A stretch of 64,000 nucleotides of DNA, taken from contig NZ_SOBH01000002.1 in assembly GCF_004365635.1 (NCBI RefSeq), forward strand, positions 62,001-126,000. The letters run 5' to 3'. This DNA comes from Litoreibacter halocynthiae (GTDB taxonomy: Bacteria > Pseudomonadota > Alphaproteobacteria > Rhodobacterales > Rhodobacteraceae). The translations under genes and the position numbers were made by a program. The notes beneath the pieces were generated by a model. That model saw only the letters and a list, made by a program, of their open reading frames with translations. It did not search any database and was not told the DNA's origin. Positions 1-64,000 of this stretch are shown piece by piece. How positions within the stretch are numbered: the stretch's first letter is position 1; every line of letters begins with the position of its first letter.

Positions 1-1
1 G

Positions 2-100
2 CTGCTGACCCGCGACATCAAGGATGAATTGGTCGACCGCTATTCAGAGCGCAAGGAAAGCCATGCGGAACTGTCGAAGCGGGTAAATAAAAAGGACTAA
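2..100 (+). CDS. C-terminal tail of an unidentified protein (5' truncated by window)
   Basis: An open frame enters from the left edge and ends at a TAA at 98-100. The 32 visible residues are charged and helix-like, ending in SKRVNKKD. No domain can be recognised from so short a tail. The stop overlaps the stop of the convergent YciB gene by four bases. The product is not identified. Confidence 0.55.
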   Translation: MLTRDIKDELVDRYSERKESHAELSKRVNKKD

Positions 101-702
101 GCCGCGTCTTCCGGCTCGTCGGAATAGCGTTGCAGCATCCCCGCCTGCGACATGAAGAACACGAACAGCGCAATGGGGAAGCCGAAGGTTTCGATCTTCA
201 CCCACGCGTCGGTGGACATGAAGCGCCAGACCAGTTCGTTGGCGATGGCAAGGGCTGCGAACATGGCGGTCAGGCGCTTGGTCAGGAGCATCCAGCCCTC
301 GGGTTTCAGCGGCAGGAAATCGTCCATGACGTATTCAAGCCACGAGCGTTTCAGCAGCAGACCTATCCCCAGCATCGAGGCGAAGAAGCCGTAAACGATG
401 GTGGTCTTGATCTTGAAGAATTTCTCGTCGTTGAAATAAACCGTCAGCCCGCCAAAGAAGATCACCATAAACGCCGTGAGCACCTGCATCCGGCTGAGTT
501 TCCCTGTCAGTTTCCACAATATTCCCATGGAGAGCAGAAGCAGCGGCACGAACAACGCGGTCACCACGATGAAGCCGGAATATTCAGTGCCACCAATCAG
601 GTACACCTCTTCCTTCATCTTCAGATAGGCCACGAAGAACAGCAGCACCGGCCCCAGTTCCAGTGCCGATTTCAGCCCTTGCGAGATTTTCTTCTCTGCC
701 AT
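97..702 (-). CDS. yciB: Inner-membrane septation protein YciB/IspZ family
   Basis: 201-residue polytopic inner-membrane protein, the usual length for YciB (septation protein A, formerly IspZ), a family linked to cell-envelope synthesis and division. About five to six hydrophobic segments are visible. The family core lies near residues 84-108: GGLTVYFNDEKFFKIKTT, an aromatic-rich stretch followed by lysines. The gene lies three bases downstream of the DMT transporter stop on the same strand, so they form one transcript, probably with ftsY further upstream. The biochemical role of YciB is not settled even in model bacteria. Confidence 0.9.
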   Translation of the reverse strand: MAEKKISQGLKSALELGPVLLFFVAYLKMKEEVYLIGGTEYSGFIVVTALFVPLLLLSMGILWKLTGKLSRMQVLTAFMVIFFGGLTVYFNDEKFFKIKTTIVYGFFASMLGIGLLLKRSWLEYVMDDFLPLKPEGWMLLTKRLTAMFAALAIANELVWRFMSTDAWVKIETFGFPIALFVFFMSQAGMLQRYSDEPEDAA

Positions 703-705
703 GCT

Positions 706-1611
706 CTAGCCTCCTGCTTCCACGATCACCGCGCCAAGCGCGATCAGCGCCATCAATGTCAATCGGCGCGGCCCGACCTTTTCCCCCAGCACCAGCCAGC
801 CGATCAGGGCGGCAAACACGGTCGAGGTCTCGCGCAATACCGCAGCCTCCCCCACATTGTCGAGCCGTGTTGCCATCATGATTGCGCCAAACGAGAAAAA
901 CGCCACGAAAGCGCCCAGCACGCCGCGCTGCATCAGCGGGCCCAATGTCGGGCGATCGGCCATGCGCCACCAGCGGTGCGCGGCGATGGGCGGGATGAAG
1001 AACAGTCCGTCAATAAAGAAGAACCACGCAAGGAAGGTAAACGGGTCCGCCGTGGCGCGGATGCCGTAGGCGTCATAGGTGGTGTAAAGGGCGACGAACA
1101 TCCCCGTCGCCACTGCCAGCCACAGCGCCGAGACCAGCGTGTCGCGGTTCACCGTGATGGTGCGCAGATTATACACCGCCAGCCCGTAAATGCCCGCCAG
1201 CAAGGTGGCGACGCCGAACCACTGAACGAGGTTGAAGGTCTCGCCAAAGAAGAAATACGCGGTGATAACGGCGAAAAGCGGACCGGTCCCGCGGACGACC
1301 GGATAGACGACTGTATAGGCGCCGCGGCTATAGGTGAAGGCCTGCAACAGCTTGTAAATCGAGTGGATCACAAACGCGATGGCGAAGATCAGCCACATAT
1401 GCGGCTCCGGCCACGGGACGACGAACAGCGCGAAGGGGGCGGCGATGAGGCCGTAGCTGAAATCGATGGCCCCCCGTGACAGCCACGGGTCGTGACGGCC
1501 TTTTTGCAATGCGCCGAAGATGGCGTGCAAGAGAGCTGCGGTGAGCGCGAGGATCAGCGCCAGCTGGTGTCCGGCCTCGGTGCCCTCCAGCGAGACGAGC
1601 CATGTGCTCAT
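706..1611 (-). CDS. DMT-superfamily (EamA-type) permease
   Basis: 301-residue hydrophobic protein with about ten transmembrane segments arranged as two repeats, the architecture of EamA/DMT transporters that export or exchange small metabolites. The second repeat ends with the typical ETSTVFAALIGWLVLGEKV pattern: a conserved Glu, then a helix and a GE(K/R) turn. The substrate cannot be deduced. It sits between ftsY and yciB on the minus strand and ends three bases before yciB starts, so it is likely co-transcribed with yciB. The upstream gap to ftsY (about 73 bases) holds a copy of the dispersed element described at 1623-1656. Confidence 0.85.
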   Translation of the reverse strand: MSTWLVSLEGTEAGHQLALILALTAALLHAIFGALQKGRHDPWLSRGAIDFSYGLIAAPFALFVVPWPEPHMWLIFAIAFVIHSIYKLLQAFTYSRGAYTVVYPVVRGTGPLFAVITAYFFFGETFNLVQWFGVATLLAGIYGLAVYNLRTITVNRDTLVSALWLAVATGMFVALYTTYDAYGIRATADPFTFLAWFFFIDGLFFIPPIAAHRWWRMADRPTLGPLMQRGVLGAFVAFFSFGAIMMATRLDNVGEAAVLRETSTVFAALIGWLVLGEKVGPRRLTLMALIALGAVIVEAGG

Positions 1612-1622
1612 GATGCAGGGAC

Positions 1623-1656
1623 CCTCCGGGGGGAATATTTAAGCCAAGATGAAACC
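1623..1656 (+). repeat. Dispersed intergenic element, copy A
   Basis: The core GGAATATTTAAGCCAAGATG followed by AAACC recurs with small changes at 11232-11256, 36132-36167 (reverse), 50913-50949 (reverse) and more loosely at 8281-8308. All copies are intergenic or at a gene edge, next to a C/G-rich stretch. This copy lies between the DMT permease and FtsY. Its role is unknown. Confidence 0.6.
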
Positions 1657-1684
1657 ATGGGGGCGCGTTAACCTTAATGCGGTG

Positions 1685-3292
1685 TTACTCGGTGGCGGCA
1701 CCCGTGAGGGCTTGTGCGAATTCCTCGGGATCGAACGGCGCGAGGTCGTCGATCTGCTCCCCCACCCCGATGGCGTGGATCGGCAGGCCGAACTTGTCCG
1801 CCAGCGCCACCAGCACGCCGCCTTTGGCCGTGCCGTCGAGCTTGGTCATCACAAGGCCGGAGACGTCGCTGATCTGGCGGAACACATCGACCTGATTGAG
1901 GGCGTTCTGCCCCGTGGTCGCATCGAGAACCAATAACGTGTTGTGCGGAGCGGTGTCGTCCTTCTTGCGGATCACGCGGACGATCTTGGCCAGCTCCTCC
2001 ATCAGATCGGCGCGGTTTTGCAGGCGGCCCGCGGTGTCGATCATCAACAGGTCCGCGCCATCGGCCTCGGCCTTGGTCATCGCATCATAGACCAGCGACG
2101 CGGGGTCGGAGCCCTCCGGCGCTGTCAGCACGGGAACGCCTGCGCGGCCCCCCCAGACCTGCAACTGTTCGACCGCCGCCGCGCGGAACGTATCGCCCGC
2201 GGCGATCACTACCTTCTTGCCCGCATTGGAAAACTGCAACGCCAGCTTGCCGATGGTCGTGGTCTTGCCCGAGCCGTTGACGCCCACCACCAGCACCACC
2301 TGCGGGCGCTTGGGGTAGATCGGCATGGGTTTGGCCACCGGCTCCATGATCTTGGATATCTCGGCGGCCAGCAGTTCCTTGATTTCCTGTGTCGACAGCT
2401 TTTTGCCAAAGCGGCCTTCCGCCATATTGGCCGTCACGCGCAAGGCCGTATCAACGCCCATATCGGAGGCGATCAGCAACTCTTCGAGCGCCTCCAGCAT
2501 GTCGTCATCCAGCTCGCGGCGAATGACGGTCTTTTGGTCTTTTCGGCCCAGAAGGCGCCCGAACAGGCCGGGTTTCTTGGCCGGCGCATCAGATTGGGAA
2601 GGTTCCGCCAGCGCCGCAGCGGCGTCAGGGGCGTCCAGCGCCGATGCGACATTGGCTTTGGCGGTTTCCAGATCCCGGGCCGCTTGTGCTGCGGCTTCCT
2701 CTGCGGCTTTTGCGTCTTCGGCGGCTTTCTCGGTGGCAGCCTGCGCGCGGCGGTCTGCTTCTGCGGCCTGCGCCGCGGCTAAGGCTCTTTGTTCTTCGAG
2801 CTTGGCTTCTGCCTCTTTCAGCTTTCGGGCATTCTCGACGGCTTCCGCCTCAGCGGCCTCAGCGGCGAGGCGTGCGGCCTCTCTGGCGCGCGCGTCTTCA
2901 AGCTGCGCGTCCGCTGCAGCCTGTGCTGCGCGCGCGTTTGCGGCCTTCTGTGCTGCAAGGGCGTCCGCTTCTGCTTCGGCCTCGGCTTTTCGGGCAGCCT
3001 CGGCCTCCGCCAATGCCACGGCGGCGCGTTTTTCCGCCTCCGCCTCTGCCACACGCTTGGCTTCTGCCGCTTCGGCATCCCTTGCAGCTTGTGCAGCAGC
3101 CTCCGCGATGCGGGCCTCTTCCACCTGTCGGGCGGCCTCGATTTCGGCACTGTTATCAACCGGCTCCGCGACAGGTTGCGTGTCTTCCAGCTCTTCCTCG
3201 ACACCGCCATCGCCAACAATCGCGTCCAGCCCCTCCTCCAGCTTGGAGGACGATTTGAACAACTTGCTCTTGAGCTTTTTGAAAAAGGACAT
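1685..3292 (-). CDS. ftsY: Signal recognition particle receptor FtsY
   Basis: 535-residue SRP-receptor GTPase that docks SRP-ribosome complexes at the inner membrane for co-translational insertion. Residues about 45-235 are a long Ala/Glu/Arg-rich, coiled-coil-like acidic extension. The N domain begins near KPGLFGRLLGRK, then the G domain with P-loop GVNGSGKTTTIGKLA, DTFRAAAVEQL, DTAGRLQN (G3) and TKLDGTAKGG (G4). C-terminal DDLAPFDPEEFAQAL is the family ending. The short N-terminus MSFFKKLKSKLF is a plausible amphipathic membrane-binding helix. It is divergently arranged with the lytic transglycosylase; a 106-base gap should hold both promoters. Confidence 0.97.
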   Translation of the reverse strand: MSFFKKLKSKLFKSSSKLEEGLDAIVGDGGVEEELEDTQPVAEPVDNSAEIEAARQVEEARIAEAAAQAARDAEAAEAKRVAEAEAEKRAAVALAEAEAARKAEAEAEADALAAQKAANARAAQAAADAQLEDARAREAARLAAEAAEAEAVENARKLKEAEAKLEEQRALAAAQAAEADRRAQAATEKAAEDAKAAEEAAAQAARDLETAKANVASALDAPDAAAALAEPSQSDAPAKKPGLFGRLLGRKDQKTVIRRELDDDMLEALEELLIASDMGVDTALRVTANMAEGRFGKKLSTQEIKELLAAEISKIMEPVAKPMPIYPKRPQVVLVVGVNGSGKTTTIGKLALQFSNAGKKVVIAAGDTFRAAAVEQLQVWGGRAGVPVLTAPEGSDPASLVYDAMTKAEADGADLLMIDTAGRLQNRADLMEELAKIVRVIRKKDDTAPHNTLLVLDATTGQNALNQVDVFRQISDVSGLVMTKLDGTAKGGVLVALADKFGLPIHAIGVGEQIDDLAPFDPEEFAQALTGAATE

Positions 3293-3398
3293 GGGGGACT
3301 GCGAGGCCTTGAATATTCCGACTTTACCCCACCTAACCTTTCGCGCGGTCAGATGGAAGATGTGGCGCTCAAATGCCTGTCAGGTTAGGTCTGGGCAT

Positions 3399-4268
3399 AT
3401 GAGATGGATGCTTGCGTTTTTGATGCTGTCGGCCCCTGCGGCGGCCGCCCCGCCCGATCCGATGTGCACATCTGGAAAATGGGGTCAGGTGCAGTGCATC
3501 CGCGCCGAGCATTTCGTCTTTGACATGTGCCAGTTGATCGAGGCCAGCACCAAAACCCACGGGCTGAACCCGCATTTCTTTACCCGTCTGATCTGGCAGG
3601 AAAGCCGCTTCAACCCCAACGCTCTGTCGCCTGCCAACGCGATGGGGATTGCGCAGTTCATTCGCTCGACCGCCACAGAACGCGGGCTGAAAGACCCGTA
3701 TAACCCTGCCGATGCGATGGATCATTCCGCGCAGTATCTGGCGGAAATGGTTGTGCGCTATGGCAATGAGGGGATGGCGGCCATTGGCTATAATGGCGGC
3801 GAGGCGCGGGCGGAGGGGTTTTTGCAGGGCAAAGGCCTCGCCCCCGAGACCATCGACTATGTACCGATCATTACCGGACTGGAGGCCGAGGCGTGGCGCG
3901 ATGCGGCCCCGACATCACATGACATGCGGCTGTCCAAAGCCGGATCCTTCCGCACCGCCTGTTACGCCTTGGCTCAAAAGCGGCAGTTGACTCCGCTGCG
4001 CAAGACCCCGCGCTACAAGCCATGGGGGGTACAAATGGCCGCCGACCGCACCAAGCAGGGTGCGCGGACACAGTTCAACACCCGCACCGCTAGTTGCCGT
4101 GGCACCGTTGCGGGCGAAAAACTGGACGTGATTTACAAAAAGCACCGCGTCGCCAAGTTGAAGGGCTGGTACATGGCCCGTATCAGCCGCAACACGCGTG
4201 GTGCTGCACAATCATTGTGCAACAAGCTCCGCAAACAAGGCTGCGCCTGCGCGGTTTACAAAAACTAG
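3399..4268 (+). CDS. Secreted lytic transglycosylase (SLT domain)
   Basis: 289 residues from ATG 3399. The start is chosen because it begins a clean signal peptide (MRWMLAFLMLSAPAAAAP). The open frame extends far upstream only because it runs antisense through ftsY. The SLT domain (about residues 50-150) shows catalytic Glu in IWQESRFNPNALSP, then AMGIAQF and an AIGYNGG motif, the GEWL-type lysozyme fold that cleaves peptidoglycan to anhydromuropeptides. The C-terminal part carries Cys residues and a basic region resembling a SPOR-like or cell-wall-binding tail (inference). The stop overlaps the convergent YhhN gene by four bases. Confidence 0.88.
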   Translation: MRWMLAFLMLSAPAAAAPPDPMCTSGKWGQVQCIRAEHFVFDMCQLIEASTKTHGLNPHFFTRLIWQESRFNPNALSPANAMGIAQFIRSTATERGLKDPYNPADAMDHSAQYLAEMVVRYGNEGMAAIGYNGGEARAEGFLQGKGLAPETIDYVPIITGLEAEAWRDAAPTSHDMRLSKAGSFRTACYALAQKRQLTPLRKTPRYKPWGVQMAADRTKQGARTQFNTRTASCRGTVAGEKLDVIYKKHRVAKLKGWYMARISRNTRGAAQSLCNKLRKQGCACAVYKN

Positions 4269-4852
4269 TTCAGACCGGCCATCAACGCGACTTGGCCAGT
4301 ATAGTAAAACGCCCAAAGCGTGATTTGGCGCGGAACGAACGGGGTCTTTGCGCGGAACAGGTGCCATGCCAAGATCACGTCAGAGGCAATGAACAGGCTC
4401 GCCCCGAGGCGCAATAGCCAGTTGTCATGGCCCCAAGCCGCCACTCCCATGCCCGTGATCAGCACCACATAGATCGCCACCGGAATGCGCAGCGCGCCGG
4501 TAAAGGGCAGCAGCCACCACAGGCTGGAGAGCGCCAAGCCCGCCAAAACGAACATGATCAGGACGGGCGGCATTCCCGCGCCTGCCAGTAGAACGATGTA
4601 GACCGCATGGGCCAGTGCGAAAGAGACGAGACCGCCGATAAACCAACGCTCACCTTTGCGAGATAGGGCGAAGTCCCCCGCAGAGGACAGGGCCAGCGCC
4701 AAGGCCAGACCGAACTGCAAGGACGCAAAGGCTGCGAGCGCCAGAATGGCGGTGGAGGCCGTCTTGACCAGCCCGCCGATCCAATGCGGGTCACGGTAGC
4801 AATAGTAGCCGCCGTAAGCAGCTGCACACAGGGCAGACACAATAAAAAGCAA
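4265..4852 (-). CDS. YhhN-family membrane protein (lysoplasmalogenase-like)
   Basis: 195 residues, about seven to eight transmembrane segments. It has the YhhN/TMEM86 pattern: FALSRKGERWFIGGLVSFALAH after the second segment, and SDVILAWHLF plus WAFYYTGQ near the end. Animal members hydrolyse the vinyl-ether bond of lysoplasmalogens; the bacterial role is inferred only. It starts four bases after the NuoEF-like gene stops, on the same strand, so the two are co-transcribed. That pairing has no obvious metabolic logic. Confidence 0.82.
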   Translation of the reverse strand: MLFIVSALCAAAYGGYYCYRDPHWIGGLVKTASTAILALAAFASLQFGLALALALSSAGDFALSRKGERWFIGGLVSFALAHAVYIVLLAGAGMPPVLIMFVLAGLALSSLWWLLPFTGALRIPVAIYVVLITGMGVAAWGHDNWLLRLGASLFIASDVILAWHLFRAKTPFVPRQITLWAFYYTGQVALMAGLN

Positions 4853-4856
4853 TGAC

Positions 4857-6542
4857 TTAGACTTCGTCGCTAAAGTGCTTTATCACCAATCGTATCGGGT
4901 TTGGCGCGGCTTGGCCCAGCCCGCAGATGGACGCGTCGCCCATAGCAACGCACAGCTCCTCCAGCAGCGGTTGGTCCCATGTGTTGGCCTGCATCAGCTT
5001 CACGGCCTTCTCGCAGCCCACACGGCAGGGCGTGCATTGCCCGCAGCTTTCATCCTCGAAAAACCGCAGCATGTTCAGCGCGGCCGCCTTGGCGGAGTCC
5101 TGATCCGACAGCACCACCACAGCCGCCGAGCCGATGAAACTGCCCAAAGGTTGCAGCGTATCGAAATCCAGCGGCACGTCGTTGATGCTGGCCGGCAGCA
5201 ATCCCGAAGACGGCCCCCCCGGTTGGTAGGCCTTGAATACATGGCCCTCGGACATGCCACCCGCGGCCTCGATAATATCGGTGATAGTCGATCCCGCGGG
5301 TAGCAAATACACACCCGGCTTTGCCACACGCCCTGAAACCGAATAGCTGCGCAGGCCGGTACGACCGTTCTTCTCGGTCGTGTTCAGCACCTCTGGCCCC
5401 TCGCGGCAGATGCGCGCGATCCAGTGCAGGGTTTCGACGTTGTGAACCAGTGTTGGTTGGCCAAACAGCCCCACCTGCGCCACGTAAGGCGGGCGGTGGC
5501 GCGGCAAGCCGCGCTTGCCTTCGATGGACTCGATCATCGCGCTCTCTTCGCCGCAAATATAGGCCCCCGCACCACGGCGCAGCTCGATATAGCCTTCGGG
5601 AACAAGCCCCGCTTGCTCCAGCGCTACGATCTCGCGGCGCAGGATTTCCAGAACGGCGGGGTATTCGTCGCGCATATAGATGTAGCAGCGATCCGCCTCG
5701 ACGGCCCAAGCGGCGATCAGCATGCCCTCAAGGAACAAATGCGGCTTCCGCTCCAGATAGTAGCGGTCCTTGAAGGTGCCGGGTTCGCCCTCGTCGCCAT
5801 TTACGGCCAGATAACGCGGGCCTGCATTGCCGCGCACAAAGCCCCATTTGGTGCCGGAAGGAAAGCCCGCGCCACCAAGACCGCGCAAGCCGCTTTCCTT
5901 GATCAGCGCCTGCACATCTTCCCAGTCGCCGTCGTCTCGCAAGGTTAAGAGCGCCGCGTAACCCCCTGTATCCTTGTATATATTATAAGTTTCATAATCG
6001 GAGATATGTGCGTGAGTGTGATCCGCCGCGATCGCTGCCTTCACTTTGTCGACAGTTGCATGATCCACATGATGATGCCCCAGTTCCAGCACAGGTGCGG
6101 TGTCGCACCGCCCCATGCAAGGCGCACGCAGCACGCGCACTTGGCTTGCATCCAACCCGTCCTCCAAGGCCGCCTTCAATGCTTGCGCGCCCGCCAACTC
6201 GCAAGACAGCGAGTCGCAAACACGGATTGTCAGCGCGGGGGGCGGCGTCTCCCCCTCTTTGACCACGTCGAAATGGGCATAGAAGCTGGCGACCTCGTAG
6301 ATCTCGGCCATGGACAGGCGCATCTCTTCGGCCAGCGCGCGCAGATGCGCGGCGGATAGGTGGCCATGCTTGTCCTGAATCAGGTGAAGAAATTCGATCA
6401 GCAAATCGCGGTTGCGCGGGCGTTCTCCCAGCAAGGATTGCACCTCGGCCAGCGCGGCGTCATCATATTGACGTCCCTTGGTGAACTTGCGTCCCCGACC
6501 CTTGCCCGATTTCCACACGCCCTTGCGTTCATCCAGCGCCAT
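4857..6542 (-). CDS. NuoE-NuoF fusion: NADH-dehydrogenase/NAD-dependent formate dehydrogenase beta subunit-like
   Basis: 561 residues. The N-terminal about 170 are a thioredoxin-like 2Fe-2S module (NuoE/24 kDa type) with CDSLSC and CMGRC cysteines. The rest is NuoF/51 kDa type: FMN/NADH motif GLRGLGGAGFPSGTKW, GEESAMIESIEGKRGLPRHR, and the 4Fe-4S ligand run CGQCTPCRVGCEK near the C-terminus. This is the architecture of FdsB of NAD-dependent formate dehydrogenases and of diaphorase subunits of hydrogenases. No molybdopterin alpha subunit (FdsA), fdhD or hydrogenase gene lies in the window, so its catalytic partner is unknown. It reads into the lysoplasmalogenase-like gene. Confidence 0.85.
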   Translation of the reverse strand: MALDERKGVWKSGKGRGRKFTKGRQYDDAALAEVQSLLGERPRNRDLLIEFLHLIQDKHGHLSAAHLRALAEEMRLSMAEIYEVASFYAHFDVVKEGETPPPALTIRVCDSLSCELAGAQALKAALEDGLDASQVRVLRAPCMGRCDTAPVLELGHHHVDHATVDKVKAAIAADHTHAHISDYETYNIYKDTGGYAALLTLRDDGDWEDVQALIKESGLRGLGGAGFPSGTKWGFVRGNAGPRYLAVNGDEGEPGTFKDRYYLERKPHLFLEGMLIAAWAVEADRCYIYMRDEYPAVLEILRREIVALEQAGLVPEGYIELRRGAGAYICGEESAMIESIEGKRGLPRHRPPYVAQVGLFGQPTLVHNVETLHWIARICREGPEVLNTTEKNGRTGLRSYSVSGRVAKPGVYLLPAGSTITDIIEAAGGMSEGHVFKAYQPGGPSSGLLPASINDVPLDFDTLQPLGSFIGSAAVVVLSDQDSAKAAALNMLRFFEDESCGQCTPCRVGCEKAVKLMQANTWDQPLLEELCVAMGDASICGLGQAAPNPIRLVIKHFSDEV

Positions 6543-6726
6543 GATGCTCTCCCGATCTTGCTTAGCGTAAACCTAGTCCGTGACACCGCCATTGGGATAC
6601 GCAAAAACGACCTCTATGGACGTTCCTGCGCAGCCTTTGCCGCAAATTTTCAAAAGGCTTCCATGATTTGGGCGCATTCATACTATCTAGGAAGCACCGA
6701 CGCGCTTAATTAGGGACCGATTATCA

Positions 6727-7770
6727 ATGCCACGCTCATTTCTGGCCTTCACACTCGCCACGCTCTTTCCCCTGCCGTTTCTGGTGGCGGGCGCGTTGTT
6801 TGGCGGCTGGGCCGTGTGGATCGCGCTGTTTTACATCACCCTGTTTGTCGCCGGTGTCGACGAGTTCATTCCCGCTCTGACCCGCGACGGCGAACCGGCC
6901 GAGGATGACGAGGCCGATCTGTTGTCACTGGTCTTGGTCGGCGCACATTTCTTCTTGCTGTTCTTGATGGTCTGGGCCCTGTCCGGCCACGGCACGAGGC
7001 TGTTTTCGCTCAGCGGCTTGGCCTTGTTTGCGGCCACGGGCCTGTTCATGGGGCAGGTCAGCAATTCCAACGCGCATGAATTGATCCACCGCGGCGCGCG
7101 CGGGCTGCGGCGGGCCGGAAAATGGGTCTATATCTCTTTGCTGTTCGGGCATCATGCCTCTGCCCATCCACTGGTGCATCACACCCATGTGGGCACCCCG
7201 AACGACCCCAACACCTCGCGGATGGGCGAGAGCTTCTACAGTTTTGCCCGTCGCGCTTGGCTTGGCAGCTTCAAAGCCGGCCTGAAAGCCGAGGAAGCGC
7301 GGCTTGCGCAGATCGGGGCCGGACGATGGGACCGACGCAATCCCTATCTGCTGTATATCGGGGGGGCGGTGCTGATGCTGCTGGTCTCGTTGGTCATCGC
7401 GGGCTGGCGCGGGGTGTTGGTGCATCTGCTGCTTGCGGCGTTTGCCCAGACGCAATTGATGCTGTCCGACTATGTCCAGCATTACGGGCTGGAACGCGCC
7501 CAACGGGAAGACGGCTCTTTCGAGCCTGTCAGTGCGGTTCATTCGTGGAACGCGCCGCATTGGTTGTCCTCGCTGTGGATGCTGAATGCGCCGCGCCATT
7601 CCGACCATCACGCCCACCCCGCAAAGCACTATACCGCCTTGGAAATCCCCGCCCGAGGGGAAGCCCCGATGCTGCCCTACGCGCTACCGGTCATGGCTTG
7701 TATCGCCCTGTGGCCAAAGCGGTGGAGAAGCGTGATGACCCCCCATGCCGAGGCCTGGCGCAGCGCTTGA
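6727..7770 (+). CDS. alkB: AlkB-type alkane 1-monooxygenase
   Basis: 347-residue integral-membrane non-haem di-iron hydroxylase that converts medium-chain n-alkanes to 1-alkanols. All histidine boxes are present: HELIHR (about residue 117), GHHASAHPLVHHTHVGTPND (about 141-160), the HYG motif QHYGLER (about 251) and RHSDHHAHP (about 290). Hydrophobic segments lie between them. The family is usually 370-400 residues, so this is a compact member. The rubredoxin electron donor is not encoded nearby. A 184-base gap separates it from the divergent NuoEF-like gene and should hold the promoter. Confidence 0.9.
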   Translation: MPRSFLAFTLATLFPLPFLVAGALFGGWAVWIALFYITLFVAGVDEFIPALTRDGEPAEDDEADLLSLVLVGAHFFLLFLMVWALSGHGTRLFSLSGLALFAATGLFMGQVSNSNAHELIHRGARGLRRAGKWVYISLLFGHHASAHPLVHHTHVGTPNDPNTSRMGESFYSFARRAWLGSFKAGLKAEEARLAQIGAGRWDRRNPYLLYIGGAVLMLLVSLVIAGWRGVLVHLLLAAFAQTQLMLSDYVQHYGLERAQREDGSFEPVSAVHSWNAPHWLSSLWMLNAPRHSDHHAHPAKHYTALEIPARGEAPMLPYALPVMACIALWPKRWRSVMTPHAEAWRSA

Positions 7771-7801
7771 CGCCTGCCCTGGCAACCCGCATCCTGTGCG
7801 G

Positions 7802-8203
7802 ATGAAACATCTTTGCCTTCTTGCCCTGATCGCCTGCCCTGCACAGGCGGAAACGAAGATGACCCCATCCCAGTTTGAGACCTTCACCCGCGACACCACG
7901 GTGTTTTTCAACCGTCACGACGCGCCCTACGGGGCCGAGCAATATCTGCGCGACCGGCGGGTGATCTGGAGTTTTCTGGACGGCACCTGCCAGCGCGGGA
8001 TCTGGTTCGGCGAAGGCGACGAGATTTGTTTTCTCTATGATGACCAACCGGACGCGTTGTGTTGGTATTTCTTTGATGACGGCGTGCGCCAGAGCGCGCG
8101 TATTGTCGGCGATGATCCGGCGGATGATCTCGTCGTAGTTGGCAAGAGCTCCGATCCGCTGGTCTGCCCCGGGCCGGATGTTGGTGTCAGTTACCGGCCT
8201 TGA
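7802..8203 (+). CDS. Small secreted protein of unknown function
   Basis: 133 residues from ATG 7802. This start is chosen over an in-frame one at 7745 because it begins a signal peptide (MKHLCLLALIACPAQAE). The mature part is acidic and Trp/Phe/Tyr-rich with four cysteines, e.g. GTCQRGIWFGEGDEICF and DALCWYF, suggesting disulfide-stabilised periplasmic folding. No family name is assigned with certainty. It starts 31 bases after alkB ends on the same strand and may be co-transcribed; a functional link to alkane oxidation is not shown. Confidence 0.7.
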   Translation: MKHLCLLALIACPAQAETKMTPSQFETFTRDTTVFFNRHDAPYGAEQYLRDRRVIWSFLDGTCQRGIWFGEGDEICFLYDDQPDALCWYFFDDGVRQSARIVGDDPADDLVVVGKSSDPLVCPGPDVGVSYRP

Positions 8204-8231
8204 GTTGCGCCTGCCTGCGGCAGTCGCCAGA

Positions 8232-8308
8232 GCGGGGGCCAGCCCCCGCACCCCCGATTTTAGTGGGGCGCTGCCCCACACCCCGAGGTATTTTTGAAGC
8301 AATGATGG
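8232..8308 (+). repeat. Two GC hairpins plus dispersed element, copy B
   Basis: Two perfect or near-perfect stems, GCGGGGGCCAGCCCCCGC (8232-8249) and GTGGGGCGCTGCCCCAC (8263-8279), are followed by a divergent element copy CGAGGTATTTTTGAAGCAAT. It sits between two convergent stops (the secreted protein and XseA), so it may act as a bidirectional transcription end. Confidence 0.55.
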
Positions 8309-8314
8309 GGGCGG

Positions 8315-9865
8315 TCAGTCGTCGAACAGGCTTGGTTGGCCGGGTTTCAGAGGCTTTGGTTTTGGTGCGGCTTTGGCTGCGGCGCCGACTGGGATGCGGG
8401 CGTCTTTGAATTGCACCTCCAAAGTGGTGACTTTTTGGGCCTGTGTGCTGTTGGTGACGACTTTGTCGCCGTCCCAGACGACTGCGTAGCCGCGCTCCAG
8501 CGTCGCCTGATAGCCCAGCGTTTCGCGCAGGCGGTCAAGCTTTTCCATCTGGTCGCGCCAAGATTTGACTTGAATGCAGCCCGCTTGCGAGGCCGTGCGG
8601 GTGGTGCGCCCGAGGCGGTCGCGCTGCAAACCGAGATCGCGCTGGATACCCTTGAGGGACAGGCCGCCCGATACATGGTCAAACTGCGCGCGCGACCGCT
8701 CGGCACGGCGGTCCAGCGCAGTGTGCAGACGCCCTGCGGTTTGGGTCAAACGCGCGGTCATCCGCTCAGTCTGGCGCGCAAGAATCGACGGGCGCAACGG
8801 CGAGGCTGCTTTCTCGAAGGACAGCCGCTTTGTGGCCGTCCCTGCCTTCAGCGACGCATCCAGCCGCCCGCCTGCAAGATCGAAGCGCTGCCTAGCTGTC
8901 TGGGTGAGTTCGCTCGCGCGTGGCAGTGCGCGGGACAGATCGGTCAATCGTTGTTTGCGGGCCCCAACCATGCCACTGAGCGCCTGCGCCATGCGCGCAC
9001 CGTAGCTGTCGACGGCGGCCAAAAGGTCCAGCCGCACCGGCACTGCAATCTCGGCGGCGGCGGTCGGTGTGGGCGCGCGGATGTCGGAGACGTAGTCGAT
9101 CAGGGTTGTGTCCGTCTCGTGGCCCACCGCCGAAATCAGCGGGATATCCGAGGCCGCCGCCGCGCGGGCGACGCTTTCCTCGTTGAAGCCCCACAAGTCC
9201 TCGATTGAACCACCGCCGCGGGCGACGATGATCAGGTCGGGCCGCGGCAAGGACCCGCCCGGCGTCATGGCGTTGAACCCTTCTATGGCCGCTGTCACCT
9301 GCGGCGCGCAGCCCTCGCCCTGCACGGCCACGGGCCAGATAAGAACCTTGCGCGGGAAGCGGTCGCGCAGGCGGTGAAGAATGTCGCGGATTACCGCGCC
9401 TTGCGGCGAGGTCACCACGCCGATGATTTCAGGCAGGTACGGGATAGGCTTTTTGCGGGCGGGGTCGAACAGACCCTCGGCCTCCAGCGCCTTCTTGCGC
9501 TTCTCCAGCATCGCCATCAGTGCACCGACACCGGCGGGGCGGATGTCTTCGATCACCATCTGGTATTTGGACTGGCCCGGGAAGGTGGTCAGCTTGCCGA
9601 TGGCCACGACCTCCATGCCTTCTTCGGGCTGCACAGCCAGTTTGGCCGCCTGCCCTTTCCAGATGATCGAGGCCAGCACCGCGCGGTCATCCTTGAGGTC
9701 CAGATAGACATGGCCGGAGCGTGCGACCATCACCCGCCCGACCTCGCCCTTGATGCGGACGCGGCCGAATTCGCCCTCGATGGTGCGCTTCACCGCACCC
9801 GAAATTTCCGAGACTGTGTATTCCGGCTCGTTGCGCCCCGGTGTGTCGTCTTCCAGAAGGTCCAT
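8315..9865 (-). CDS. xseA: Exodeoxyribonuclease VII large subunit
   Basis: 516 residues from ATG 9865 (MDLLEDDTPGRNEPEYTVSE); the longer open frame upstream runs over the purD start region and is rejected. An N-terminal OB-fold (about 15-115) precedes the catalytic core with the GVVTSPQGAVIRDILHRLRD, RGGGSIEDLWGFNEE and SAVGHETDTTLIDYVSD signatures, then a long basic coiled coil. With XseB it degrades single-stranded DNA in both directions to oligonucleotides; xseB is not in the window. It is divergent from purD across 64 bases. Confidence 0.95.
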   Translation of the reverse strand: MDLLEDDTPGRNEPEYTVSEISGAVKRTIEGEFGRVRIKGEVGRVMVARSGHVYLDLKDDRAVLASIIWKGQAAKLAVQPEEGMEVVAIGKLTTFPGQSKYQMVIEDIRPAGVGALMAMLEKRKKALEAEGLFDPARKKPIPYLPEIIGVVTSPQGAVIRDILHRLRDRFPRKVLIWPVAVQGEGCAPQVTAAIEGFNAMTPGGSLPRPDLIIVARGGGSIEDLWGFNEESVARAAAASDIPLISAVGHETDTTLIDYVSDIRAPTPTAAAEIAVPVRLDLLAAVDSYGARMAQALSGMVGARKQRLTDLSRALPRASELTQTARQRFDLAGGRLDASLKAGTATKRLSFEKAASPLRPSILARQTERMTARLTQTAGRLHTALDRRAERSRAQFDHVSGGLSLKGIQRDLGLQRDRLGRTTRTASQAGCIQVKSWRDQMEKLDRLRETLGYQATLERGYAVVWDGDKVVTNSTQAQKVTTLEVQFKDARIPVGAAAKAAPKPKPLKPGQPSLFDD

Positions 9866-9929
9866 GTCGTCGCTCTTGTGATGCCTGCCCGCCCAGCTTA
9901 GAACGCCCGAAACCGGAGGGGAAGCAGCG

Positions 9930-11192
9930 ATGAACATATTGATCCTTGGAAGCGGCGGGCGCGAGCATGCGTTGGCATGGGCGGTGATGCAGAACCCCAA
10001 ATGCGACCGGCTGATCGTGGCCCCGGGCAACGCAGGCATCACCAGCGTGGCGGAATGCGCAAAGCTCGACATTATGAGCCCCGACGCCGTGGTTGATTTC
10101 TCGCAGAACCACTCGGTGGATTTTGTCATCGTCGGGCCTGAAGACCCGTTGGCCGCAGGGGTGGCGGATGCATTGCGGTCTGCTGGGATTTTGTGCTTTG
10201 GGCCGTCGGCAGCGGCGGCGCGGCTGGAGGCGTCCAAGAGCTTCACCAAGGAGATTTGCGACGCGGCGAATGCCCCCACTGCCGGCTATGCGCATTTCAC
10301 CGATCTGGATGCCGCGAAGGCCTATGTCGAGGAGCAAGGCGCGCCGATCGTCATCAAGGCCGACGGCTTGGCCGCTGGCAAAGGGGTCGTGGTGGCGATG
10401 GACATGGCCACCGCACTGGACGCTCTGGAAGACATGCTGGGCGGGGCTTTTGGCGACGCTGGTGCGGAAGTTGTGATCGAGGAATTTATGGAGGGCGAGG
10501 AAGCCTCCTATTTCGTGCTGTCCGACGGCAAAACCGTGCTGCCTATCGGCACCGCGCAAGACCACAAACGGGCCTATGACGGCGACGAAGGGCCAAACAC
10601 CGGCGGAATGGGGGCCTATTCTCCGGCCCCCGTTTTGTCCGACGAGATTGCGGCCAAAGCAATTGCCGAGATCGTGCAGCCCACCATTGACGAGATGGCG
10701 CGGCGCGGCACCCCCTACCAAGGCGTGCTTTACGCAGGCTTCATGATCAAGGACGGGCAGCCCCGTCTGGTGGAATATAACTGCCGGTTCGGTGACCCTG
10801 AATGTCAGGTGCTGATGATGCGGTTGGGCGCGCAAGCACTGGACCTGATGCTGGCCTGTGCCGAGGAGCGGCTGGCGGAAGCGACTGTCAATTGGGCGGA
10901 TGATCATGCAATCACCGTGGTCATGGCGTCCAAGGGCTATCCCGGACCTTATGAAAAAGGCTCGGTCATTGGCGGGCTTGAGGACTTGCCCGAGGACAGC
11001 TTCAACATGGTGTTCCATGCGGGCACCAAGGCCAAAGGCGAGCAGGTGACGGCCGTGGGCGGGCGTGTGTTGAGCGTCACCGCGCGTGGTGCCTCATTGT
11101 CGGAGGCGCGGGAGCGCGCCTATGCGATGGTCGAGCGGATCAACTGGCCCGAGGGGTTCAACCGGACCGATATAGGCTGGCGTGCTTTATAG
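9930..11192 (+). CDS. purD: Phosphoribosylamine-glycine ligase
   Basis: 420 residues, the usual length. It catalyses ATP-dependent GAR formation, the second step of purine synthesis, in the cytosol. ATP-grasp signatures are clear: N-terminal MNILILGSGGREHALAW, then FGPSAAAARLEASKSF, KADGLAAGKGVVVA, and ARPS-like GDPECQ in VEYNCRFGDPECQVLMMRL. It is divergent from xseA; purA lies elsewhere in the window, so purine genes are scattered as is normal in this group. A GC hairpin after the stop (11204-11218) probably ends transcription. Confidence 0.97.
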   Translation: MNILILGSGGREHALAWAVMQNPKCDRLIVAPGNAGITSVAECAKLDIMSPDAVVDFSQNHSVDFVIVGPEDPLAAGVADALRSAGILCFGPSAAAARLEASKSFTKEICDAANAPTAGYAHFTDLDAAKAYVEEQGAPIVIKADGLAAGKGVVVAMDMATALDALEDMLGGAFGDAGAEVVIEEFMEGEEASYFVLSDGKTVLPIGTAQDHKRAYDGDEGPNTGGMGAYSPAPVLSDEIAAKAIAEIVQPTIDEMARRGTPYQGVLYAGFMIKDGQPRLVEYNCRFGDPECQVLMMRLGAQALDLMLACAEERLAEATVNWADDHAITVVMASKGYPGPYEKGSVIGGLEDLPEDSFNMVFHAGTKAKGEQVTAVGGRVLSVTARGASLSEARERAYAMVERINWPEGFNRTDIGWRAL

Positions 11193-11203
11193 GCAGGTCG
11201 GGA

Positions 11204-11256
11204 GGGGGCGCTGCCCCCGCCTGCGGCCCCCCGGAATATTTTGGCCAAGATGAAGC
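11204..11256 (+). repeat. GC hairpin plus dispersed element, copy C
   Basis: The palindrome GGGGGCGCTGCCCCC (11204-11218) is followed by CCCCCCGGAATATTTTGGCC and AAGATGAAGCC, a close match to copies A, D and E. It lies between the convergent stops of purD and the FG-GAP protein, a location expected for a shared terminator. Confidence 0.6.
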
Positions 11257-11266
11257 CTAAGTGGCG

Positions 11267-12010
11267 CTAGCCGCAGTCGAGTGCTGCGGTTAGGGACCGG
11301 CGGGTTTGATATGGCCCGACATCGCGCATTGTGAAGGATGTGCCGTCAAAGCGCGTGGCGATGACACGGCGCCAGTCGGCAGAGGCGGTGATCATCTCGA
11401 CTTGACCGCCGCAGATGCGCAACCCGCCGCCGATATCGCGCTCTCCGATGCGATGGTTGGTCAGGCCCGGCTGATCGGCCACGTGCTCTAGCGTCCCGTC
11501 GCGGTAGCGCCAGATGCGCAGGGTTTTCGCCAGATGCGGGCGGTCGATAAAGGCCAGCTCTATATGTCCGTCGCCGTCCAGATCAGCGATGCCCACAGGC
11601 GCAAGCCAGCGGTTGGCACGCCCGATATGCGGGGTGGCTGCGATCTTGCCGGTCTCGTCATAAACAGCCAGTTGCGCGCCGGTATTCACCTGCGTCTCGA
11701 CGACCACCACTTCAGGCTTGCCGTCGCCATCCACATCGGCCAAGCGAGGGGCCACGTCTTCAAACACGCGGTCCTCTGGTAGCCGGATTATGCGTTTGGT
11801 CCTATGCGCCCAATCCTCGACCACCAGTTCCAGCGCGCCCCATTCAATGGCATCGCCAAGGATGCCATGGGCGTAGCGGCTCGTGGGATCGGCGTAACGC
11901 GCCTCGACAAGTATGTCAGCCGCGGCAGCCCCGCCCGTAATCAGGCACGCGGCCAGCCACGCGCGGCGCGCGACACGGGGCAATAAGCGCGACGGGAGAC
12001 GCCGCGCCAT
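11267..12010 (-). CDS. Exported FG-GAP/VCBS repeat protein
   Basis: 247 residues with a basic N-terminus and hydrophobic export segment (about 15-31, ending GGAAAAD). Two Ca-binding FG-GAP-like repeats are visible, ADVDGDGKPEVVVVE and ADLDGDGHIELAFID, so a beta-propeller fold in the periplasm or outside is likely. The short length implies an incomplete or small propeller. It starts two bases downstream of the ferredoxin stop, hence co-transcribed. The function is unknown. Confidence 0.8.
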   Translation of the reverse strand: MARRLPSRLLPRVARRAWLAACLITGGAAAADILVEARYADPTSRYAHGILGDAIEWGALELVVEDWAHRTKRIIRLPEDRVFEDVAPRLADVDGDGKPEVVVVETQVNTGAQLAVYDETGKIAATPHIGRANRWLAPVGIADLDGDGHIELAFIDRPHLAKTLRIWRYRDGTLEHVADQPGLTNHRIGERDIGGGLRICGGQVEMITASADWRRVIATRFDGTSFTMRDVGPYQTRRSLTAALDCG

Positions 12011-12012
12011 GC

Positions 12013-13101
<1,089 letters not shown>

Positions 13102-13167
13102 AAAGACCTACCGGACACTCCACACAGGACTGTCTGGCCAAAGCCTTACCAAATCAAGCCCGCGCGA

Positions 13168-13344
13168 TTACTTTTTGTCGCGCGCGGATTTCTCTTCTTT
13201 GGTCAGCTTGTTGTTCCACACATTGTTGCTCAGGCCCAGCTCGGCTGGCAGGGGTTTGGTCTTGCCGACGCTAACTGTGCCGCCCTTGTTCAGGAACTCC
13301 TGAATAAGCGCATCATCTGTGGTTTCTTTAGGGACATGTTTCAT
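13168..13344 (-). CDS. Small conserved-looking cytoplasmic protein
   Basis: 58 residues from the internal ATG at 13344 (MKHVPKETTDDALIQEF), strongly charged, with a Lys-rich C-terminus (KLTKEEKSARDKK) and no signal peptide. The start is preferred over 13383 because the upstream residues look non-coding. It follows degP on the same strand but beyond a terminator hairpin, so it is probably separately transcribed. No family is recognised. Confidence 0.55.
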   Translation of the reverse strand: MKHVPKETTDDALIQEFLNKGGTVSVGKTKPLPAELGLSNNVWNNKLTKEEKSARDKK

Positions 13345-13404
13345 AAAATCATGCGTAGCAGGTCCGGAATTTCTAGGCAACACAGGCAGACCCTGCAGAC
13401 AGAA

Positions 13405-13432
13405 AAAGGGCGCCCCGACCGGAGCGCCCTTT
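13405..13432 (-). terminator. Rho-independent terminator downstream of degP
   Basis: Stem AAAGGGCGC/GCGCCCTTT with a ten-base loop. On the minus strand the right arm runs into a T-tract (CCCTTTTTCTG), placed 22 bases beyond the protease stop. Confidence 0.8.
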
Positions 13433-13454
13433 CATGTCTTCGGCAAGGCTGCGC

Positions 13455-14918
13455 CTATTCTTCGAGGCTCAGCGCCACGAAACGCGGATCACCCTCGCGG
13501 CGGATCAGCATCAGGAAGGATTTGCGCCCGCCCTCTTTGGCCTCGTCGATGCGGGCCTCCAGATCATCCACGGACGCAATCTTTTGCTGGCCAGCCTCGA
13601 CGATCAGATCACCGGCACGCAGGCCTTTCTCGAACGCGTCACTGTCTTCGGCCACGTCCTTGACCACAAGACCCTCAAGCCCGTCGTCCAGACCAAGTTG
13701 CTCGCGCAGATCATCGTTCAACACGGCAACTGTCATGCCAAGGATTTTAGTCTCCTCGACATCGGCCTTATCCATGGCAACCGGTACGGCGGTGGCTTCT
13801 GCCTCTTCGCGGCGGCCCAAGGTCACCTTCAGCGTTTCCGACTTGCCGTCGCGGATCACCACCACGCGGACAGCTTTGCCAACGCTCGTGTTGCCCACCA
13901 AGCGCACCAGTTCGCGGGTGTCTTCGACCTCATTGCCGTCAAAGGTGATGATCACATCACCGGCCTTGATCCCGGACTCTTTGCCCGGACCTTCCGGCAC
14001 ATCCGTGACCAGCGCGCCCTTGGCATCCGCCAACTCCAACGCTTCGGCCACATCTGCGGTCACATCCTGGATACGGACGCCCAACCAGCCACGGCGGGTT
14101 TCACCGAACTCTTTGAGCTGGTCCACAACCTTGGTGACCACGTTGGAGGCCATGGAGAAGCCGATCCCGATGGAGCCGCCCGACGGCGACAGGATCGCGG
14201 TGTTCACACCGATGACTTCCGCGTTCACGTTGAACAGCGGGCCGCCGGAGTTGCCGCGGTTGATGGCAGCGTCGGTCTGGATGAAATCGTCATAGGTGCC
14301 GGACAGCGCACGGCCACGCTGCGACACGATCCCTGCGGAGACCGAGAAGCCCTGGCCCAGCGGGTTGCCAACAGCCACGACCCAGTCGCCCACACGGGCG
14401 GCGTCGCTGTCACCGAAGGACACGAATGGCAATGGCTTGTCGCTTTCGACCTTCAACAGCGCGATGTCTGTTTTCGGGTCGGTGCCGATCAGCTTTGCAT
14501 CCAGTTTTTCACCAGAGAAAAATTCGATCTCGATCTCGTCAGCCTTGTCAATCACGTGGTTGTTGGTGACGATGTAGCCGTCCTCCGAAATCACGAAGCC
14601 CGACCCAAGCGCGGAGGAGCGGCGCGGACGCTGGCCCTCTTGCTGGCGATCAAGGAAGTCCTTGAAGAAATCTTCCAGCGGCGAGCCTTCCGGCACAATC
14701 GGGCGCGGGCCTTGATCCACACCAGCCACGGTGGTCGATGTGGTAATGTTTACAACCGCGGGGCTAACCTGATCGGCCAGATCCGCAAAGCTCTCGGGCA
14801 TCTTGGCATTGGCGGAAATGGCCTGTGCCAACACCAGTGCCAAACCAAGCATCAACGCGGAAAATGCCCGCATGGTACCTGTTTGCCTGTTTGTTTGAGT
14901 GAGAATATCTGCTTTCAC
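13455..14918 (-). CDS. DegP/DegQ (Do)-family periplasmic serine protease
   Basis: 487 residues from GTG 14918, chosen because AAGGAG lies seven bases upstream; an ATG at 14873 would begin the signal peptide core directly. It is exported, with signal core RAFSALMLGLALVLAQAISANA. The trypsin-like triad is visible: His in NNHVIDKADE, Asp in KTDIALLKVES, Ser in INRGNSGGPLFN. Two PDZ domains follow (about 285-370 and 400-480). It degrades and chaperones misfolded envelope proteins. It lies downstream of hflK-hflC-DUF2065, the usual alphaproteobacterial order, but here interrupted by a sterol desaturase gene. Confidence 0.95.
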   Translation of the reverse strand: MKADILTQTNRQTGTMRAFSALMLGLALVLAQAISANAKMPESFADLADQVSPAVVNITTSTTVAGVDQGPRPIVPEGSPLEDFFKDFLDRQQEGQRPRRSSALGSGFVISEDGYIVTNNHVIDKADEIEIEFFSGEKLDAKLIGTDPKTDIALLKVESDKPLPFVSFGDSDAARVGDWVVAVGNPLGQGFSVSAGIVSQRGRALSGTYDDFIQTDAAINRGNSGGPLFNVNAEVIGVNTAILSPSGGSIGIGFSMASNVVTKVVDQLKEFGETRRGWLGVRIQDVTADVAEALELADAKGALVTDVPEGPGKESGIKAGDVIITFDGNEVEDTRELVRLVGNTSVGKAVRVVVIRDGKSETLKVTLGRREEAEATAVPVAMDKADVEETKILGMTVAVLNDDLREQLGLDDGLEGLVVKDVAEDSDAFEKGLRAGDLIVEAGQQKIASVDDLEARIDEAKEGGRKSFLMLIRREGDPRFVALSLEE

Positions 14919-15125
14919 GATGTCGCTCCTTTGCGAACTCTACCTGTGCGCGAGCCCCCACCCTGAAACAGGAAGGCCGCGTCGTCCCTTTAAACTGAGC
15001 GTCTGCGCGGGTGTTATCAAGCACCTCGGCTGTCGCAATCCTTCAACTCACTGTGAGAGTTGTGTCACTGACGCGCAAGGCAACATAGCACATCAACGCG
15101 GCTGGATGGGCGAATTCATGCCGGA

Positions 15126-16127
15126 TTACGGTCTGGTTCGCGCCGCACGGAACCGCGCATCCGCTTCTGGTGTGCCATCGTGGAAGCTGCCGAACCACTT
15201 GTCCAACGGCACCGCGCTCTCGCCGAAATTCACTGTGTGGTAGCGGTGATGCAGGTAGTGCATCAGCTTTTCCTTGCGGATCGCGGCGGCGTCGCCGAAG
15301 ACCAATTCGTCAAAACCGGAATGGCTGACGGCTGGGCCAAGCGCGGTGGTCACCCCGTTGAACATCATATGCAGCGGGTGCGACGGCACGATGAGGTGGA
15401 TCAGCATGCAGCTGAAGTAGATGACATGCTCCACCGGATGCATGGCCATACCCGACCACGGGCCGACATTGACGTTCTTGTGGTGCAGATAATGCACCGT
15501 GCGGTAAAGCGGTGGCCAATGGATCAGCCGGTGTATCCAGTAGAAATGGAAGTTGCGCCAGAACGGCATGAGCAGCATCCACAGCACAAACCAGACAGGG
15601 TTCGCAGCCAACCCGCTGAACGGCAAGGCGTTGTTGGCATAGCCCCACCACAGGCCCACCTCGAACAAGGACCAGACCAACACGCCGACCATGGACCAGA
15701 ACACATTGTCATAGACCTGATCGCGAAACAGGAACCGCTTGTCGTTCGTCGCCATCCAGTTGGCGTTATACTTCCGCTTCCGCCCCTGCCCGCGCAAACG
15801 ATACAGCCATAGGTGCAGCGCACCGGTGAACAGCCCCACCATCACCACATTGCGCAGCAGGATTTCCAACGCCCACCCCGCTGACAAGACCTGCATTCGC
15901 GCCATCTCGGGCGTGAAGAACAGGTAGGCGATGACGGTAATCAGCAGATAAACCCCGTACCAAGGCACCAAAAATCCGGGCACGCCAAAGAACCATTTGG
16001 CGACGATTTTCGGTGTCGTTGGCCAGTCGAAGAGCGGCATGAAACCGACAGGGCGCTCCGGGCGCCACTCGCCACGGCGGTCACGCTTTTGCCCGTGCTC
16101 GTCGATGTTGGTGTCGTCGTTGCTCAT
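15126..16127 (-). CDS. Sterol desaturase/fatty acid hydroxylase-family membrane protein
   Basis: 333 residues with four to five transmembrane segments and the histidine clusters of the di-iron hydroxylase superfamily: HRLIHW (HxxxH), HYLHHKN (HxxHH), then HPVEH and LHHRYHTVNFG. Bacterial relatives hydroxylate or desaturate lipids; the substrate here is unknown. The tail is Asp/Arg-rich. It lies between DUF2065 (45 bases upstream) and degP (207 bases downstream) on the same strand, so it interrupts an otherwise canonical hflKC-degP order. Confidence 0.85.
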   Translation of the reverse strand: MSNDDTNIDEHGQKRDRRGEWRPERPVGFMPLFDWPTTPKIVAKWFFGVPGFLVPWYGVYLLITVIAYLFFTPEMARMQVLSAGWALEILLRNVVMVGLFTGALHLWLYRLRGQGRKRKYNANWMATNDKRFLFRDQVYDNVFWSMVGVLVWSLFEVGLWWGYANNALPFSGLAANPVWFVLWMLLMPFWRNFHFYWIHRLIHWPPLYRTVHYLHHKNVNVGPWSGMAMHPVEHVIYFSCMLIHLIVPSHPLHMMFNGVTTALGPAVSHSGFDELVFGDAAAIRKEKLMHYLHHRYHTVNFGESAVPLDKWFGSFHDGTPEADARFRAARTRP

Positions 16128-16172
16128 GCGGTCAAATTAGCCCCGCGTGGTCGTCATCAGTCAAGGTTAACT

Positions 16173-16376
16173 TCAAGGAGCGCTGAACGCCCCCTTGGCC
16201 AGCCACACGCACAGCACCCCAAGTGCCACCGCGGCCAGCCCCATCATTCTGCGTGTCTCGGGCGGGATTTCGGCCAATGCCTTCACGATGTCCTCCATGC
16301 GCGAAGGGGCCAGTGCAAGCACCAGCCCCTCGACCACGAGCACAAGACCAATGGCCAGTGCAATATGGGTTAGCAT
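16173..16376 (-). CDS. DUF2065 small membrane protein
   Basis: 67 residues, two transmembrane helices (about 1-20 and 43-62) joined by SRMEDIVKALAEIPPETRR, the DUF2065 (YjeT-like) pattern. Its ATG shares one base with the hflC stop (TGATG), so it is translationally coupled to HflKC. The role is unknown; the constant genetic linkage suggests an accessory part of HflKC function. Confidence 0.85.
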   Translation of the reverse strand: MLTHIALAIGLVLVVEGLVLALAPSRMEDIVKALAEIPPETRRMMGLAAVALGVLCVWLAKGAFSAP

Positions 16377-17260
16377 CAGTTTGCTGCCGCGCCTTGGTCC
16401 GACTTCAGATAGTCGAAGAATGCGTTGTCAGGGTTGATCACCAGCGTGGAGTTGTCACCCCGGATCGCCTTCTCGTAGGCATCCAGCGACCGGCGGAATT
16501 CAAAGAACTCCTCGTTCGCGCCATAGGCATCCGCAAAAATCGCGTTACGGCGGGCATCGGCTTCACCACGGGTGATGTCAGCCGACTTTTGCGCCTCAGA
16601 GACCAGCTCCACAACGGTACGGTCGGCTTGCGCCCGAACCCTGAGGGCTGCCTCTTCACCACGGGCGATCTCGTCCGCAGCTTCGCGTTCACGCTCTGCG
16701 CGCATCCGGCTGAAGGTCGATTCTAGGTTCTGCTCCGGCAGGTTGGTTTGCTTCAGACGCACATCCACAACCTCGAGACCCAGTGGACGGGCCTTTGCGC
16801 GGGCTTGCACGGTGATGCGTTGCATCAGCGCCGCACGGTCAGCGGACAAAATAGTGTTCGACGTCACACCATCCGAGCCCAGAACCTCCCGAATAACAGG
16901 GTTCAGGATGCCCTCAAGGCGATCCTCGGCGGCGGAAAGGCCACCGACACCCACAGCTTGGCGGAACTGGACCACATCAGAGACGCGGTAGCGCGCGAAG
17001 GCGTCCACGACCAGACGACGGTCATCGGAGGGCGTAACCTCGGTTGGCACGGTGTCCAAGGACAGAATGCGGTCGTCATATTTGACCACATCCTGAATGA
17101 ACGGAACTTTGAAGGCGAGGCCCGGGTCTTCCTTGACAGATTTGATCTGCCCGAATTGCAGCACCAGCGCCTTTTCGCGCTCGTCCACGATAAACACCGA
17201 AGACAGGATCACGAAAATGATACCCACGAGGGCGACGAGTGACAGGGTTCCTTTGGTCAT
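16376..17260 (-). CDS. hflC: HflC, FtsH protease modulator
   Basis: 294 residues. An N-terminal transmembrane anchor (about 6-26) is followed by a SPFH/prohibitin domain: VDEREKALVLQFGQIK, DDRRLVVDAFARYRVSD and the coiled-coil EREREAADEIARGEEAAL. It forms the periplasmic HflKC cage that encloses FtsH and limits its access to membrane substrates. Start and hflK stop share one base (TGATG coupling). Length and order match the family. Confidence 0.96.
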   Translation of the reverse strand: MTKGTLSLVALVGIIFVILSSVFIVDEREKALVLQFGQIKSVKEDPGLAFKVPFIQDVVKYDDRILSLDTVPTEVTPSDDRRLVVDAFARYRVSDVVQFRQAVGVGGLSAAEDRLEGILNPVIREVLGSDGVTSNTILSADRAALMQRITVQARAKARPLGLEVVDVRLKQTNLPEQNLESTFSRMRAEREREAADEIARGEEAALRVRAQADRTVVELVSEAQKSADITRGEADARRNAIFADAYGANEEFFEFRRSLDAYEKAIRGDNSTLVINPDNAFFDYLKSDQGAAAN

Positions 17261-18444
17261 CAGTTGGACCCTCCAGTGTTAGATGTGCCAGAGTTGGACG
17301 TACCGGAGCGGATCAACTCGTTGAGCGGCAGGTATTGAACGACGCCCTGCCCTCCGCCATCGGTGGAACTGTCGAGGATGATCTTGTTGGCACCGCCATA
17401 GACCCGCTCGACCGTTTCCAGCCACAGACGCTTGCGCGTCACGTCAGGGGCTTTGTTGTACTCTTCCAGGATCGCCGAGAAGCGCGATGCTTCACCTTCG
17501 GCTTGGTTGACCTGTTGGGCGCGGTAGGCTTCGGCCTGCTCCAGAAGCTGGGCCGCTTCACCCCGTGCGCCTGCAAGTTTGCGGTTGGCATAGGTGTCGG
17601 CCTGACGTTGCAGCGTGTCGCGTTTCTGTTCGGCGGCTTGCACCTCACGGAAGCTGTCGATCACCTCACGCGGCGGGTCGGCCTTGTCGAGGTTGAGACG
17701 CACGATGTTCACGCCGGAATCATATTGGTTCATCGTGTTCTGGATCAGCTCGAGCGTGGTATCGGCAATCGACTGACGATCACGGTTCAGGATCGGCGCC
17801 AGCTCGGAGCGTGCGATAACCTCGCGCATCGCAGATTCAGACACGGCGCGGATGGTTTCACGCGGTGCGGCCAGATTGAACAGGTATTTGGCAGGGTCGT
17901 TGATGTTCCAGACCACCTGGAAGTCCACATCGACGATGTTTTCATCCGTGGTCAGCATCAGGCCACTTTCGCCGCGACCGCCGACACCGATATCCTCGGT
18001 CTGCTCTCGCGTTACGGGCAGCACTTCGGCAGTCACAACGGGCCAAGGTGCGAAGTTCAGGCCGGGGCCGCCGGTGGCGGAGTATTCGCCAAGGAACAGC
18101 TCGACCGATTGTTCTTCAGGCTTCACGGTATAGAACGACTGGAACAGCCACAGCGCAATCGCGCCCAGCGCGATCAGGCCGAACGTGCCTTTGGAGAAGC
18201 CGCCGCCGACACCACCGCCGCCTGTGCCGTTGTTGTTGGAGCCGCCACCGCGACCGCCCATCAGCACGCGCAGTTGCTCCTGACCTTTCTTCATCAACTC
18301 GTCGATCTCCGGGATCTGGGGGCTGTCGCCACCAGGTTTGCGGCCACCGCCGCCCCCGTTGCCCGAACCGTTAGATCCGCCTTGATCGTCTCCTCCGCCG
18401 CGGTTTCCACCGCCGCCCCAAGGTCCGCCATTGTTACCGGCCAT
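17260..18444 (-). CDS. hflK: HflK, FtsH protease modulator
   Basis: 394 residues. Glycine/Asn-rich cytoplasmic N-terminus (about 1-80, GGNRGGGDDQGG-type), a transmembrane helix (about 88-106), then the SPFH domain (VKPEEQSVELFLGEY, VDVDFQVVWNINDPAKYLFN) and coiled coil. It partners HflC. A Ser/Gly/Thr/Asn tail ends the protein. It is 72 bases downstream of the glutathione reductase gene on the same strand. Confidence 0.96.
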   Translation of the reverse strand: MAGNNGGPWGGGGNRGGGDDQGGSNGSGNGGGGGRKPGGDSPQIPEIDELMKKGQEQLRVLMGGRGGGSNNNGTGGGGVGGGFSKGTFGLIALGAIALWLFQSFYTVKPEEQSVELFLGEYSATGGPGLNFAPWPVVTAEVLPVTREQTEDIGVGGRGESGLMLTTDENIVDVDFQVVWNINDPAKYLFNLAAPRETIRAVSESAMREVIARSELAPILNRDRQSIADTTLELIQNTMNQYDSGVNIVRLNLDKADPPREVIDSFREVQAAEQKRDTLQRQADTYANRKLAGARGEAAQLLEQAEAYRAQQVNQAEGEASRFSAILEEYNKAPDVTRKRLWLETVERVYGGANKIILDSSTDGGGQGVVQYLPLNELIRSGTSNSGTSNTGGSN

Positions 18445-18516
18445 GCAGCATTATCCTCTTATGAATTCTTCTACGTTCTTTGGTTATGTCTTAGGTGGGT
18501 CTCTGACCCTTCGAAA

Positions 18517-19875
18517 TCAAGCACTTCTTACAGGTGTTTTCATGGTGACCAATTCTTCCGACATGGTCGGATGCACGGCGCAAACCTGATCGAACTGCGC
18601 CTTGGTGGCCTTCATCTTTACGGCGATGCCCGCCAGCTGGATCATCTCCCCCGCCGCAGGGGCCACGATGTGGCAGCCCAAAACGACATCGGTATTCTTG
18701 CACACGACCAGCTTCATCAACACGCGGTCCTCGCGGCCAACGAAGGCTTGCTGCATCGGCCTGAACGAGGTCGCGTAGATATCAATCGGCCCCACATCGC
18801 GCGCTTGTTCCTCGGACATGCCCACGGTGCCAAGCTCCGGCTGGGTGAACACCGCCGACGGGATCAGCTCGTGGTCGACCGGCGTCGGGTTGCCATTGAA
18901 CACGGTTTCCACAAATGCCATGCCCTCGCGGATTGCCACAGGGGTCAGGTTCACGCGGTTGGTCACATCGCCAATCGCATAGATCGAGGGCTGGCCGGTC
19001 TGGCTGTATTCATCGACGACGATCTCACCACGGCGACCCACTTCCACATCGACATTTTCAAGCCCAAGGTTTTCGGTATTGGGCGCGCGACCTGTGGCAT
19101 AGAGCACCTTCTCGAAATGGGTCTCCGTACCGTTGGTGGCTTTCACCGTCAGCCCGCCATCGGCCTGCTGCAAGTCCAGAATATTGGTGCCCGTATGGAT
19201 CGCGATGCCCCGCGCCTCCATCATGTCGGCAATCAACCCGCGGGCCTCGTCGTCAAAGCCGCGCAGGATTTGCGCGCCGCGGTAGAACATCGTCACCTCG
19301 ACGCCCAGCCCGTGCATGATGCAGGCAAACTCGCAGGCAATGAAGCCGCCGCCGACGATCAGCAGGGATTTGGGCAGCTTGTCCAGATGGAAGATGTCAT
19401 CGGACACCATTGCCAGACTGGTGTCGAAATTCTCGCTTGGGCGGACAGGACGCCCGCCAGTGGCGATCAGTATATGCTTGGCGGTTTTCTTGGTGCCATC
19501 GCCCAGCGCCACGGTATGCGCATCGACGATGGTCGCGCGGGAAGCGAACGCCTCCACACCGGAATTCTTCAGCAGGTTCTGGTACACCCCTTCAAGGCGA
19601 TCCAGCTCGCCGTTCAGGCGGGTGGCGAATTTGGTCCAGTCGAAGTCCCCCATGGAGACTTCCCAGCCATAGTCGCCCGCCTCGCCCATGGCGTCGCGAT
19701 AGCTGGACGCGAAAACCATCAACTTCTTGGGCACACAGCCACGGATCACGCAAGTGCCGCCCATGCGGCTTTCTTCGGCCAGACCAACCTTGGCACCACC
19801 ACCCGCGGCCACGCGCGCTGCGCGTACGCCGCCAGAGCCGCCACCAATAACGAAAAGGTCGAAGTCGAAATCCAT
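18517..19875 (-). CDS. gor: Glutathione-disulfide reductase
   Basis: 452 residues, flavoprotein of the pyridine nucleotide-disulfide oxidoreductase class I. FAD motif VIGGGSGGVRAARVAA, redox-active disulfide GGTCVIRGCVPKKLM (Cys about 42 and 47), NAD(P) motif IVGGGFIACEFACI, and C-terminal interface VHPTMSEELVTM with the catalytic His. It reduces GSSG to GSH with NADPH. It is 15 bases after rpiA, which feeds the pentose-phosphate pathway supplying NADPH. Confidence 0.95.
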   Translation of the reverse strand: MDFDFDLFVIGGGSGGVRAARVAAGGGAKVGLAEESRMGGTCVIRGCVPKKLMVFASSYRDAMGEAGDYGWEVSMGDFDWTKFATRLNGELDRLEGVYQNLLKNSGVEAFASRATIVDAHTVALGDGTKKTAKHILIATGGRPVRPSENFDTSLAMVSDDIFHLDKLPKSLLIVGGGFIACEFACIMHGLGVEVTMFYRGAQILRGFDDEARGLIADMMEARGIAIHTGTNILDLQQADGGLTVKATNGTETHFEKVLYATGRAPNTENLGLENVDVEVGRRGEIVVDEYSQTGQPSIYAIGDVTNRVNLTPVAIREGMAFVETVFNGNPTPVDHELIPSAVFTQPELGTVGMSEEQARDVGPIDIYATSFRPMQQAFVGREDRVLMKLVVCKNTDVVLGCHIVAPAAGEMIQLAGIAVKMKATKAQFDQVCAVHPTMSEELVTMKTPVRSA

Positions 19876-19890
19876 CTGCGCTGTCCTTAC

Positions 19891-20679
19891 TTAATCTGCA
19901 ATGTCGACAAACAGGTTGTCCGTTTCCTGCACGTCGATTTTCTCGTGCTCCACGGTCCCGTTGTTGATATCGCGGACTTCCACAGAGCCGTCGCCATTGC
20001 CAATCACAACCACGTCACAGATGTCGATGAACAAGCCGTTCTCCACCACGCCCGGAATTTGGTTCATCACCAAGGACAGCTGGCGCGGGTTGCCGATGCG
20101 GCGCAGATGCAAGTCCAGAATGTAGTTGCCCTCGTCGGTGATGCAGGGGGACGCGCCGTTCATCCGCAGCGACGCCGTGCGGCCCAGTACATCAAGGTTG
20201 ACCAATGTCTCCTCGATCAGCGCTTTGGTGGTCTGCCAGCCGAAAGGGATAACCTCCACAGGCAGCGGGAACGCGCCAAGGGTTTCGACCTGCTTGGAGA
20301 CGTCCGCGATCACGATCATCTGGTCCGACGCCGTGGCGACAATCTTTTCCATCAGCAATGCGGCACCGCCACCTTTGATCAGGTTCAGGTTGTGGTCATA
20401 CTCGTCCGTGCCGTCGATGGTCAGGTCCAGCCATTTGGCCTCGTCCAGCGTCACGATCGGAACGCCAACCTGTTGCGCCAGCTCGGCGGTGCGGGTGGAG
20501 GTGGCGACGCCCGTGATCTTCAACCCGTCATTGCGCACCATTTCCCCAAGACACTTTACCATCCACGCTGCGGTTGAGCCCGTGCCGAGACCGACTTTCA
20601 TACCGTCCTCCACATAGTCCACCGCGCGCTTGGCGGCGACGAACTTGGCTTTATCGATGGGGGAAAGCGTGCCTGACAT
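19891..20679 (-). CDS. rpiA: Ribose-5-phosphate isomerase A
   Basis: 262 residues; interconverts ribose-5-phosphate and ribulose-5-phosphate. Motifs: GLGTGSTAAWMVKCLGE phosphate loop, TIDGTDEYDHNLNLIKGGGAAL (catalytic Asp and Lys region) and NYILDLHL. It is first in the minus-strand run rpiA-gor-hflK-hflC-DUF2065. The length is slightly above the usual 220-235 because of an extended C-terminus (DGSVEVRDINNGTVEHEKI). Confidence 0.95.
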   Translation of the reverse strand: MSGTLSPIDKAKFVAAKRAVDYVEDGMKVGLGTGSTAAWMVKCLGEMVRNDGLKITGVATSTRTAELAQQVGVPIVTLDEAKWLDLTIDGTDEYDHNLNLIKGGGAALLMEKIVATASDQMIVIADVSKQVETLGAFPLPVEVIPFGWQTTKALIEETLVNLDVLGRTASLRMNGASPCITDEGNYILDLHLRRIGNPRQLSLVMNQIPGVVENGLFIDICDVVVIGNGDGSVEVRDINNGTVEHEKIDVQETDNLFVDIAD

Positions 20680-20740
20680 AGTTGCATCCTCGAGTGGTGT
20701 CCGAGGCGCTTATACGCGCTATCACCGCGAGGGGCGAGGC

Positions 20741-21826
20741 TTAATGGAGCGAAAAATACCGCTCCCTTTCGGAAACCTGCGTTGCAAATGCACCCCGCCC
20801 CGACTGAGGGCGCATGGAGGCCATCATACGCTGCGCAGCGCTGGCCCCGAGGCAGGGGCGCGCAGGCGTGGCGGGCGACTGGATTTTCCCGCTCGCGATC
20901 AACCTTTCCAAACAATGACGCTGTGCGGGTAGAAGGGTGTTTACGCAAACCTGCCTCAGCAACAGGCTTTCCGCATAGGCGCCGTTGGCGGTGACGATCT
21001 GGTGGTGCTCAAGCGCGAGATGCACCCAGCGCGCAATGCGGCGTCCGCGCATGAAGCGTACCCCGCGCAACTGCCCGATCAGCGCTTTGGCGGGGACCAG
21101 CATTTCCGTCGGCGCAAGCCCTGCCCCCTGGGCGACATGGCCCAGCAATATCCGGTGTTGCCCCGAGACGATCAGATCGCGCGCGGGCCGACCTGCCCCC
21201 AAGGCATCTGCTGGAATAAAAACCGGAAGGTCGGCGTCTCGCGCCTGCCGCAAGTCCACCCGCCGGTCGCATCGCCACTGCACGGGTTGCGGGCCACGAT
21301 CCAGCGTCATCACCAAGTGGCCCGGCAGGACATCGCCCGCCGCCATCGGGCCATCAGGCGTCTCGATCAGCGTGATCGCATCAAAGCATGGCACGGAATT
21401 GGTTGTATAGTAGGAATGCCCCAAGGTGTTTTCGTCGTCGACGTCCTCGTAGAACGTAACCTCATATATTGTCCCTGGCACTAAAGGTTGGCTTGGCACA
21501 TAGCCCACATGAACGCCGTCAACCTCGATCCGGTCAATCGTAATCGTCGTCCCGTCCGGTGCTTCGAGTTCTGCATAGCCCATGACATAGACGTCCCCCG
21601 CCTCGATCACGTTGCCCTGATCATCATAGGCCGTCCCGACCTGGTTGCCGTCCTCACCGACCGGATCACCCTCATCGGATCCGTCAAACCGGCTGTCGTC
21701 GTCGCTATACTCGACCAGATTGCGATCGGTCTTAAAATCGTAGGACGACGACAACGTAAACGTACCCGTTGCAGAATCGTACACCAACACGTCGGGGGCG
21801 TAGGTATGAAAACTGTAGTTGGCCAT
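20741..21826 (-). CDS. Hint-domain (Hedgehog/intein-like) protein
   Basis: 361 residues from ATG 21826 (MANYSFHTYAPD; GGAG ten bases upstream). Residues about 1-155 are acidic and Asp/Gly/Tyr-rich. At about 156 the Hint_2 domain begins at Cys: PCFDAITLIETPDGPMAAGD, with the block B-like LIVSGQHRILL, then LVPAKALIG and WVHLALEHHQIVTANGAYAESL. Such proteins, common and multi-copy in Rhodobacteraceae, are thought to self-process; many are type I secretion substrates. No intein-type C-terminal His-Asn is seen, so protein splicing is not implied. A low-similarity basic C-terminal tail follows. Confidence 0.82.
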   Translation of the reverse strand: MANYSFHTYAPDVLVYDSATGTFTLSSSYDFKTDRNLVEYSDDDSRFDGSDEGDPVGEDGNQVGTAYDDQGNVIEAGDVYVMGYAELEAPDGTTITIDRIEVDGVHVGYVPSQPLVPGTIYEVTFYEDVDDENTLGHSYYTTNSVPCFDAITLIETPDGPMAAGDVLPGHLVMTLDRGPQPVQWRCDRRVDLRQARDADLPVFIPADALGAGRPARDLIVSGQHRILLGHVAQGAGLAPTEMLVPAKALIGQLRGVRFMRGRRIARWVHLALEHHQIVTANGAYAESLLLRQVCVNTLLPAQRHCLERLIASGKIQSPATPARPCLGASAAQRMMASMRPQSGRGAFATQVSERERYFSLH

Positions 21827-21922
21827 GGCAGTCGCTCCGGAGCATCCGAAACCCTGCATGACAGCGAAAAGCTAATTTGGGACTATAAAGAGACGCAAAA
21901 TGCCGAAAGTTTTAGCCAAACC

Positions 21923-22585
21923 TTATGAAGCCGCGACAAGCCGGTCCAACACCGCGTCCACATGTTCAATTGGCAAAAGCACCAGCAGCAGCCGCGCCGC
22001 CACAGACACCGACACCGGCCCGGTTACCTCGTTGGAGGTGCCGCCACGCGTCGACGGCGACATGACAAGCCCGTCAATCGGATAGAGCAGCCCCGTGCTG
22101 GTCCCCGACACCTCCCCCATCGGATACAGCGAAAAGCGCGTTCCCACAGGCAGGTCGATCTCGAATGTCAGGGGCGCAAGGAAACACAGATCTTCTTCCC
22201 CCATCAAAATGCACCGCTGTTCGGGGTGGCGCACAAGGGCGGTGCAGGCGGCCAGTTGGTGATCAAGCCGACCGCCAGAAAAGCCATGTGCCAGAATGGC
22301 AGGGGCAGAGACCGACCGCAGGCATTTCTCGAAATCGGTGCTGTCCTGCTCGGCGATATGATGCACGCGGGACGGGTCCAGCTTGTGGCGCGCGGCATCA
22401 CTCAGACTGTCCAGATCGCCGATCACCGCCTCGGGCTGCAGACCATACTCCACGGCAAGGTCGGCGCCGCCATCCGCGCAAACCAGAATCGGGGCCTTCT
22501 TAAGCGATTGATTCACATGGCTAAAATGTGTCGAAGCCCCACCCAAAAGTGTCATAAATAAGGGGGTGTGCACAATTCTTGCCAT
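21923..22585 (-). CDS. Thiamine diphosphokinase
   Basis: 220 residues from ATG 22585 (MARIVHTPLFMTLLGG); an earlier in-frame start at 22627 would add 14 weakly coding residues. TPK signatures: LVCADGGADLAVEYGLQPEAVIGDLDSL and DSTDFEKCL, then GFSGGRLDHQLAA. It transfers pyrophosphate from ATP to thiamine, the last step to the cofactor TPP. It is monocistronic-looking, divergent from the acidic protein gene at 22727. Confidence 0.88.
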   Translation of the reverse strand: MARIVHTPLFMTLLGGASTHFSHVNQSLKKAPILVCADGGADLAVEYGLQPEAVIGDLDSLSDAARHKLDPSRVHHIAEQDSTDFEKCLRSVSAPAILAHGFSGGRLDHQLAACTALVRHPEQRCILMGEEDLCFLAPLTFEIDLPVGTRFSLYPMGEVSGTSTGLLYPIDGLVMSPSTRGGTSNEVTGPVSVSVAARLLLVLLPIEHVDAVLDRLVAAS

Positions 22586-22726
22586 ACTGCGTGTATTAAT
22601 GGACACACTGGAAACAAACGGCAACATTTCTACGTATAATTCATCGGAAAACAGACGATTTCGTTTTGGTTCGGAAATTTCGGGGTGGTAGTTTGAGCAG
22701 GTGGTTGGGGAGAAAGTGAGTTTACC

Positions 22727-25087
22727 GTGGTTGGTGATAGTAAGATTCTAACAGTCTCGTATGGGACGTTTTCATGTACGCTAGAGGGGTTCGACGAGCC
22801 GTTCTCGACGATGAAAGCAATTGCGGAGTATTTCCGCGATCTGGCGGCTGATGACCGCTATTTCGGCGCGGAGCCTCCGACGCCGGATACCGAAATGCTG
22901 CACCAGATTGCAGAGCGCACGATCCAGCGCCGTGTCGCTGCCGAATTGGCAGAGAACGGGGTGATCCTGCGCCAGACCGAGGCGAGCCAGCAGCCCGCCC
23001 CAGAGGCACGCGCCCTTGCGGTCGAGATGCCGACAGCCGAGCACCGGGAAGAGCAGAGCCCCGCGCCGAAGGCAGACGTCATGTCCTCCGTTTCCGACGT
23101 GCCGGCCGCACCGCAGCAATCTCCTGTCCGTGCCGCCGTGGCCTCCACGATTGCCGCGCCGGAACATGGCGGTGGCGATACGGTTGCCGAGAAGTTGCAA
23201 CGCATCCGTGCAGTAGTGGCCCGCGAAAATGCGGCCCCTGCCCCCTATAGCGAAGACCAGCACGCCGAAGAGCTTGGCGCGACCGGATTTGAGGACCTCG
23301 AAGAAGATGTCCCCAGCGCGTTGTTCGACACCCCCCTGGACACCGGTTTCGATGTAGGCTTCGAAGAGGAAGACGAAGATGCGCTGAACGCTGTGATGGC
23401 TGGCCTGACGGAAGCCGACGCCGCAGACGGTGTTGCCGAGGAAGACACAGACATCGCTGACGACCCTGTCGTCGAGGACGTTGCAGAAGACATTACTGAC
23501 GACACAGACGTCGAGGCCCAAGAGGCCGAAGCTGAAGTTGCGGAAGCTGAAGCAACTGACGAAGTCGAAGCTGAAGCGACGGAAGAAGTCGAAGCCGAGG
23601 TCACTGAAGATGTGGCTGATGAAGAAGTCGAAACTGTTGAAGCCGAGGCTGCACAAGACGCCGAGCCGGAAGCCGAAGACGACGCGGCCGAGGTAGAGGT
23701 CGAAATCGAAGCCTCCGACGACGCAACGGTTGAGGATGACGACACCGAAGCCAACGCCCTGCGCGAAGCTGTGGCAGAGGACGACGCGACAGATGCGGCG
23801 CCAGAGGAAATCGAAACCCTGCGCACCAAGCCGCGCCGCCGGATCGTTGTTCAAAAAATCTCCCGTGCTGACATGGAAGCCGCTCGCGCTGCCAAAGAAG
23901 CCGAACTTCCGCCAGAGTTGGAAGCCGAGCTGATGGCCGAGCTGGCCGAAGTTGAGGCCGAAGTGGCACCTGTGGAAGAGACATCTGTCGAAAACAGTGT
24001 TGCAGAAGATGTCGCCGACGAGGCCGATATTGAAGCCGCTGTCGAGGACGAGCCACAGGACGACGATGCGGATGATATCCTGTCCCGTCTGACCGACTCG
24101 CTTGATGATCCGGCCACGGATCTGGACGACGCAACCCCTACGTCCGTTATGGACGAGGATGACGGCTCGGACGATGTGCTGAAATCCTTGATGGAAGATG
24201 CCGAGAGCGCCGAAGTCGAGGCTGAGGTCGAGGCAGAAGCTGAGACCGAAGTAGAGGCCGAGGCAGAAACTGAGGTTGAAGCAATCGACGCCGAAGCAGA
24301 TGAAGCAGACGTTGAAGACAACGCTGACGAAGCTGCCGAAACCCACGCCGAAGAAGATGCTCCGAAACGTAAATCTTTCGCCGCAATGGCAGAAGACGAT
24401 GCAATCGAGCGCCTGATGAGCACCACAAGCTCGCGTCTGGAAAACGATGAAAGCTCGGTCCGCCGCGCCTCCATCGCGCATCTTAAGGCCGCTGTGGCTG
24501 CGACCAAAGCCGACAGCAGTATCGCGGAAGCCGCAGACAAGCGTGACGAAGAAGAACTGGACCAGTATCGCGACGATCTGGCCCGTGTGGTTCGTCCTTC
24601 GCGCCCTGTGGCCTCCGGTGGTCGCTCTGACCGCCCGTCACCGTTGGTGTTGGTCAGCGAGCAGCGTATCGACCATCCAGCGGTCGCCCCTGATGCAGTG
24701 GCAGCTTCTGCTGCCGACATTGATGTGCGCCCACGTCGCGTGACCCGTGGCAATCTGGCCCTGCAAGAAGAGATGGAAGAGGAATTCGACGACGAGAACC
24801 TGTTCAACGAGGACACCCGGATCACCTTCGCAGAATATGCCGCGAAAGCCGGTGCACTGGAACTTCCCGACCTGCTGGAAGCCGCCGCTGCGCATTACAT
24901 TGAAATCGAGGGGGCCGAGCATTTCACCCGCCCGATGCTGATGCGCAAACTGGCTCTGATCTCCGGTCCCGAAGCACCATCGCGTGAGGATGGCCTGCGC
25001 GCCTTCGGCACGCTGTTGCGGACCGGCAAGATCGTCAAAACCGACAATGGCAAATTCACGCTCTCCAAGAGTTCGCGATTTGCTTAA
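22727..25087 (+). CDS. Very acidic, low-complexity protein with conserved termini
   Basis: 786 residues from GTG 22727. N-terminal about 75 residues look folded (ILTVSYGTFSCTLEGFDEPF, MKAIAEYFRDLAADDRYFG). Residues about 140-560 are dominated by Glu, Asp, Ala and Val with VEAEATEEVEAE-like tandem runs. The last about 110 (FAEYAAKAGALELPDLLEAA, RPMLMRKLALISG) again look folded and helical. No signal peptide or membrane segment. Similar Rhodobacterales proteins are sometimes labelled CheA-like, but no CheA catalytic or phosphotransfer motif is visible, so that label is not supported here. A strong terminator follows. Confidence 0.75.
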   Translation: MVGDSKILTVSYGTFSCTLEGFDEPFSTMKAIAEYFRDLAADDRYFGAEPPTPDTEMLHQIAERTIQRRVAAELAENGVILRQTEASQQPAPEARALAVEMPTAEHREEQSPAPKADVMSSVSDVPAAPQQSPVRAAVASTIAAPEHGGGDTVAEKLQRIRAVVARENAAPAPYSEDQHAEELGATGFEDLEEDVPSALFDTPLDTGFDVGFEEEDEDALNAVMAGLTEADAADGVAEEDTDIADDPVVEDVAEDITDDTDVEAQEAEAEVAEAEATDEVEAEATEEVEAEVTEDVADEEVETVEAEAAQDAEPEAEDDAAEVEVEIEASDDATVEDDDTEANALREAVAEDDATDAAPEEIETLRTKPRRRIVVQKISRADMEAARAAKEAELPPELEAELMAELAEVEAEVAPVEETSVENSVAEDVADEADIEAAVEDEPQDDDADDILSRLTDSLDDPATDLDDATPTSVMDEDDGSDDVLKSLMEDAESAEVEAEVEAEAETEVEAEAETEVEAIDAEADEADVEDNADEAAETHAEEDAPKRKSFAAMAEDDAIERLMSTTSSRLENDESSVRRASIAHLKAAVAATKADSSIAEAADKRDEEELDQYRDDLARVVRPSRPVASGGRSDRPSPLVLVSEQRIDHPAVAPDAVAASAADIDVRPRRVTRGNLALQEEMEEEFDDENLFNEDTRITFAEYAAKAGALELPDLLEAAAAHYIEIEGAEHFTRPMLMRKLALISGPEAPSREDGLRAFGTLLRTGKIVKTDNGKFTLSKSSRFA

Positions 25088-25135
25088 CGAGGCCCGCTGA
25101 CCGGGTCTGCTCCCGGTCGGGCACCAACCACGGGA

Positions 25136-25164
25136 CGGGGGACGCAGCAATGCGTCCCCCGTTT
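25136..25164 (+). terminator. Rho-independent terminator
   Basis: Perfect 11-bp stem CGGGGGACGCA/TGCGTCCCCCG with GCAA tetraloop followed by TTT, 49 bases after the acidic-protein stop. Confidence 0.85.
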
Positions 25165-25309
25165 CGCGTTTGAAAGAACAAATCGGTTTGCGATTGAGGC
25201 TGGCCTGCCCGAATTATTTCGATCGGCGAAATGACTTTGTCAAATACAACGCGTCGATTAAACTTGTTGCAGGACACGCCCAATAATATTTAATTTAGGG
25301 ATATTCACT

Positions 25310-25843
25310 GTGCCAGTATACACTTACCCGAAACGCATCTGGACAACATTTTTCTTCAAGCATTGGTTCCCCTCAATTCGAACGAGGAAGCCCAAAGTTG
25401 CTGAGGCTTTCCAATACGAAGCAGGCGTTTCGGACGCTCAATTGAGAAGCGCATTTCGCTTCGGTGACACGCCTCGGTTTGTCGAAAAAAAACTAGTTAA
25501 AAGATATGCCGAGTCAAACCCCGGTAGCCGAGATATTTCCTTGAGCAAAGACTTCGTTGATGAGTTGGAAGCCGCTTTAAGCTTCTCAAAACCAAGTTGG
25601 AACGGAAAATACCACGCTCCCACCTACCTTCAAGGCGACATTTTCCTAGTTCTCGAAGCAACTGTTCTCCATGAAATGGTGCATTTTTTCCAAGCAAGTT
25701 CTGCGTTAACTTCAGTTCAATACACTCGAGAAGAAAGCAAAGCACGGCGCTTTGAGAACAAGGCATATGGAAAGCAACATATGGTGTCCGATGGATACCT
25801 TCGAAAGTACTTCCCCAAAACGTCTCTTATTCAAAGGCATTAA
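25310..25843 (+). CDS. Orphan HExxH (zincin-like) protein in a low-GC patch
   Basis: 177 residues from GTG 25310. Residues about 118-130 read LEATVLHEMVHFFQASS: an HExxH zinc-metallopeptidase signature in a helix, followed by EESKARRFENKAYG, where the glutamates could supply the third ligand. The N-terminus is basic and aromatic (KRIWTTFFFKHWF). There is no clear signal peptide. Codons end in A/T far more often than in the neighbours, and the flanks (25165-25930) are also AT-richer, so recent acquisition is likely. HEMxH-Q helices occur in peptidase domains attached to secreted toxins; whether this is such an effector is speculative. Confidence 0.6.
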   Translation: MPVYTYPKRIWTTFFFKHWFPSIRTRKPKVAEAFQYEAGVSDAQLRSAFRFGDTPRFVEKKLVKRYAESNPGSRDISLSKDFVDELEAALSFSKPSWNGKYHAPTYLQGDIFLVLEATVLHEMVHFFQASSALTSVQYTREESKARRFENKAYGKQHMVSDGYLRKYFPKTSLIQRH

Positions 25844-25937
25844 CGAGCAACTAAGCATTCAATAATCTTGAATGTGCGCGACCGCTATTCAGATCATCGG
25901 ACTAAGTCTTCGAACTCAGGTCTCTCGAAGGCGGTTT

Positions 25938-26159
25938 TTATTCATCCGCGTCGGGATCAGCCTGACCGATGCCCTTGAAGATGAACTTGAACGGCAGCGC
26001 CCAGACGATGCCGAGGCCCAGATAAATGGCCAACTCCACCAGAACGTTGGGCCGCTCCAGCGTGCCGACCGCCCACCACGCCACCGCGATATAGAGCGGC
26101 AGCCCGATGACAAGGATCACCAACGCCCAACGGCGACGGGCTTTGTAGCTCAGCGCCAT
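25938..26159 (-). CDS. DUF2842 small membrane protein
   Basis: 73 residues from ATG 26159 (MALSYKARRRWALVIL), two transmembrane helices with the second in VLVELAIYLGLGIVWALPFK and an acidic end QADPDADE, the alphaproteobacterial DUF2842 pattern. It starts four bases after the purA stop and is co-transcribed. The function is unknown. Confidence 0.78.
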   Translation of the reverse strand: MALSYKARRRWALVILVIGLPLYIAVAWWAVGTLERPNVLVELAIYLGLGIVWALPFKFIFKGIGQADPDADE

Positions 26160-26163
26160 CAGA

Positions 26164-27459
26164 TCAATCCGAGAACGGGTCGGTGACGAGGATCGTGTCT
26201 TCACGCTCCGGCGAGGTCGACAGCAAGGCCACAGGACAGTCGATCAGCTCCTCCACGCGGCGAACATATTTTATCGCCTCCGCAGGCAGATCGGCCCAAG
26301 AGCGCGCGCCTTCGGTCGATTGCGACCAACCGGGCATGGTCTCGTAGATTGGTGTGCAGCGGGCCTGCTGGCTGGAGGCCGTGGGCAGGTAGTCAATGCG
26401 TTCGCCATCCAGCTCGTAGCCGACGCAGATTTTCAGCTCCTCGAAGCCGTCGAGCACATCCAGCTTGGTGAACGCGATACCCGACACGCCGGAAGTGGCA
26501 CAGGTCTGGCGCACCAGAACCGCGTCAAACCAGCCGCAACGGCGCTGGCGTCCGGTGACGGTGCCAAACTCGTGGCCCCGCTCGCCCAGCCGCTGGCCGT
26601 CGGCGTCGTTCAACTCGCACGGGAACGGGCCTTCACCGACGCGGGTGGTGTAGGCCTTGACGATGCCCAGCACGAAATCAATCGCGCCCGGCCCCATGCC
26701 GGAGCCGGTGGCGGCCTGCCCCGCGATCACGTTGGAAGAGGTCACGAAGGGGTAAGTGCCAAAGTCGATATCCAGCAACGCGCCTTGCGCGCCTTCAAAC
26801 AGGATGCGCTTGCCCGCCTTGCGTTTCTCGGCCAGCACCTTCCAGACGGGGGCCGCGAATTGCAGCACCGACGGCGCGATGGCTTCGAGCGACGCCAGCA
26901 AAGCGTCGCGGTCCACAGGCTCCAGCCCCATGCCCCGACGCAGCGCGTCGTGATGCACCAGCAGACGGTCGACGCGGGTTTCCAGCGTTTCGCGGTCGGC
27001 CAGATCGGCGACGCGAATGGCACGGCGGCCGACTTTATCTTCATAGGCTGGCCCAATGCCGCGACCGGTGGTGCCGATCTTGGTGCCGGGATTCGCGGCC
27101 TCTTCACGGGCGCGGTCCAGCTCGCCATGCACAGGCAGGATCAACGGGGTGTTTTCCGCGATCATCAGGTTGTCGCGGTTGATCTCGACGCCTTGGCCTT
27201 GCAGCAGGGCGATCTCTTTTTCCAGATGCCACGGGTCCAGCACCACACCGTTGCCGATGACAGACAGCTTCCCACCACGCACGATGCCGGACGGCAACAG
27301 CGACAGCTTGTAGACCTTGCCGTCGATGACCAGCGTGTGGCCTGCGTTGTGACCGCCTTGGAAGCGCGCGATGACGTCTGCGCGCTCCGACAACCAGTCC
27401 ACGATCTTGCCTTTGCCTTCGTCGCCCCATTGCGCGCCGACAACTACCACATTGGCCAT
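26164..27459 (-). CDS. purA: Adenylosuccinate synthetase
   Basis: 431 residues from ATG 27459 ([18 protein letters not shown]); the longer open frame upstream is antisense to secG. GTP-binding QWGDEGKGK, active-site [25 protein letters not shown], and the C-terminal [13 protein letters not shown] and [10 protein letters not shown] motifs are all present. It condenses IMP with aspartate using GTP, committing to AMP. It is divergent from secG (142 bases). Confidence 0.97.
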
Positions 27460-27601
27460 GCTGAATTCCTTGTCCCGGAGATTAAACCCGCGCCCGTATA
27501 CAAGCGCTGCCGGACGGGTGAAAGCCTCAATTGGCGGGTTGCGCCACGACGCCGCGACTACTACATACCACCGGAACAATTGCGTCATAGGCCCCTGCCC
27601 C

Positions 27602-27970
27602 ATGGAAAACATCATTCTCACCGTCCACCTGATCGTCGCCTTGTGCCTGATCGTGATCGTTCTGATCCAACGCTCAGAGGGCGGTGGCCTTGGAATGGGT
27701 GGCGGCGGCGGCGGTGGCGGCGCCATGTCGGGTCGTCCGGCAATTTCCGCGTTGGGCAAGCTGACATGGCTGTTTGGCGTCGCCTTCGTGATCACTTCGA
27801 TCAGCCTGACGGTGATGGCCGCGCGCAATTCGAACAACAGCTCGGTTCTGGACACCTCTGCGGTGACCGCCCCTGCCGAGGTCGAAGCCCCTGCGGGCGA
27901 AGCACTTTTGCCACCGACCCTGCCTGCTACCGGTGATGCGCCTCTGGCCCCACCGCGCGTCGACGAATAA
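27602..27970 (+). CDS. secG: Preprotein translocase subunit SecG
   Basis: 122 residues. Two transmembrane helices (about 3-20 and 52-72) flank the family hallmark [18 protein letters not shown]. The C-terminus is Ala/Pro-rich, as in Rhodobacteraceae members. It enhances SecYEG translocation. A hairpin (28003-28024) follows before pyrG, the usual secG-pyrG neighbour order in this group. Confidence 0.95.
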
Positions 27971-28002
27971 TCCGGCGACAAAACCAAAAAACCACTAGTT
28001 CT

Positions 28003-28024
28003 GGGCGGTTAAGTAAAACCGCCC
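28003..28024 (+). terminator. Hairpin between secG and pyrG
   Basis: Eight-base stem GGGCGGTT/AACCGCCC with a six-base loop, 33 bases after secG. There is no strong T-tract, so partial termination or mRNA stabilisation is as likely as full termination. A second small stem (AGGGCAT...ATGCCCT, about 28092-28108) lies in the pyrG leader. Confidence 0.5.
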
Positions 28025-28149
28025 ACATAATGTTGCGGCGCGCGGTTGCGGGAGTGCCGCGAATCCTTTATGTCTTAAATCCCGTGAGTAAGGGCATTTT
28101 CATGCCCTGAAATACCAATAAATTCAGGTTACACGGGACATATCCAGCC

Positions 28150-29793
28150 ATGGCAAGATTCGTATTTATCACCGGCGGGGTGGTTTCCTCTTTGGGCAAA
28201 GGTCTGGCCTCAGCGGCACTTGGCGCCTTGCTGCAAGCCCGTGGCTACTCGGTGCGTCTGCGCAAGCTGGACCCCTACCTGAACGTCGATCCCGGCACGA
28301 TGAGTCCGTTCGAGCATGGCGAGGTATTCGTCACTGATGATGGCGCGGAAACCGATCTGGACCTTGGACATTACGAACGCTTCACCGGCGTGGCGGCGCG
28401 CAATACTGATTCCATCTCGTCCGGTCGGGTCTATTCCACCGTGCTGGAGAAAGAGCGGCGCGGCGACTATCTGGGCAAAACCATTCAGGTGATCCCGCAT
28501 GTGACCAACGAGATTAAAGACTTCATCGCCATCGGCGAGGATGAGGTCGATTTCATGCTGTGCGAAATCGGCGGCACCGTGGGCGACATCGAAGGCCTGC
28601 CTTTCTTCGAGGCCATCCGCCAGTTCGCGCATGAACGCGAGCGCGGACAATGCCTGTTCATGCACCTGACGCTGCTGCCGTATCTGGCTGCATCGGGCGA
28701 GCTGAAGACCAAGCCGACGCAACACTCCGTCAAGGAATTGCAATCCATTGGCATCGCGCCCGACATTCTGGTCTGCCGCTCCGAGCATCCGATCCCCGAG
28801 AAGGAACGCGAAAAGCTGGCGCTGTTTTGCAACGTGCGCCCCGACAGCGTGATTGCGGCCTATGACCTCGGCTCGATCTATGACGCGCCGCTGGCCTACC
28901 ACAAGGAAGGCTTGGATCAGGCGGTTCTGGACGCGTTCGGCATCTCCCCCGCGCCGCAGCCCAAGCTTGGAGTGTGGGAAGACGTCTCCGACCGTGTTCA
29001 CAACTATGAGGGCGAAGTGCGCATCGCCATCGTCGGCAAGTATATCCAATTGGAAGACGCCTACAAATCCATCAAGGAAGCCCTGATGCATGGCGGCATG
29101 GCCAACCGCGTGAAAGTTCGCGTGGAATGGGTCGACTCGGAGGTTTTCGACCGCGAGGACGCCGCCCCCCATCTGGAAGGCTACCACGCCATTCTGGTGC
29201 CCGGCGGCTTTGGAGAACGCGGCACCGAAGGCAAGATCAAGGCGGCACAATTCGCCCGCGAGAAGAAAATCCCCTATCTGGGCATCTGTCTGGGCATGCA
29301 GATGGCGGTGATCGAAGCCGCACGGAATTTGGCTGGCATGACCGACGCCGGATCGGAAGAATTCGACCACGAGGCCGGTAAAAAGCGTTTTACGCCCGTG
29401 GTCTACCACCTGAAAGAATGGGTGCAGGGCAACCACAAGGTCAAACGCAAGGAAACCGACGACAAAGGCGGCACCATGCGTCTGGGCGCTTATAACGCCA
29501 CGCTGACCGAAGGCTCCAAGGTAGCCGAAGTCTATGGCACGACCTCGATCGAGGAACGTCACCGCCACCGCTACGAAGTCGACACCAAATACAAAGAAGC
29601 GCTTGAAGATAAGGGGCTCATCTTCTCAGGGATGTCACCGGATGGCAGCCTGCCCGAAATCGTCGAGGTCGAGGACCATCCGTGGTTCATCGGCGTACAG
29701 TTCCATCCCGAGCTGAAATCCAAGCCCTTCGCCCCCCACCCGCTGTTCCGCGACTTCGTGCGGGCGGCCAAGGACAATTCGAGGTTGGTGTAA
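28150..29793 (+). CDS. pyrG: CTP synthase
   Basis: 547 residues; converts UTP to CTP with glutamine or ammonia and ATP. N-terminal synthetase: [56 protein letters not shown]-terminal glutamine amidotransferase: [12 protein letters not shown], nucleophile Cys in [11 protein letters not shown], His/Glu in [13 protein letters not shown]. Full length. Its TAA overlaps the ATG of the next gene by one base. Confidence 0.98.
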
Positions 29794-30086
29794 TGCCCAA
29801 AGCCTACTGGGTCGCCCATGTGAATGTCTCTGACCCCGAGGCATACGAGCACTACAAAGCCGCGAACGCGGCCCCGTTTGCGACTTACGGCGCGCGCTTC
29901 ATCGTGCGTGGCGGGGCGCAGGAGGTCCGCGAAGGCACAATGAAATCGCGCACGGTGGTGATCGAGTTCCCGTCCCTTCAAGCCGCACAAGATTGTTACA
30001 ACAGCACGGAATACCAAGCGGCCAAGGCGATCCGCGACCCGATCTCCGAGGGTGATCTGGTGATCGTCGAAGGCTACGACGCCTAA
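29793..30086 (+). CDS. DUF1330 (dimeric ferredoxin-like fold) protein
   Basis: 97 residues, [21 protein letters not shown] and TVVIEFPSLQAAQDCYNSTEYQAA are the DUF1330 signature segments of a small alpha/beta-barrel dimer. The exact reaction is unknown. Its ATG shares a base with the pyrG stop (TAATG), implying translational coupling. Confidence 0.9.
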   Translation: MPKAYWVAHVNVSDPEAYEHYKAANAAPFATYGARFIVRGGAQEVREGTMKSRTVVIEFPSLQAAQDCYNSTEYQAAKAIRDPISEGDLVIVEGYDA

Positions 30087-30124
30087 AGGTTGACACCGCC
30101 CCGTCCGGCCTATCCTTTATCCGC

Positions 30125-30571
30125 ATGATTGCTAACTTTTTCCAACGGCTGACTGCCGCAAAAGACGCCTCGCTGGATGCTGGCGACGCCCGTCTTGCCC
30201 TCGCCGCGCTGCTGGTCCGTGTGGCCCGCGCCAATGACGACTACGCTGACAGCGAAGTGGCTAAGATCGACGTGATTTTGGCGCGCCACTACCCCGATCT
30301 GGACGCCTCCGGTGCCGCCGCCTTGCGCGCGGAAGCCGAAGAGATCGAGGACAGCGCCCACGACACCATAAAGTTCACCCGCTCCATCAAGGACGCGGTG
30401 GATCTGGACGACCGGATGGAGGTTGTCGAGGCTTTGTGGGAGTTGGTGCTGGCCGATGGCGAGCGCGACGCCGAAGAGGAAGGCGCGTTGCGCCTGATCG
30501 CCCCGCTTTTGGGCGTCAACGACCGCGATAGCGCCCTTGCGCGTCAAAGAGTCGAAGCCCGATTGGCATGA
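30125..30571 (+). CDS. TerB-family protein
   Basis: 148 residues, all helical, resembling the TerB/tellurite-resistance DjlA-like metal-binding fold: LALAALLVRVARANDDYADSEVAKID and EALWELVLADGERDAEEEGALRLIAPLLGV with clustered Asp/Glu. No other ter gene is nearby, so tellurite resistance is not implied. It overlaps the next start by four bases (ATGA). Confidence 0.85.
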   Translation: MIANFFQRLTAAKDASLDAGDARLALAALLVRVARANDDYADSEVAKIDVILARHYPDLDASGAAALRAEAEEIEDSAHDTIKFTRSIKDAVDLDDRMEVVEALWELVLADGERDAEEEGALRLIAPLLGVNDRDSALARQRVEARLA

Positions 30572-31329
30572 ATGCCAACCCGCCCATGTATGCCAGCCTG
30601 CCTATGTATGACAGGCCGGAAACGGCCGCCGCCAATGACCGGTTCTGGCGCCTTATTCGCGACCAACTGGACGAAGCAGCCCCAGCGCAACTGACGCGCG
30701 ACATCCCCGACCTGATGTCGCATTGGCAATCCCCTGATCTTGTCTTGTCGCAAACCTGCGGCTTTCCCTACCGCGCGCAGCTTGCGGAAAAGGTAAACCT
30801 TGTCGCCACGCCGGTGCTCAATCTCGACTGCGCGGCGGGGCACTATTATTCGGTCCTCATCGCCCACCGGTCGCGGGCTGGCGCAGCGCTGGCAGAGTTC
30901 GACGGCGCAACTGCTGCCTATAACGACCCGATGTCGCAAAGCGGCTGGGCCGCGCTCCACAGCCATATGGCCAGCGCCGGTCTGAGCTTGGGGGCAACGC
31001 TCGCGACTGGCGCGCATCGGGCCTCGGCGCAGGCGGTGGCCGAAGAGCGGGCCACAGTCGCGGCCATCGACGCGCTGACATGGCAGATGATTTGCATATG
31101 GGACGATTTCGCGACAGAGCTCTGCGTGATCGACAAAACCGCACCCACGCCGGCCCTGCCCTATATCTGCGCGCGCTCCCTGCCCGCGTCTGAAACCCTG
31201 CGCGCGCTGCAACAGGCGACCACCGCCCTCAGCGCTGCGGATCGTGCAACGCTTGGCATTTCAGGCGTCACATTGATCCCGTCCACCGCCTATCTGGCGG
31301 TACCGATCCCACCCGTTCCTGACAGGTGA
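30568..31329 (+). CDS. PhnD-like periplasmic-binding-fold protein lacking a signal peptide
   Basis: 253 residues. MYDRPETAAANDRFWRLIRDQL, DLVLSQTCGFPYR and GHYYSVLIAHRSR match the phosphonate/phosphite-binding PhnD family (type 2 binding-protein fold). A homologous start may be the inner ATG 30586 or 30604. No export signal is present, unlike transport PhnD, and no phn transporter genes are adjacent. It is coupled to terB by an ATGA overlap, so a cytoplasmic sensor or other role is possible (inference). Confidence 0.78.
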   Translation: MNANPPMYASLPMYDRPETAAANDRFWRLIRDQLDEAAPAQLTRDIPDLMSHWQSPDLVLSQTCGFPYRAQLAEKVNLVATPVLNLDCAAGHYYSVLIAHRSRAGAALAEFDGATAAYNDPMSQSGWAALHSHMASAGLSLGATLATGAHRASAQAVAEERATVAAIDALTWQMICIWDDFATELCVIDKTAPTPALPYICARSLPASETLRALQQATTALSAADRATLGISGVTLIPSTAYLAVPIPPVPDR

Positions 31330-31413
31330 CTTAGCGTTAAGTCACGAAACCCCATTGCAAAACGCCAGGAATTCGGCCCTATTGCATCACTGTAAAACAA
31401 TCTGCGAGTTTCC

Positions 31414-32193
31414 GTGTCTGCCAACACACCTCCCGTTCTAGAAATCCGTGACCTGCACAAAGCCTATGGCACACTGGAGGTGCTTAAAGGCGTTTCCCTT
31501 TCGGCACAGGCGGGTCATGTTGTGTCGCTGATCGGCTCCTCGGGCTCCGGCAAGTCAACATTGCTGCGCTGCGCCAACTTGCTCGAAGACAGCCAGCAGG
31601 GCGAAATCCTGTTCTGTGGCGAGCCCGTGACGTGGAAAAGCTCCGGCATGAACCGCCGCCCCGCCGACCACAAACAGGTCACCCGCATCCGCACAAATCT
31701 GTCGATGGTGTTCCAGCAGTTCAACCTGTGGGCGCATATGACGATTCTGCAAAACGTCATGGAAGCCCCGCTGACCGTGCTGGGCGAGGACCGCGCGGTG
31801 GTCGAACCCCGCGCCCGCGCGCTGCTCGACAAGGTGGGCATCGGCGACAAATGCGACGTCTATCCCGCCCAGATGTCCGGCGGGCAGCAGCAACGCGCCG
31901 CCATCGCGCGCGCGCTTTGCATGGAACCCAAAGCCCTGCTGTTCGACGAGCCGACCTCCGCTCTTGACCCTGAACTGGAGCAAGAGGTGGTCAAGGTGAT
32001 CAAGGACCTCGCCGCCGAGGGCCGGACGATGATTATCGTGACCCATGACATGCGCCTTGCGGCCGATGTCAGCGATCACGTGATCTTCCTGCATCAAGGC
32101 AAGATCGAAGAAGAAGGCGCGCCGGACGAGCTGTTCGGCAAGCCCAAAACGGAGCGATTGCAGCAATTCCTGAGCGCAACAGTTCCGGCATAA
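31414..32193 (+). CDS. Polar amino acid ABC transporter ATP-binding protein
   Basis: 259 residues from GTG 31414. Walker A GSSGSGKST, Q-loop FQQFNLW, signature MSGGQQQRAAIARAL, Walker B LLFDEPTSALDPEL, H-loop THD. The RxPADHK-type insertion and FQQFNLWAHMT place it with HisP/GlnQ-type ATPases of the PAAT family. It energises the two permeases downstream; the binding-protein gene follows 39 bases later. Confidence 0.95.
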   Translation: MSANTPPVLEIRDLHKAYGTLEVLKGVSLSAQAGHVVSLIGSSGSGKSTLLRCANLLEDSQQGEILFCGEPVTWKSSGMNRRPADHKQVTRIRTNLSMVFQQFNLWAHMTILQNVMEAPLTVLGEDRAVVEPRARALLDKVGIGDKCDVYPAQMSGGQQQRAAIARALCMEPKALLFDEPTSALDPELEQEVVKVIKDLAAEGRTMIIVTHDMRLAADVSDHVIFLHQGKIEEEGAPDELFGKPKTERLQQFLSATVPA

Positions 32194-32232
32194 GAAACCT
32201 TAAGAACGACTCATAAACTAGGAGAATCCAAC

Positions 32233-32964
32233 ATGAAAAACTTGATCCTTGCCACCACTGCACTGGTGATGTCCGCCGGTATCGCCTTGGCTGACGGCCA
32301 CGGCAAAACCATCCGTATGGGCACCGAAGGCGCGTACCCTCCTTACAACTTCATCAACGATGCTGGCGAAGTTGACGGCTTCGAGCGCGAGCTGGGCGAC
32401 GAGCTGTGCAAACGCGCCGAGCTGACCTGTGAATGGGTCACCAACGAGTGGGACAGCATCATCCCGAACCTCGTTTCCGGCAACTACGACACCATCATCG
32501 CCGGCATGTCGATCACAGCCGAGCGTGACGAAGTCATCGACTTCACCGATCCTTACACCCAGCCGGATCCGTCCTCCTATCTGGCGATGTCCGCTGATGC
32601 GAACCTGACATCGGGCGTGATCGCGGCACAGGCCTCCACCATTCAAGCCAGCCACGTGGCCTCCTTGGAAGGCGTTACTCTGGTTGAGTTCGCAACCCCT
32701 GAGGAAACCGTTGCAGCCGTCAAAAACGGCGAAGCTGACGCAGTTCTGGCCGATAAATCCTATCTCGCTCCGATTGCCGAAGCGGATGACAATCTGGTTC
32801 TGTTGAGCCAGGAGGAGCTGATCGGCGGCGGTATCGGTATCGGCCTGCGCGAAAGCGACACCGAGTTGAAAGAGAAGTTCAACAAAGCCATCCAGTCGAT
32901 GAAGGCTGACGGCTCCCTGAACGCGCTGATCGTCAAGCATCTGCCAGACGGCGCAACTTTCTAA
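32233..32964 (+). CDS. Polar amino acid ABC transporter periplasmic binding protein
   Basis: 243 residues. Signal peptide MKNLILATTALVMSAGIALA; mature protein with the SBP_bac_3 pattern TEGAYPPYNFINDAGEVDGFERELGDEL and GMSITAERDEVIDFTDPY. The ligand-pocket shape resembles Lys/Arg/Orn/His-type proteins, so a basic amino acid or amine is plausible (inference). An attenuator-like hairpin lies after the stop, which would give high binding-protein yield relative to the permeases. Confidence 0.95.
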   Translation: MKNLILATTALVMSAGIALADGHGKTIRMGTEGAYPPYNFINDAGEVDGFERELGDELCKRAELTCEWVTNEWDSIIPNLVSGNYDTIIAGMSITAERDEVIDFTDPYTQPDPSSYLAMSADANLTSGVIAAQASTIQASHVASLEGVTLVEFATPEETVAAVKNGEADAVLADKSYLAPIAEADDNLVLLSQEELIGGGIGIGLRESDTELKEKFNKAIQSMKADGSLNALIVKHLPDGATF

Positions 32965-32974
32965 GTTACAGCTT

Positions 32975-33012
32975 TGGGGTGAGGCGCACCGCTTCACCCC
33001 ATTACTGCTTTT
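32975..33012 (+). terminator. Attenuator-type hairpin between binding protein and permease
   Basis: TGGGGTGA (32975-32982) pairs with TCACCCCA (32994-33001), followed closely by CTTTTTAA. It sits inside the operon, so partial termination is expected rather than an operon end. Confidence 0.6.
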
Positions 33013-33049
33013 TAACCCCCTAAAATCCGACCGTCCGACAGGCCACTCC

Positions 33050-33916
33050 ATTTTTAGTTATTGTACCGACCCCACCACCCTAGAGGGCCTGTCTTGGCTC
33101 AGCTGCTACCTGACCACAGGCAAGCACATGGGGTTGTATTGGGCATTTGGCACCGTTCTGACCTTGCTTGCCATAACCGCCCCCGCAGCGCTGGTATTCG
33201 GCTTTGGCGGGGCAGTGGCCGCCCGCTCGAAGATTTTGCCAATTCGCTGGTTTGGCAAAAGCTACGTCTCGATTGTCCGCGGCGTGCCGGACATTGCCTT
33301 CTTCTTGTTCTTCGTGATCGCGCTGGATCAGGCGTTCGAGTGGATGCGCCACCAGTATATGTGCCCCGACTGGGACCAACCCATCCGCCAAGGCAACGAT
33401 TTCGTCGTTTGCCAAGCGGCCAAGCTGCCCCAAGGCGACGCCCCGCAATGGGTGCATGAGGTCTACGGCTTTTTCACTGCAGTGCTGACCTTCGCCATCG
33501 TCTTCGGCGCCTTCGCCGCCAACGTCCTCTATGGCGCGATGAACGCGGTTCCCAAAGCGCAGGTCGAGACCGCCCACGCCTATGGCATGACCGCCGCGCA
33601 AACCTTCCGCCGCATCACCGTTCCGCAAATGTGGGTCTACGCCCTGCCCGGCCTCAGCAACCTGTGGATGGTGCTGATCAAGGCCACGCCACTGTTGTTC
33701 CTGCTCGGCGTCGAGGATATCGTCTATTGGGCCCGTGAGTTGGGCGGCACAAAAACCCCGCGCTTCACCGACTACCCCCATGGCGACTGGCGCTTGTGGT
33801 ACTTCCTCGCGCTGCTGGTCTTCTACCTCGCCTTCACCAAACTCTCCGAGTTTGTGCTGGAGCGCGTGATGAAACGCCTGACCCACGGCCAAGCCACCTT
33901 GGGTGGCAGCCAATGA
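33050..33916 (+). CDS. Polar amino acid ABC transporter permease (first); non-canonical start likely
   Basis: About 288 residues if read from ATT 33050; the first ATG in frame is 33128 (262 residues). The ATT frame gives FSYCTDPTTLEGLSWLSCYL then TTGKHMGLYW, the N-terminal sequence I expect for this family, and no ATG, GTG or TTG lies between. The core has VRGVPDIAFFLFFVIALDQ and the EAA-like ETAHAYGMTAAQTFRRITVPQ loop that docks the ATPase; five to six transmembrane helices. It imports the ligand of the upstream binding protein. Confidence 0.85.
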   Translation: MFSYCTDPTTLEGLSWLSCYLTTGKHMGLYWAFGTVLTLLAITAPAALVFGFGGAVAARSKILPIRWFGKSYVSIVRGVPDIAFFLFFVIALDQAFEWMRHQYMCPDWDQPIRQGNDFVVCQAAKLPQGDAPQWVHEVYGFFTAVLTFAIVFGAFAANVLYGAMNAVPKAQVETAHAYGMTAAQTFRRITVPQMWVYALPGLSNLWMVLIKATPLLFLLGVEDIVYWARELGGTKTPRFTDYPHGDWRLWYFLALLVFYLAFTKLSEFVLERVMKRLTHGQATLGGSQ

Positions 33917-33974
33917 CGCGTCTGGAACAGCAAACGAGCGACGCGCACGCGTCGCCCCTTCGGGAGCGCCGTTC

Positions 33975-34781
33975 ATGAGCTGCTGGGAGACCGTACAAGC
34001 CTACGCCTTCCGCAGCATCGGCTATGGCGAGCGCCTGCTGCCGCGCGACGACTTCACCATTTGCCAGCAGTTGACCCTGATCGGCTCCGGCATGATCTGG
34101 AACATCTATTTCGGCCTTCTGGCCCTGCTCGCGGGCTTTTTCTTTGCCAATCTGGTGGCGGTCGCCAAGGCGGCGCAGAACCCGTGGTTTCGCAAGCCCG
34201 CGGACTGGTTCATCCTGATATTCCGCGGCTCGCCGCTGTTCATCCAATTCTTCCTCGCCTATTTCCTGTTCCTCAATCTCAAGCAATCCACCGGCGGCTT
34301 TGCCTGGCTGACCTCGGCTTGGGCGGGCGCGCTGATCGTGCTGTTTCTGAACACTGCCGCCTATTCGGCCGAGATTTTCTACGGTGCGCTGCGCTCGGTC
34401 CCCAAAGGCGAGGTCGAGGCAGCTGATGCTTATGGCATGGCCGGCTGGACCCGCTTTCGCCGTGTTGTGTGGCCCACAATGCTCCGCCTTGCATGGCCCG
34501 CTTACACCAACGAGGCGATCTTTCTGTTCCACGCCACCACGCTGGTCTTCTTCTCGGGCTTCCCGGCGTTCCAACAAAAAGGCGACGCGCTTTATTACGC
34601 CAGCTACTTTGCAGACAAGACCTTCAACCCCTTCGTGCCCTACCCGATCGTGGCGGGGTATTTTATTTTGCTGACGCTGGCCGTCATCTCCGCGTTCGGG
34701 CTTGTAAACAGATATTTGAACCGCCACCTACCGCAGGAACAACGGCGCAAGATCCGTTATCGCCCTCAAATCATCAGGTAA
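33975..34781 (+). CDS. Polar amino acid ABC transporter permease (second)
   Basis: 268 residues from ATG 33975 (MSCWETVQAYAF; GGGAG nine bases upstream); an in-frame start at 33903 is rejected because it overlaps the first permease. It has IFRGSPLFIQFFLAYFLF and the EAA-like EAADAYGMAGWTRFRRVVWP loop. It forms the membrane channel with the first permease. Four bases separate it from the glutamine-synthetase-like gene, so transport and metabolism are one operon. Confidence 0.93.
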   Translation: MSCWETVQAYAFRSIGYGERLLPRDDFTICQQLTLIGSGMIWNIYFGLLALLAGFFFANLVAVAKAAQNPWFRKPADWFILIFRGSPLFIQFFLAYFLFLNLKQSTGGFAWLTSAWAGALIVLFLNTAAYSAEIFYGALRSVPKGEVEAADAYGMAGWTRFRRVVWPTMLRLAWPAYTNEAIFLFHATTLVFFSGFPAFQQKGDALYYASYFADKTFNPFVPYPIVAGYFILLTLAVISAFGLVNRYLNRHLPQEQRRKIRYRPQIIR

Positions 34782-34784
34782 ACT

Positions 34785-36119
34785 ATGGACAGCTGGCTTC
34801 GCGACAACCCCACCGTGCGCAACATTCGCGCTGCGGTCGCAGATCTGAACGGTCAGGCCCGCGGCAAGCGTATGCCCACCCGCTTTGCCCATAAGCTGAC
34901 TACCGACGGCTCGCGCATGCCGATGTCTGTGCTAAATGTCGACATCTGGGGCGAGGATATCGAAGACAGCCCGTTGGTCTTTGCCTCCGGCGACCGTGAC
35001 GGCGTGCTGATGCCGACAGAACGCGGCTTCGTGCCAATGCCGTGGCTGGCCAACCCGTCCGCGCTGCTGCCGATGTGGATGTTTCTCGAAGACGGCACAC
35101 CGTTTGAAGGGGATCCGCGCCACGCGCTGAAATCCGTTATCGACCGGTTCTCCGAAAAAGGCCTGCGCCCCGTTGTGGCGACCGAGCTGGAATTCTACCT
35201 GATCGACGATTCCGGCGAAGATTTGCAACCGCCGCCCTCGCCGCGCTCCGGCAAACGCCGCTTGGGCGGCGAGGTCTTGTCGATGCGCGCACTGGATATG
35301 TTCGACGATTTCTTTACCGAGCTGTATGACGCCTGCGAAGCCATGGACATCCCCGCCGAGACCGCCATCTCGGAAGCCGGCATGGGTCAGTACGAGATCA
35401 ACCTCGTGCACACCGATGACGCCATGAAGGCCGCCGATGATGCGTGGCTGTTCAAGCTGTTGATCCACGGGCTTGCCCGCAAACACGGGTTTGCCGCCAG
35501 TTTCATGGCGAAACCCTATGTGGAGCACACCGGCACGGGCATGCACACGCATTTCTCGATCCTTGACGAGGCAGGCAAAAACATCTTCGACAATGGCGGC
35601 GAGGAAGGCACCCCCGCCCTGCGCCACGCCATTGCCGGCTGCGTCGCAGCCATGCCCGCCTCCATGTTGATCCTCGCCCCCCACGGCAACAGCTACGAGC
35701 GCTTCAAACCGGGCGCGCACGCCCCCACCGGCATCGCCTGGGCCTATGAGAACCGGACCTCCGCCATTCGCGTGCCCGCCGGTGCGCATCAGGCCCGCCG
35801 GATCGAGCACCGCGTCGCGGGCGGCGACATCAACCCCTATCTGATGCTGGCCGCGGTCTTGGGCGCGGCACTTGTCGGGCTGGAGGACGAGATGGAGGCG
35901 CCTGCGCCGATCACCGGCTCCGCCTACGAAGCCGATCTGCCGCAGCTGCCCACCACTTGGCCCGACGCCATCGCCGCTTTTGAAAGCTCGGAGCTGTTGC
36001 ACCGCATCCTGCCGCGCCAACTGATCCGTAATTTCCTGATGACCAAGAAGCAGGAATGCCAATATTACGAGGAGCTGACCGAGGCCGAGCGCATCGACCT
36101 GTATCTCGACACGGTCTAG
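34785..36119 (+). CDS. Glutamine-synthetase-family gamma-glutamyl ligase (first)
   Basis: 444 residues. GS-family catalytic segments: ATELEFYLID (Glu metal ligand), SEAGMGQYEINLVH, FMAKPYVEHTGTGMHTHFS, NSYERFKPGAHAPTGIAW, and ENRTSAIRVPAG. No adenylylation Tyr in the usual NLYDLPPE context, and the protein lies next to transport genes. This fits PuuA/GlnA-like enzymes that gamma-glutamylate amines or polyamines rather than nitrogen-assimilating GlnA (inference). The substrate is unknown. Confidence 0.88.
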   Translation: MDSWLRDNPTVRNIRAAVADLNGQARGKRMPTRFAHKLTTDGSRMPMSVLNVDIWGEDIEDSPLVFASGDRDGVLMPTERGFVPMPWLANPSALLPMWMFLEDGTPFEGDPRHALKSVIDRFSEKGLRPVVATELEFYLIDDSGEDLQPPPSPRSGKRRLGGEVLSMRALDMFDDFFTELYDACEAMDIPAETAISEAGMGQYEINLVHTDDAMKAADDAWLFKLLIHGLARKHGFAASFMAKPYVEHTGTGMHTHFSILDEAGKNIFDNGGEEGTPALRHAIAGCVAAMPASMLILAPHGNSYERFKPGAHAPTGIAWAYENRTSAIRVPAGAHQARRIEHRVAGGDINPYLMLAAVLGAALVGLEDEMEAPAPITGSAYEADLPQLPTTWPDAIAAFESSELLHRILPRQLIRNFLMTKKQECQYYEELTEAERIDLYLDTV

Positions 36120-36131
36120 TTTTGTTTCCTT

Positions 36132-36167
36132 GGGTTTCATCTTGGCAAAAATATTCTCGCCGAAGGC
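36132..36167 (-). repeat. Dispersed intergenic element, copy D (reverse)
   Basis: The reverse strand reads GAGAATATTTTTGCCAAGAT then GAAACCC, a close match to copies A and C. It lies in the 115-base gap between the first ligase and the amidotransferase gene. Confidence 0.6.
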
Positions 36168-36234
36168 ATAGCCCCCCTATCCAGCTTCAAAACGCTCGGA
36201 TAGCCTCACCAAAGACACGCTCAAAGAGGCACAG

Positions 36235-36936
36235 ATGAAAATCGGCATACTAACCTGCGGTCACGCAGCCCCCGAAGTGGCAGAAAAGTTCGGGGATTAC
36301 CCCGGCATGTTTCACGCCCTGCTCGACGGCCATGACTTCACTTTCGAGGATTACGATGTGGAGCATCTTCAGTTCCCTGCCAATATCCACGATTGCGATG
36401 GCTGGCTGCTGACCGGATCGCGCCACGGCGCCTATGAGGATCACGCCTTCATCCCGCTGCTGGAAACCTTCATCCGGCAAGCCTTTGCCGCGCATGTGCC
36501 GATAGTCGGCATCTGCTTTGGCCACCAGATCATCGCGCAGGCTCTTGGCGGCCATGTCGAGAAATTCAACGGCGGCTGGGCCATCGGCCTCACCGATTAC
36601 AATTTCGACGACCTCGGCCCCGTGAAGCTAAACGCTTGGCACCAGGATCAGGTGCTGCGGCTGCCCGACGGGGCTAAAACCGTCGCCTCCAACGATTTCT
36701 GCGAGAATGCGGCGCTGGTCTACGACACCCGCGCCTATACCGTCCAGCCACATCCGGAATTCGGCGGGCCGATCATCGCTGAATATGTCCGCCTGCGCAA
36801 AGGCAGCGCCGACTACCCCGATGACATCATGGTGAGCGCCGCTAAAAACGCGGCCCAAGGCACGGATAACCACGTCCTCGGCGCCAAGATCGCCGAATTT
36901 TTCAAGCAACCCCGAGAGGTCGCCAATGCCAGCTAA
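36235..36936 (+). CDS. Class I glutamine amidotransferase (GMP-synthase-like)
   Basis: 233 residues. Nucleophile Cys in VGICFGHQIIAQALGG, His/Glu in VQPHPEFGGPI, oxyanion strand DGWLLTGSRHGAYED. It resembles the stand-alone GuaA-type amidotransferases, not the C26 peptidase PuuD. In this operon it could hydrolyse a gamma-glutamyl intermediate or move its amide (inference). Its stop overlaps the second ligase start by 11 bases. Confidence 0.9.
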   Translation: MKIGILTCGHAAPEVAEKFGDYPGMFHALLDGHDFTFEDYDVEHLQFPANIHDCDGWLLTGSRHGAYEDHAFIPLLETFIRQAFAAHVPIVGICFGHQIIAQALGGHVEKFNGGWAIGLTDYNFDDLGPVKLNAWHQDQVLRLPDGAKTVASNDFCENAALVYDTRAYTVQPHPEFGGPIIAEYVRLRKGSADYPDDIMVSAAKNAAQGTDNHVLGAKIAEFFKQPREVANAS

Positions 36937-38308
36937 ACCCAAAGTCAAAGATGTCGATTGGATGGAGCACCTGCCCGAAGCGGCCGCCGAATACCTGAAA
37001 GGGCACCGCTTGGATGAGGTCGAATGCGTGGTCTCCGACCTGCCCGGCATTGCACGGGGAAAGGCGGTACCTGCCTCCAAGTTTGCCCGGCAATCGCAGT
37101 TCTTCCTCCCCAACTCGATATATTTCCAGACCATCACAGGTGGCTGGGGCGAGGCCGCAGGCGAAGGCGGCTTCACAGAGCCGGATATGGTGCTGAAGCC
37201 GGACATGAGCACCGCCTGCGCCGCGCCTTGGACCGGCGACTGGACCTTGCAAGTGATCCATGACGCCTTTGACCAAGCTGGCGAGCCGATCGCCTTCGCG
37301 CCCCGCAACGTATTGAAACGCGTGGTGGACCTGTACCGCAAGGAAGGTTGGGAGCCGGTCGTAGCCCCCGAGATGGAGTTCTTCCTTGTCGCCCGCAACA
37401 TCAATCCGGCGGAAGAAATCGCTCCGATGATGGGCCGCTCGGGCCGCCCTGCCGCCGCCCGTCAGGCTTATTCCATGAGCGCCGTGGACGAGTTCGGCCC
37501 CGTGATCGACGACATTTACGATTTCGCCGAGGATATGGGCTTCGAGATTGACGGCATCACGCAAGAAGGCGGTGCGGGACAGTTGGAAATCAACCTGCGC
37601 CACGGCGATCCGGTGAAGCTGGCGGACGAGATATTCTATTTCAAACGCCTGATCCGCGAGGCCGCCCTGCGCCACGACTGCTTTGCCACCTTTATGGCAA
37701 AACCGATCGAGGGCGAACCGGGCAGTGCGATGCATGTGCACCACTCGGTCGTGGATACCAAAACCGGCGCAAACATTTTCACCGGAGCGCGCGGGGCGGA
37801 GACGGATGCGTTCTACCACTTCATTGCAGGGCTGCAAAACCACATGCCTTCGGTCATCGCTCTGATCGCTCCTTACGTGAACAGCTACCGGCGCTACGTC
37901 AAAGACCACGCCGCCCCGATCAATCTGGAATGGGGCCGCGACAACCGCACCACCGGTATTCGCGTACCGGTCTCAGACGCCGCGTCGCGCCGTGTGGAGA
38001 ACCGCTTGGCGGGCATGGATTGCAACCCGTATCTGGGCATCGCCGCGTCCTTGGCCTGCGGCTATCTGGGGCTCAAGCAACGCAAACGCCCGACCAAGGA
38101 ATTCAAAGGCGACGCCTATCAAGGCGAAGGGGAAATCCCGCGAGATCTGTTCTCGGCATTGGAATTATTACGTAATGCCAAAGAGATACATAAAGTTCTT
38201 CATCCTGATTTTACCCGTGTTTACGACATCGTGAAAACCGCCGAATATGACGAATTCCTGCAAGTGATCTCCCCTTGGGAGCGCGAGCATTTGCTTACCA
38301 ACGTATGA
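36926..38308 (+). CDS. Glutamine-synthetase-family gamma-glutamyl ligase (second)
   Basis: 460 residues, PuuA-like. Signatures: ECVVSDLPGIARGKAVPASKF, APEMEFFLVARNIN, TQEGGAGQLEINLRHGDPVK, FMAKPIEGEPGSAMHVHHS, WGRDNRTTGIRVP. The SDLPGIARGK N-terminal block is typical of gamma-glutamylpolyamine synthetases. It differs from the first ligase throughout, so it is a paralogue with probably a different acceptor. ATGA overlap couples it to the oxidase. Confidence 0.9.
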   Translation: MPAKPKVKDVDWMEHLPEAAAEYLKGHRLDEVECVVSDLPGIARGKAVPASKFARQSQFFLPNSIYFQTITGGWGEAAGEGGFTEPDMVLKPDMSTACAAPWTGDWTLQVIHDAFDQAGEPIAFAPRNVLKRVVDLYRKEGWEPVVAPEMEFFLVARNINPAEEIAPMMGRSGRPAAARQAYSMSAVDEFGPVIDDIYDFAEDMGFEIDGITQEGGAGQLEINLRHGDPVKLADEIFYFKRLIREAALRHDCFATFMAKPIEGEPGSAMHVHHSVVDTKTGANIFTGARGAETDAFYHFIAGLQNHMPSVIALIAPYVNSYRRYVKDHAAPINLEWGRDNRTTGIRVPVSDAASRRVENRLAGMDCNPYLGIAASLACGYLGLKQRKRPTKEFKGDAYQGEGEIPRDLFSALELLRNAKEIHKVLHPDFTRVYDIVKTAEYDEFLQVISPWEREHLLTNV

Positions 38309-39600
38309 ACCTGCTGGACGCCAACGACCGACGGGGCAGCTATCCGGACGGCTGGTACGCCGAAACCGCCGACCTTCTGGACCCGTTCGCACCGTTGCGC
38401 GGCGAAACCCGCACCGATCTATGCGTAATTGGCGGCGGCTACACCGGTTTGTCCGCCGCGCTGCACGCCGCGCAAGCGGGGTTGGACGTGGTCCTGATCG
38501 ACGCCCAACGGGTGGGCTTCGGGGCGTCGGGGCGCAATGGTGGTCAGGTACAATCCGGCTTTAATAAGTCCCAGCAAGCTCTTGAAAGGATTGCAGGGCG
38601 CGAAGATGCACACAAGCTTTGGGAGATGTCACAGGAGGCCATGGCGCTGACCAAGAACCTCTGCGCCACCCATGCGGCTGAGGCCCGCTTCACATCGGGC
38701 ATTGCGCACGCCAACTGGCATGCCAGCGAGACACGCGACGACCACGCGGAGGCGGACTATCTGGCCGAACATTACGGCTACGACCAGATCGAGACGCTGT
38801 CGCGGGACGCGCTTTACGACATCCTCCGCGCGCCTTCGTATCAGGGCGGCACGCTGGATCACGGCGCGGGGCATCTGCACCCTTTGCGCTATGCTTTGGG
38901 GTTGGCGCGGGCCTGTGTGGCGGCGGGCGTGCACATCTTCGAGACCACCCGCGCGCATGAGATCAAAGGCACCACCGTGCGCTGCGATTACGGACAGGTT
39001 AACGCGGCGCACGTCATTCAAGCCACCAACGGCTATGGCACCGGCCTGAGCCGTCCGACCGCCGCCCGCGTCATGCCGATCAACAACTTCATCGCCGCCA
39101 CTGCCCCCTTGGGTGACCGCGTGGCGGACGTCTTGCGCCGCGACATTGCCGTGTCCGACAGCAAGTTTGTGGTGAACTACTACCGCTTGAGCGAGGACAA
39201 CCGGCTGCTGTTCGGCGGCGGCGAGAGCTATGGTTACCGTTTCCCTAAAGACATCACCGCTGTCGTGCGCAAGCCAATGGAGCAGGTGTTCCCACAGTTC
39301 AAAGGCATAGAGATCACCCACGCGTGGGGCGGCACGCTGGCGATTACCATGTCCCGCCTGCCCCACATCTCCTGCCCGCAATCCGGCGTGCTGGCGGCGG
39401 CGGGATATTCCGGCCACGGCGTCGCCTTGGCGGGGTTCACGGGCAAGGTTCTGGCGGATGCGGTGCGCGGCGACACGGACGGGTTTGAGCGGTTGGCACA
39501 GCTCCCCACGGGACGATTCCCCGGCGGCGCGGCGCTGCGCTCCCCGCTGCTGGCGCTTGCGATGACGTGGTATGCCACCCGCGACAGGTTGGGAATATAG
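38305..39600 (+). CDS. PuuB-like FAD-dependent oxidoreductase
   Basis: 431 residues from ATG 38305 (ATGA overlap with the ligase stop); the longer in-frame start at 38275 lies in the ligase. DAO-family: FAD-binding CVIGGGYTGLSAALHAAQ, VGFGASGRNGGQVQSGF, and C-terminal AAAGYSGHGVALAGFTGKVLAD. PuuB oxidises gamma-glutamylputrescine; here oxidation of the product of one of the two ligases is inferred. Confidence 0.92.
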   Translation: MNLLDANDRRGSYPDGWYAETADLLDPFAPLRGETRTDLCVIGGGYTGLSAALHAAQAGLDVVLIDAQRVGFGASGRNGGQVQSGFNKSQQALERIAGREDAHKLWEMSQEAMALTKNLCATHAAEARFTSGIAHANWHASETRDDHAEADYLAEHYGYDQIETLSRDALYDILRAPSYQGGTLDHGAGHLHPLRYALGLARACVAAGVHIFETTRAHEIKGTTVRCDYGQVNAAHVIQATNGYGTGLSRPTAARVMPINNFIAATAPLGDRVADVLRRDIAVSDSKFVVNYYRLSEDNRLLFGGGESYGYRFPKDITAVVRKPMEQVFPQFKGIEITHAWGGTLAITMSRLPHISCPQSGVLAAAGYSGHGVALAGFTGKVLADAVRGDTDGFERLAQLPTGRFPGGAALRSPLLALAMTWYATRDRLGI

Positions 39601-39670
39601 CGCCTTTCCGATCTTCAAAAATTAGATTACAGATTTCCTGAAGGTTCATTTTTGGAAAAGCGAAGCTGTA

Positions 39671-40855
39671 ATGCGTGATCTCCCGATGGAAGCCCCGAAC
39701 ACCTATGACGCAGAGCCGATCCCCGAAGCCGCCCGCGCGGCGATCGACGCGCTGATGCGCTCGGGCGATTTGTTCCGCTACACCGCGTCGGAAAATTCCC
39801 CCGTCACTTTGCTGGAGCAAGAGTTCGCAGCCCTTCTGGGGGCCAAATACGCGCTGGCGGTGTCGTCGTGTTCCGCCGCTTTGTTCCTTGCGCTGAAAGC
39901 GCTGGATCTGCCCCGCGACGCCAAGGTATTGATCCCTGCCTTTACCTTCGCCGCCGTGCCATCTGCGGTGGTTCATGCGGATTGTCTGCCGGTTCTGGTC
40001 GAAGTCGGTGACAATTACCGCGTCGATCTGGAAGATCTGAAACGCAAGATTGTCGATGCCGACGCGGTCCTGATCAGCCACATGCGGGGCCACACATCCG
40101 ACATGGATGCGATTTTGCGACTGGCGGACCAGCACGGATTGCCCGTGATCGAAGACGCCGCGCACTCGCTTGGCACCACATGGAACGGTCAGAATATCGG
40201 CACGCTTGGCAAGATCGGCTGCTTCTCGTTCCAAAGCTACAAGATGATTAACGCGGGTGAAGGTGGCATCATGATCACCGACGACGCGGAACTGGTGGCC
40301 CGCGCCGTCATCATGTCCGGCGCGTATGAGCAAAATTGGTCAAAACATGCCATCGTGGGTGAGGAAGCGGCGAAGTGGCAGAACAAACTGCCGCTGTATA
40401 ATTTGCGCATGCAGAACCTCAGCGCCTGCGTGATCCGGCCTCAACTGCCGGAACTTGCGCGGCGCGTGACGGACGGCCGCAGCAACCACGACTATGTGGC
40501 GACCCGTCTTGAGGCGAGTGGCTTCTTCACCGTTCCCGCCCCACTGGAGCCGGAGCTGCGAGCGCCGGATTCGATCCAGTTCAACCTGAATGACTTTTCC
40601 GAAGCACAGGCCCGCGCCTTCATGGACGCAACCCAAGCGCGCGGGGTCAGCACGCAGGTGTTCGGGCTGTCCGACAACAACGCCCGCGCCTTCTGGAATT
40701 GGCAATTCATCCCTGGCGAGGTACCGGACTTGCCCAAGACCCGCGCCATGCTGGCGAAGGCCTGCGACACCCGCCTGCCCGCGCGATTGGCCCGTGAGGA
40801 ACTGGACTACATTGCCGACGCCCTGATCGCTGCGGCGCAAGACGTGCGCGGCTAG
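39671..40855 (+). CDS. DegT/DnrJ/EryC1-family PLP aminotransferase
   Basis: 394 residues. VSSCSAALFLALKALDL (cofactor phosphate loop), IPAFTFAAVPSAVVHA, VIEDAAHSLGTTW (Asp against PLP N1) and Lys in CFSFQSYKMINAGEGG. The family mostly aminates sugar nucleotides, but there are no sugar genes here; it sits between the polyamine-type operon and its likely regulator. Its substrate is unassigned. It converges with the LysR gene, overlapping by four bases. Confidence 0.88.
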   Translation: MRDLPMEAPNTYDAEPIPEAARAAIDALMRSGDLFRYTASENSPVTLLEQEFAALLGAKYALAVSSCSAALFLALKALDLPRDAKVLIPAFTFAAVPSAVVHADCLPVLVEVGDNYRVDLEDLKRKIVDADAVLISHMRGHTSDMDAILRLADQHGLPVIEDAAHSLGTTWNGQNIGTLGKIGCFSFQSYKMINAGEGGIMITDDAELVARAVIMSGAYEQNWSKHAIVGEEAAKWQNKLPLYNLRMQNLSACVIRPQLPELARRVTDGRSNHDYVATRLEASGFFTVPAPLEPELRAPDSIQFNLNDFSEAQARAFMDATQARGVSTQVFGLSDNNARAFWNWQFIPGEVPDLPKTRAMLAKACDTRLPARLAREELDYIADALIAAAQDVRG

Positions 40856-41820
40856 CTCAACACCCGCATTTTATCTTTGAGCCACGGCATCTTATGGGTG
40901 CAGTATTCGACGATGTCGCGCTGGAACAGCGGACGCATTTCGGCGGCAACGCGGGCGGGAATGTCTTGAGTGGCCCCTTCCCGCGCCATCAAGGAGATGC
41001 GGCGCGACAGCGGCTCGAACGGTGGCTCGAACACATCGACGCGGTCGATGAAGCGTTTGGCCCGCATCACGCCGAGCGGGGTCAGGATGGTCCACCCCTC
41101 ACCGCGTGCGACCATGGCCATGATCGCGTGATAGCTATCCAACTCGAACCGGTGCGAGGCGTGCAGCTTGACCCGTGAGAGGTGCGAGGCGATCTGACGG
41201 CCCATCACATGGCGCGAGGTGTAGAGGATCAAAGGGTTGGCCCTGAGGCTTGCCATCAGATCGTCGCTCTCGCGCACCATGCGGCGCGGGGTGACCACAA
41301 CGAACGGATCCTCCATCAGCGGGTGGACTTCGTAGGAAGGCGGCAAATCACTGGGTTCGGCGGCCACGGCCATATCCAGAGCGCGGGCTTCGAGCTGGTC
41401 CAGCAGGCGATGCGACGCGCCGGTTTCCAGCAAGAATTGCGCTTTGGGCATTTGTTCGGCCAGCCGTGTCAGCAGCGCGGGCGTCACGTCGGCATCGAAA
41501 TCCTCGATCACGCCGAGGCGCAGGCGCATGCGGGCGGAGAGGTCTTTCAGGGTCAGCTCCGACGTGGCCAGCGCGGCCTCGTGCAGAATGGTCTGTGCGC
41601 GGCGCAGGAACAACTCTCCGGCTTGGGTCAGCGGCATCGGGCGCTCGGTCCGTGTCAGCAGGCGCGCGCCAAGGGCGGCTTCAAGATTGGACAACTGTTG
41701 GCTGACTGCGGACGGGCTGGACCCCAACCTGCGCGCGGCGGCGGTAATGGATGGCTCTTCGGCGGCAGCGACGAAGATTTCTATCTGCCACAAAGTTATT
41801 TTTCCCGGTGTGTCGACCAT
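40852..41820 (-). CDS. LysR-family transcriptional regulator
   Basis: 322 residues. N-terminal winged helix: TLWQIEIFVAAAEEPSITAA, ARRLGSSPSAVSQQLSNLE, GARLLTRTERPMPLTQAG; co-inducer-binding domain about 95-300. It is divergent from the class III aminotransferase, with a candidate palindromic site between them, so control of that gene and possibly of the amine operon is likely. Confidence 0.93.
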   Translation of the reverse strand: MVDTPGKITLWQIEIFVAAAEEPSITAAARRLGSSPSAVSQQLSNLEAALGARLLTRTERPMPLTQAGELFLRRAQTILHEAALATSELTLKDLSARMRLRLGVIEDFDADVTPALLTRLAEQMPKAQFLLETGASHRLLDQLEARALDMAVAAEPSDLPPSYEVHPLMEDPFVVVTPRRMVRESDDLMASLRANPLILYTSRHVMGRQIASHLSRVKLHASHRFELDSYHAIMAMVARGEGWTILTPLGVMRAKRFIDRVDVFEPPFEPLSRRISLMAREGATQDIPARVAAEMRPLFQRDIVEYCTHKMPWLKDKMRVLS

Positions 41821-41829
41821 ATGAAATCC

Positions 41830-41847
41830 TTAGCACACAGGCGCTAA
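41830..41847. promoter_or_regulatory. Candidate LysR operator
   Basis: Perfect inverted repeat TTAGC-N8-GCTAA in the 91-base gap between the divergent LysR and aminotransferase genes, compatible with the LysR T-N11-A type arrangement. Confidence 0.5.
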
Positions 41848-41911
41848 TCCCGATTGCCGAGGTCTCGCACCAAGCGTAAGCTACCCCCAACTCAAACCGG
41901 AGACCAGACAC

Positions 41912-43294
41912 ATGCGTGACGATAGCCCTAACTCTTGGGAGGCCCGCGCGGACGCCCATTCCTTCTACGGCTTTACCGACCTGCCCTCGATTGCGGAGCG
42001 TGGCACGGTGGTGCTGACCCATGGCGAAGGCCCTTATGTCGTCGACGTGCATGGGCGCAAATATCTCGACTCGAATTCCGGCCTTTGGAACATGGTCGCG
42101 GGGTTTGACCACAAGGGCATGGCCGAGGCCGCGAAGGCGCAATATGATCGCTTCCCGGGTTACCACTCTCTGTTCGGGCGGATGTCGGATCAAACTGTCA
42201 TGCTGTCCGAGAAGCTGATCGAAGTCTCGCCCTTCAAGCGCGGCAAGGTGTTCTACACCAACTCCGGCTCCGAGGCGAATGACACGATGGTCAAGATGCT
42301 ATGGTTTCTGGGCCGCTCCGAGGGCAAGCCAGAGCGGCGCAAAATCCTGACGCGCAAGAACGGATATCACGGGGTGACTGCGGTCGCGGCCTCGATGACA
42401 GGCAAGCCATATAACGAGGTCTTTGGGCTGCCGTTGGACGGCTTCATCCACCTGACCTGCCCACATTATTGGCGTGAAGGCCGCAAAGGCGAGACCGAAG
42501 CCGAGTTCACCGCACGTATGGGCAAGGAATTGGAAGACGTGATCGAGCGCGAAGGTGCTGATACAATCGCGGCTTTCGTGGCGGAACCTGTGATGGGCGC
42601 TGGTGGCGTGATCCCGCCTTCCGAAGGCTATTTCAAAACTGTCGCCCTTATTCTGAAAAAACACGGTATCCCATTGGTAGCAGACGAGGTGATCACCGGC
42701 TTCGGGCGCACGGGATCGGATTGGGGCTGTCAGGCGTATGACTTCATACCGGACGCGATTATCTCGTCCAAGAACCTGACCGCAGGCTACTTCCCGATGG
42801 GCGCAGTGATCCTTGGCCCAGAGTTGGCCGACCGACTGCAAGCGGCAGTCGAGGAGGTCGAAGAATTCCCGCATGGCTTCACCGCCTCCGGCCATCCCGT
42901 CGGCTGCGCGGTTGCCTTGAAGGCGATCGAGGTGATTATGGAAGGCTCCGACGGGGCCGCACCGCTGATCGACAATGTCCGCGCGCTGACCCCGAAATTC
43001 GAAGCCGAAATGGCCCGTTTGGCGAAGCACCCTCATATCGGGGAAGCCCGTGGCAAAGGTCTGATGGGGGCCTTGGAGGCCGTTAAGGATAAGGCCACCA
43101 AAACGCCATTCGATGGCGATTTGAGCGTGTCGGAACGGATTGCAAATACTTGCACTGATCACGGTTTGATCTGTCGCCCTCTGGGTCAGGCCGTGGTGTT
43201 GTGCCCTGCCTTTGTCATGATCGAGCCGCAGATGGACGAGATGTTCCAGAAGCTGGAGGCAGCATTAAACAAGGTGTTTGAAGAGGTCGTTTAG
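41912..43294 (+). CDS. Class III omega-amino acid/diamine aminotransferase
   Basis: 460 residues, fold-type I PLP enzyme. FYTNSGSEANDTMVKML, GYHGVTAVAASMTG, LVADEVITGFGRTGSDWGCQ, and catalytic Lys in IISSKNLTAGYFPMGAV. It resembles putrescine/omega-amino acid:pyruvate aminotransferases (SpuC-like). It would send the amine's nitrogen to pyruvate or another keto acid. It is transcribed away from its LysR neighbour; its stop overlaps the convergent HlyIII gene by four bases. Confidence 0.9.
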   Translation: MRDDSPNSWEARADAHSFYGFTDLPSIAERGTVVLTHGEGPYVVDVHGRKYLDSNSGLWNMVAGFDHKGMAEAAKAQYDRFPGYHSLFGRMSDQTVMLSEKLIEVSPFKRGKVFYTNSGSEANDTMVKMLWFLGRSEGKPERRKILTRKNGYHGVTAVAASMTGKPYNEVFGLPLDGFIHLTCPHYWREGRKGETEAEFTARMGKELEDVIEREGADTIAAFVAEPVMGAGGVIPPSEGYFKTVALILKKHGIPLVADEVITGFGRTGSDWGCQAYDFIPDAIISSKNLTAGYFPMGAVILGPELADRLQAAVEEVEEFPHGFTASGHPVGCAVALKAIEVIMEGSDGAAPLIDNVRALTPKFEAEMARLAKHPHIGEARGKGLMGALEAVKDKATKTPFDGDLSVSERIANTCTDHGLICRPLGQAVVLCPAFVMIEPQMDEMFQKLEAALNKVFEEVV

Positions 43295-43938
43295 GCCGAA
43301 ACCGCCAAGCTGACGGCCATGAAGAAACAGCCGGAGGCCGCGACGACAAAACCGTGCCAGATGGCGTTGGAGAAGCGCAGGCTTTCCCATTTGAAGAACA
43401 AGATTCCGGCGGTGTAAAGAATGCCGCCGGACGCCGCACACCATCCCGCGGCCGGCGAGGTCTCGAAGACCGACCACATCAACGCAACGCTGATCCAGCC
43501 CAAGCCCACATAGAGGGCCGCGTTCCAGCGACCCGGAGCGGACCACCGGAACAGCTTGGTAATCGCCCCGAACAACGCCAAGGCCCAGACGATCGCCAGC
43601 ACCACATAGCCGAAGGCGGTCCCGATGGTAACGACGAACGGCGTATATGTTCCTGCGATTTTTAGAAAGATCGTCGCGTGATCAGCGCGGCGCAGATGGG
43701 TGCGCAGATGCTCCCACGGGGTCATGTGATAGGCACCTGAAACGGTGAACATGGCAATCAAGCCAACCCAGTAGACGCACAGCGCCACAAGCTGGCCTGT
43801 CGTTATATGGTCCCAGCGGTAGGCTAGAAACAACACGATCCCGATCAGCGACGCACCCAATCCGAGCGCATGGACCAGCCCGTCGGCGAATTTCTCGGCA
43901 CGGGAATAGTCTGGATATGGGGTGTCAGGATCAGCCAT
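43291..43938 (-). CDS. HlyIII/PAQR-family membrane protein
   Basis: 215 residues from ATG 43938 (MADPDTPYPDYS); the earlier in-frame ATG at 44004 adds a basic non-family stretch. Seven transmembrane helices, with the conserved SGAYHMTPW, RRADHATIFLKIAGTYTPF and IWHGFVVAAS histidine positions of hemolysin III/PAQR proteins, proposed zinc-dependent hydrolases. The cellular role in bacteria is uncertain; haemolysis is not implied. Confidence 0.9.
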   Translation of the reverse strand: MADPDTPYPDYSRAEKFADGLVHALGLGASLIGIVLFLAYRWDHITTGQLVALCVYWVGLIAMFTVSGAYHMTPWEHLRTHLRRADHATIFLKIAGTYTPFVVTIGTAFGYVVLAIVWALALFGAITKLFRWSAPGRWNAALYVGLGWISVALMWSVFETSPAAGWCAASGGILYTAGILFFKWESLRFSNAIWHGFVVAASGCFFMAVSLAVSA

Positions 43939-44009
43939 GCTGCAATCATAGACCCAAAACTTAACATTTCGATGCAACCGCCACGGAAACTTCCGTGACG
44001 TCACCTTGG

Positions 44010-44576
44010 CTATTTGCCCATTTTTGCGACGGCCGCCTGCATGTCAGCAAGCTGTTTCTTGATCGCATCAAGCTCTGACGTGTCTTCTTTCTTGGCTTTG
44101 GTACCAGACTCGGTTTCGGCGTATTCGTCAGAGCCAGGACCGGTCCAACCACCCATCATGGACTTCATGAACGCCTCTTGCTGCGCCTTGATCTGCTCGA
44201 ATCCCGGAACCGCGTTCATCGGGCTGGCGATACGCTCGACCATCTTGCTTTGGCCTTCGCGCAGCATCTCGAAGCTGGCAGCGAGGAAGTCGGGAACCAT
44301 GCTTTGAGCATTGGTAGTGTAGCTGCGCACAAGGTCAGTCAACACATTGATCGGCAACACGTTTTCGCCTTTGCTTTCATTGTCGGCAATGATTTGCAGC
44401 AGGTATTGGCGGGTCAGGTCGTCGCCTGATTTCAAATCAATAATCTGAACATCGCGGCCTTCTTTGATGAAGCCGGAAATATCGTCGAGCGTCACATAAT
44501 CGCTGGTCTCGGTATTATAGAGCCGCCGAGAGGCATATCGTTTAATCAACAACGGTTTCAAGTCAGCCTTACCCAC
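44010..44576 (-). CDS. phaR: Polyhydroxyalkanoate synthesis repressor PhaR
   Basis: 188 residues. N-terminal DNA-binding PHB_acc_N: PLLIKRYASRRLYNTETSDYVTLDDI, then the PHB_acc domain RQYLLQIIADNESKGENVLPINVLTDLVRSY. The Lys-rich coiled tail ends in AAVAKMGK. It senses free PHB granules and represses phasin (and itself) in relatives such as Paracoccus. It is at the edge of the pha locus, oriented like phaP and phaC. Confidence 0.96.
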   Translation of the reverse strand: MGKADLKPLLIKRYASRRLYNTETSDYVTLDDISGFIKEGRDVQIIDLKSGDDLTRQYLLQIIADNESKGENVLPINVLTDLVRSYTTNAQSMVPDFLAASFEMLREGQSKMVERIASPMNAVPGFEQIKAQQEAFMKSMMGGWTGPGSDEYAETESGTKAKKEDTSELDAIKKQLADMQAAVAKMGK

Positions 44577-44752
44577 GAAATATCTCCCAATATTGCAGCG
44601 CAGAAAAACGCTAGCGCAGGTGCAGAAGAAAAGAAAGGGGGCGCGGAACTTGCCGCCAAGTGCTCATCGGCCTTGCAATGCAGCCATAAACTGCGCAATC
44701 CTCGCCCCGTCGATGTATTTTAAGACCAACACATTTTAGAAGGACATGCCTC

Positions 44753-45352
44753 ATGGTGAATTATGAAGGCCAAGTTATCGCGATCCGCAGACTGTCTGCC
44801 GAGGTTGATGTCGAACTGACCAAACTCCTCGGACGCACCGAGCCAATGAAAGCCGGAACGGCGGCCCATGCTGATCTTGCCCGCAAGATTGACCAATGGC
44901 GTGGAAGTGCTGCGGCGATGCAAAAGGCCGTACGTTCCAAGGAAGGTCTGCTGAACAAATCGCATGGCAGCAGCTTGAAGAAGCACGGCAATTACGAAGT
45001 CAAACAAAGCTATGCCAGCCAGATGGGCAATATGAGCCGTCTGCGGAAAGATTTGCTGGCCCTGCTGAACAAGATCGCCGATTTGATCAACGCGGCCACC
45101 ACCCCTGTCAGCGACGAAGTGGCAATCATGAACGGGGTCAAATCCGCTCTGAAAGCAATTACCGAAGGCGGTGATGATATCGTGCTGACCCAGCAGCAGA
45201 CCCAGACGCTGACAGCCCAGATCAGCAAGGCGAGCGGTCCGATGGAATCTATCGAAGGCTACAACCCGAACCAACCGGTGGGTTTGCTTACGCTGGCATT
45301 GGTGATGTTCGTGACCGCGAAGAAACTTCTGGGACGCAACAGCAAAGCCTAG
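44753..45352 (+). CDS. Unidentified helical protein within the pha locus
   Basis: 199 residues, mostly amphipathic helix (LARKIDQWRGSAAAMQKAVRS, SQMGNMSRLRKDLLALLNK) with one hydrophobic segment near the end (VGLLTLALVMFVTAKKLLG). It lies on the plus strand between phaR and phaP, both minus. SD and coding pattern are reasonable. I recognise no family. A coiled, single-anchor protein next to granule genes could be a granule- or membrane-associated factor (speculation). Confidence 0.7.
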   Translation: MVNYEGQVIAIRRLSAEVDVELTKLLGRTEPMKAGTAAHADLARKIDQWRGSAAAMQKAVRSKEGLLNKSHGSSLKKHGNYEVKQSYASQMGNMSRLRKDLLALLNKIADLINAATTPVSDEVAIMNGVKSALKAITEGGDDIVLTQQQTQTLTAQISKASGPMESIEGYNPNQPVGLLTLALVMFVTAKKLLGRNSKA

Positions 45353-45377
45353 CCCCTTCCCTATCGCGCAATAAAAA

Positions 45378-45400
45378 GGGGTGGGCACAAGGCCCACCCC
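45378..45400 (-). terminator. Rho-independent terminator of phaP (convergent region)
   Basis: Perfect nine-base stem GGGGTGGGC/GCCCACCCC with five-base loop; on the minus strand it is followed by TTTTTATT, 53 bases past the phaP stop. The same hairpin can also end the plus-strand gene at 45352. Confidence 0.85.
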
Positions 45401-45452
45401 ATAAATCTGTGCGCTTTAGGGAGGATAAGCGCCAGTGTTTTAGTACTTAAGC

Positions 45453-45902
45453 TTAAGCTACTTTAGCAGCTTTTTTAGCGGAAGCAGCCAGTTCGTCTGT
45501 TGCTTTTTTAACAGCAGCCGAAGTGTCTTCCTGGATGTCTTTGCCAGCAGCCATCAGCAGCTCAACAGTTTCCATTTGCACTTTTTTCGCAACTTCAGCG
45601 AAAGCAGCCATGTGCTCAGCGGAAGTTTCAGCAGCTGCAGAAGCGAAGTCGGAAGCGGCTTTTGCGTAGTCAGCAGGCTCTGCTTGGGCTTTAGTCACGC
45701 CGGACATTTTTGCCAGAGTTTCTTTGGTCCATTTGGAAGACAGGTCAGCGGAAGTCGCTGCTGCGTCCAATGCAACTTTGGACATTTTTTCGCCCAGAGC
45801 AGCAGAGTTTTTAACTGCTTCGTTGTAAGCGGACATGTCTACCGGGAAGGCAGCTGCCATGTCGGAGAATACTTTTGTGAAGTCTTGTGTTTTGTTAGCC
45901 AT
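45453..45902 (-). CDS. phaP: Phasin (PHB granule-associated protein)
   Basis: 149 residues from ATG 45902 (MANKTQDFTKVFSDMAA); GGAG is nine bases upstream, better spaced than for the ATG two codons earlier. It is Ala/Lys/Glu-rich, all helical, with the phasin_2 type core (SAEHMAAFAEVAKKVQMETVEL) and a Lys/Ala tail. It coats PHB granules. Two TGC-rich inverted repeats upstream are likely PhaR sites. It is transcribed downstream of phaC but after a terminator, hence its own promoter. Confidence 0.93.
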   Translation of the reverse strand: MANKTQDFTKVFSDMAAAFPVDMSAYNEAVKNSAALGEKMSKVALDAAATSADLSSKWTKETLAKMSGVTKAQAEPADYAKAASDFASAAAETSAEHMAAFAEVAKKVQMETVELLMAAGKDIQEDTSAAVKKATDELAASAKKAAKVA

Positions 45903-45973
45903 GGTCATGGTCTCCAGTTATGTGGGCCAATTGCGGCCCGATGTTTTGTTTGCGTCTGCAGCATATGTACGTG

Positions 45974-46010
45974 CTGCACTGCGGCATTGCAAGTACTTTC
46001 TGCACTGCAG
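45974..46010 (-). promoter_or_regulatory. TGC-rich inverted repeats, candidate PhaR operator of phaP
   Basis: CTGCACTGCGG (45974-45984) and the perfect palindromic CTGC-N3-GCAG form CTGCACTGCAG (46000-46010) lie 72-108 bases upstream of phaP. PhaR is known to bind TGC-rich sites ahead of phaP in related alphaproteobacteria. A third CTGCAGCA occurs near 45956. Confidence 0.6.
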
Positions 46011-46052
46011 CATAAATTTTCTCTCCCCTCGAAAACCACCCCTAAAACGGAC

Positions 46053-46085
46053 AAGGCGCGGAGCGATTTCTCGCGTCCGCGCCTT
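46053..46085 (-). terminator. Terminator downstream of phaC
   Basis: Ten-base perfect stem AAGGCGCGGA/TCCGCGCCTT. On the minus strand it is followed by GTCCGTTTTAG. It begins 23 bases past the phaC stop and isolates phaC from phaP. Confidence 0.7.
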
Positions 46086-46108
46086 AGCAGTAAGGGCCTT
46101 CAGGTAGC

Positions 46109-47920
46109 CTAACCCTTGTTGGATTTCACCTTAACATATGTCCCCGGAGCTGGGCCAAGTATCGGAAATTGCTCACTTCCTGGCTCTCGTGCTGGTACCA
46201 TCTTGGAGGATTTCTCTGCCAACCACGCATCCCAGCGCGGCCACCATGAGCCTTCATTGAAGGTCGCGCCAGCCCACCAGTCATCTTGCGTGCCGGTCAT
46301 GTCTTTGTTGGTATAGTGGCCATATTTTTTCTTCGATGGCGGGTTGATGATGCCCGCGACATGGCCCGACTCAGACACAATGAAGGTTTTGTCCTCGGAT
46401 CCGAACTGCTTGATTCCCGCGTAGGATCCCCGCCAGGCCGCGATGTGATCCGTTTCACACGCGACAGCACAGATCGGCAGCTCGATATCCGCCAGCGACA
46501 AAGTCTCGCCCGACAGTTCCATCGTACCTTTGGCCAGCTTGTTGCCCTGACACAGCTCACGCAGATACTCGACCACAAAGCGCCCGGGCAGGTTGGTGCT
46601 GTCGCCGTTCCAATAAAGAAGGTCAAAGGCCGGAGGCGCCTCCCCCAGCATGTAGCTGCGGATTGCGGGGCCGTAGACCAGATCGTTTGCCCGCAGGTAA
46701 GAGAAGGTGCGCGACATGAAGAAGGAATGCAGGAAGCCCTTATCAGCCACCTGACGCTCGATCCCGTCAACGAAATCATCCTCTAGGAAAACGCCCATCT
46801 CGCCGGGATCTTCAAAATCGGACAGCATGGTGAAGAACGTGGCGGATTTGACCGTCTTATCCCCGCGCTTCTTCATCAAAGCCAAGACCAGCGACAGTGT
46901 GGTGCCTGCGATGCAGTAACCGACGGCGTTCAACTGCTTCTGGCCGGTGATTTTCTTCACCTGCTCGAACGCGGTCAGATAGCCATCATCCACATAGGTG
47001 TCGATGCCCACATCGGCATAGCTTTCGTCAGGATTGACCCAAGAGACGATAAACAAGGTATGCCCCTGATCGACGACCCACTTGATCAAGGAGTTCTGCG
47101 GCTTCAGGTCCATGACGTAGAATTTGTTGATCCAGGGCGGGAAGATCACGATCGGGGTCGCATGGACCTTTTCCGTGGTGGGTTTGTACTGGATAAGCTC
47201 GAACATATGGTTGCGGAACACGACCGAGCCTTCGGTCGCCGCAATGTTCTCGCCCACCTTGAAGGCGGTCTCATCTGCCAGACTGACCAGCAGGTCTCCC
47301 TCATTGGCCTCGATGTCATGCACGAGGTTTTCCAACCCCTGCACCAGCGATGCCCCATCGGTCTCGACCGCTTTGGACAAGGCTTCGGGATTGGTTGCCA
47401 GAAAGTTGGTTGGCGCGAACATGTCGACGATCTGCTGGGCAAAGAACGAGACCCTGCCCTTTTCGTGGTCGCTCAGCCCTTCAAGATTCTGCATCGCGTC
47501 GGTGATCGCCGCCGAGGAATACATGTATTGCTGCTTGATGAAGTTGAAATAGGGATGCGTATCCCAAAGCTCCGACTTGAACCGGCGGTCGGTCGGCCCT
47601 TTGTCCTCGGGGGCTGCAATCTTGCCATGCACGAAGGGCTGCTGGGCCTCTACATAGTGTTTTAAAGATTTCCCCCAATAACTGACTTGTTGCTCAAGAA
47701 TTTTGGAAGGGTTGTTCATCATTTCGGCCATATAGGCCGCGGCAGCTTGCATGTAGACCTCTTGGCCGGGGGCTTGCAAACCCGGGTCAGCGGACTTTTT
47801 CTTGCCCATCGCCGCAACCAAACGTTTGGACAACTCGTCCATCTTGGAAAGATTCGCATTGAGGCGCTCAAGCTTCTCTGCCGCGGCAATATCGTCCGGT
47901 GTGTCAGTTTTGGTTGTCAT
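46109..47920 (-). CDS. phaC: Class I polyhydroxyalkanoate synthase
   Basis: 603 residues from ATG 47920 (MTTKTDTPDDIAAAEKLE); the earlier in-frame ATG at 48049 lies in the phaZ start region. The N-terminal PhaC_N domain is followed by an alpha/beta hydrolase core. Catalytic Cys in GYCIAGTTLSL (lipase-like box), Asp in VACETDHIAAW, His in VSESGHVAGIINPP. It polymerises 3-hydroxybutyryl-CoA at the granule. It is divergent from phaZ with a 113-base gap holding another TGC-rich site. Confidence 0.97.
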   Translation of the reverse strand: MTTKTDTPDDIAAAEKLERLNANLSKMDELSKRLVAAMGKKKSADPGLQAPGQEVYMQAAAAYMAEMMNNPSKILEQQVSYWGKSLKHYVEAQQPFVHGKIAAPEDKGPTDRRFKSELWDTHPYFNFIKQQYMYSSAAITDAMQNLEGLSDHEKGRVSFFAQQIVDMFAPTNFLATNPEALSKAVETDGASLVQGLENLVHDIEANEGDLLVSLADETAFKVGENIAATEGSVVFRNHMFELIQYKPTTEKVHATPIVIFPPWINKFYVMDLKPQNSLIKWVVDQGHTLFIVSWVNPDESYADVGIDTYVDDGYLTAFEQVKKITGQKQLNAVGYCIAGTTLSLVLALMKKRGDKTVKSATFFTMLSDFEDPGEMGVFLEDDFVDGIERQVADKGFLHSFFMSRTFSYLRANDLVYGPAIRSYMLGEAPPAFDLLYWNGDSTNLPGRFVVEYLRELCQGNKLAKGTMELSGETLSLADIELPICAVACETDHIAAWRGSYAGIKQFGSEDKTFIVSESGHVAGIINPPSKKKYGHYTNKDMTGTQDDWWAGATFNEGSWWPRWDAWLAEKSSKMVPAREPGSEQFPILGPAPGTYVKVKSNKG

Positions 47921-47946
47921 TTTAAGCTTTCCACAATACCTTGATG

Positions 47947-47957
47947 CTGCACCTGCG
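47947..47957. promoter_or_regulatory. TGC-rich site between phaC and phaZ
   Basis: CTGCACCTGCG resembles the phaP-upstream repeats and lies in the shared phaC/phaZ promoter gap; a possible weaker PhaR site. Confidence 0.35.
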
Positions 47958-48033
47958 AAGTATCGTCCGCTAGCTTGGGAGGCAAAGCGACGAATTGACG
48001 TAGGGACAAGTTTACGCTCGAAAGGAGCCTCCT

Positions 48034-49326
48034 GTGAAGTATATGGCAACTTATGACCTGATGGAAACGATGCGCGTTACCAATCAGTGGTTGGGGGCAA
48101 CAGCGGAAGCTATTGGCGCCCATCCTGCGGTGGCATTGGCCCCCAATCCGTTTTTCAAAATGCTCGGCGCTTGGGGTGAAGTAACCGAACGCACATTCGC
48201 GCGAATGGTGACGAAACCTGCCTGGAATATCGCCTCGGTTGTAGGCGAAGATGGCCGCGATCACCTTGTGAAAATCGAGCATGTCGTAACCAAACCGTTC
48301 GGCGATTTGATCCATTTCAACGTCACGGACCGCCCGTTGAAAGACCGCAAAATCCTGCTCGTCGCCCCTATGTCCGGCCACTACGCAACGCTGCTACGCT
48401 CTACCGTTGTGAGCCTACTGCCAGAGGCTGAAGTCTACATCACAGACTGGCACAATGCCCGGGATATTCCGGTTAGTTCCGGCAAGTTCGACATTGAAGA
48501 CTACACGCTTTATATTGTTGATTTCATGAAGGAAATGGGTCCAGATACGCATTTGATCGCAGTGTGTCAGCCAGCCCCGCTTGCCTTGGCTGCGACGGCC
48601 TATCTTGCCGAAGAAGACCCAAAGGCGCAGCCGCGTTCCTTGACCCTGATTGGCGGCCCTATTGACCCCGATGCCGCTGCGACAGACGTCACCGACTTCG
48701 GTCGTCGCGTCACCATGGGGCAGTTGGAAGAAACTGCAATCCAGCGTGTCGGTTTCAAGTACAATGGCGTAGGCCGCATGGTCTATCCGGGCCTGCTGCA
48801 ATTGTCCTCGTTCATTTCAATGAACTCAGATCGTCACGCCAGTGCTTTCAAAGAGCACATCATGGCGGTGTCGCGAGACGACATCGGCGCGCAAGCGAAA
48901 CACAATAAGTTCTACGACGAGTATCTGGCTGTCATGGACATGACCGCAGAGTTCTATCTTTCGACCGTCGAACGCATCTTCAAAGGCCGCGAAATTGCCG
49001 AGAATCGGTTCACCGTAAATGGCAAAACCGTGGACCTCGGGAAGATCACTTCGGTGGCTGTGAAGTCGGTCGAGGGCGCAGAGGACGACATTTCGGCCCC
49101 CGGTCAGTGCATTGCAGCATTAGACCTTTGTACTGGTTTACCCGACAGCAAGAAGGCCTCTCACGTCGAGCCAGGCGCGGGTCACTATGGTATTTTTGCC
49201 GGTAAAAGCTGGCGCAACAACATCCGCCCGCTTGTTCTGGACTTCATCGACGAGAACTCGGACGCGCCCAAGCCCGCCAAGCGGACCAAAAGCAACGTCG
49301 CTGTGCTTAAGAAAAAGAACGCCTAG
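48034..49326 (+). CDS. phaZ: Intracellular polyhydroxyalkanoate depolymerase
   Basis: 430 residues from GTG 48034, chosen for AAAGGAG six bases upstream. PHB_depo_C-type: PLKDRKILLVAPMSGHYATLL, EVYITDWHNARDIPV, Cys nucleophile in IAVCQPAPLALAA, and HVEPGAGHYGIFAGKSWR near the C-terminus with the catalytic His. It degrades native granules to 3-hydroxybutyrate oligomers. A Lys-rich tail ends it. It converges with an alpha/beta hydrolase (four-base overlap). Confidence 0.95.
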   Translation: MKYMATYDLMETMRVTNQWLGATAEAIGAHPAVALAPNPFFKMLGAWGEVTERTFARMVTKPAWNIASVVGEDGRDHLVKIEHVVTKPFGDLIHFNVTDRPLKDRKILLVAPMSGHYATLLRSTVVSLLPEAEVYITDWHNARDIPVSSGKFDIEDYTLYIVDFMKEMGPDTHLIAVCQPAPLALAATAYLAEEDPKAQPRSLTLIGGPIDPDAAATDVTDFGRRVTMGQLEETAIQRVGFKYNGVGRMVYPGLLQLSSFISMNSDRHASAFKEHIMAVSRDDIGAQAKHNKFYDEYLAVMDMTAEFYLSTVERIFKGREIAENRFTVNGKTVDLGKITSVAVKSVEGAEDDISAPGQCIAALDLCTGLPDSKKASHVEPGAGHYGIFAGKSWRNNIRPLVLDFIDENSDAPKPAKRTKSNVAVLKKKNA

Positions 49327-50018
49327 GCGGCAAGCCACTGCTTCAAGGCGGCATTGACCGCCTCGGGCTGCTCCAGCGTCGGCAAATGTCCGGCATCCGG
49401 CACGACAACCAATGTTGCCCTGAAAATTAGGTCCGCCATGAATTGATGGCGGGCCACAGGGCACAGCCGGTCATGCTCACCGCATAAAATCAGCGTCGGT
49501 ATCTTCAGCTTGCGCAGGACATTCTGCTGGTCGGGCCGGCGTTGCAGCGCCCGCGATTGCCGCAAAAACACCCCCTCCCCCATATCCAGCGCCATATCCA
49601 TCACCAGATCCAGAACCGCCTGCCGCCCGGCACCAGGGGCAAGATAGTCAGGTTTCATTTCCTCGCGCATCACTTCGACCAGTGACCCGGCCATCACCCG
49701 CGCGATCTGCGGCTCGCGCGCGGCGGCATAGGCCGGAGTTTCGGCCAGCGCGTTGGTATCCATCAAAGCAAGCCGTGTGACGCGGGTCGGTGCGCGCCGC
49801 ACCACCTCCATCGCTACGATCCCACCCATGGACAACCCCGCCAAGGCGAAGGTCGGGGGGGCGCTCGCAAGAACCTCGGTCGCCAGAGCCTCGACTGTTT
49901 CATGCGCGCAGATTGGTGCGAGATGGATCGCCCGATCCCGCCCGAGTGCCTTGATCTGGGGGCCATAGAGCCGCCCGTCACACATCATTCCCGGCAAAAA
50001 GACAAGGGGTTCAGGCAT
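49323..50018 (-). CDS. Alpha/beta-hydrolase
   Basis: 231 residues from ATG 50018 (MPEPLVFLPGMMCDGRLYG; GGGAGG upstream). Nucleophile elbow AGLSMGGIVAM, acid in LILCGEHDRLCPV, His in PDAGHLPTLEQPEAV. It is cytoplasmic. The substrate is unknown; being convergent with phaZ it could act on oligomers, but nothing beyond position supports that. Confidence 0.88.
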   Translation of the reverse strand: MPEPLVFLPGMMCDGRLYGPQIKALGRDRAIHLAPICAHETVEALATEVLASAPPTFALAGLSMGGIVAMEVVRRAPTRVTRLALMDTNALAETPAYAAAREPQIARVMAGSLVEVMREEMKPDYLAPGAGRQAVLDLVMDMALDMGEGVFLRQSRALQRRPDQQNVLRKLKIPTLILCGEHDRLCPVARHQFMADLIFRATLVVVPDAGHLPTLEQPEAVNAALKQWLAA

Positions 50019-50259
50019 GATATCCTCCCTGAATGGCCATATCCGGCCCGCAAATGGCAAGGTTGCTCGAAAATGTAGGAAAAAGAAAATTATAGGGCAT
50101 TTTTACAAGCTTAAGATTCGAAAACCGTTCGATTTTGAAAGCCAAAAGCCCATTGGACCACCCCAATTGGCAGCGTTTTTTACATGTCATCCAGCTCTCC
50201 CTAGCTGTCTCAACTTGTCTGCCAAACCGCGGCGTGATGCAATTGCCAATCACGGCATG

Positions 50260-50922
50260 TTAGCAACAGGCACTCCATCTCTCAGGAATCTCGGGTTGCG
50301 CAATTCCGCGAAAACGCGGGAAATCCGCGTATCGGGCCACCCGCGCGGATCGGTCTTCGTCCGGTTCGGCACCCGCCACCAACAATTTGCCACGCGGCGC
50401 GATATAGCTGGAAATCGTGCGGCGGGGCGTGGCTTCCCATGTCAGGTTGAAGGCTGCAAGCTTCGGGAAATACCACTGCTCCGAATAGGGCAGATGATCG
50501 TGAATCCAATAGGCCAGATCCCGCCAGTCACGTCCCCGCGCGTACTGATCCGCAAACCAGGGGATCACGATGGTCGCCCCGCCTATCGGCGACGAGGCCG
50601 AACAGTCCCAGATATGGCATTCTCCGGGATAGTCATTGCGCGCGCAGTTCAGCTTGTTCTCGTTGCCAAAACGGTTCAACTCCGGCGAACGGTAGCCGGA
50701 ACGTATGGTGACACAGCCGAAAGTTTCATGCAGCGGATCTAGAAGGTCGCGACAAAAGGCACGGCCCACCTCAAGCGTCAGTTCCACATTTTCGGGGATG
50801 TTTTGAATTTTATGGAAATTGCCAATCTCCGAATACAGAAACTCCCGCATGAAGAAATACTTGGACAAACGCTCCCGCCCCAATGTCTCTAGCGACCACA
50901 TGGAGGCGGGCTTGCGTTTCAT
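50260..50922 (-). CDS. Peptidase M15-like protein with altered motif
   Basis: 220 residues from ATG 50922, or 213 from ATG 50901 (MWSLETLGRERLSKYFF). SKYFFMREFLYSEIGNFHK, ENVELTLEVGRAFCRDLLDPL and VTIRSGYRSPELNRFGNE match the phage-type M15_3 D,D-peptidase N-terminal region. The metal-ligand stretch, normally SxHxxGxAxD, here is only YPGECHIWDCSA, so peptidase activity is doubtful. The ATG at 50922 falls inside copy E of the dispersed element. A 241-base AT-richer gap downstream (50019-50259) holds nothing recognisable. Confidence 0.68.
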   Translation of the reverse strand: MKRKPASMWSLETLGRERLSKYFFMREFLYSEIGNFHKIQNIPENVELTLEVGRAFCRDLLDPLHETFGCVTIRSGYRSPELNRFGNENKLNCARNDYPGECHIWDCSASSPIGGATIVIPWFADQYARGRDWRDLAYWIHDHLPYSEQWYFPKLAAFNLTWEATPRRTISSYIAPRGKLLVAGAEPDEDRSARVARYADFPRFRGIAQPEIPERWSACC

Positions 50923-50949
50923 CTTGGCTCAAATATTCCCGCCGGAGGC
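50913..50949 (-). repeat. Dispersed element, copy E (reverse), overlapping a gene start
   Basis: The reverse strand reads GCGGGAATATTTGAGCCAAG then ATGAAACGC. The ATG is a possible start of the M15-like gene, so the element may supply its leader. Confidence 0.6.
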
Positions 50950-51009
50950 AGCGGCACAGTCGATTTCGACCACTCCAAACATGACGAAAGACACCCGGTG
51001 ACCCATATC

Positions 51010-51993
51010 CTACAACCCCTCTATCCAGGATTTCATAAGCGCCACAGTTTCATCAGTCTGACCCGGGCTCAGGATATCTCCGGCAATCACGTGATTGAAC
51101 GGATCATCCCCCTCGCCCATCTCACGCGGTGCCAAGGTCACCGGCCCGCCCCACTTGGTCGAGATTGCACGCGTCGTTTCCGCTGAGACAACACCGTCTT
51201 CGTCCGAAAACACGAACAAAACCGGCGTCGTTACCTTGGAGTAATCCGCATCGCGGGCGTATTTGACCAAAGCGGCCATCGGGATCAGAGCTGTGGTCGG
51301 GTAGAGCGTCGTCCAGTATTTGCCATGGGCGTCATTTTGCGGGGCGAAGCTGCGTTCGGCGCCTGCAACAAGCGCCGTCCAGCTGCGCGCCAAGGGCCAT
51401 TCCAGAATAACAGAGGCGGGTGAGCGGACGCGGAAGTTTGGCGACACCATCGCAATGCCCTTTACTCTCTCCATCAAAGCCGAATCGGTTGCGGCAATGG
51501 CCGTTGCAGTTCCACCGGTCGAGGTCGCAATGACGATCACCTCCTCCCCAAGGCGTCGCCCGATAGCGAGGGCCTCGGCGGTGTCTTCCAACCAGTCCCC
51601 CGCGACAGGCTCAGCCATCGCCAACCCGCCCCGCCCATGACCCGCCAAGCGGGTGAAAAACAGGTTTGCCCCCAGCGCTGATGCCAAGTTGTCCGGTACA
51701 GGGCGGATTTCCTCGGATGTGGCAGAGAAGCCGTGGATATAGACGATGGATAGCTGCGTCTTCGCACCCACGTCTCCAGCCCAGACGATCCGCTTTTCAA
51801 CGCCTTGGGTGATGTCGTCAAATGCCCTTTCAGATGCCGCAAGATAAGCGTCAAGGTCATCGCCCAACGCGCTGTCGTTAAAGGATATAACCGTATCGAC
51901 AGGCTCGCGCGGAACAAACAGCCAGATCGCCCCGCCGATCAGAACCAGGGCAAGCAAAAACCGCCCCAGCCATTTCCCGAATGCCTGCATCAC
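51010..51993 (-). CDS. Membrane-anchored alpha/beta-hydrolase
   Basis: 327 residues. An N-terminal transmembrane helix (FLLALVLIGGAIWLFVP) anchors a periplasm-facing hydrolase: YIHGFSATSEEI oxyanion loop, Ser in VIATSTGGTATAI, Asp in FVFSDEDGVVS, His in DDPFNHVIAGD. Substrate unknown. It starts where the next hydrolase stops (ATGA-type overlap), so the two are coupled. Confidence 0.85.
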   Translation of the reverse strand: MMQAFGKWLGRFLLALVLIGGAIWLFVPREPVDTVISFNDSALGDDLDAYLAASERAFDDITQGVEKRIVWAGDVGAKTQLSIVYIHGFSATSEEIRPVPDNLASALGANLFFTRLAGHGRGGLAMAEPVAGDWLEDTAEALAIGRRLGEEVIVIATSTGGTATAIAATDSALMERVKGIAMVSPNFRVRSPASVILEWPLARSWTALVAGAERSFAPQNDAHGKYWTTLYPTTALIPMAALVKYARDADYSKVTTPVLFVFSDEDGVVSAETTRAISTKWGGPVTLAPREMGEGDDPFNHVIAGDILSPGQTDETVALMKSWIEGL

Positions 51994-52730
51994 ACGCTCC
52001 CAAGCACGTCAATTACAGCCGCTTCGATCACCCCAAGCGCCTGCGGGTCAGAGAACCGGTGATCCGCATCTTTCAACAACGTCAGCCGCATATCTGGCCC
52101 CTCCGCATGGTCCAGCAAACGCAACGCTACGGACATCTCCACATCCGCGTCAGCCGTCCCTTGCAAGAAACGCACCGGAAACGGCAGTGGCAACGGCGCG
52201 CGCAGCACCAGATTGTTGCGGCCGTCTTTGATCAGCCTTTTGGTGATAATATAGGGCTCGCCATAATCCGACGGCAAGGCCACCTGCCCGGCCTCAAGTT
52301 CGGTTTTTTGCGCGTCCGAAAAGCCGCCCCACATGCTGTCTTCGGTAAAGTCCGGTGCCGCAGCGATGGTGACCAGTGCCGCGATGCGTTCAGGGATGCG
52401 CTTGGCCATCAACAGCGAAATCCAGCCTCCCATCGACGAGCCGACAAGGACCTGTGGCCCCTCGGTCAGCGCTTCGATTGCGGCTTGCGCGTCCTCGGCC
52501 CAGTCTCCGATTGCCCCATCAGTAAAAGTCCCCGACGATTGACCATGCCCGGAGTAGTCGAACCGCAAGAAGGCGCGACCTTGGGCCTTGGCCCATGCTT
52601 CCAGATGGATGGCCTTCGTGCCGTCCATGTCGGATTTGAAGCCACCCAGAAACACTATACCCGGGCCTGTTCCTGCACTTTTGTGATAGGCAATGCGCCG
52701 GCCCGCGGCGGTGTCGAGATAGTCGGGCAT
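51990..52730 (-). CDS. Alpha/beta-hydrolase (BD-FAE/carboxylesterase-like)
   Basis: 246 residues, MPDYLDTAAGRRIAYHKSAG. Oxyanion GIVFLGGFKSDMDGT, Ser in LVGSSMGGWISLL, Asp in GTADADVEMSVA, His in DADHRFSDPQ. Similar to ABHD10/palmitoyl-carboxylesterase-type enzymes (inference). It is the first gene of a two-hydrolase unit, divergent from the polyamine-type transporter. Confidence 0.88.
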   Translation of the reverse strand: MPDYLDTAAGRRIAYHKSAGTGPGIVFLGGFKSDMDGTKAIHLEAWAKAQGRAFLRFDYSGHGQSSGTFTDGAIGDWAEDAQAAIEALTEGPQVLVGSSMGGWISLLMAKRIPERIAALVTIAAAPDFTEDSMWGGFSDAQKTELEAGQVALPSDYGEPYIITKRLIKDGRNNLVLRAPLPLPFPVRFLQGTADADVEMSVALRLLDHAEGPDMRLTLLKDADHRFSDPQALGVIEAAVIDVLGSV

Positions 52731-52887
52731 ACCCCCTCCTCAGATAAGGTTTTGGCCACGCTAGCGGCTCCGCACGCGGTTGCAACCGAAACGCGACGGC
52801 GCAAGTCTGTAAAGCGCTTATGCAAAGCCTCTTGCTCCACGCCGCCGTTGCCGTAAACTAAACCTCGGACTTGGGGGCGCGAAACAA

Positions 52888-53748
52888 ATCTCTACACGTT
52901 TTGACACTGACGCGAAACGCGGGCTGACGCTGATCAGCCCGACGGCCATATATGTGCTGCTGCTGCTCGCCGTGCCTTTGGCGACGATCTTTGCCTTCAG
53001 CTTCTGGTCGCAGGATTTTCTGAGCATTGACCGCACCTTAACCCTCAAAAATTACCGCGAGGCCTTCACCGACCCGATCTACCGTGTATTCCTGCTGCGC
53101 TCGTTATGGATTTCCGGCGTGGTGACGGTGGTGACAGTCGTTCTTGCCTTTCCCATCGCTTATTTCGTGTCCTTCCACGTCCCGCCGGAGCGCAAGGCGC
53201 TGTGGATATTCCTGATCACCATCCCGTTCTGGACCAGCTACCTGCTGCGCGCTTTTCTGTGGAAGGTGATCCTTGGTTTCAACGGCGTACTGAACTCGGG
53301 CCTGCTGGGGTTGGGGATCATCGACGAGCCGCTGACCTTCATCCTCTACAACACCAATGCCGTGGTGATCACGCTGGCCCATGCGTTCGCACCGTTTACC
53401 ATCCTGCCAATCTATGTGGCGCTGGAGAAAATCGACCGTTCGCTGCTGGAGGCCTCGCAAGATTTGGGCGAAGGCACCGCGCGCACCTTCTTCCGCGTGA
53501 CACTGCCGCTCGCCATGCCCGGCGTCGTGGCCGCCACCCTGATCGTGTTCATCCCGACCATCGGTGACTACGTCACCCCGCGCCTTGTGGGCGGGCCGGA
53601 CGGGTTGATGATCGCCAATATGATCCAGACCCAGTTCCTGAAACTGAATAACGCGCCCATGGGGGCCGCACTATCGGTGCTGGCCATGGGGGCCGTGACG
53701 CTGATCTCGTTGATCTTCCTGTTCGCCAACAGGAGGTTCCTCAAATGA
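52888..53748 (+). CDS. PotB-like ABC permease; non-canonical start likely
   Basis: 286 residues if read from ATC 52888; the first canonical in-frame start is GTG 52954 (264 residues). The ATC frame gives STRFDTDAKRGLTLISPTA, the cytoplasmic N-terminus expected before the first helix; no ATG, GTG or TTG occurs between the stop at 52810 and 52954. Six helices, with the EAA-like EASQDLGEGTARTFFRVTLPL loop and FIPTIGDYVTPRLVGG, as in PotB. It overlaps potC by four bases. Confidence 0.85.
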   Translation: MSTRFDTDAKRGLTLISPTAIYVLLLLAVPLATIFAFSFWSQDFLSIDRTLTLKNYREAFTDPIYRVFLLRSLWISGVVTVVTVVLAFPIAYFVSFHVPPERKALWIFLITIPFWTSYLLRAFLWKVILGFNGVLNSGLLGLGIIDEPLTFILYNTNAVVITLAHAFAPFTILPIYVALEKIDRSLLEASQDLGEGTARTFFRVTLPLAMPGVVAATLIVFIPTIGDYVTPRLVGGPDGLMIANMIQTQFLKLNNAPMGAALSVLAMGAVTLISLIFLFANRRFLK

Positions 53749-54545
53749 ACTGGCTACGCGTTTATGCCATCGTCTATTTGGTTTTCTTGTACCTGCCGGT
53801 GCTGCTGCTGCCTGTGTTCTCGTTCAACGACGCCACGGTCATCGCCTTCCCGCTGCAAGGGTTCACCACCCAATGGTTTAAAGAGCTGGCAGGCATCAGC
53901 GCCCTGCACGGCGCACTGAAGAACTCGCTATTCATCGGGATCGTGTCGGCCACCTTGTCCACGATCCTTGGCATCTGCGCCGCTCGCGCCTCCACACGTT
54001 ACCGCTTCCCGTTCAAAGCCCCGATCATGGGCGCGATCATGTTGCCCTTGGTCCTGCCAGAGATCATCGTGGCCGTCTCCCTGCTAGTGGTCCTGATGCA
54101 GCTGGGCTTCTCGCTGACCTCGTGGACGGTCATCATGGGCCACACCCTGATCTGCACGCCCTTCGCCATCGCCATCCTGTCGTCGTCCTTCCAAGGGCTC
54201 GACCAGTCGCTGGAGGAAGCCGCCGTCGATCTGGGCGAAACCCGCTGGGGCGCGTTTAGCAAGATCATCTTGCCACTGGTCACACCCGGAATCGTGGCGT
54301 CGTTCCTGATCGCCTTCACCATATCCATGGACGAGTTCATCATCGCCTTCTTCCTGACCGGCGCGGACCCGACCCTGCCCGTCTATATCTGGTCGCAACT
54401 GCGCTTCCCCAAACGCCTGCCGTCGGTCATGGCCCTAGGGACGTTGTTGATCGTGGCCTCTCTGGTGCTGCTCAGCGTCGCCGAATATTTCCGCCGCCGG
54501 GGCATCCGCCGCACCGGCGCTAAAGACAGTGGAGGGTTCTTGTGA
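53745..54545 (+). CDS. PotC-like ABC permease
   Basis: 266 residues, six transmembrane helices. EAAVDLGETRWGAFSKIILPL is the ATPase-docking loop; SMDEFIIAFFLTGADPTLPVYIWSQ is the PotC hallmark. It starts with ATGA overlap on PotB and ends with GTGA overlap on the ATPase. A spermidine/putrescine-type substrate is inferred from family only. Confidence 0.93.
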   Translation: MNWLRVYAIVYLVFLYLPVLLLPVFSFNDATVIAFPLQGFTTQWFKELAGISALHGALKNSLFIGIVSATLSTILGICAARASTRYRFPFKAPIMGAIMLPLVLPEIIVAVSLLVVLMQLGFSLTSWTVIMGHTLICTPFAIAILSSSFQGLDQSLEEAAVDLGETRWGAFSKIILPLVTPGIVASFLIAFTISMDEFIIAFFLTGADPTLPVYIWSQLRFPKRLPSVMALGTLLIVASLVLLSVAEYFRRRGIRRTGAKDSGGFL

Positions 54546-55630
54546 GCTCCATCATTTCGCTTTCCGGCATTCAGAAATACTATGGCGATTACCACGCGCT
54601 GCGCGGCATCGACCTCGAGATAAAGCAGGGCGAGTTCTTCTCCTTGCTCGGCCCCTCCGGCTGCGGCAAGACCACGCTGCTGCGGGTGATTGCAGGGTTC
54701 GAGGGCGTGTCCGAGGGGGTATTGCTCCTTGACGGCGCCGATATGGCCCGCGTGCCTGCGAACAAGCGCCCGACCAATATGGTGTTCCAAAGCTATGCCA
54801 TCTTCCCGCATTTGACCGTCGGTCAAAACGTGGCCTTTGGGTTGCGGAAGAAGGGGTTGTCAAAGGATGACATGGCAAAGGCTGCCGCCGAAGCCTTGGA
54901 GATGGTTGGCCTCGCAGGCTACGGCGACCGCGCGGCGCATGCGCTGTCGGGCGGGCAAAGGCAACGGGTGGCGCTCGCCCGCGCGCTGGTCTTGAAGCCC
55001 AAGGTGCTGCTGCTGGACGAGCCGCTCTCCGCGCTCGACAAGAAGATGCGCGAGCAGATGCAATCCGAGCTGCGCCGCTTGCAACGCCAAGTGGGCATCA
55101 CCTTCATTCTCGTCACCCACGACCAGGAAGAAGCGCTGATCATGTCCGACCGTATCGCCGTGATGTTTGAAGGCGAAATCGCACAAATGGCCTCGCCGCA
55201 GGAACTCTACCGCCGCCCCGCCACCCGCCGCGTGGGAGAGTTCATCGGCGTGATGAATTTCCTGGAGGCCAAGCAAACCGGCACCTCCGAGAAAACCATC
55301 AGTTTCGATGTCGAAGGGCTTGGCGCGGCTGAAATCGGAATCGACCAGTTCCCCGAAGGCGCACGCGCCTCTGCCGATGTGGTGGGCCTGCGCCCGGAGG
55401 CCTTGTCAATCCTGTTCGAGGGGCAAAAAACCTCAGGCCGCGTGGCAGATGCCACCGTTCAAGACCTCGCCTATTACGGCGACATGACCTATTACGAGGT
55501 CACGCTGGAAGGCTCGTCAACGCCCGTCACCATTTCCATGAAGAACCTGATCTCCCGCCCCGTGCTGGAGCGTGGCACAAAAACACGGGTTCAGTGGGAC
55601 GAGCGGTCGCTGGTGATCTTCGCCGCTTGA
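54542..55630 (+). CDS. PotA-like ABC transporter ATPase
   Basis: 362 residues from GTG 54542. Walker A GPSGCGKTT, signature LSGGQRQRVALARAL, Walker B LLLDEPLSALDKKM, H-loop THDQEEALIMSD, then a C-terminal TOBE regulatory domain (about 270-360, AEIGIDQFPEGARA, VGLRPEALSI). It energises the two permeases. No periplasmic PotD-like protein is encoded next to the operon. Confidence 0.94.
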   Translation: MSSIISLSGIQKYYGDYHALRGIDLEIKQGEFFSLLGPSGCGKTTLLRVIAGFEGVSEGVLLLDGADMARVPANKRPTNMVFQSYAIFPHLTVGQNVAFGLRKKGLSKDDMAKAAAEALEMVGLAGYGDRAAHALSGGQRQRVALARALVLKPKVLLLDEPLSALDKKMREQMQSELRRLQRQVGITFILVTHDQEEALIMSDRIAVMFEGEIAQMASPQELYRRPATRRVGEFIGVMNFLEAKQTGTSEKTISFDVEGLGAAEIGIDQFPEGARASADVVGLRPEALSILFEGQKTSGRVADATVQDLAYYGDMTYYEVTLEGSSTPVTISMKNLISRPVLERGTKTRVQWDERSLVIFAA

Positions 55631-55718
55631 CCTTCGCGCTTTAGGCCGCCATTTACCCCCTACACATAACCCGCAACCGGGCGTTCCGTGGGCGCCAAAC
55701 TGACGAGGAGCCTATATA

Positions 55719-57665
55719 ATGGCCTCAATCTCCCTGACATTTCCTGACGGCAATTCGCGCGACTATGACGCGGGCGTAACCCCTGCCGAGGTCGCCGCTT
55801 CCATCGCGTCGTCGCTGGCCAAGAAGGCCATTTCCGCCACCGTGAACGGCCAGCATCACGATCTGCAATGGCCGATCGACGCTGACGCCTCCATCGCGAT
55901 AAACACGATGAAGGACGAGGCCCCCGCGTTGGAGCTGATCCGCCACGATCTGGCCCACATCATGGCCCGCGCGGTGCAAGAACTGTGGCCTGACGTGCAG
56001 GTTACCATCGGCCCCGTGATCAAGGACGGCTGGTATTACGACTTCGACCGCGCGGAGCCATTCGTGCCGGAAGATCTTGCCGCTATCGAAAAGAAGATGC
56101 GCGAGATCATCAACAAGCGCGACGACGTGCGCACCGAGGTCTGGGACCGCGACCGCGCGGTGCAGCACTACAAGGATTCCGGCGAGCCTTACAAAGTGGA
56201 GCTGATCGACAGCATCCCCGGCGACGAGCCTTTGCGTATGTATTGGCACGGCGACTGGCAGGATTTGTGCCGCGGTCCGCACTTGCAGAACACCGGCCAA
56301 GTGCCTGGGGATGCGTGGAAACTCATGTCCATCGCCGGTGCTTACTGGCGCGGGGACAGCGACCGCGCGCAGTTGCAACGCATCTATGGTGTCGCGTTCC
56401 AGAACAAGGAAAAGCTGAAGGAATACCTGCACTTCCTTGAGGAAGCCGAGAAGCGCGACCACCGCAAGCTAGGCCGCGAAATGGACCTCTACCATATGCA
56501 GGAAGAGGCCCCCGGACAGGTATTCTGGCACCCCAACGGCTGGACCATCTACACCGAGTTGCAGGACTACATGCGCCGGATGCAGCGCAAAGGTGGTTAC
56601 GTCGAGGTTAACACGCCACAGGTCGTCGACCGCAGGCTGTGGGAGGCGTCCGGCCACTGGGAGAAATACCAAGAGCACATGTTCGTGGTTGAAGTGGACG
56701 AAGACCACGCCCGCGAGAAGACGGTTAATGCGTTGAAACCGATGAACTGCCCCTGCCACGTGCAGGTGTATAACCAAGGCCTGAAATCCTATCGCGACCT
56801 GCCCTTGCGCATGGCCGAGTTCGGGTCCTGTGCGCGCTACGAGCCCTCCGGCGCGTTGCACGGCATCATGCGGGTGCGCGGCTTTACCCAAGACGATGGC
56901 CACATCTTCTGCCGCGAGGACCAGATCGAGGACGAAACTGCGATCTTCATCGAATTTTTGTCAAATGTTTACAAAGATCTCGGGTTCGAGAAGTTCAGCG
57001 TTAAGTTTTCCGACCGCCCCGACACCCGCGCTGGCAGCGACGAGGTTTGGGACAAGGCCGAAGCCGCGTTGCTGTCGGCCACCCGCGCCGCCGGGATCGA
57101 GCCGGAACTAAACCCCGGTGAAGGTGCTTTCTACGGGCCAAAGCTTGAGTTTGTGTTAACCGACGCCATCGGGCGGGACTGGCAGTGTGGGACGCATCAG
57201 GTGGATTTTGTGCTGCCCGAACGCCTTGATGCGAACTATATCGGCGAGGACGGCAACAAGCACCGTCCGGTGATGTTGCACCGCGCAACTCTCGGCTCAT
57301 TCGAGCGGTTCATTGGGATTTTGATCGAGGAACATGCGGGCAAGCTGCCCTTCTGGCTGGCGCCGCGTCAGGTGGTTGTGGCCTCCATCGTGTCGGATGC
57401 GGACGCTTATGTGCTTGAAACTGTTGAAAAACTGAAAGCCGCGGGCATCCGTGCCGAGGCGGATATTCGAAACGAGAAGATCAACTACAAGGTGCGCGAG
57501 CACTCGGTCGGCAAGGTTCCGGTTATCCTTGCAGTCGGTAAGAAAGAGGTCGAGGACGGCACGGTCACGTTGCGCCGTCTGGGCGAAAAGCAAACTTCCG
57601 TCGTGGCGACGGACGGGCTGATTGCAGACCTCAAGGCCGAGGCCTGCCCACCTGATCTTACGTAA
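55719..57665 (+). CDS. thrS: Threonyl-tRNA synthetase
   Basis: 648 residues, full length. TGS domain (1-65), SAD editing domain with [14 protein letters not shown] and [12 protein letters not shown], class II core with [10 protein letters not shown] (Zn Cys), [16 protein letters not shown] (motif 2) and [19 protein letters not shown] (motif 3), then the anticodon-binding domain. It charges tRNA-Thr. Its TAA lies in the palindrome TTACGTAA, which also supplies the stop of the convergent ArsC-like gene. Confidence 0.98.
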
Positions 57666-57966
57666 GGGTTTCCTCTAAGTCCTTGTTCCAGCCTAAATAA
57701 AGCGCCCCGTTATCAATCACGGGGCGCTTCATCAATGTGGGGTGCGCGGTGAGTTGGTCCAGCGGGTCGGCGGCGCGCTCGGCGTCGGACATGCCGCGCC
57801 ATGTGGTGGAGCGGGTGTTGATCAGATCGGCCCCGAACGTATCCAGAAACCGCTGCAACTCGGCGCGGTCCAAAGGCGTGGCGCGGACGTCGATGAACTG
57901 TGCATTTGGCAGGGCTTTGAGCGCTTTGCGGCAGGTGTCGCAGGTCTTGATGCCGTAGAGCTTCAT
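57658..57966 (-). CDS. ArsC/Spx-family (YffB-like) protein
   Basis: 102 residues, thioredoxin-fold. [19 protein letters not shown] has the N-terminal CxxC (here CDTC) and [16 protein letters not shown] the cis-Pro region with the conserved Arg-Pro. The CxxC form is typical of YffB-like glutathione-dependent reductases rather than true arsenate reductase; arsenic function is not implied. Confidence 0.9.
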
Positions 57967-58252
57967 GCGGTTTTCCCTTCTGATTCCTTTAGTTTTATGG
58001 GGTTTGTCACAAAAATTGTCCAGAATTCGCCCACGCGAAATGCTTGAGGATCAAAGACTTACCTTACGTAACTCCGCCGAAAATGGGGGCATTAACTTCT
58101 GTTATTGAAGTTTCAAAAAGCATGCCTAATCTATTGATTGTGAGACAGACTTTACGTTTCGGCCTACTTCTACGGATGCACGCGCCCAACTTGAAGACAC
58201 TGCTGCACCACCCCGCCGCATACCGCGGGCGGAGACTAGAAGGAGACACGGA

Positions 58253-58462
58253 ATGGCCACTGGCACCGTAAAATGGTTCAACACCACCAAAGGCTTCGGC
58301 TTTATTGCACCTGACGATGGCGGCAAGGACGTCTTCGTCCATATTTCCGCGGTCGAGCGCGCCGGTCTGACCGGCCTGCGCGACGACCAGAAGATTCAGT
58401 ACGAGATGATCGAAGGCCGCGACGGCCGCGCATCCGCTGGCGATTTGGTTGCGCTAGACTAA
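58253..58462 (+). CDS. Cold-shock-domain protein
   Basis: 69 residues; CSD five-stranded OB-fold binding single-stranded RNA/DNA. GTVKWFNTTKGFGFI (RNP1) and KDVFVHISAVE (RNP2) are intact; SD GAAGGAG upstream. The 286-base leader (57967-58252) is long for this genome and may hold a temperature-responsive 5' UTR (inference). A strong terminator follows. Confidence 0.95.
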   Translation: MATGTVKWFNTTKGFGFIAPDDGGKDVFVHISAVERAGLTGLRDDQKIQYEMIEGRDGRASAGDLVALD

Positions 58463-58486
58463 GCCCTAGACTGTTAAGAAACGACT

Positions 58487-58511
58487 AAAGCCCGCCCCAC
58501 CGGCGGGCTTT
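58487..58511 (+). terminator. Rho-independent terminator of the cold-shock gene
   Basis: Ten-base stem AAAGCCCGCC/GGCGGGCTTT with loop CCACC, 25 bases after the stop. Confidence 0.85.
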
Positions 58512-58596
58512 GCGCGTTCTGGCGTTAAGGTTTGGGGGCTGTCTGCAAAGCGTCGGCAAAACGTCGGATTTTTGTCGGGCATGGTTTTGGGTCGGA

Positions 58597-59394
58597 TTAC
58601 GATCCGTTAATTTCTTTCCAAATAGATTTTTTCGAAAATCCTCGCGCAACTTCTGCCAAAACACTCTGGGCAGAGATTAGAACGTCCCTTACTTGAATTC
58701 GCGTCCACGCCCTCTCTTCATATCGGCTACGAACAAAATGTGGCAATTTTTGTAAGGCTTCACTTATTAATTTAATGTCATAATTGCCGGTCTTGTCGAG
58801 ATGGACAATCGACTTGGTCAAGTCATGGCCGATTTCATTTCTCAAAAAATCTTCGCTTTCTCCCGACACCAATAGTGCAGACTTGACTGCTAGTTCGGAA
58901 CAAATAAGTGCAGACTGTACACTCCCACGCAAGTCATAGGCGCCTAGCGCAGTCGCTGCGGCCGCTTGGTTGTGGAATGCCGCCATATCAAAGTACTTGC
59001 CCGCCTCGCCATCCGGCTTCTTAAATCCGTTCCACGGTGCTAGACACGCTCCAATATCGAGCACGTCACAAACTGCTTTAAAGAACTCTACCTCTTCTTT
59101 TGAATTTCCGCGAAGGCGTTGGAGTTGCATCTCGGTCGCGTCTGTCAGTGACGCAAGATCTAGCTTGACGGTCCCGTATGCGATTGGAACGCTTACTTTG
59201 AAAAACAGATCAAGGTGCACGCTGAGACCTACGAACTCTCCTCCGATTTGAACATCTTTCGGTCGATAAAACCTGTTGAGTGCAGCTTGGATTCTGACAA
59301 CGTCACTATTTGGTGTTGCGCCGATTATAAACATAACGCCAGTTCTCTTGCATACTTCGTGTAGCAGCAAAGCGATAATGTCACCCCTGTGCAA
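58597..59394 (-). pseudogene. C-terminal part of a HEPN-like gene split by an insertion sequence
   Basis: 265 codons from TTG 59394; the same frame stays open upstream through 59403 and into the IS (residues SDIPEL just before the TTG), so this is not a natural start. Residues about 150-265 read like a HEPN domain: SVQSALICSELAVKSALLVSG, Rx4H motif RNEIGHDLTKSIVHL, then a long Arg/Glu helix. The N-terminal part (TGVMFIIGATPNSDVV) is unassigned. The base composition is AT-richer than the neighbours. Its probable N-terminus lies beyond the IS at 60908-61033. Confidence 0.6.
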
Positions 59395-59395
59395 T

Positions 59396-60900
59396 TCAGG
59401 AATGTCACTCTCTTGTTCAAGTGAGCAACGGGAGATTGGACATGGGATGGGTGATGATGAGCGAGCGCGAGTTAAATCGCATAGAGGTTTTGGCGCAGGT
59501 TGATGATGGCCGGCTGAGCGTTGAGAACGGCGCCAACATGCTGGATGTGACGAAGCGCCAGATGTTCAGACTGCTGAAGCGATATCGAACTGACGGCGCG
59601 CCAGCGATCCGTCACCGTGCGCGCGGCAAGACCCCAAACAACAAGATTCATAAGGCAAAGCGCGACTTTGCGTTGGCGATAGTCAAAGAGAACTATGCGG
59701 ATTTTGGCCCGACGCTCGCTGCTGAGATGTTAGTGGAACATCACGGCTTCAAAGTCTCACGAGAGACGCTGCGCAAGTGGATGCAGGAAGATGGTATCTG
59801 GCTGTCGCGCAAACAACGGCGCACGTTCCACCAACCTCGATTGCGCCGGGAATGTTACGGCGAGTTGATCCAGATCGACGGGTCTGACCATCGCTGGTTC
59901 GAGGATCGGGCAGATCCCTGCACCCTTCTCGTTTTCATTGACGATGCAACCAGCATGTTGATGGAACTTCAGTTTGTGCAATCGGAAAGCACCTTCAGCT
60001 ACTTCGGCGCGTTGGAACGCTACTTGCTCAAACATGGCCGGCCGGTCGCCTTTTACAGCGACAAGCACTCGGTCTTCCGCGTGGCAAAGCCCAATGAACA
60101 CATGACCGGAATGACCCAATTTGGGCGTGCCCTGGCAGAGCTAAACGTAGAAATTCTATGTGCAAACAGCAGCCAAGCCAAAGGTCGTGTCGAGCGTGCA
60201 AATCGCACGTTGCAGGATCGGTTGGTGAAAGAGCTACGCCTCGCCGGCGTTTCGAACATGGATGACGGCAACGCATTCCTGTCGGGGTTCATGAAGCGCT
60301 TCAACACCAAGTTTGCAAAGGCTCCTGCCAAGCCCGACAACCTGCATCGCGCTCTGAACATCGAACCTGAACGCCTAGCGGAGGTGTTCTGCCTGCGCGA
60401 CAAACGCTATGTCACGAAGGATCTGACGCTCAAGTATGATCGCAAACGCATCAAGCTTGAGGTCAACGATCTGACGCGCGGCCTCGTCGGTAAATACATC
60501 GATGTCTACGAGATGGCAGACGGACGCATTCAAGTTCGCGCCAAAGGCGTTGCCCTGCCCCATATGATCCTGAACCCAGAGCGCAGGATAACGCATGCCG
60601 CGATCACAGAGAACAAACGTCTCGGTGCTGTGCTGGCCCACATCAAAGACGAACAGGACAAAGCCTCTCTGACGGTGAAGGTCAAACCTGTGAGCGCCAA
60701 GAACGGGTATAAGAAGACAGGACGCCGTTCACCCGGACGCCCTTCGAAGATGGACGCGTATTACGCCCAAAAACGCGCGGACCGTGAAGCCCGCGCAGCC
60801 AGCCAGACCTCCGATGTGTGAGGTCTACACTCTGTCAGGCTGCGCTACCGTTGGCGCCCTTGGTGACACTTCTGCTTTGCGCAATCGCTGACATTTCAGG
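59396..60900 (+). mobile_element. ISNCY-type (IS1202-like) insertion sequence
   Basis: About 1.5 kb holding one transposase. Candidate ends carry imperfect inverted motifs CAGGAATGTCACTC (from 59397) and, on the right and reversed, CCTGAAATGTCAGC (to about 60900), with an extra AAGTGTCA-like repeat inside the right end. Exact boundaries and a target-site duplication could not be fixed by eye. Confidence 0.6.
59442..60821 (+). CDS. ISNCY-family DDE transposase
   Basis: 459 residues from ATG 59442 (MGWVMMSERELNRIEVLAQV; GGGAG eight bases upstream). N-terminal helix-turn-helix (VENGANMLDVTKRQMFRLLK). DDE core: Asp in ELIQIDGSDHRWFED, Asp in VAFYSDKHSVF, Glu in KGRVERANRTLQDRLVKEL. A basic C-terminus (KKTGRRSPGRPSK) follows. 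It looks intact, so the element may be active. Confidence 0.9.
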   Translation: MGWVMMSERELNRIEVLAQVDDGRLSVENGANMLDVTKRQMFRLLKRYRTDGAPAIRHRARGKTPNNKIHKAKRDFALAIVKENYADFGPTLAAEMLVEHHGFKVSRETLRKWMQEDGIWLSRKQRRTFHQPRLRRECYGELIQIDGSDHRWFEDRADPCTLLVFIDDATSMLMELQFVQSESTFSYFGALERYLLKHGRPVAFYSDKHSVFRVAKPNEHMTGMTQFGRALAELNVEILCANSSQAKGRVERANRTLQDRLVKELRLAGVSNMDDGNAFLSGFMKRFNTKFAKAPAKPDNLHRALNIEPERLAEVFCLRDKRYVTKDLTLKYDRKRIKLEVNDLTRGLVGKYIDVYEMADGRIQVRAKGVALPHMILNPERRITHAAITENKRLGAVLAHIKDEQDKASLTVKVKPVSAKNGYKKTGRRSPGRPSKMDAYYAQKRADREARAASQTSDV

Positions 60901-60907
60901 TTGGCGT

Positions 60908-61033
60908 TTACACTTCGGTAACAGTATGAAATTGTCTTTGCGCGGGAGTATAATTTGAGTTGATAATCTCTCTATCAACTTCATCGACAAATCTTAGAAG
61001 GTCGATTTCTGAGAGTTTTCCTAGTTCACTCAC
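60908..61033 (-). pseudogene. N-terminal fragment of the IS-split gene, coupled to thyX
   Basis: 41 codons from GTG 61033: [20 protein letters not shown] then EIINSNYTPAQRQFHTVT, ending at a TAA that lies at the IS right edge. The GTG overlaps the thyX stop by four bases (GTGA), the pattern of a translationally coupled operon partner, so this is a genuine gene start. Joined to the 58597-59394 part it would make a protein of roughly 310 residues. Confidence 0.55.
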
Positions 61034-61935
61034 CCAATAACCCCCTGAAACTCCCGCCATTCCCCCTTGCTCATGCCGGAGGTTTCCTGTGTGACCTCCT
61101 CGCCTTTCAGCATCCGGCGGACGCAGTCGACGGCTTTGCCGCTCAGTTGCGCGCCGCCCAAGCGGTAGTCCTCGAAGGCGGAGTATGCGGCGGGGACCCA
61201 GTCGGCGACGACGTTACAAATCGCGTCGGCGTAAACCCTTATTTCATACTGCGCATGGCTATCTGCACGCAGGCGCAGGAAGTGAAACAGATTGTGGAGG
61301 TCCACCTTCCAGTACCATTGCGTATAGATATTCGCAGGCAGGTTCATGCGGGCCAGTTCGCGGGCGAGGCCGTCTTGGCCGTCGTCGGAGATCATCGCCT
61401 CGTAGTTGTCGTAAGCGCGCGTGCTGTCGGCTTTGAGGATTTCCAAGACGCGGGCGGCCTCCTCCCCTTCAAGGATTTTGCCGCGGCCTTGGTTGTTCAC
61501 CACGGACTGCGCGTTGATATGCTCGGGCGCGGGGATGTAGAACTCGCGGTCGAGGATCGAATAGCGGGCGGAGTATTCGTTGACGTTGGCGGTCCGGTGG
61601 CGGATCCACTGGCGGGCGACGAAGACGGGCAGTTTGACGTGCAGCTTGATCTCGCACATCTCGAAGGGCGTGGAGTGCCAGTGGCGCATCAGGTAGCGGA
61701 TCAGGCCTTCGTCGTTTTGCACCGACTTGGTGCCCTTGCCGTAAGAGACGCGGGCGGCTTGGCAGATGGCGCTGTCGTCGCCCATGTAGTCAATGACGCG
61801 GATGAAGCCGTGGTCGAGCACCTCGTGGGCGGTGTAGAGATGCGCCTCCATCCCCGGCACGGTGGCGCGCATGGTGGTGTTTTGCTGGGACCGCGCGTCG
61901 GCGATTTCCTGAGCTTGATCTGGGGAAATGGGCAT
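61030..61935 (-). CDS. thyX: Flavin-dependent thymidylate synthase
   Basis: 301 residues. The ThyX signature [15 protein letters not shown] (RHRxxSxNExSxRYS type) is complete; also [20 protein letters not shown] and [18 protein letters not shown]. It makes dTMP with FAD, NADPH and methylene-THF. Upstream residues before [10 protein letters not shown] form a longer N-terminus than in short ThyX forms. The former downstream partner is the split HEPN-like gene. Confidence 0.96.
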
Positions 61936-62186
61936 TGCGGCACTCCGGCGTAAGGGGATTCGAGGGTTGAGGCCACATATTGCGTCACAAGGGGGCTTCG
62001 CATCAAGATGATGTTAGCGTTATCCACAGGGTAATCCCAATTCGCCGCACCATCGGGCGATTGTTTAGCAACACTCGACAAATTCGCCCCCAAATGCTGC
62101 CGCTGGGTCGTTGACTTTTGACCGCCATCAACGGACTTTCCTACAAAACGCGCCGAGAGCGCATATTCGGGCAGTGAGATATAGCT

Positions 62187-63140
62187 ATGATCCTTAATTC
62201 CGCCGTGAAGGCCTTTGGTATTCTTTCCGTTTCCGCGCTGATTGCGTGCGGCGGTTCTGGCGACAATCCGGTGACGGGTGGCACGGTTGATACCGACGTC
62301 GATCCGACGGACCCGAATGTCGTCACCGGCCAGAAGTTTGCCTTCGACAGATCGGTCGGACTGGTGGCGAACAGCATCGAGTTTCGCGAGAATGTCGCCG
62401 GTGACCCGTCGGATGACCAGCTGGTGATCAACAATATCCCGTTTGACACGACGACCGGCGAATATGACCGCACGGGTACCCTACCCAATGGCTGGGGCCT
62501 TTATCAAAACACCGAACGCAATCTTGAGGGCCGCCTTCAGTATTTTGCGGTGTTCAACCAATCCGCGACGGCCGACGTTGAAGGTGGCGTCGCGGCGTCC
62601 CCGCAATATCGCGGCTCCATCGGGAACGCCGGCGCAGTGATCCGGCGTTCCGGCACGCCAGTGTCGCTGCCTGTGGCTGGCATTTTCAACTATACCGGCT
62701 CCTATTCGGGCATTCGCGAGATCGACAATGATCTGGACACCACGGGCACCGTTCCGGGGATCACTTTGGTTACCGGCGACGCACTTGTGCGCGTTGACTA
62801 TGGTGACTTCGACGTCACTGGTGACATCGTCGGCTCCATTTCCAATCGCAACGTCTACGACGTGAACGGGACCTTCTTGGGAAGCCTGTCCAATGTCAGC
62901 CTTGCAGAGGCGCTTATCGACCGCCCGACCCAGACTATTAACGAAAGCGGTGCAAGCTCGCAAGACGGCCTGCTTAGCGGCACATGGGAGGGCGTGTTCG
63001 GCGGTCCGACCGGGAATGAAATCGCTGCCTATGTGATTCTCAACGGCACCACCCCCTCCACCCCCGGCGCAACGCCTACCGACCCGGTCATTCCGGGTGT
63101 AGATGTGCGCGAGCTGGGTGTTTTGCTGGTTGCCCAATAA
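62187..63140 (+). CDS. TbpB-barrel-like surface lipoprotein
   Basis: 317 residues. Signal peptide with lipobox ALIAC (Cys about residue 21), then a Gly/Thr/Asp linker. The C-terminal half resembles the eight-stranded beta-barrel of transferrin-binding protein B and related Slam cargo: LQYFAVFNQSATADVEGGVA, and at the end GLLSGTWEGVFGGPTGNEIA followed by AYVILNG. There are no transferrin-receptor genes; ligand unknown (haem, iron complex or other). It lies 25 bases before the Slam-like gene on the same strand, the arrangement known for Slam cargo. Confidence 0.75.
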   Translation: MILNSAVKAFGILSVSALIACGGSGDNPVTGGTVDTDVDPTDPNVVTGQKFAFDRSVGLVANSIEFRENVAGDPSDDQLVINNIPFDTTTGEYDRTGTLPNGWGLYQNTERNLEGRLQYFAVFNQSATADVEGGVAASPQYRGSIGNAGAVIRRSGTPVSLPVAGIFNYTGSYSGIREIDNDLDTTGTVPGITLVTGDALVRVDYGDFDVTGDIVGSISNRNVYDVNGTFLGSLSNVSLAEALIDRPTQTINESGASSQDGLLSGTWEGVFGGPTGNEIAAYVILNGTTPSTPGATPTDPVIPGVDVRELGVLLVAQ

Positions 63141-63165
63141 AATCAGGCAGTGCCTTGCTCGGGGG

Positions 63166-64000
63166 ATGCGGGCGCTGCTGGTTTCACAAGTACTTGTTTT
63201 GGCGGGCACCGCGGGCCAGACCGCGCCCACGGTGATTTCCATTGCCGAAAGCCGTGACCTAGGCTTTCGTCTTCTGCTGCAAAAACAACCGCTTGCCGCC
63301 AAGGAAATTGCTCTGGCCTTGCTTCAGCGCGATGCCGAGGACGTAAAGGCGCTGCTTATCCTATCCCGTGCAGAACGGCTTCTGGATAACAGCCAGCAAG
63401 CCAAACATGCAGGAAAGCGCGCGTGGAAAGCGGCAACGACCTCCGAAGACCGCTTCACGGCAGCGATGCTTACCGCGCAGGCGATTTCCTCCTCCGGCAA
63501 CAAGATCGGGGCCCAGTTGTGGCTGAGACGCGCGGCCGAGGTCGCACCGAACGACAAGTTGAAATCCACCGCTGTGCGAGATTTGCGCCATGTACGCGGT
63601 ACCAGCCCCCTCGCCCTGTCCCTTGATGTGTCAGTCGCACCATCCTCCAACATCAACAACGGCTCCAAATCGGACTCGATAGAAATTTTCGGCCTGCCAT
63701 TTACGCTGAGTGGCGACGCACAGGCCTTGTCCGGCGTTGAGTATTCGCTCGGCGCATCCCTGTCCTACAAACTGCCGCAAAGCGGCGCTTGGAGTTTAAC
63801 TGCCGGTGCCGCAGTCGACGCGAAACACTATACGTTGTCGTCGAGCGCCAAGGCCACTGCCCCCAATGTGTCCGGTTCCGACTATGCCTTTCACCAACTC
63901 CAGTTCAGCCTGTCAGCAAGCAGGCCTGATGCGGACCGGAAAGGCGCGACGAGCCTGTATGTTAAGACGGGGCAAAACTGGTATGGCGGCTCTGTCCTGA
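63166..64000 (+). CDS. Slam-like (DUF560) outer-membrane protein, 3' truncated by window
   Basis: 278 visible residues from ATG 63166, open to the window edge. Signal peptide MRALLVSQVLVLAGTAGQTA, then a helical TPR-like region (about 21-145: AKEIALALLQRDAEDVKALL, AQLWLRRAAEVAPND), then beta strands starting with LALSLDVSVAPSSNINNGSK, the segment that opens the beta-barrel in surface lipoprotein assembly modulators. Such proteins move lipoproteins across the outer membrane. The barrel's remainder lies beyond the window. Confidence 0.72.
   Translation, partial: MRALLVSQVLVLAGTAGQTAPTVISIAESRDLGFRLLLQKQPLAAKEIALALLQRDAEDVKALLILSRAERLLDNSQQAKHAGKRAWKAATTSEDRFTAAMLTAQAISSSGNKIGAQLWLRRAAEVAPNDKLKSTAVRDLRHVRGTSPLALSLDVSVAPSSNINNGSKSDSIEIFGLPFTLSGDAQALSGVEYSLGASLSYKLPQSGAWSLTAGAAVDAKHYTLSSSAKATAPNVSGSDYAFHQLQFSLSASRPDADRKGATSLYVKTGQNWYGGSVL

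Follow-up and report, generated by a model that had tools for sequence, protein, structure and literature searches.

A Slam-type translocon gene and its predicted lipoprotein cargo form a linked, probably exchanged pair between thyX and gloA in Litoreibacter halocynthiae and related bacteria

In the accessible part of Hooda et al. 2017 (PMC5449769), 185 of 353 homologues of Slam, the outer-membrane protein of type 11 secretion systems (T11SS), are encoded beside a gene with a lipobox. For cluster 3 of these systems, the accessible text of Grossman et al. 2025 (PMC12282271) gives 0.21 predicted cargo per Slam protein by sequence methods and TbpB_B_D at 8 of 145 loci, together with a barrel lipoprotein in 10 of 11 syntenic loci; cargo of sub-threshold similarity is one of the three explanations offered there. 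Both this kind of system and its syntenic locus type in marine Rhodobacteraceae/Roseobacteraceae have thereby been in print since 2025, and the description ‘under-described’ used in the first-pass annotation of the DNA studied here has to be given up. In the open-licence literature that we searched, PMC12282271 was the only paper to hold both DUF1194 and T11SS; Litoreibacter is absent from its main text, and no paper was found that brings together Litoreibacter, a lipoprotein and a secretion system. Within the same literature we found no display assay for this Slam lineage and, among the matches listed, nothing on point about exchange or co-evolution of Slam pairs.

The window analysed here is a stretch of 64,000 nucleotides from Litoreibacter halocynthiae (G000:C2:62001-126000), part of a genome of 3.68 Mb in 9 contigs that is 99.99% complete. 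The named genomes with the closest Slam proteins found are Litoreibacter ascidiaceicola DSM 100566 (98% identical) and L. meonggei DSM 29466 (54%), in agreement with the initial description of a Roseobacter-type genome. Close to the right-hand end of the window, an open reading frame at 62187-63140 (+) encodes a 317-aa lipoprotein that begins, in translation, with MILNSAVKAFGILSVSALIACGG. This is the predicted Slam cargo, and a family profile built without the window protein matches it at E 1.5e-58. Its lipobox, LIAC (residues 18-21; 62238-62249, +), places the predicted acylation site at Cys21, a Cys that is present in 98% of 115 aligned cargos. A scan of the locus revealed no promoter-like site, and terminator-like sites were at chance level.

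Used as the sole query in Pfam, NCBIfam and PDB sequence searches, the lipoprotein returned nothing useful. It matched neither PF01298 (TbpB_B_D) nor NCBIfam slam_lipo, a result that weakens its case for those curated models only, and its one Pfam match, to Bflower (E 0.015), lay below the cut-off of that model and was dropped. Among the 115 aligned members of the cargo family, TbpB_B_D matched 14, FHBP_C 18 and slam_lipo 35 (E up to 0.01); when ten members were scanned singly, TbpB_B_D and slam_lipo each matched three (E up to 0.05), all under the curated cut-offs. We therefore compared profiles using hhalign, with a TbpB_B_D reference alignment of 14 stretches from Pseudomonadota outside the own family (14 of 24 fetched loci were aligned). 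The cargo family profile matched this alignment with 96% probability (E 4.6e-9) over window-protein residues 156-286, and GTWEGVFGGPTGNEIA, which forms residues 265-280, was paired with the conserved GxFFGxxAxELGG of TbpB barrels. The Slam profile, run as a control against the same alignment, reached 0.1% probability. A PDB search with the cargo profile gave borderline matches, the best being factor H-binding protein (E 0.025). By family profile, then, the C-terminal region of the lipoprotein (residues 156 to 317; 62652-63137, +) is a predicted TbpB-type barrel, a link that runs through its relatives. In a profile search with PF01298, the own genome gave no match and neither did the control genomes. 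Another genome of the family, G305, carries ten TbpB_B_D matches spread over several contigs, and the two other matching family genomes in the sample have one each.

The downstream gene starts at ATG 63166 (+), 25 bases past the lipoprotein stop at 63140. It is cut by the window end at 64000 and continues to G000:C2:126518 (window-equivalent 64518), forming a complete open reading frame of 450 aa counted from 63166. An earlier in-frame ATG at 63103 would make this gene overlap the lipoprotein gene; in several relatives (e.g. L007, L010, L013, L015), the first possible Slam start lies just 3' of the cargo stop. The full protein matches PF04575 (SlipAM/DUF560) at 30.2 bits, above the cut-off of 22, over residues 152-431 (model positions 4-269 of 288), which puts the start of the barrel at 63619-64000 (+) within the window. 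A periplasmic TPR-like domain precedes it, at approximately 63223-63585 (+): the single protein gives a weak TPR match (E 0.23), and positions 20-75 of a profile of 20 Slam relatives match solved consensus TPR proteins at E 1.2e-8. A C-terminal aromatic residue is typical of outer-membrane barrels, and a C-terminal Phe is found in 20 of 20 aligned Slam proteins. The reading in the first-pass annotation of a Slam-type translocon beside a TbpB-barrel-type lipoprotein is thus upheld, for the barrel by way of the family profile, as are the lipobox, the 25-base gap, the TPR-like helices and the segment VAPSSNINNGS on which it drew. It had further proposed that the contig be extended past 64000 and the full protein searched with HMMs for DUF560/Slam and the TbpB barrel. 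Extension and profile searches identified the full Slam protein and, through its family profile, the cargo; the lipoprotein alone missed TbpB_B_D.

To what extent is this arrangement regular? Among 61 relatives (own genome included), a Slam match was present in 26 and a cargo match in 15, with all 15 cargos adjoining a Slam match. In a sample of 296 family genomes, with about one genome per genus, the Slam profile matched in 182. We analysed 120 loci, namely the best Slam matches listed, which were chosen by Slam rank alone with one locus per genome. Left out were loci too near a contig end (G204, G133), with an internal stop (G078, G281) or partial (G101, G117, G316, G150), second copies in G189 and G305, and genomes ranked below G245. 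Apart from G000 itself, 61 of the 182 genomes with a Slam match lie outside the 120 loci, many of them with weak matches. G000, likewise outside the 120, takes the place of the truncated L160 in the trees and composition counts, which again gives 114 cargos.

A strict lipobox test was passed by 85 loci, and the cargo model derived from these identified a cargo, encoded on the same strand as Slam, at 114 of the 120. A lipobox motif was found by script in 110 of these 114 cargo relatives and by eye in two more; as background, 40 of 1319 other open frames of at least 250 codons, genes or not, pass nearly the same test. In 114 of 114 cases no more than 160 bases separate the cargo stop from the first Slam residue downstream that the profile matches, and Slam without cargo at the site was seen at 6 of 120 loci. 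Nearly all Slam proteins examined thus retain a partner, although most of these partners have diverged beyond what curated domain models recognise. To judge by family and gene order, the 120 loci probably belong to cluster 3 and, provided that they do, cargo at 114 of 120 loci supports the explanation by sub-threshold cargo, bearing on a question left open by the 2025 paper (PMC12282271). Weak cargo-like reading frames (E 9e-6 to 9e-4) were also seen elsewhere, at L194 6621-7194 (G014 C4), L198 6546-7173 (G020) and L135 4401-4992 (G305). These lie on the strand opposite to Slam with no ThyX or GloA nearby, and possibly represent a second, divergently arranged kind of locus.

The pair occupies a recurrent chromosomal site. 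In the window its left border gene is ThyX (61030-61935, -; PF02511 Thy1, 191 bits), and across the 120 loci the flanks include ThyX in 88, GloA in 110 and DUF1194 in 84 (strict count, E under 1e-40). A looser count for DUF1194, 103 of 120, was rejected as inflated by open frames overlapping GloA that had entered the model. The order divergent ThyX, cargo, Slam, GloA holds at 79 of 120 loci. For comparison we used 25 Slam-less sites, 19 from genomes of other genera (among 20 listed of the 114 genomes without a match, the twentieth being G003, of the own genus) and 6 from the own genus. These sites were located via GloA, so that GloA is there by choice. ThyX is present at 21 of them, DUF1194 at 19, and cargo and Slam at none (cargo with Slam at 114/120 versus 0/25; Fisher 9.5e-23). 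ThyX, GloA and DUF1194 thus persist where the pair is missing and are therefore markers of the site. Since cargo goes with Slam and DUF1194 does not (84/120 versus 19/25, Fisher p 0.63), the location itself appears to account for the co-occurrence of thymidylate synthase, glyoxalase and DUF1194. This carries a warning, as associations read from gene neighbourhood between this lineage and thymidylate synthesis, glyoxalase or DUF1194 may just reflect the position of the pair. The same figures bear on the possibility, raised by Grossman et al. 2025 (PMC12282271), that the true Slam substrate is the neighbouring vWA-like DUF1194 protein, with the lipoprotein secondary: DUF1194 is found at 102 of 145 cluster-3 loci in the accessible text of that paper, yet in our data it is as frequent where Slam is missing.

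Within the own genus, 18 of 21 same-genus genomes were examined (G010, G012 and G019, at 57-82% complete, were left out). Cargo and Slam lie between ThyX and DUF817 or GloA in 11 of the 18, Slam stands alone at the site in one (G014 C3, in addition to the six loci above), and ThyX is followed directly by DUF817, GloA and DUF1194 in six, including G020, whose Slam gene is elsewhere. In the window locus DUF817 is present and GloA has no DUF1194 gene next to it; altogether, at four of the 11 cargo-Slam loci of the genus no DUF1194 gene was found in the stretch examined, which argues against DUF1194 as the substrate; the other 7 have DUF1194 genes. At the place 3' of GloA, the window locus has a Flavodoxin_5 gene (L001 8005-8565). 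A partial DUF1194-like match in this locus (L001 7648-8005, E 2.7e-25) was discounted on inspection as the same artefact of frames overlapping GloA, since it lies across that gene in a different frame. The only DUF1194 matches in the own genome are on another contig, at G000:C1:65356-65934 (L066 about 1400-1980), where three short pieces lie in different frames; this DUF1194 gene looks broken, and the genes downstream of it resemble sdhC/sdhD. To the left of the site, between the ThrRS gene and ThyX, the window carries a transposase-like gene (59421-60821, +; 466 aa, HTH_32/HTH_29), with no match in the other genus loci compared, some of which do not reach ThrRS.

We then asked how far the genes at the site share a history. 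Tree distances for Slam and cargo are correlated at rho 0.58 (n=114), a value that none of 499 permutations reached (maximum 0.11), whereas Slam tracks the flanks weakly, with rho 0.07 for ThyX (reached by 47 of 499 permutations), 0.09 for GloA (18/499) and 0.11 for DUF1194 (9/499). ThyX and GloA agree weakly with one another (rho 0.25) and are therefore imperfect measures of descent. The agreement of Slam and cargo survives when Slam is trimmed to its last 430 residues and the cargo is halved (rho 0.55-0.59), with 0.42-0.55 for the Slam TPR or barrel alone, so that out-of-frame reading of the gene overlap is not the source of the signal. Close linkage favours joint transfer, and could by itself raise tree agreement, though the genes just outside the pair share it weakly. 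As for DUF1194, its weak agreement with Slam is the one feature of the trees that speaks for it as a substrate; this falls to -0.01 with the looser DUF1194 set and in either case lies far under the value for cargo. Taken with its frequency at Slam-less sites and the genus loci that do without it, we regard this as a very improbable explanation.

A structural character of the cargo follows Slam in the same way. In 40 of 114 cargos (e.g. L072, L073, L127), the chain continues past the last barrel strand into a C-terminal tail that contains two Cys, which in these proteins are the only ones besides the lipidated Cys. Tail type changes 8-9 times on Slam trees (8 against a shuffle mean of 33.3), compared with 24-29 times on DUF1194 trees, 25 times on the GloA tree (mean 30.9, minimum 25) and 25 times on the ThyX tree (mean 25.5), on which the distribution of cargo types is nearly random, and less so on GloA. 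As the Slam and cargo trees agree but track the flanks weakly, matched pairs look to have been exchanged at a fixed site.

The pair might instead be old and not exchanged at all, having evolved fast in place and been lost in some lineages. Surface proteins do evolve fast, and presence or absence at one site fits repeated loss too, so the comparison has to be made between pair and flanks in individual genomes. Between L. meonggei (G011) and the window genome, identity is high in ThyX (99%), DUF817 (94%) and GloA (95%) and falls to 54% in Slam and 41% in cargo; for G016 the values are 88%, 84% and 92% versus 28% and 27%. At silent sites, G011 differs by 0.15 in ThyX and 0.32 in GloA, compared with 0.68 in Slam and 0.58 in cargo, and G002 and G011 together span 0.14-0.15 synonymous differences per site in ThyX, 0.32-0.46 in GloA/DUF817 and 0.58-0.74 in Slam/cargo, a gap that speaks against evolution in place. 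The nearest relative, G009, keeps a pair that is 98-99% identical at the same position, with silent values of 0.19 and 0.26 versus 0.13-0.18 in the flanks, as expected without exchange. The contrast is modest for G001, and for G013, G007, G005, G017 and G016 the flank values (0.34-0.62) are close to those of the pair (0.60-0.79), and both are near saturation in several relatives. Silent-site support for exchange is therefore clear in few species pairs (G002, G011), modest in most others and absent for G009. Across 83 genomes, however, the median Slam identity is 29-30% in each ThyX identity band, from 60-70% to at least 85%, which, together with the near-random distribution of cargo types on the ThyX tree, makes change in place with loss rather unlikely. 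Matched cargo-Slam pairs have probably been exchanged together at one fixed chromosomal site.

What might such a cargo do? A haemophilin-type haemophore uses a His haem ligand. The mature window cargo has no His, no Met and no Cys other than the lipidated one; no column in the cargo family reaches 50% His, and 30 of 114 cargos are without any His. TbpB and the haemophilins pass their ligands to TonB-dependent receptors (in part PMC8406197, in its accessible text). In a whole-genome profile search, the own genome, 99.99% complete, gave no match to the receptor barrel PF00593 or the plug PF07715, both of which match in three of the 14 control genomes (including E. coli and Caulobacter). Receptor barrels are about equally frequent across the 296 family genomes whether Slam is present (106 of 182) or not (66 of 114; odds ratio 1.01, p 1.0), a cross-table that assumes that the Slam and receptor searches drew the same 296 genomes; 47 of the 114 cargo-bearing genomes have no TonB-dependent receptor match. 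These data weigh on the alternative that the cargo is a nutrient-capture lipoprotein for haem, a metal or a cofactor, handing its ligand to an outer-membrane transporter in the manner of TbpB or the haemophilins. Its C-terminal barrel does belong to the TbpB-type family, iron uptake is a common function of verified cargo, and nickel or cofactor uptake has been considered for T11SS (PMC12282271, accessible text). Nevertheless, with no TonB receptor here and Slam independent of such receptors, TbpB- or haemophilin-style uptake is unlikely in this genome, and we consider nutrient capture improbable. The first-pass annotation, having seen no transferrin receptor or haemophilin genes, had suggested a different ligand; the whole-genome result agrees, and a different use of the cargo is likely. 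Because no TonB-dependent receptor was found, the cargo is most likely, mainly by exclusion, a variable binding protein exposed at the surface, where it would serve as an adhesin or a shield, and not a TonB co-receptor.

Taken together, these analyses make it probable that the locus is a type 11 secretion (Slam) cassette in which cargo and Slam form one inherited unit, probably exchanged, with an adhesin or shield as the likely cargo. To judge by its lipobox, the lipoprotein would be exported by Sec, lipidated at Cys21 and transported to the outer membrane. There, by analogy with the Slam family, the TPR domain and DUF560 barrel of Slam would recognise the C-terminal TbpB-type barrel of the cargo and move the cargo to the cell surface. 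That the two genes are nearly always adjacent and diverge together would reflect their inheritance as a unit, which genome comparison places, present or absent, between ThyX and GloA/DUF817, and which has probably been exchanged there; once displayed, the cargo would act as a variable surface binding protein and not as a co-receptor for a TonB-dependent transporter. A broader reading, which we offer tentatively and with some doubt, is that the thyX-gloA interval in Rhodobacteraceae/Roseobacteraceae serves as a fixed place for exchanging surface identity, at which matched, mutually specific lipoprotein-translocon pairs are lost, gained and replaced together, without TonB-dependent receptors. 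If so, close relatives would acquire different surfaces and, as no TonB receptors are needed, attachment, or recognition by phage, grazers or hosts, would drive selection, and not nutrient uptake. Should pairs be exchanged as units, cargo swaps between natural pairs would provide a large test set for cargo choice by Slam.

How does the locus compare with known systems? Like TbpB, haemophilin and factor H-binding protein, the window cargo family has a C-terminal barrel. Unlike TbpB, the window cargo is 317 aa long and has one barrel region in the profile match, not two lobes each with a barrel; it differs from a haemophilin-type haemophore in lacking His in the mature protein and any conserved His in the family, and from the nutrient piracy of both in that no TonB-dependent receptor was found in its genome. 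With the pairs described in the accessible text of Hooda et al. 2017 (PMC5449769), it shares a Slam N-terminal domain and DUF560 barrel beside a lipobox gene whose product has a C-terminal eight-stranded barrel, the window barrel being predicted from sequence; the pairs tested there came from Moraxella, Haemophilus, Pasteurella and Neisseria. It resembles most fully the marine cluster 3 T11SS locus (PMC12282271, accessible text), which belongs to the same bacterial families, Rhodobacteraceae/Roseobacteraceae, and comprises ThyX, an SPII lipoprotein of 282-375 aa with a C-terminal barrel, DUF560, GloA and DUF1194, although the window locus departs from this order by including DUF817 and lacking a DUF1194 gene next to GloA. 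That paper, as far as its accessible text goes, treats ThyX, GloA and DUF1194 as co-occurring functions, whereas here they are markers of a site, and it gives 0.21 predicted cargo per outer-membrane protein, compared with cargo at 114 of 120 loci here. What the present analysis adds is thus a near-constant partner, a likely neutral role of the flanking genes, a pair whose two members diverge together and have probably been exchanged, and its independence from TonB receptors.
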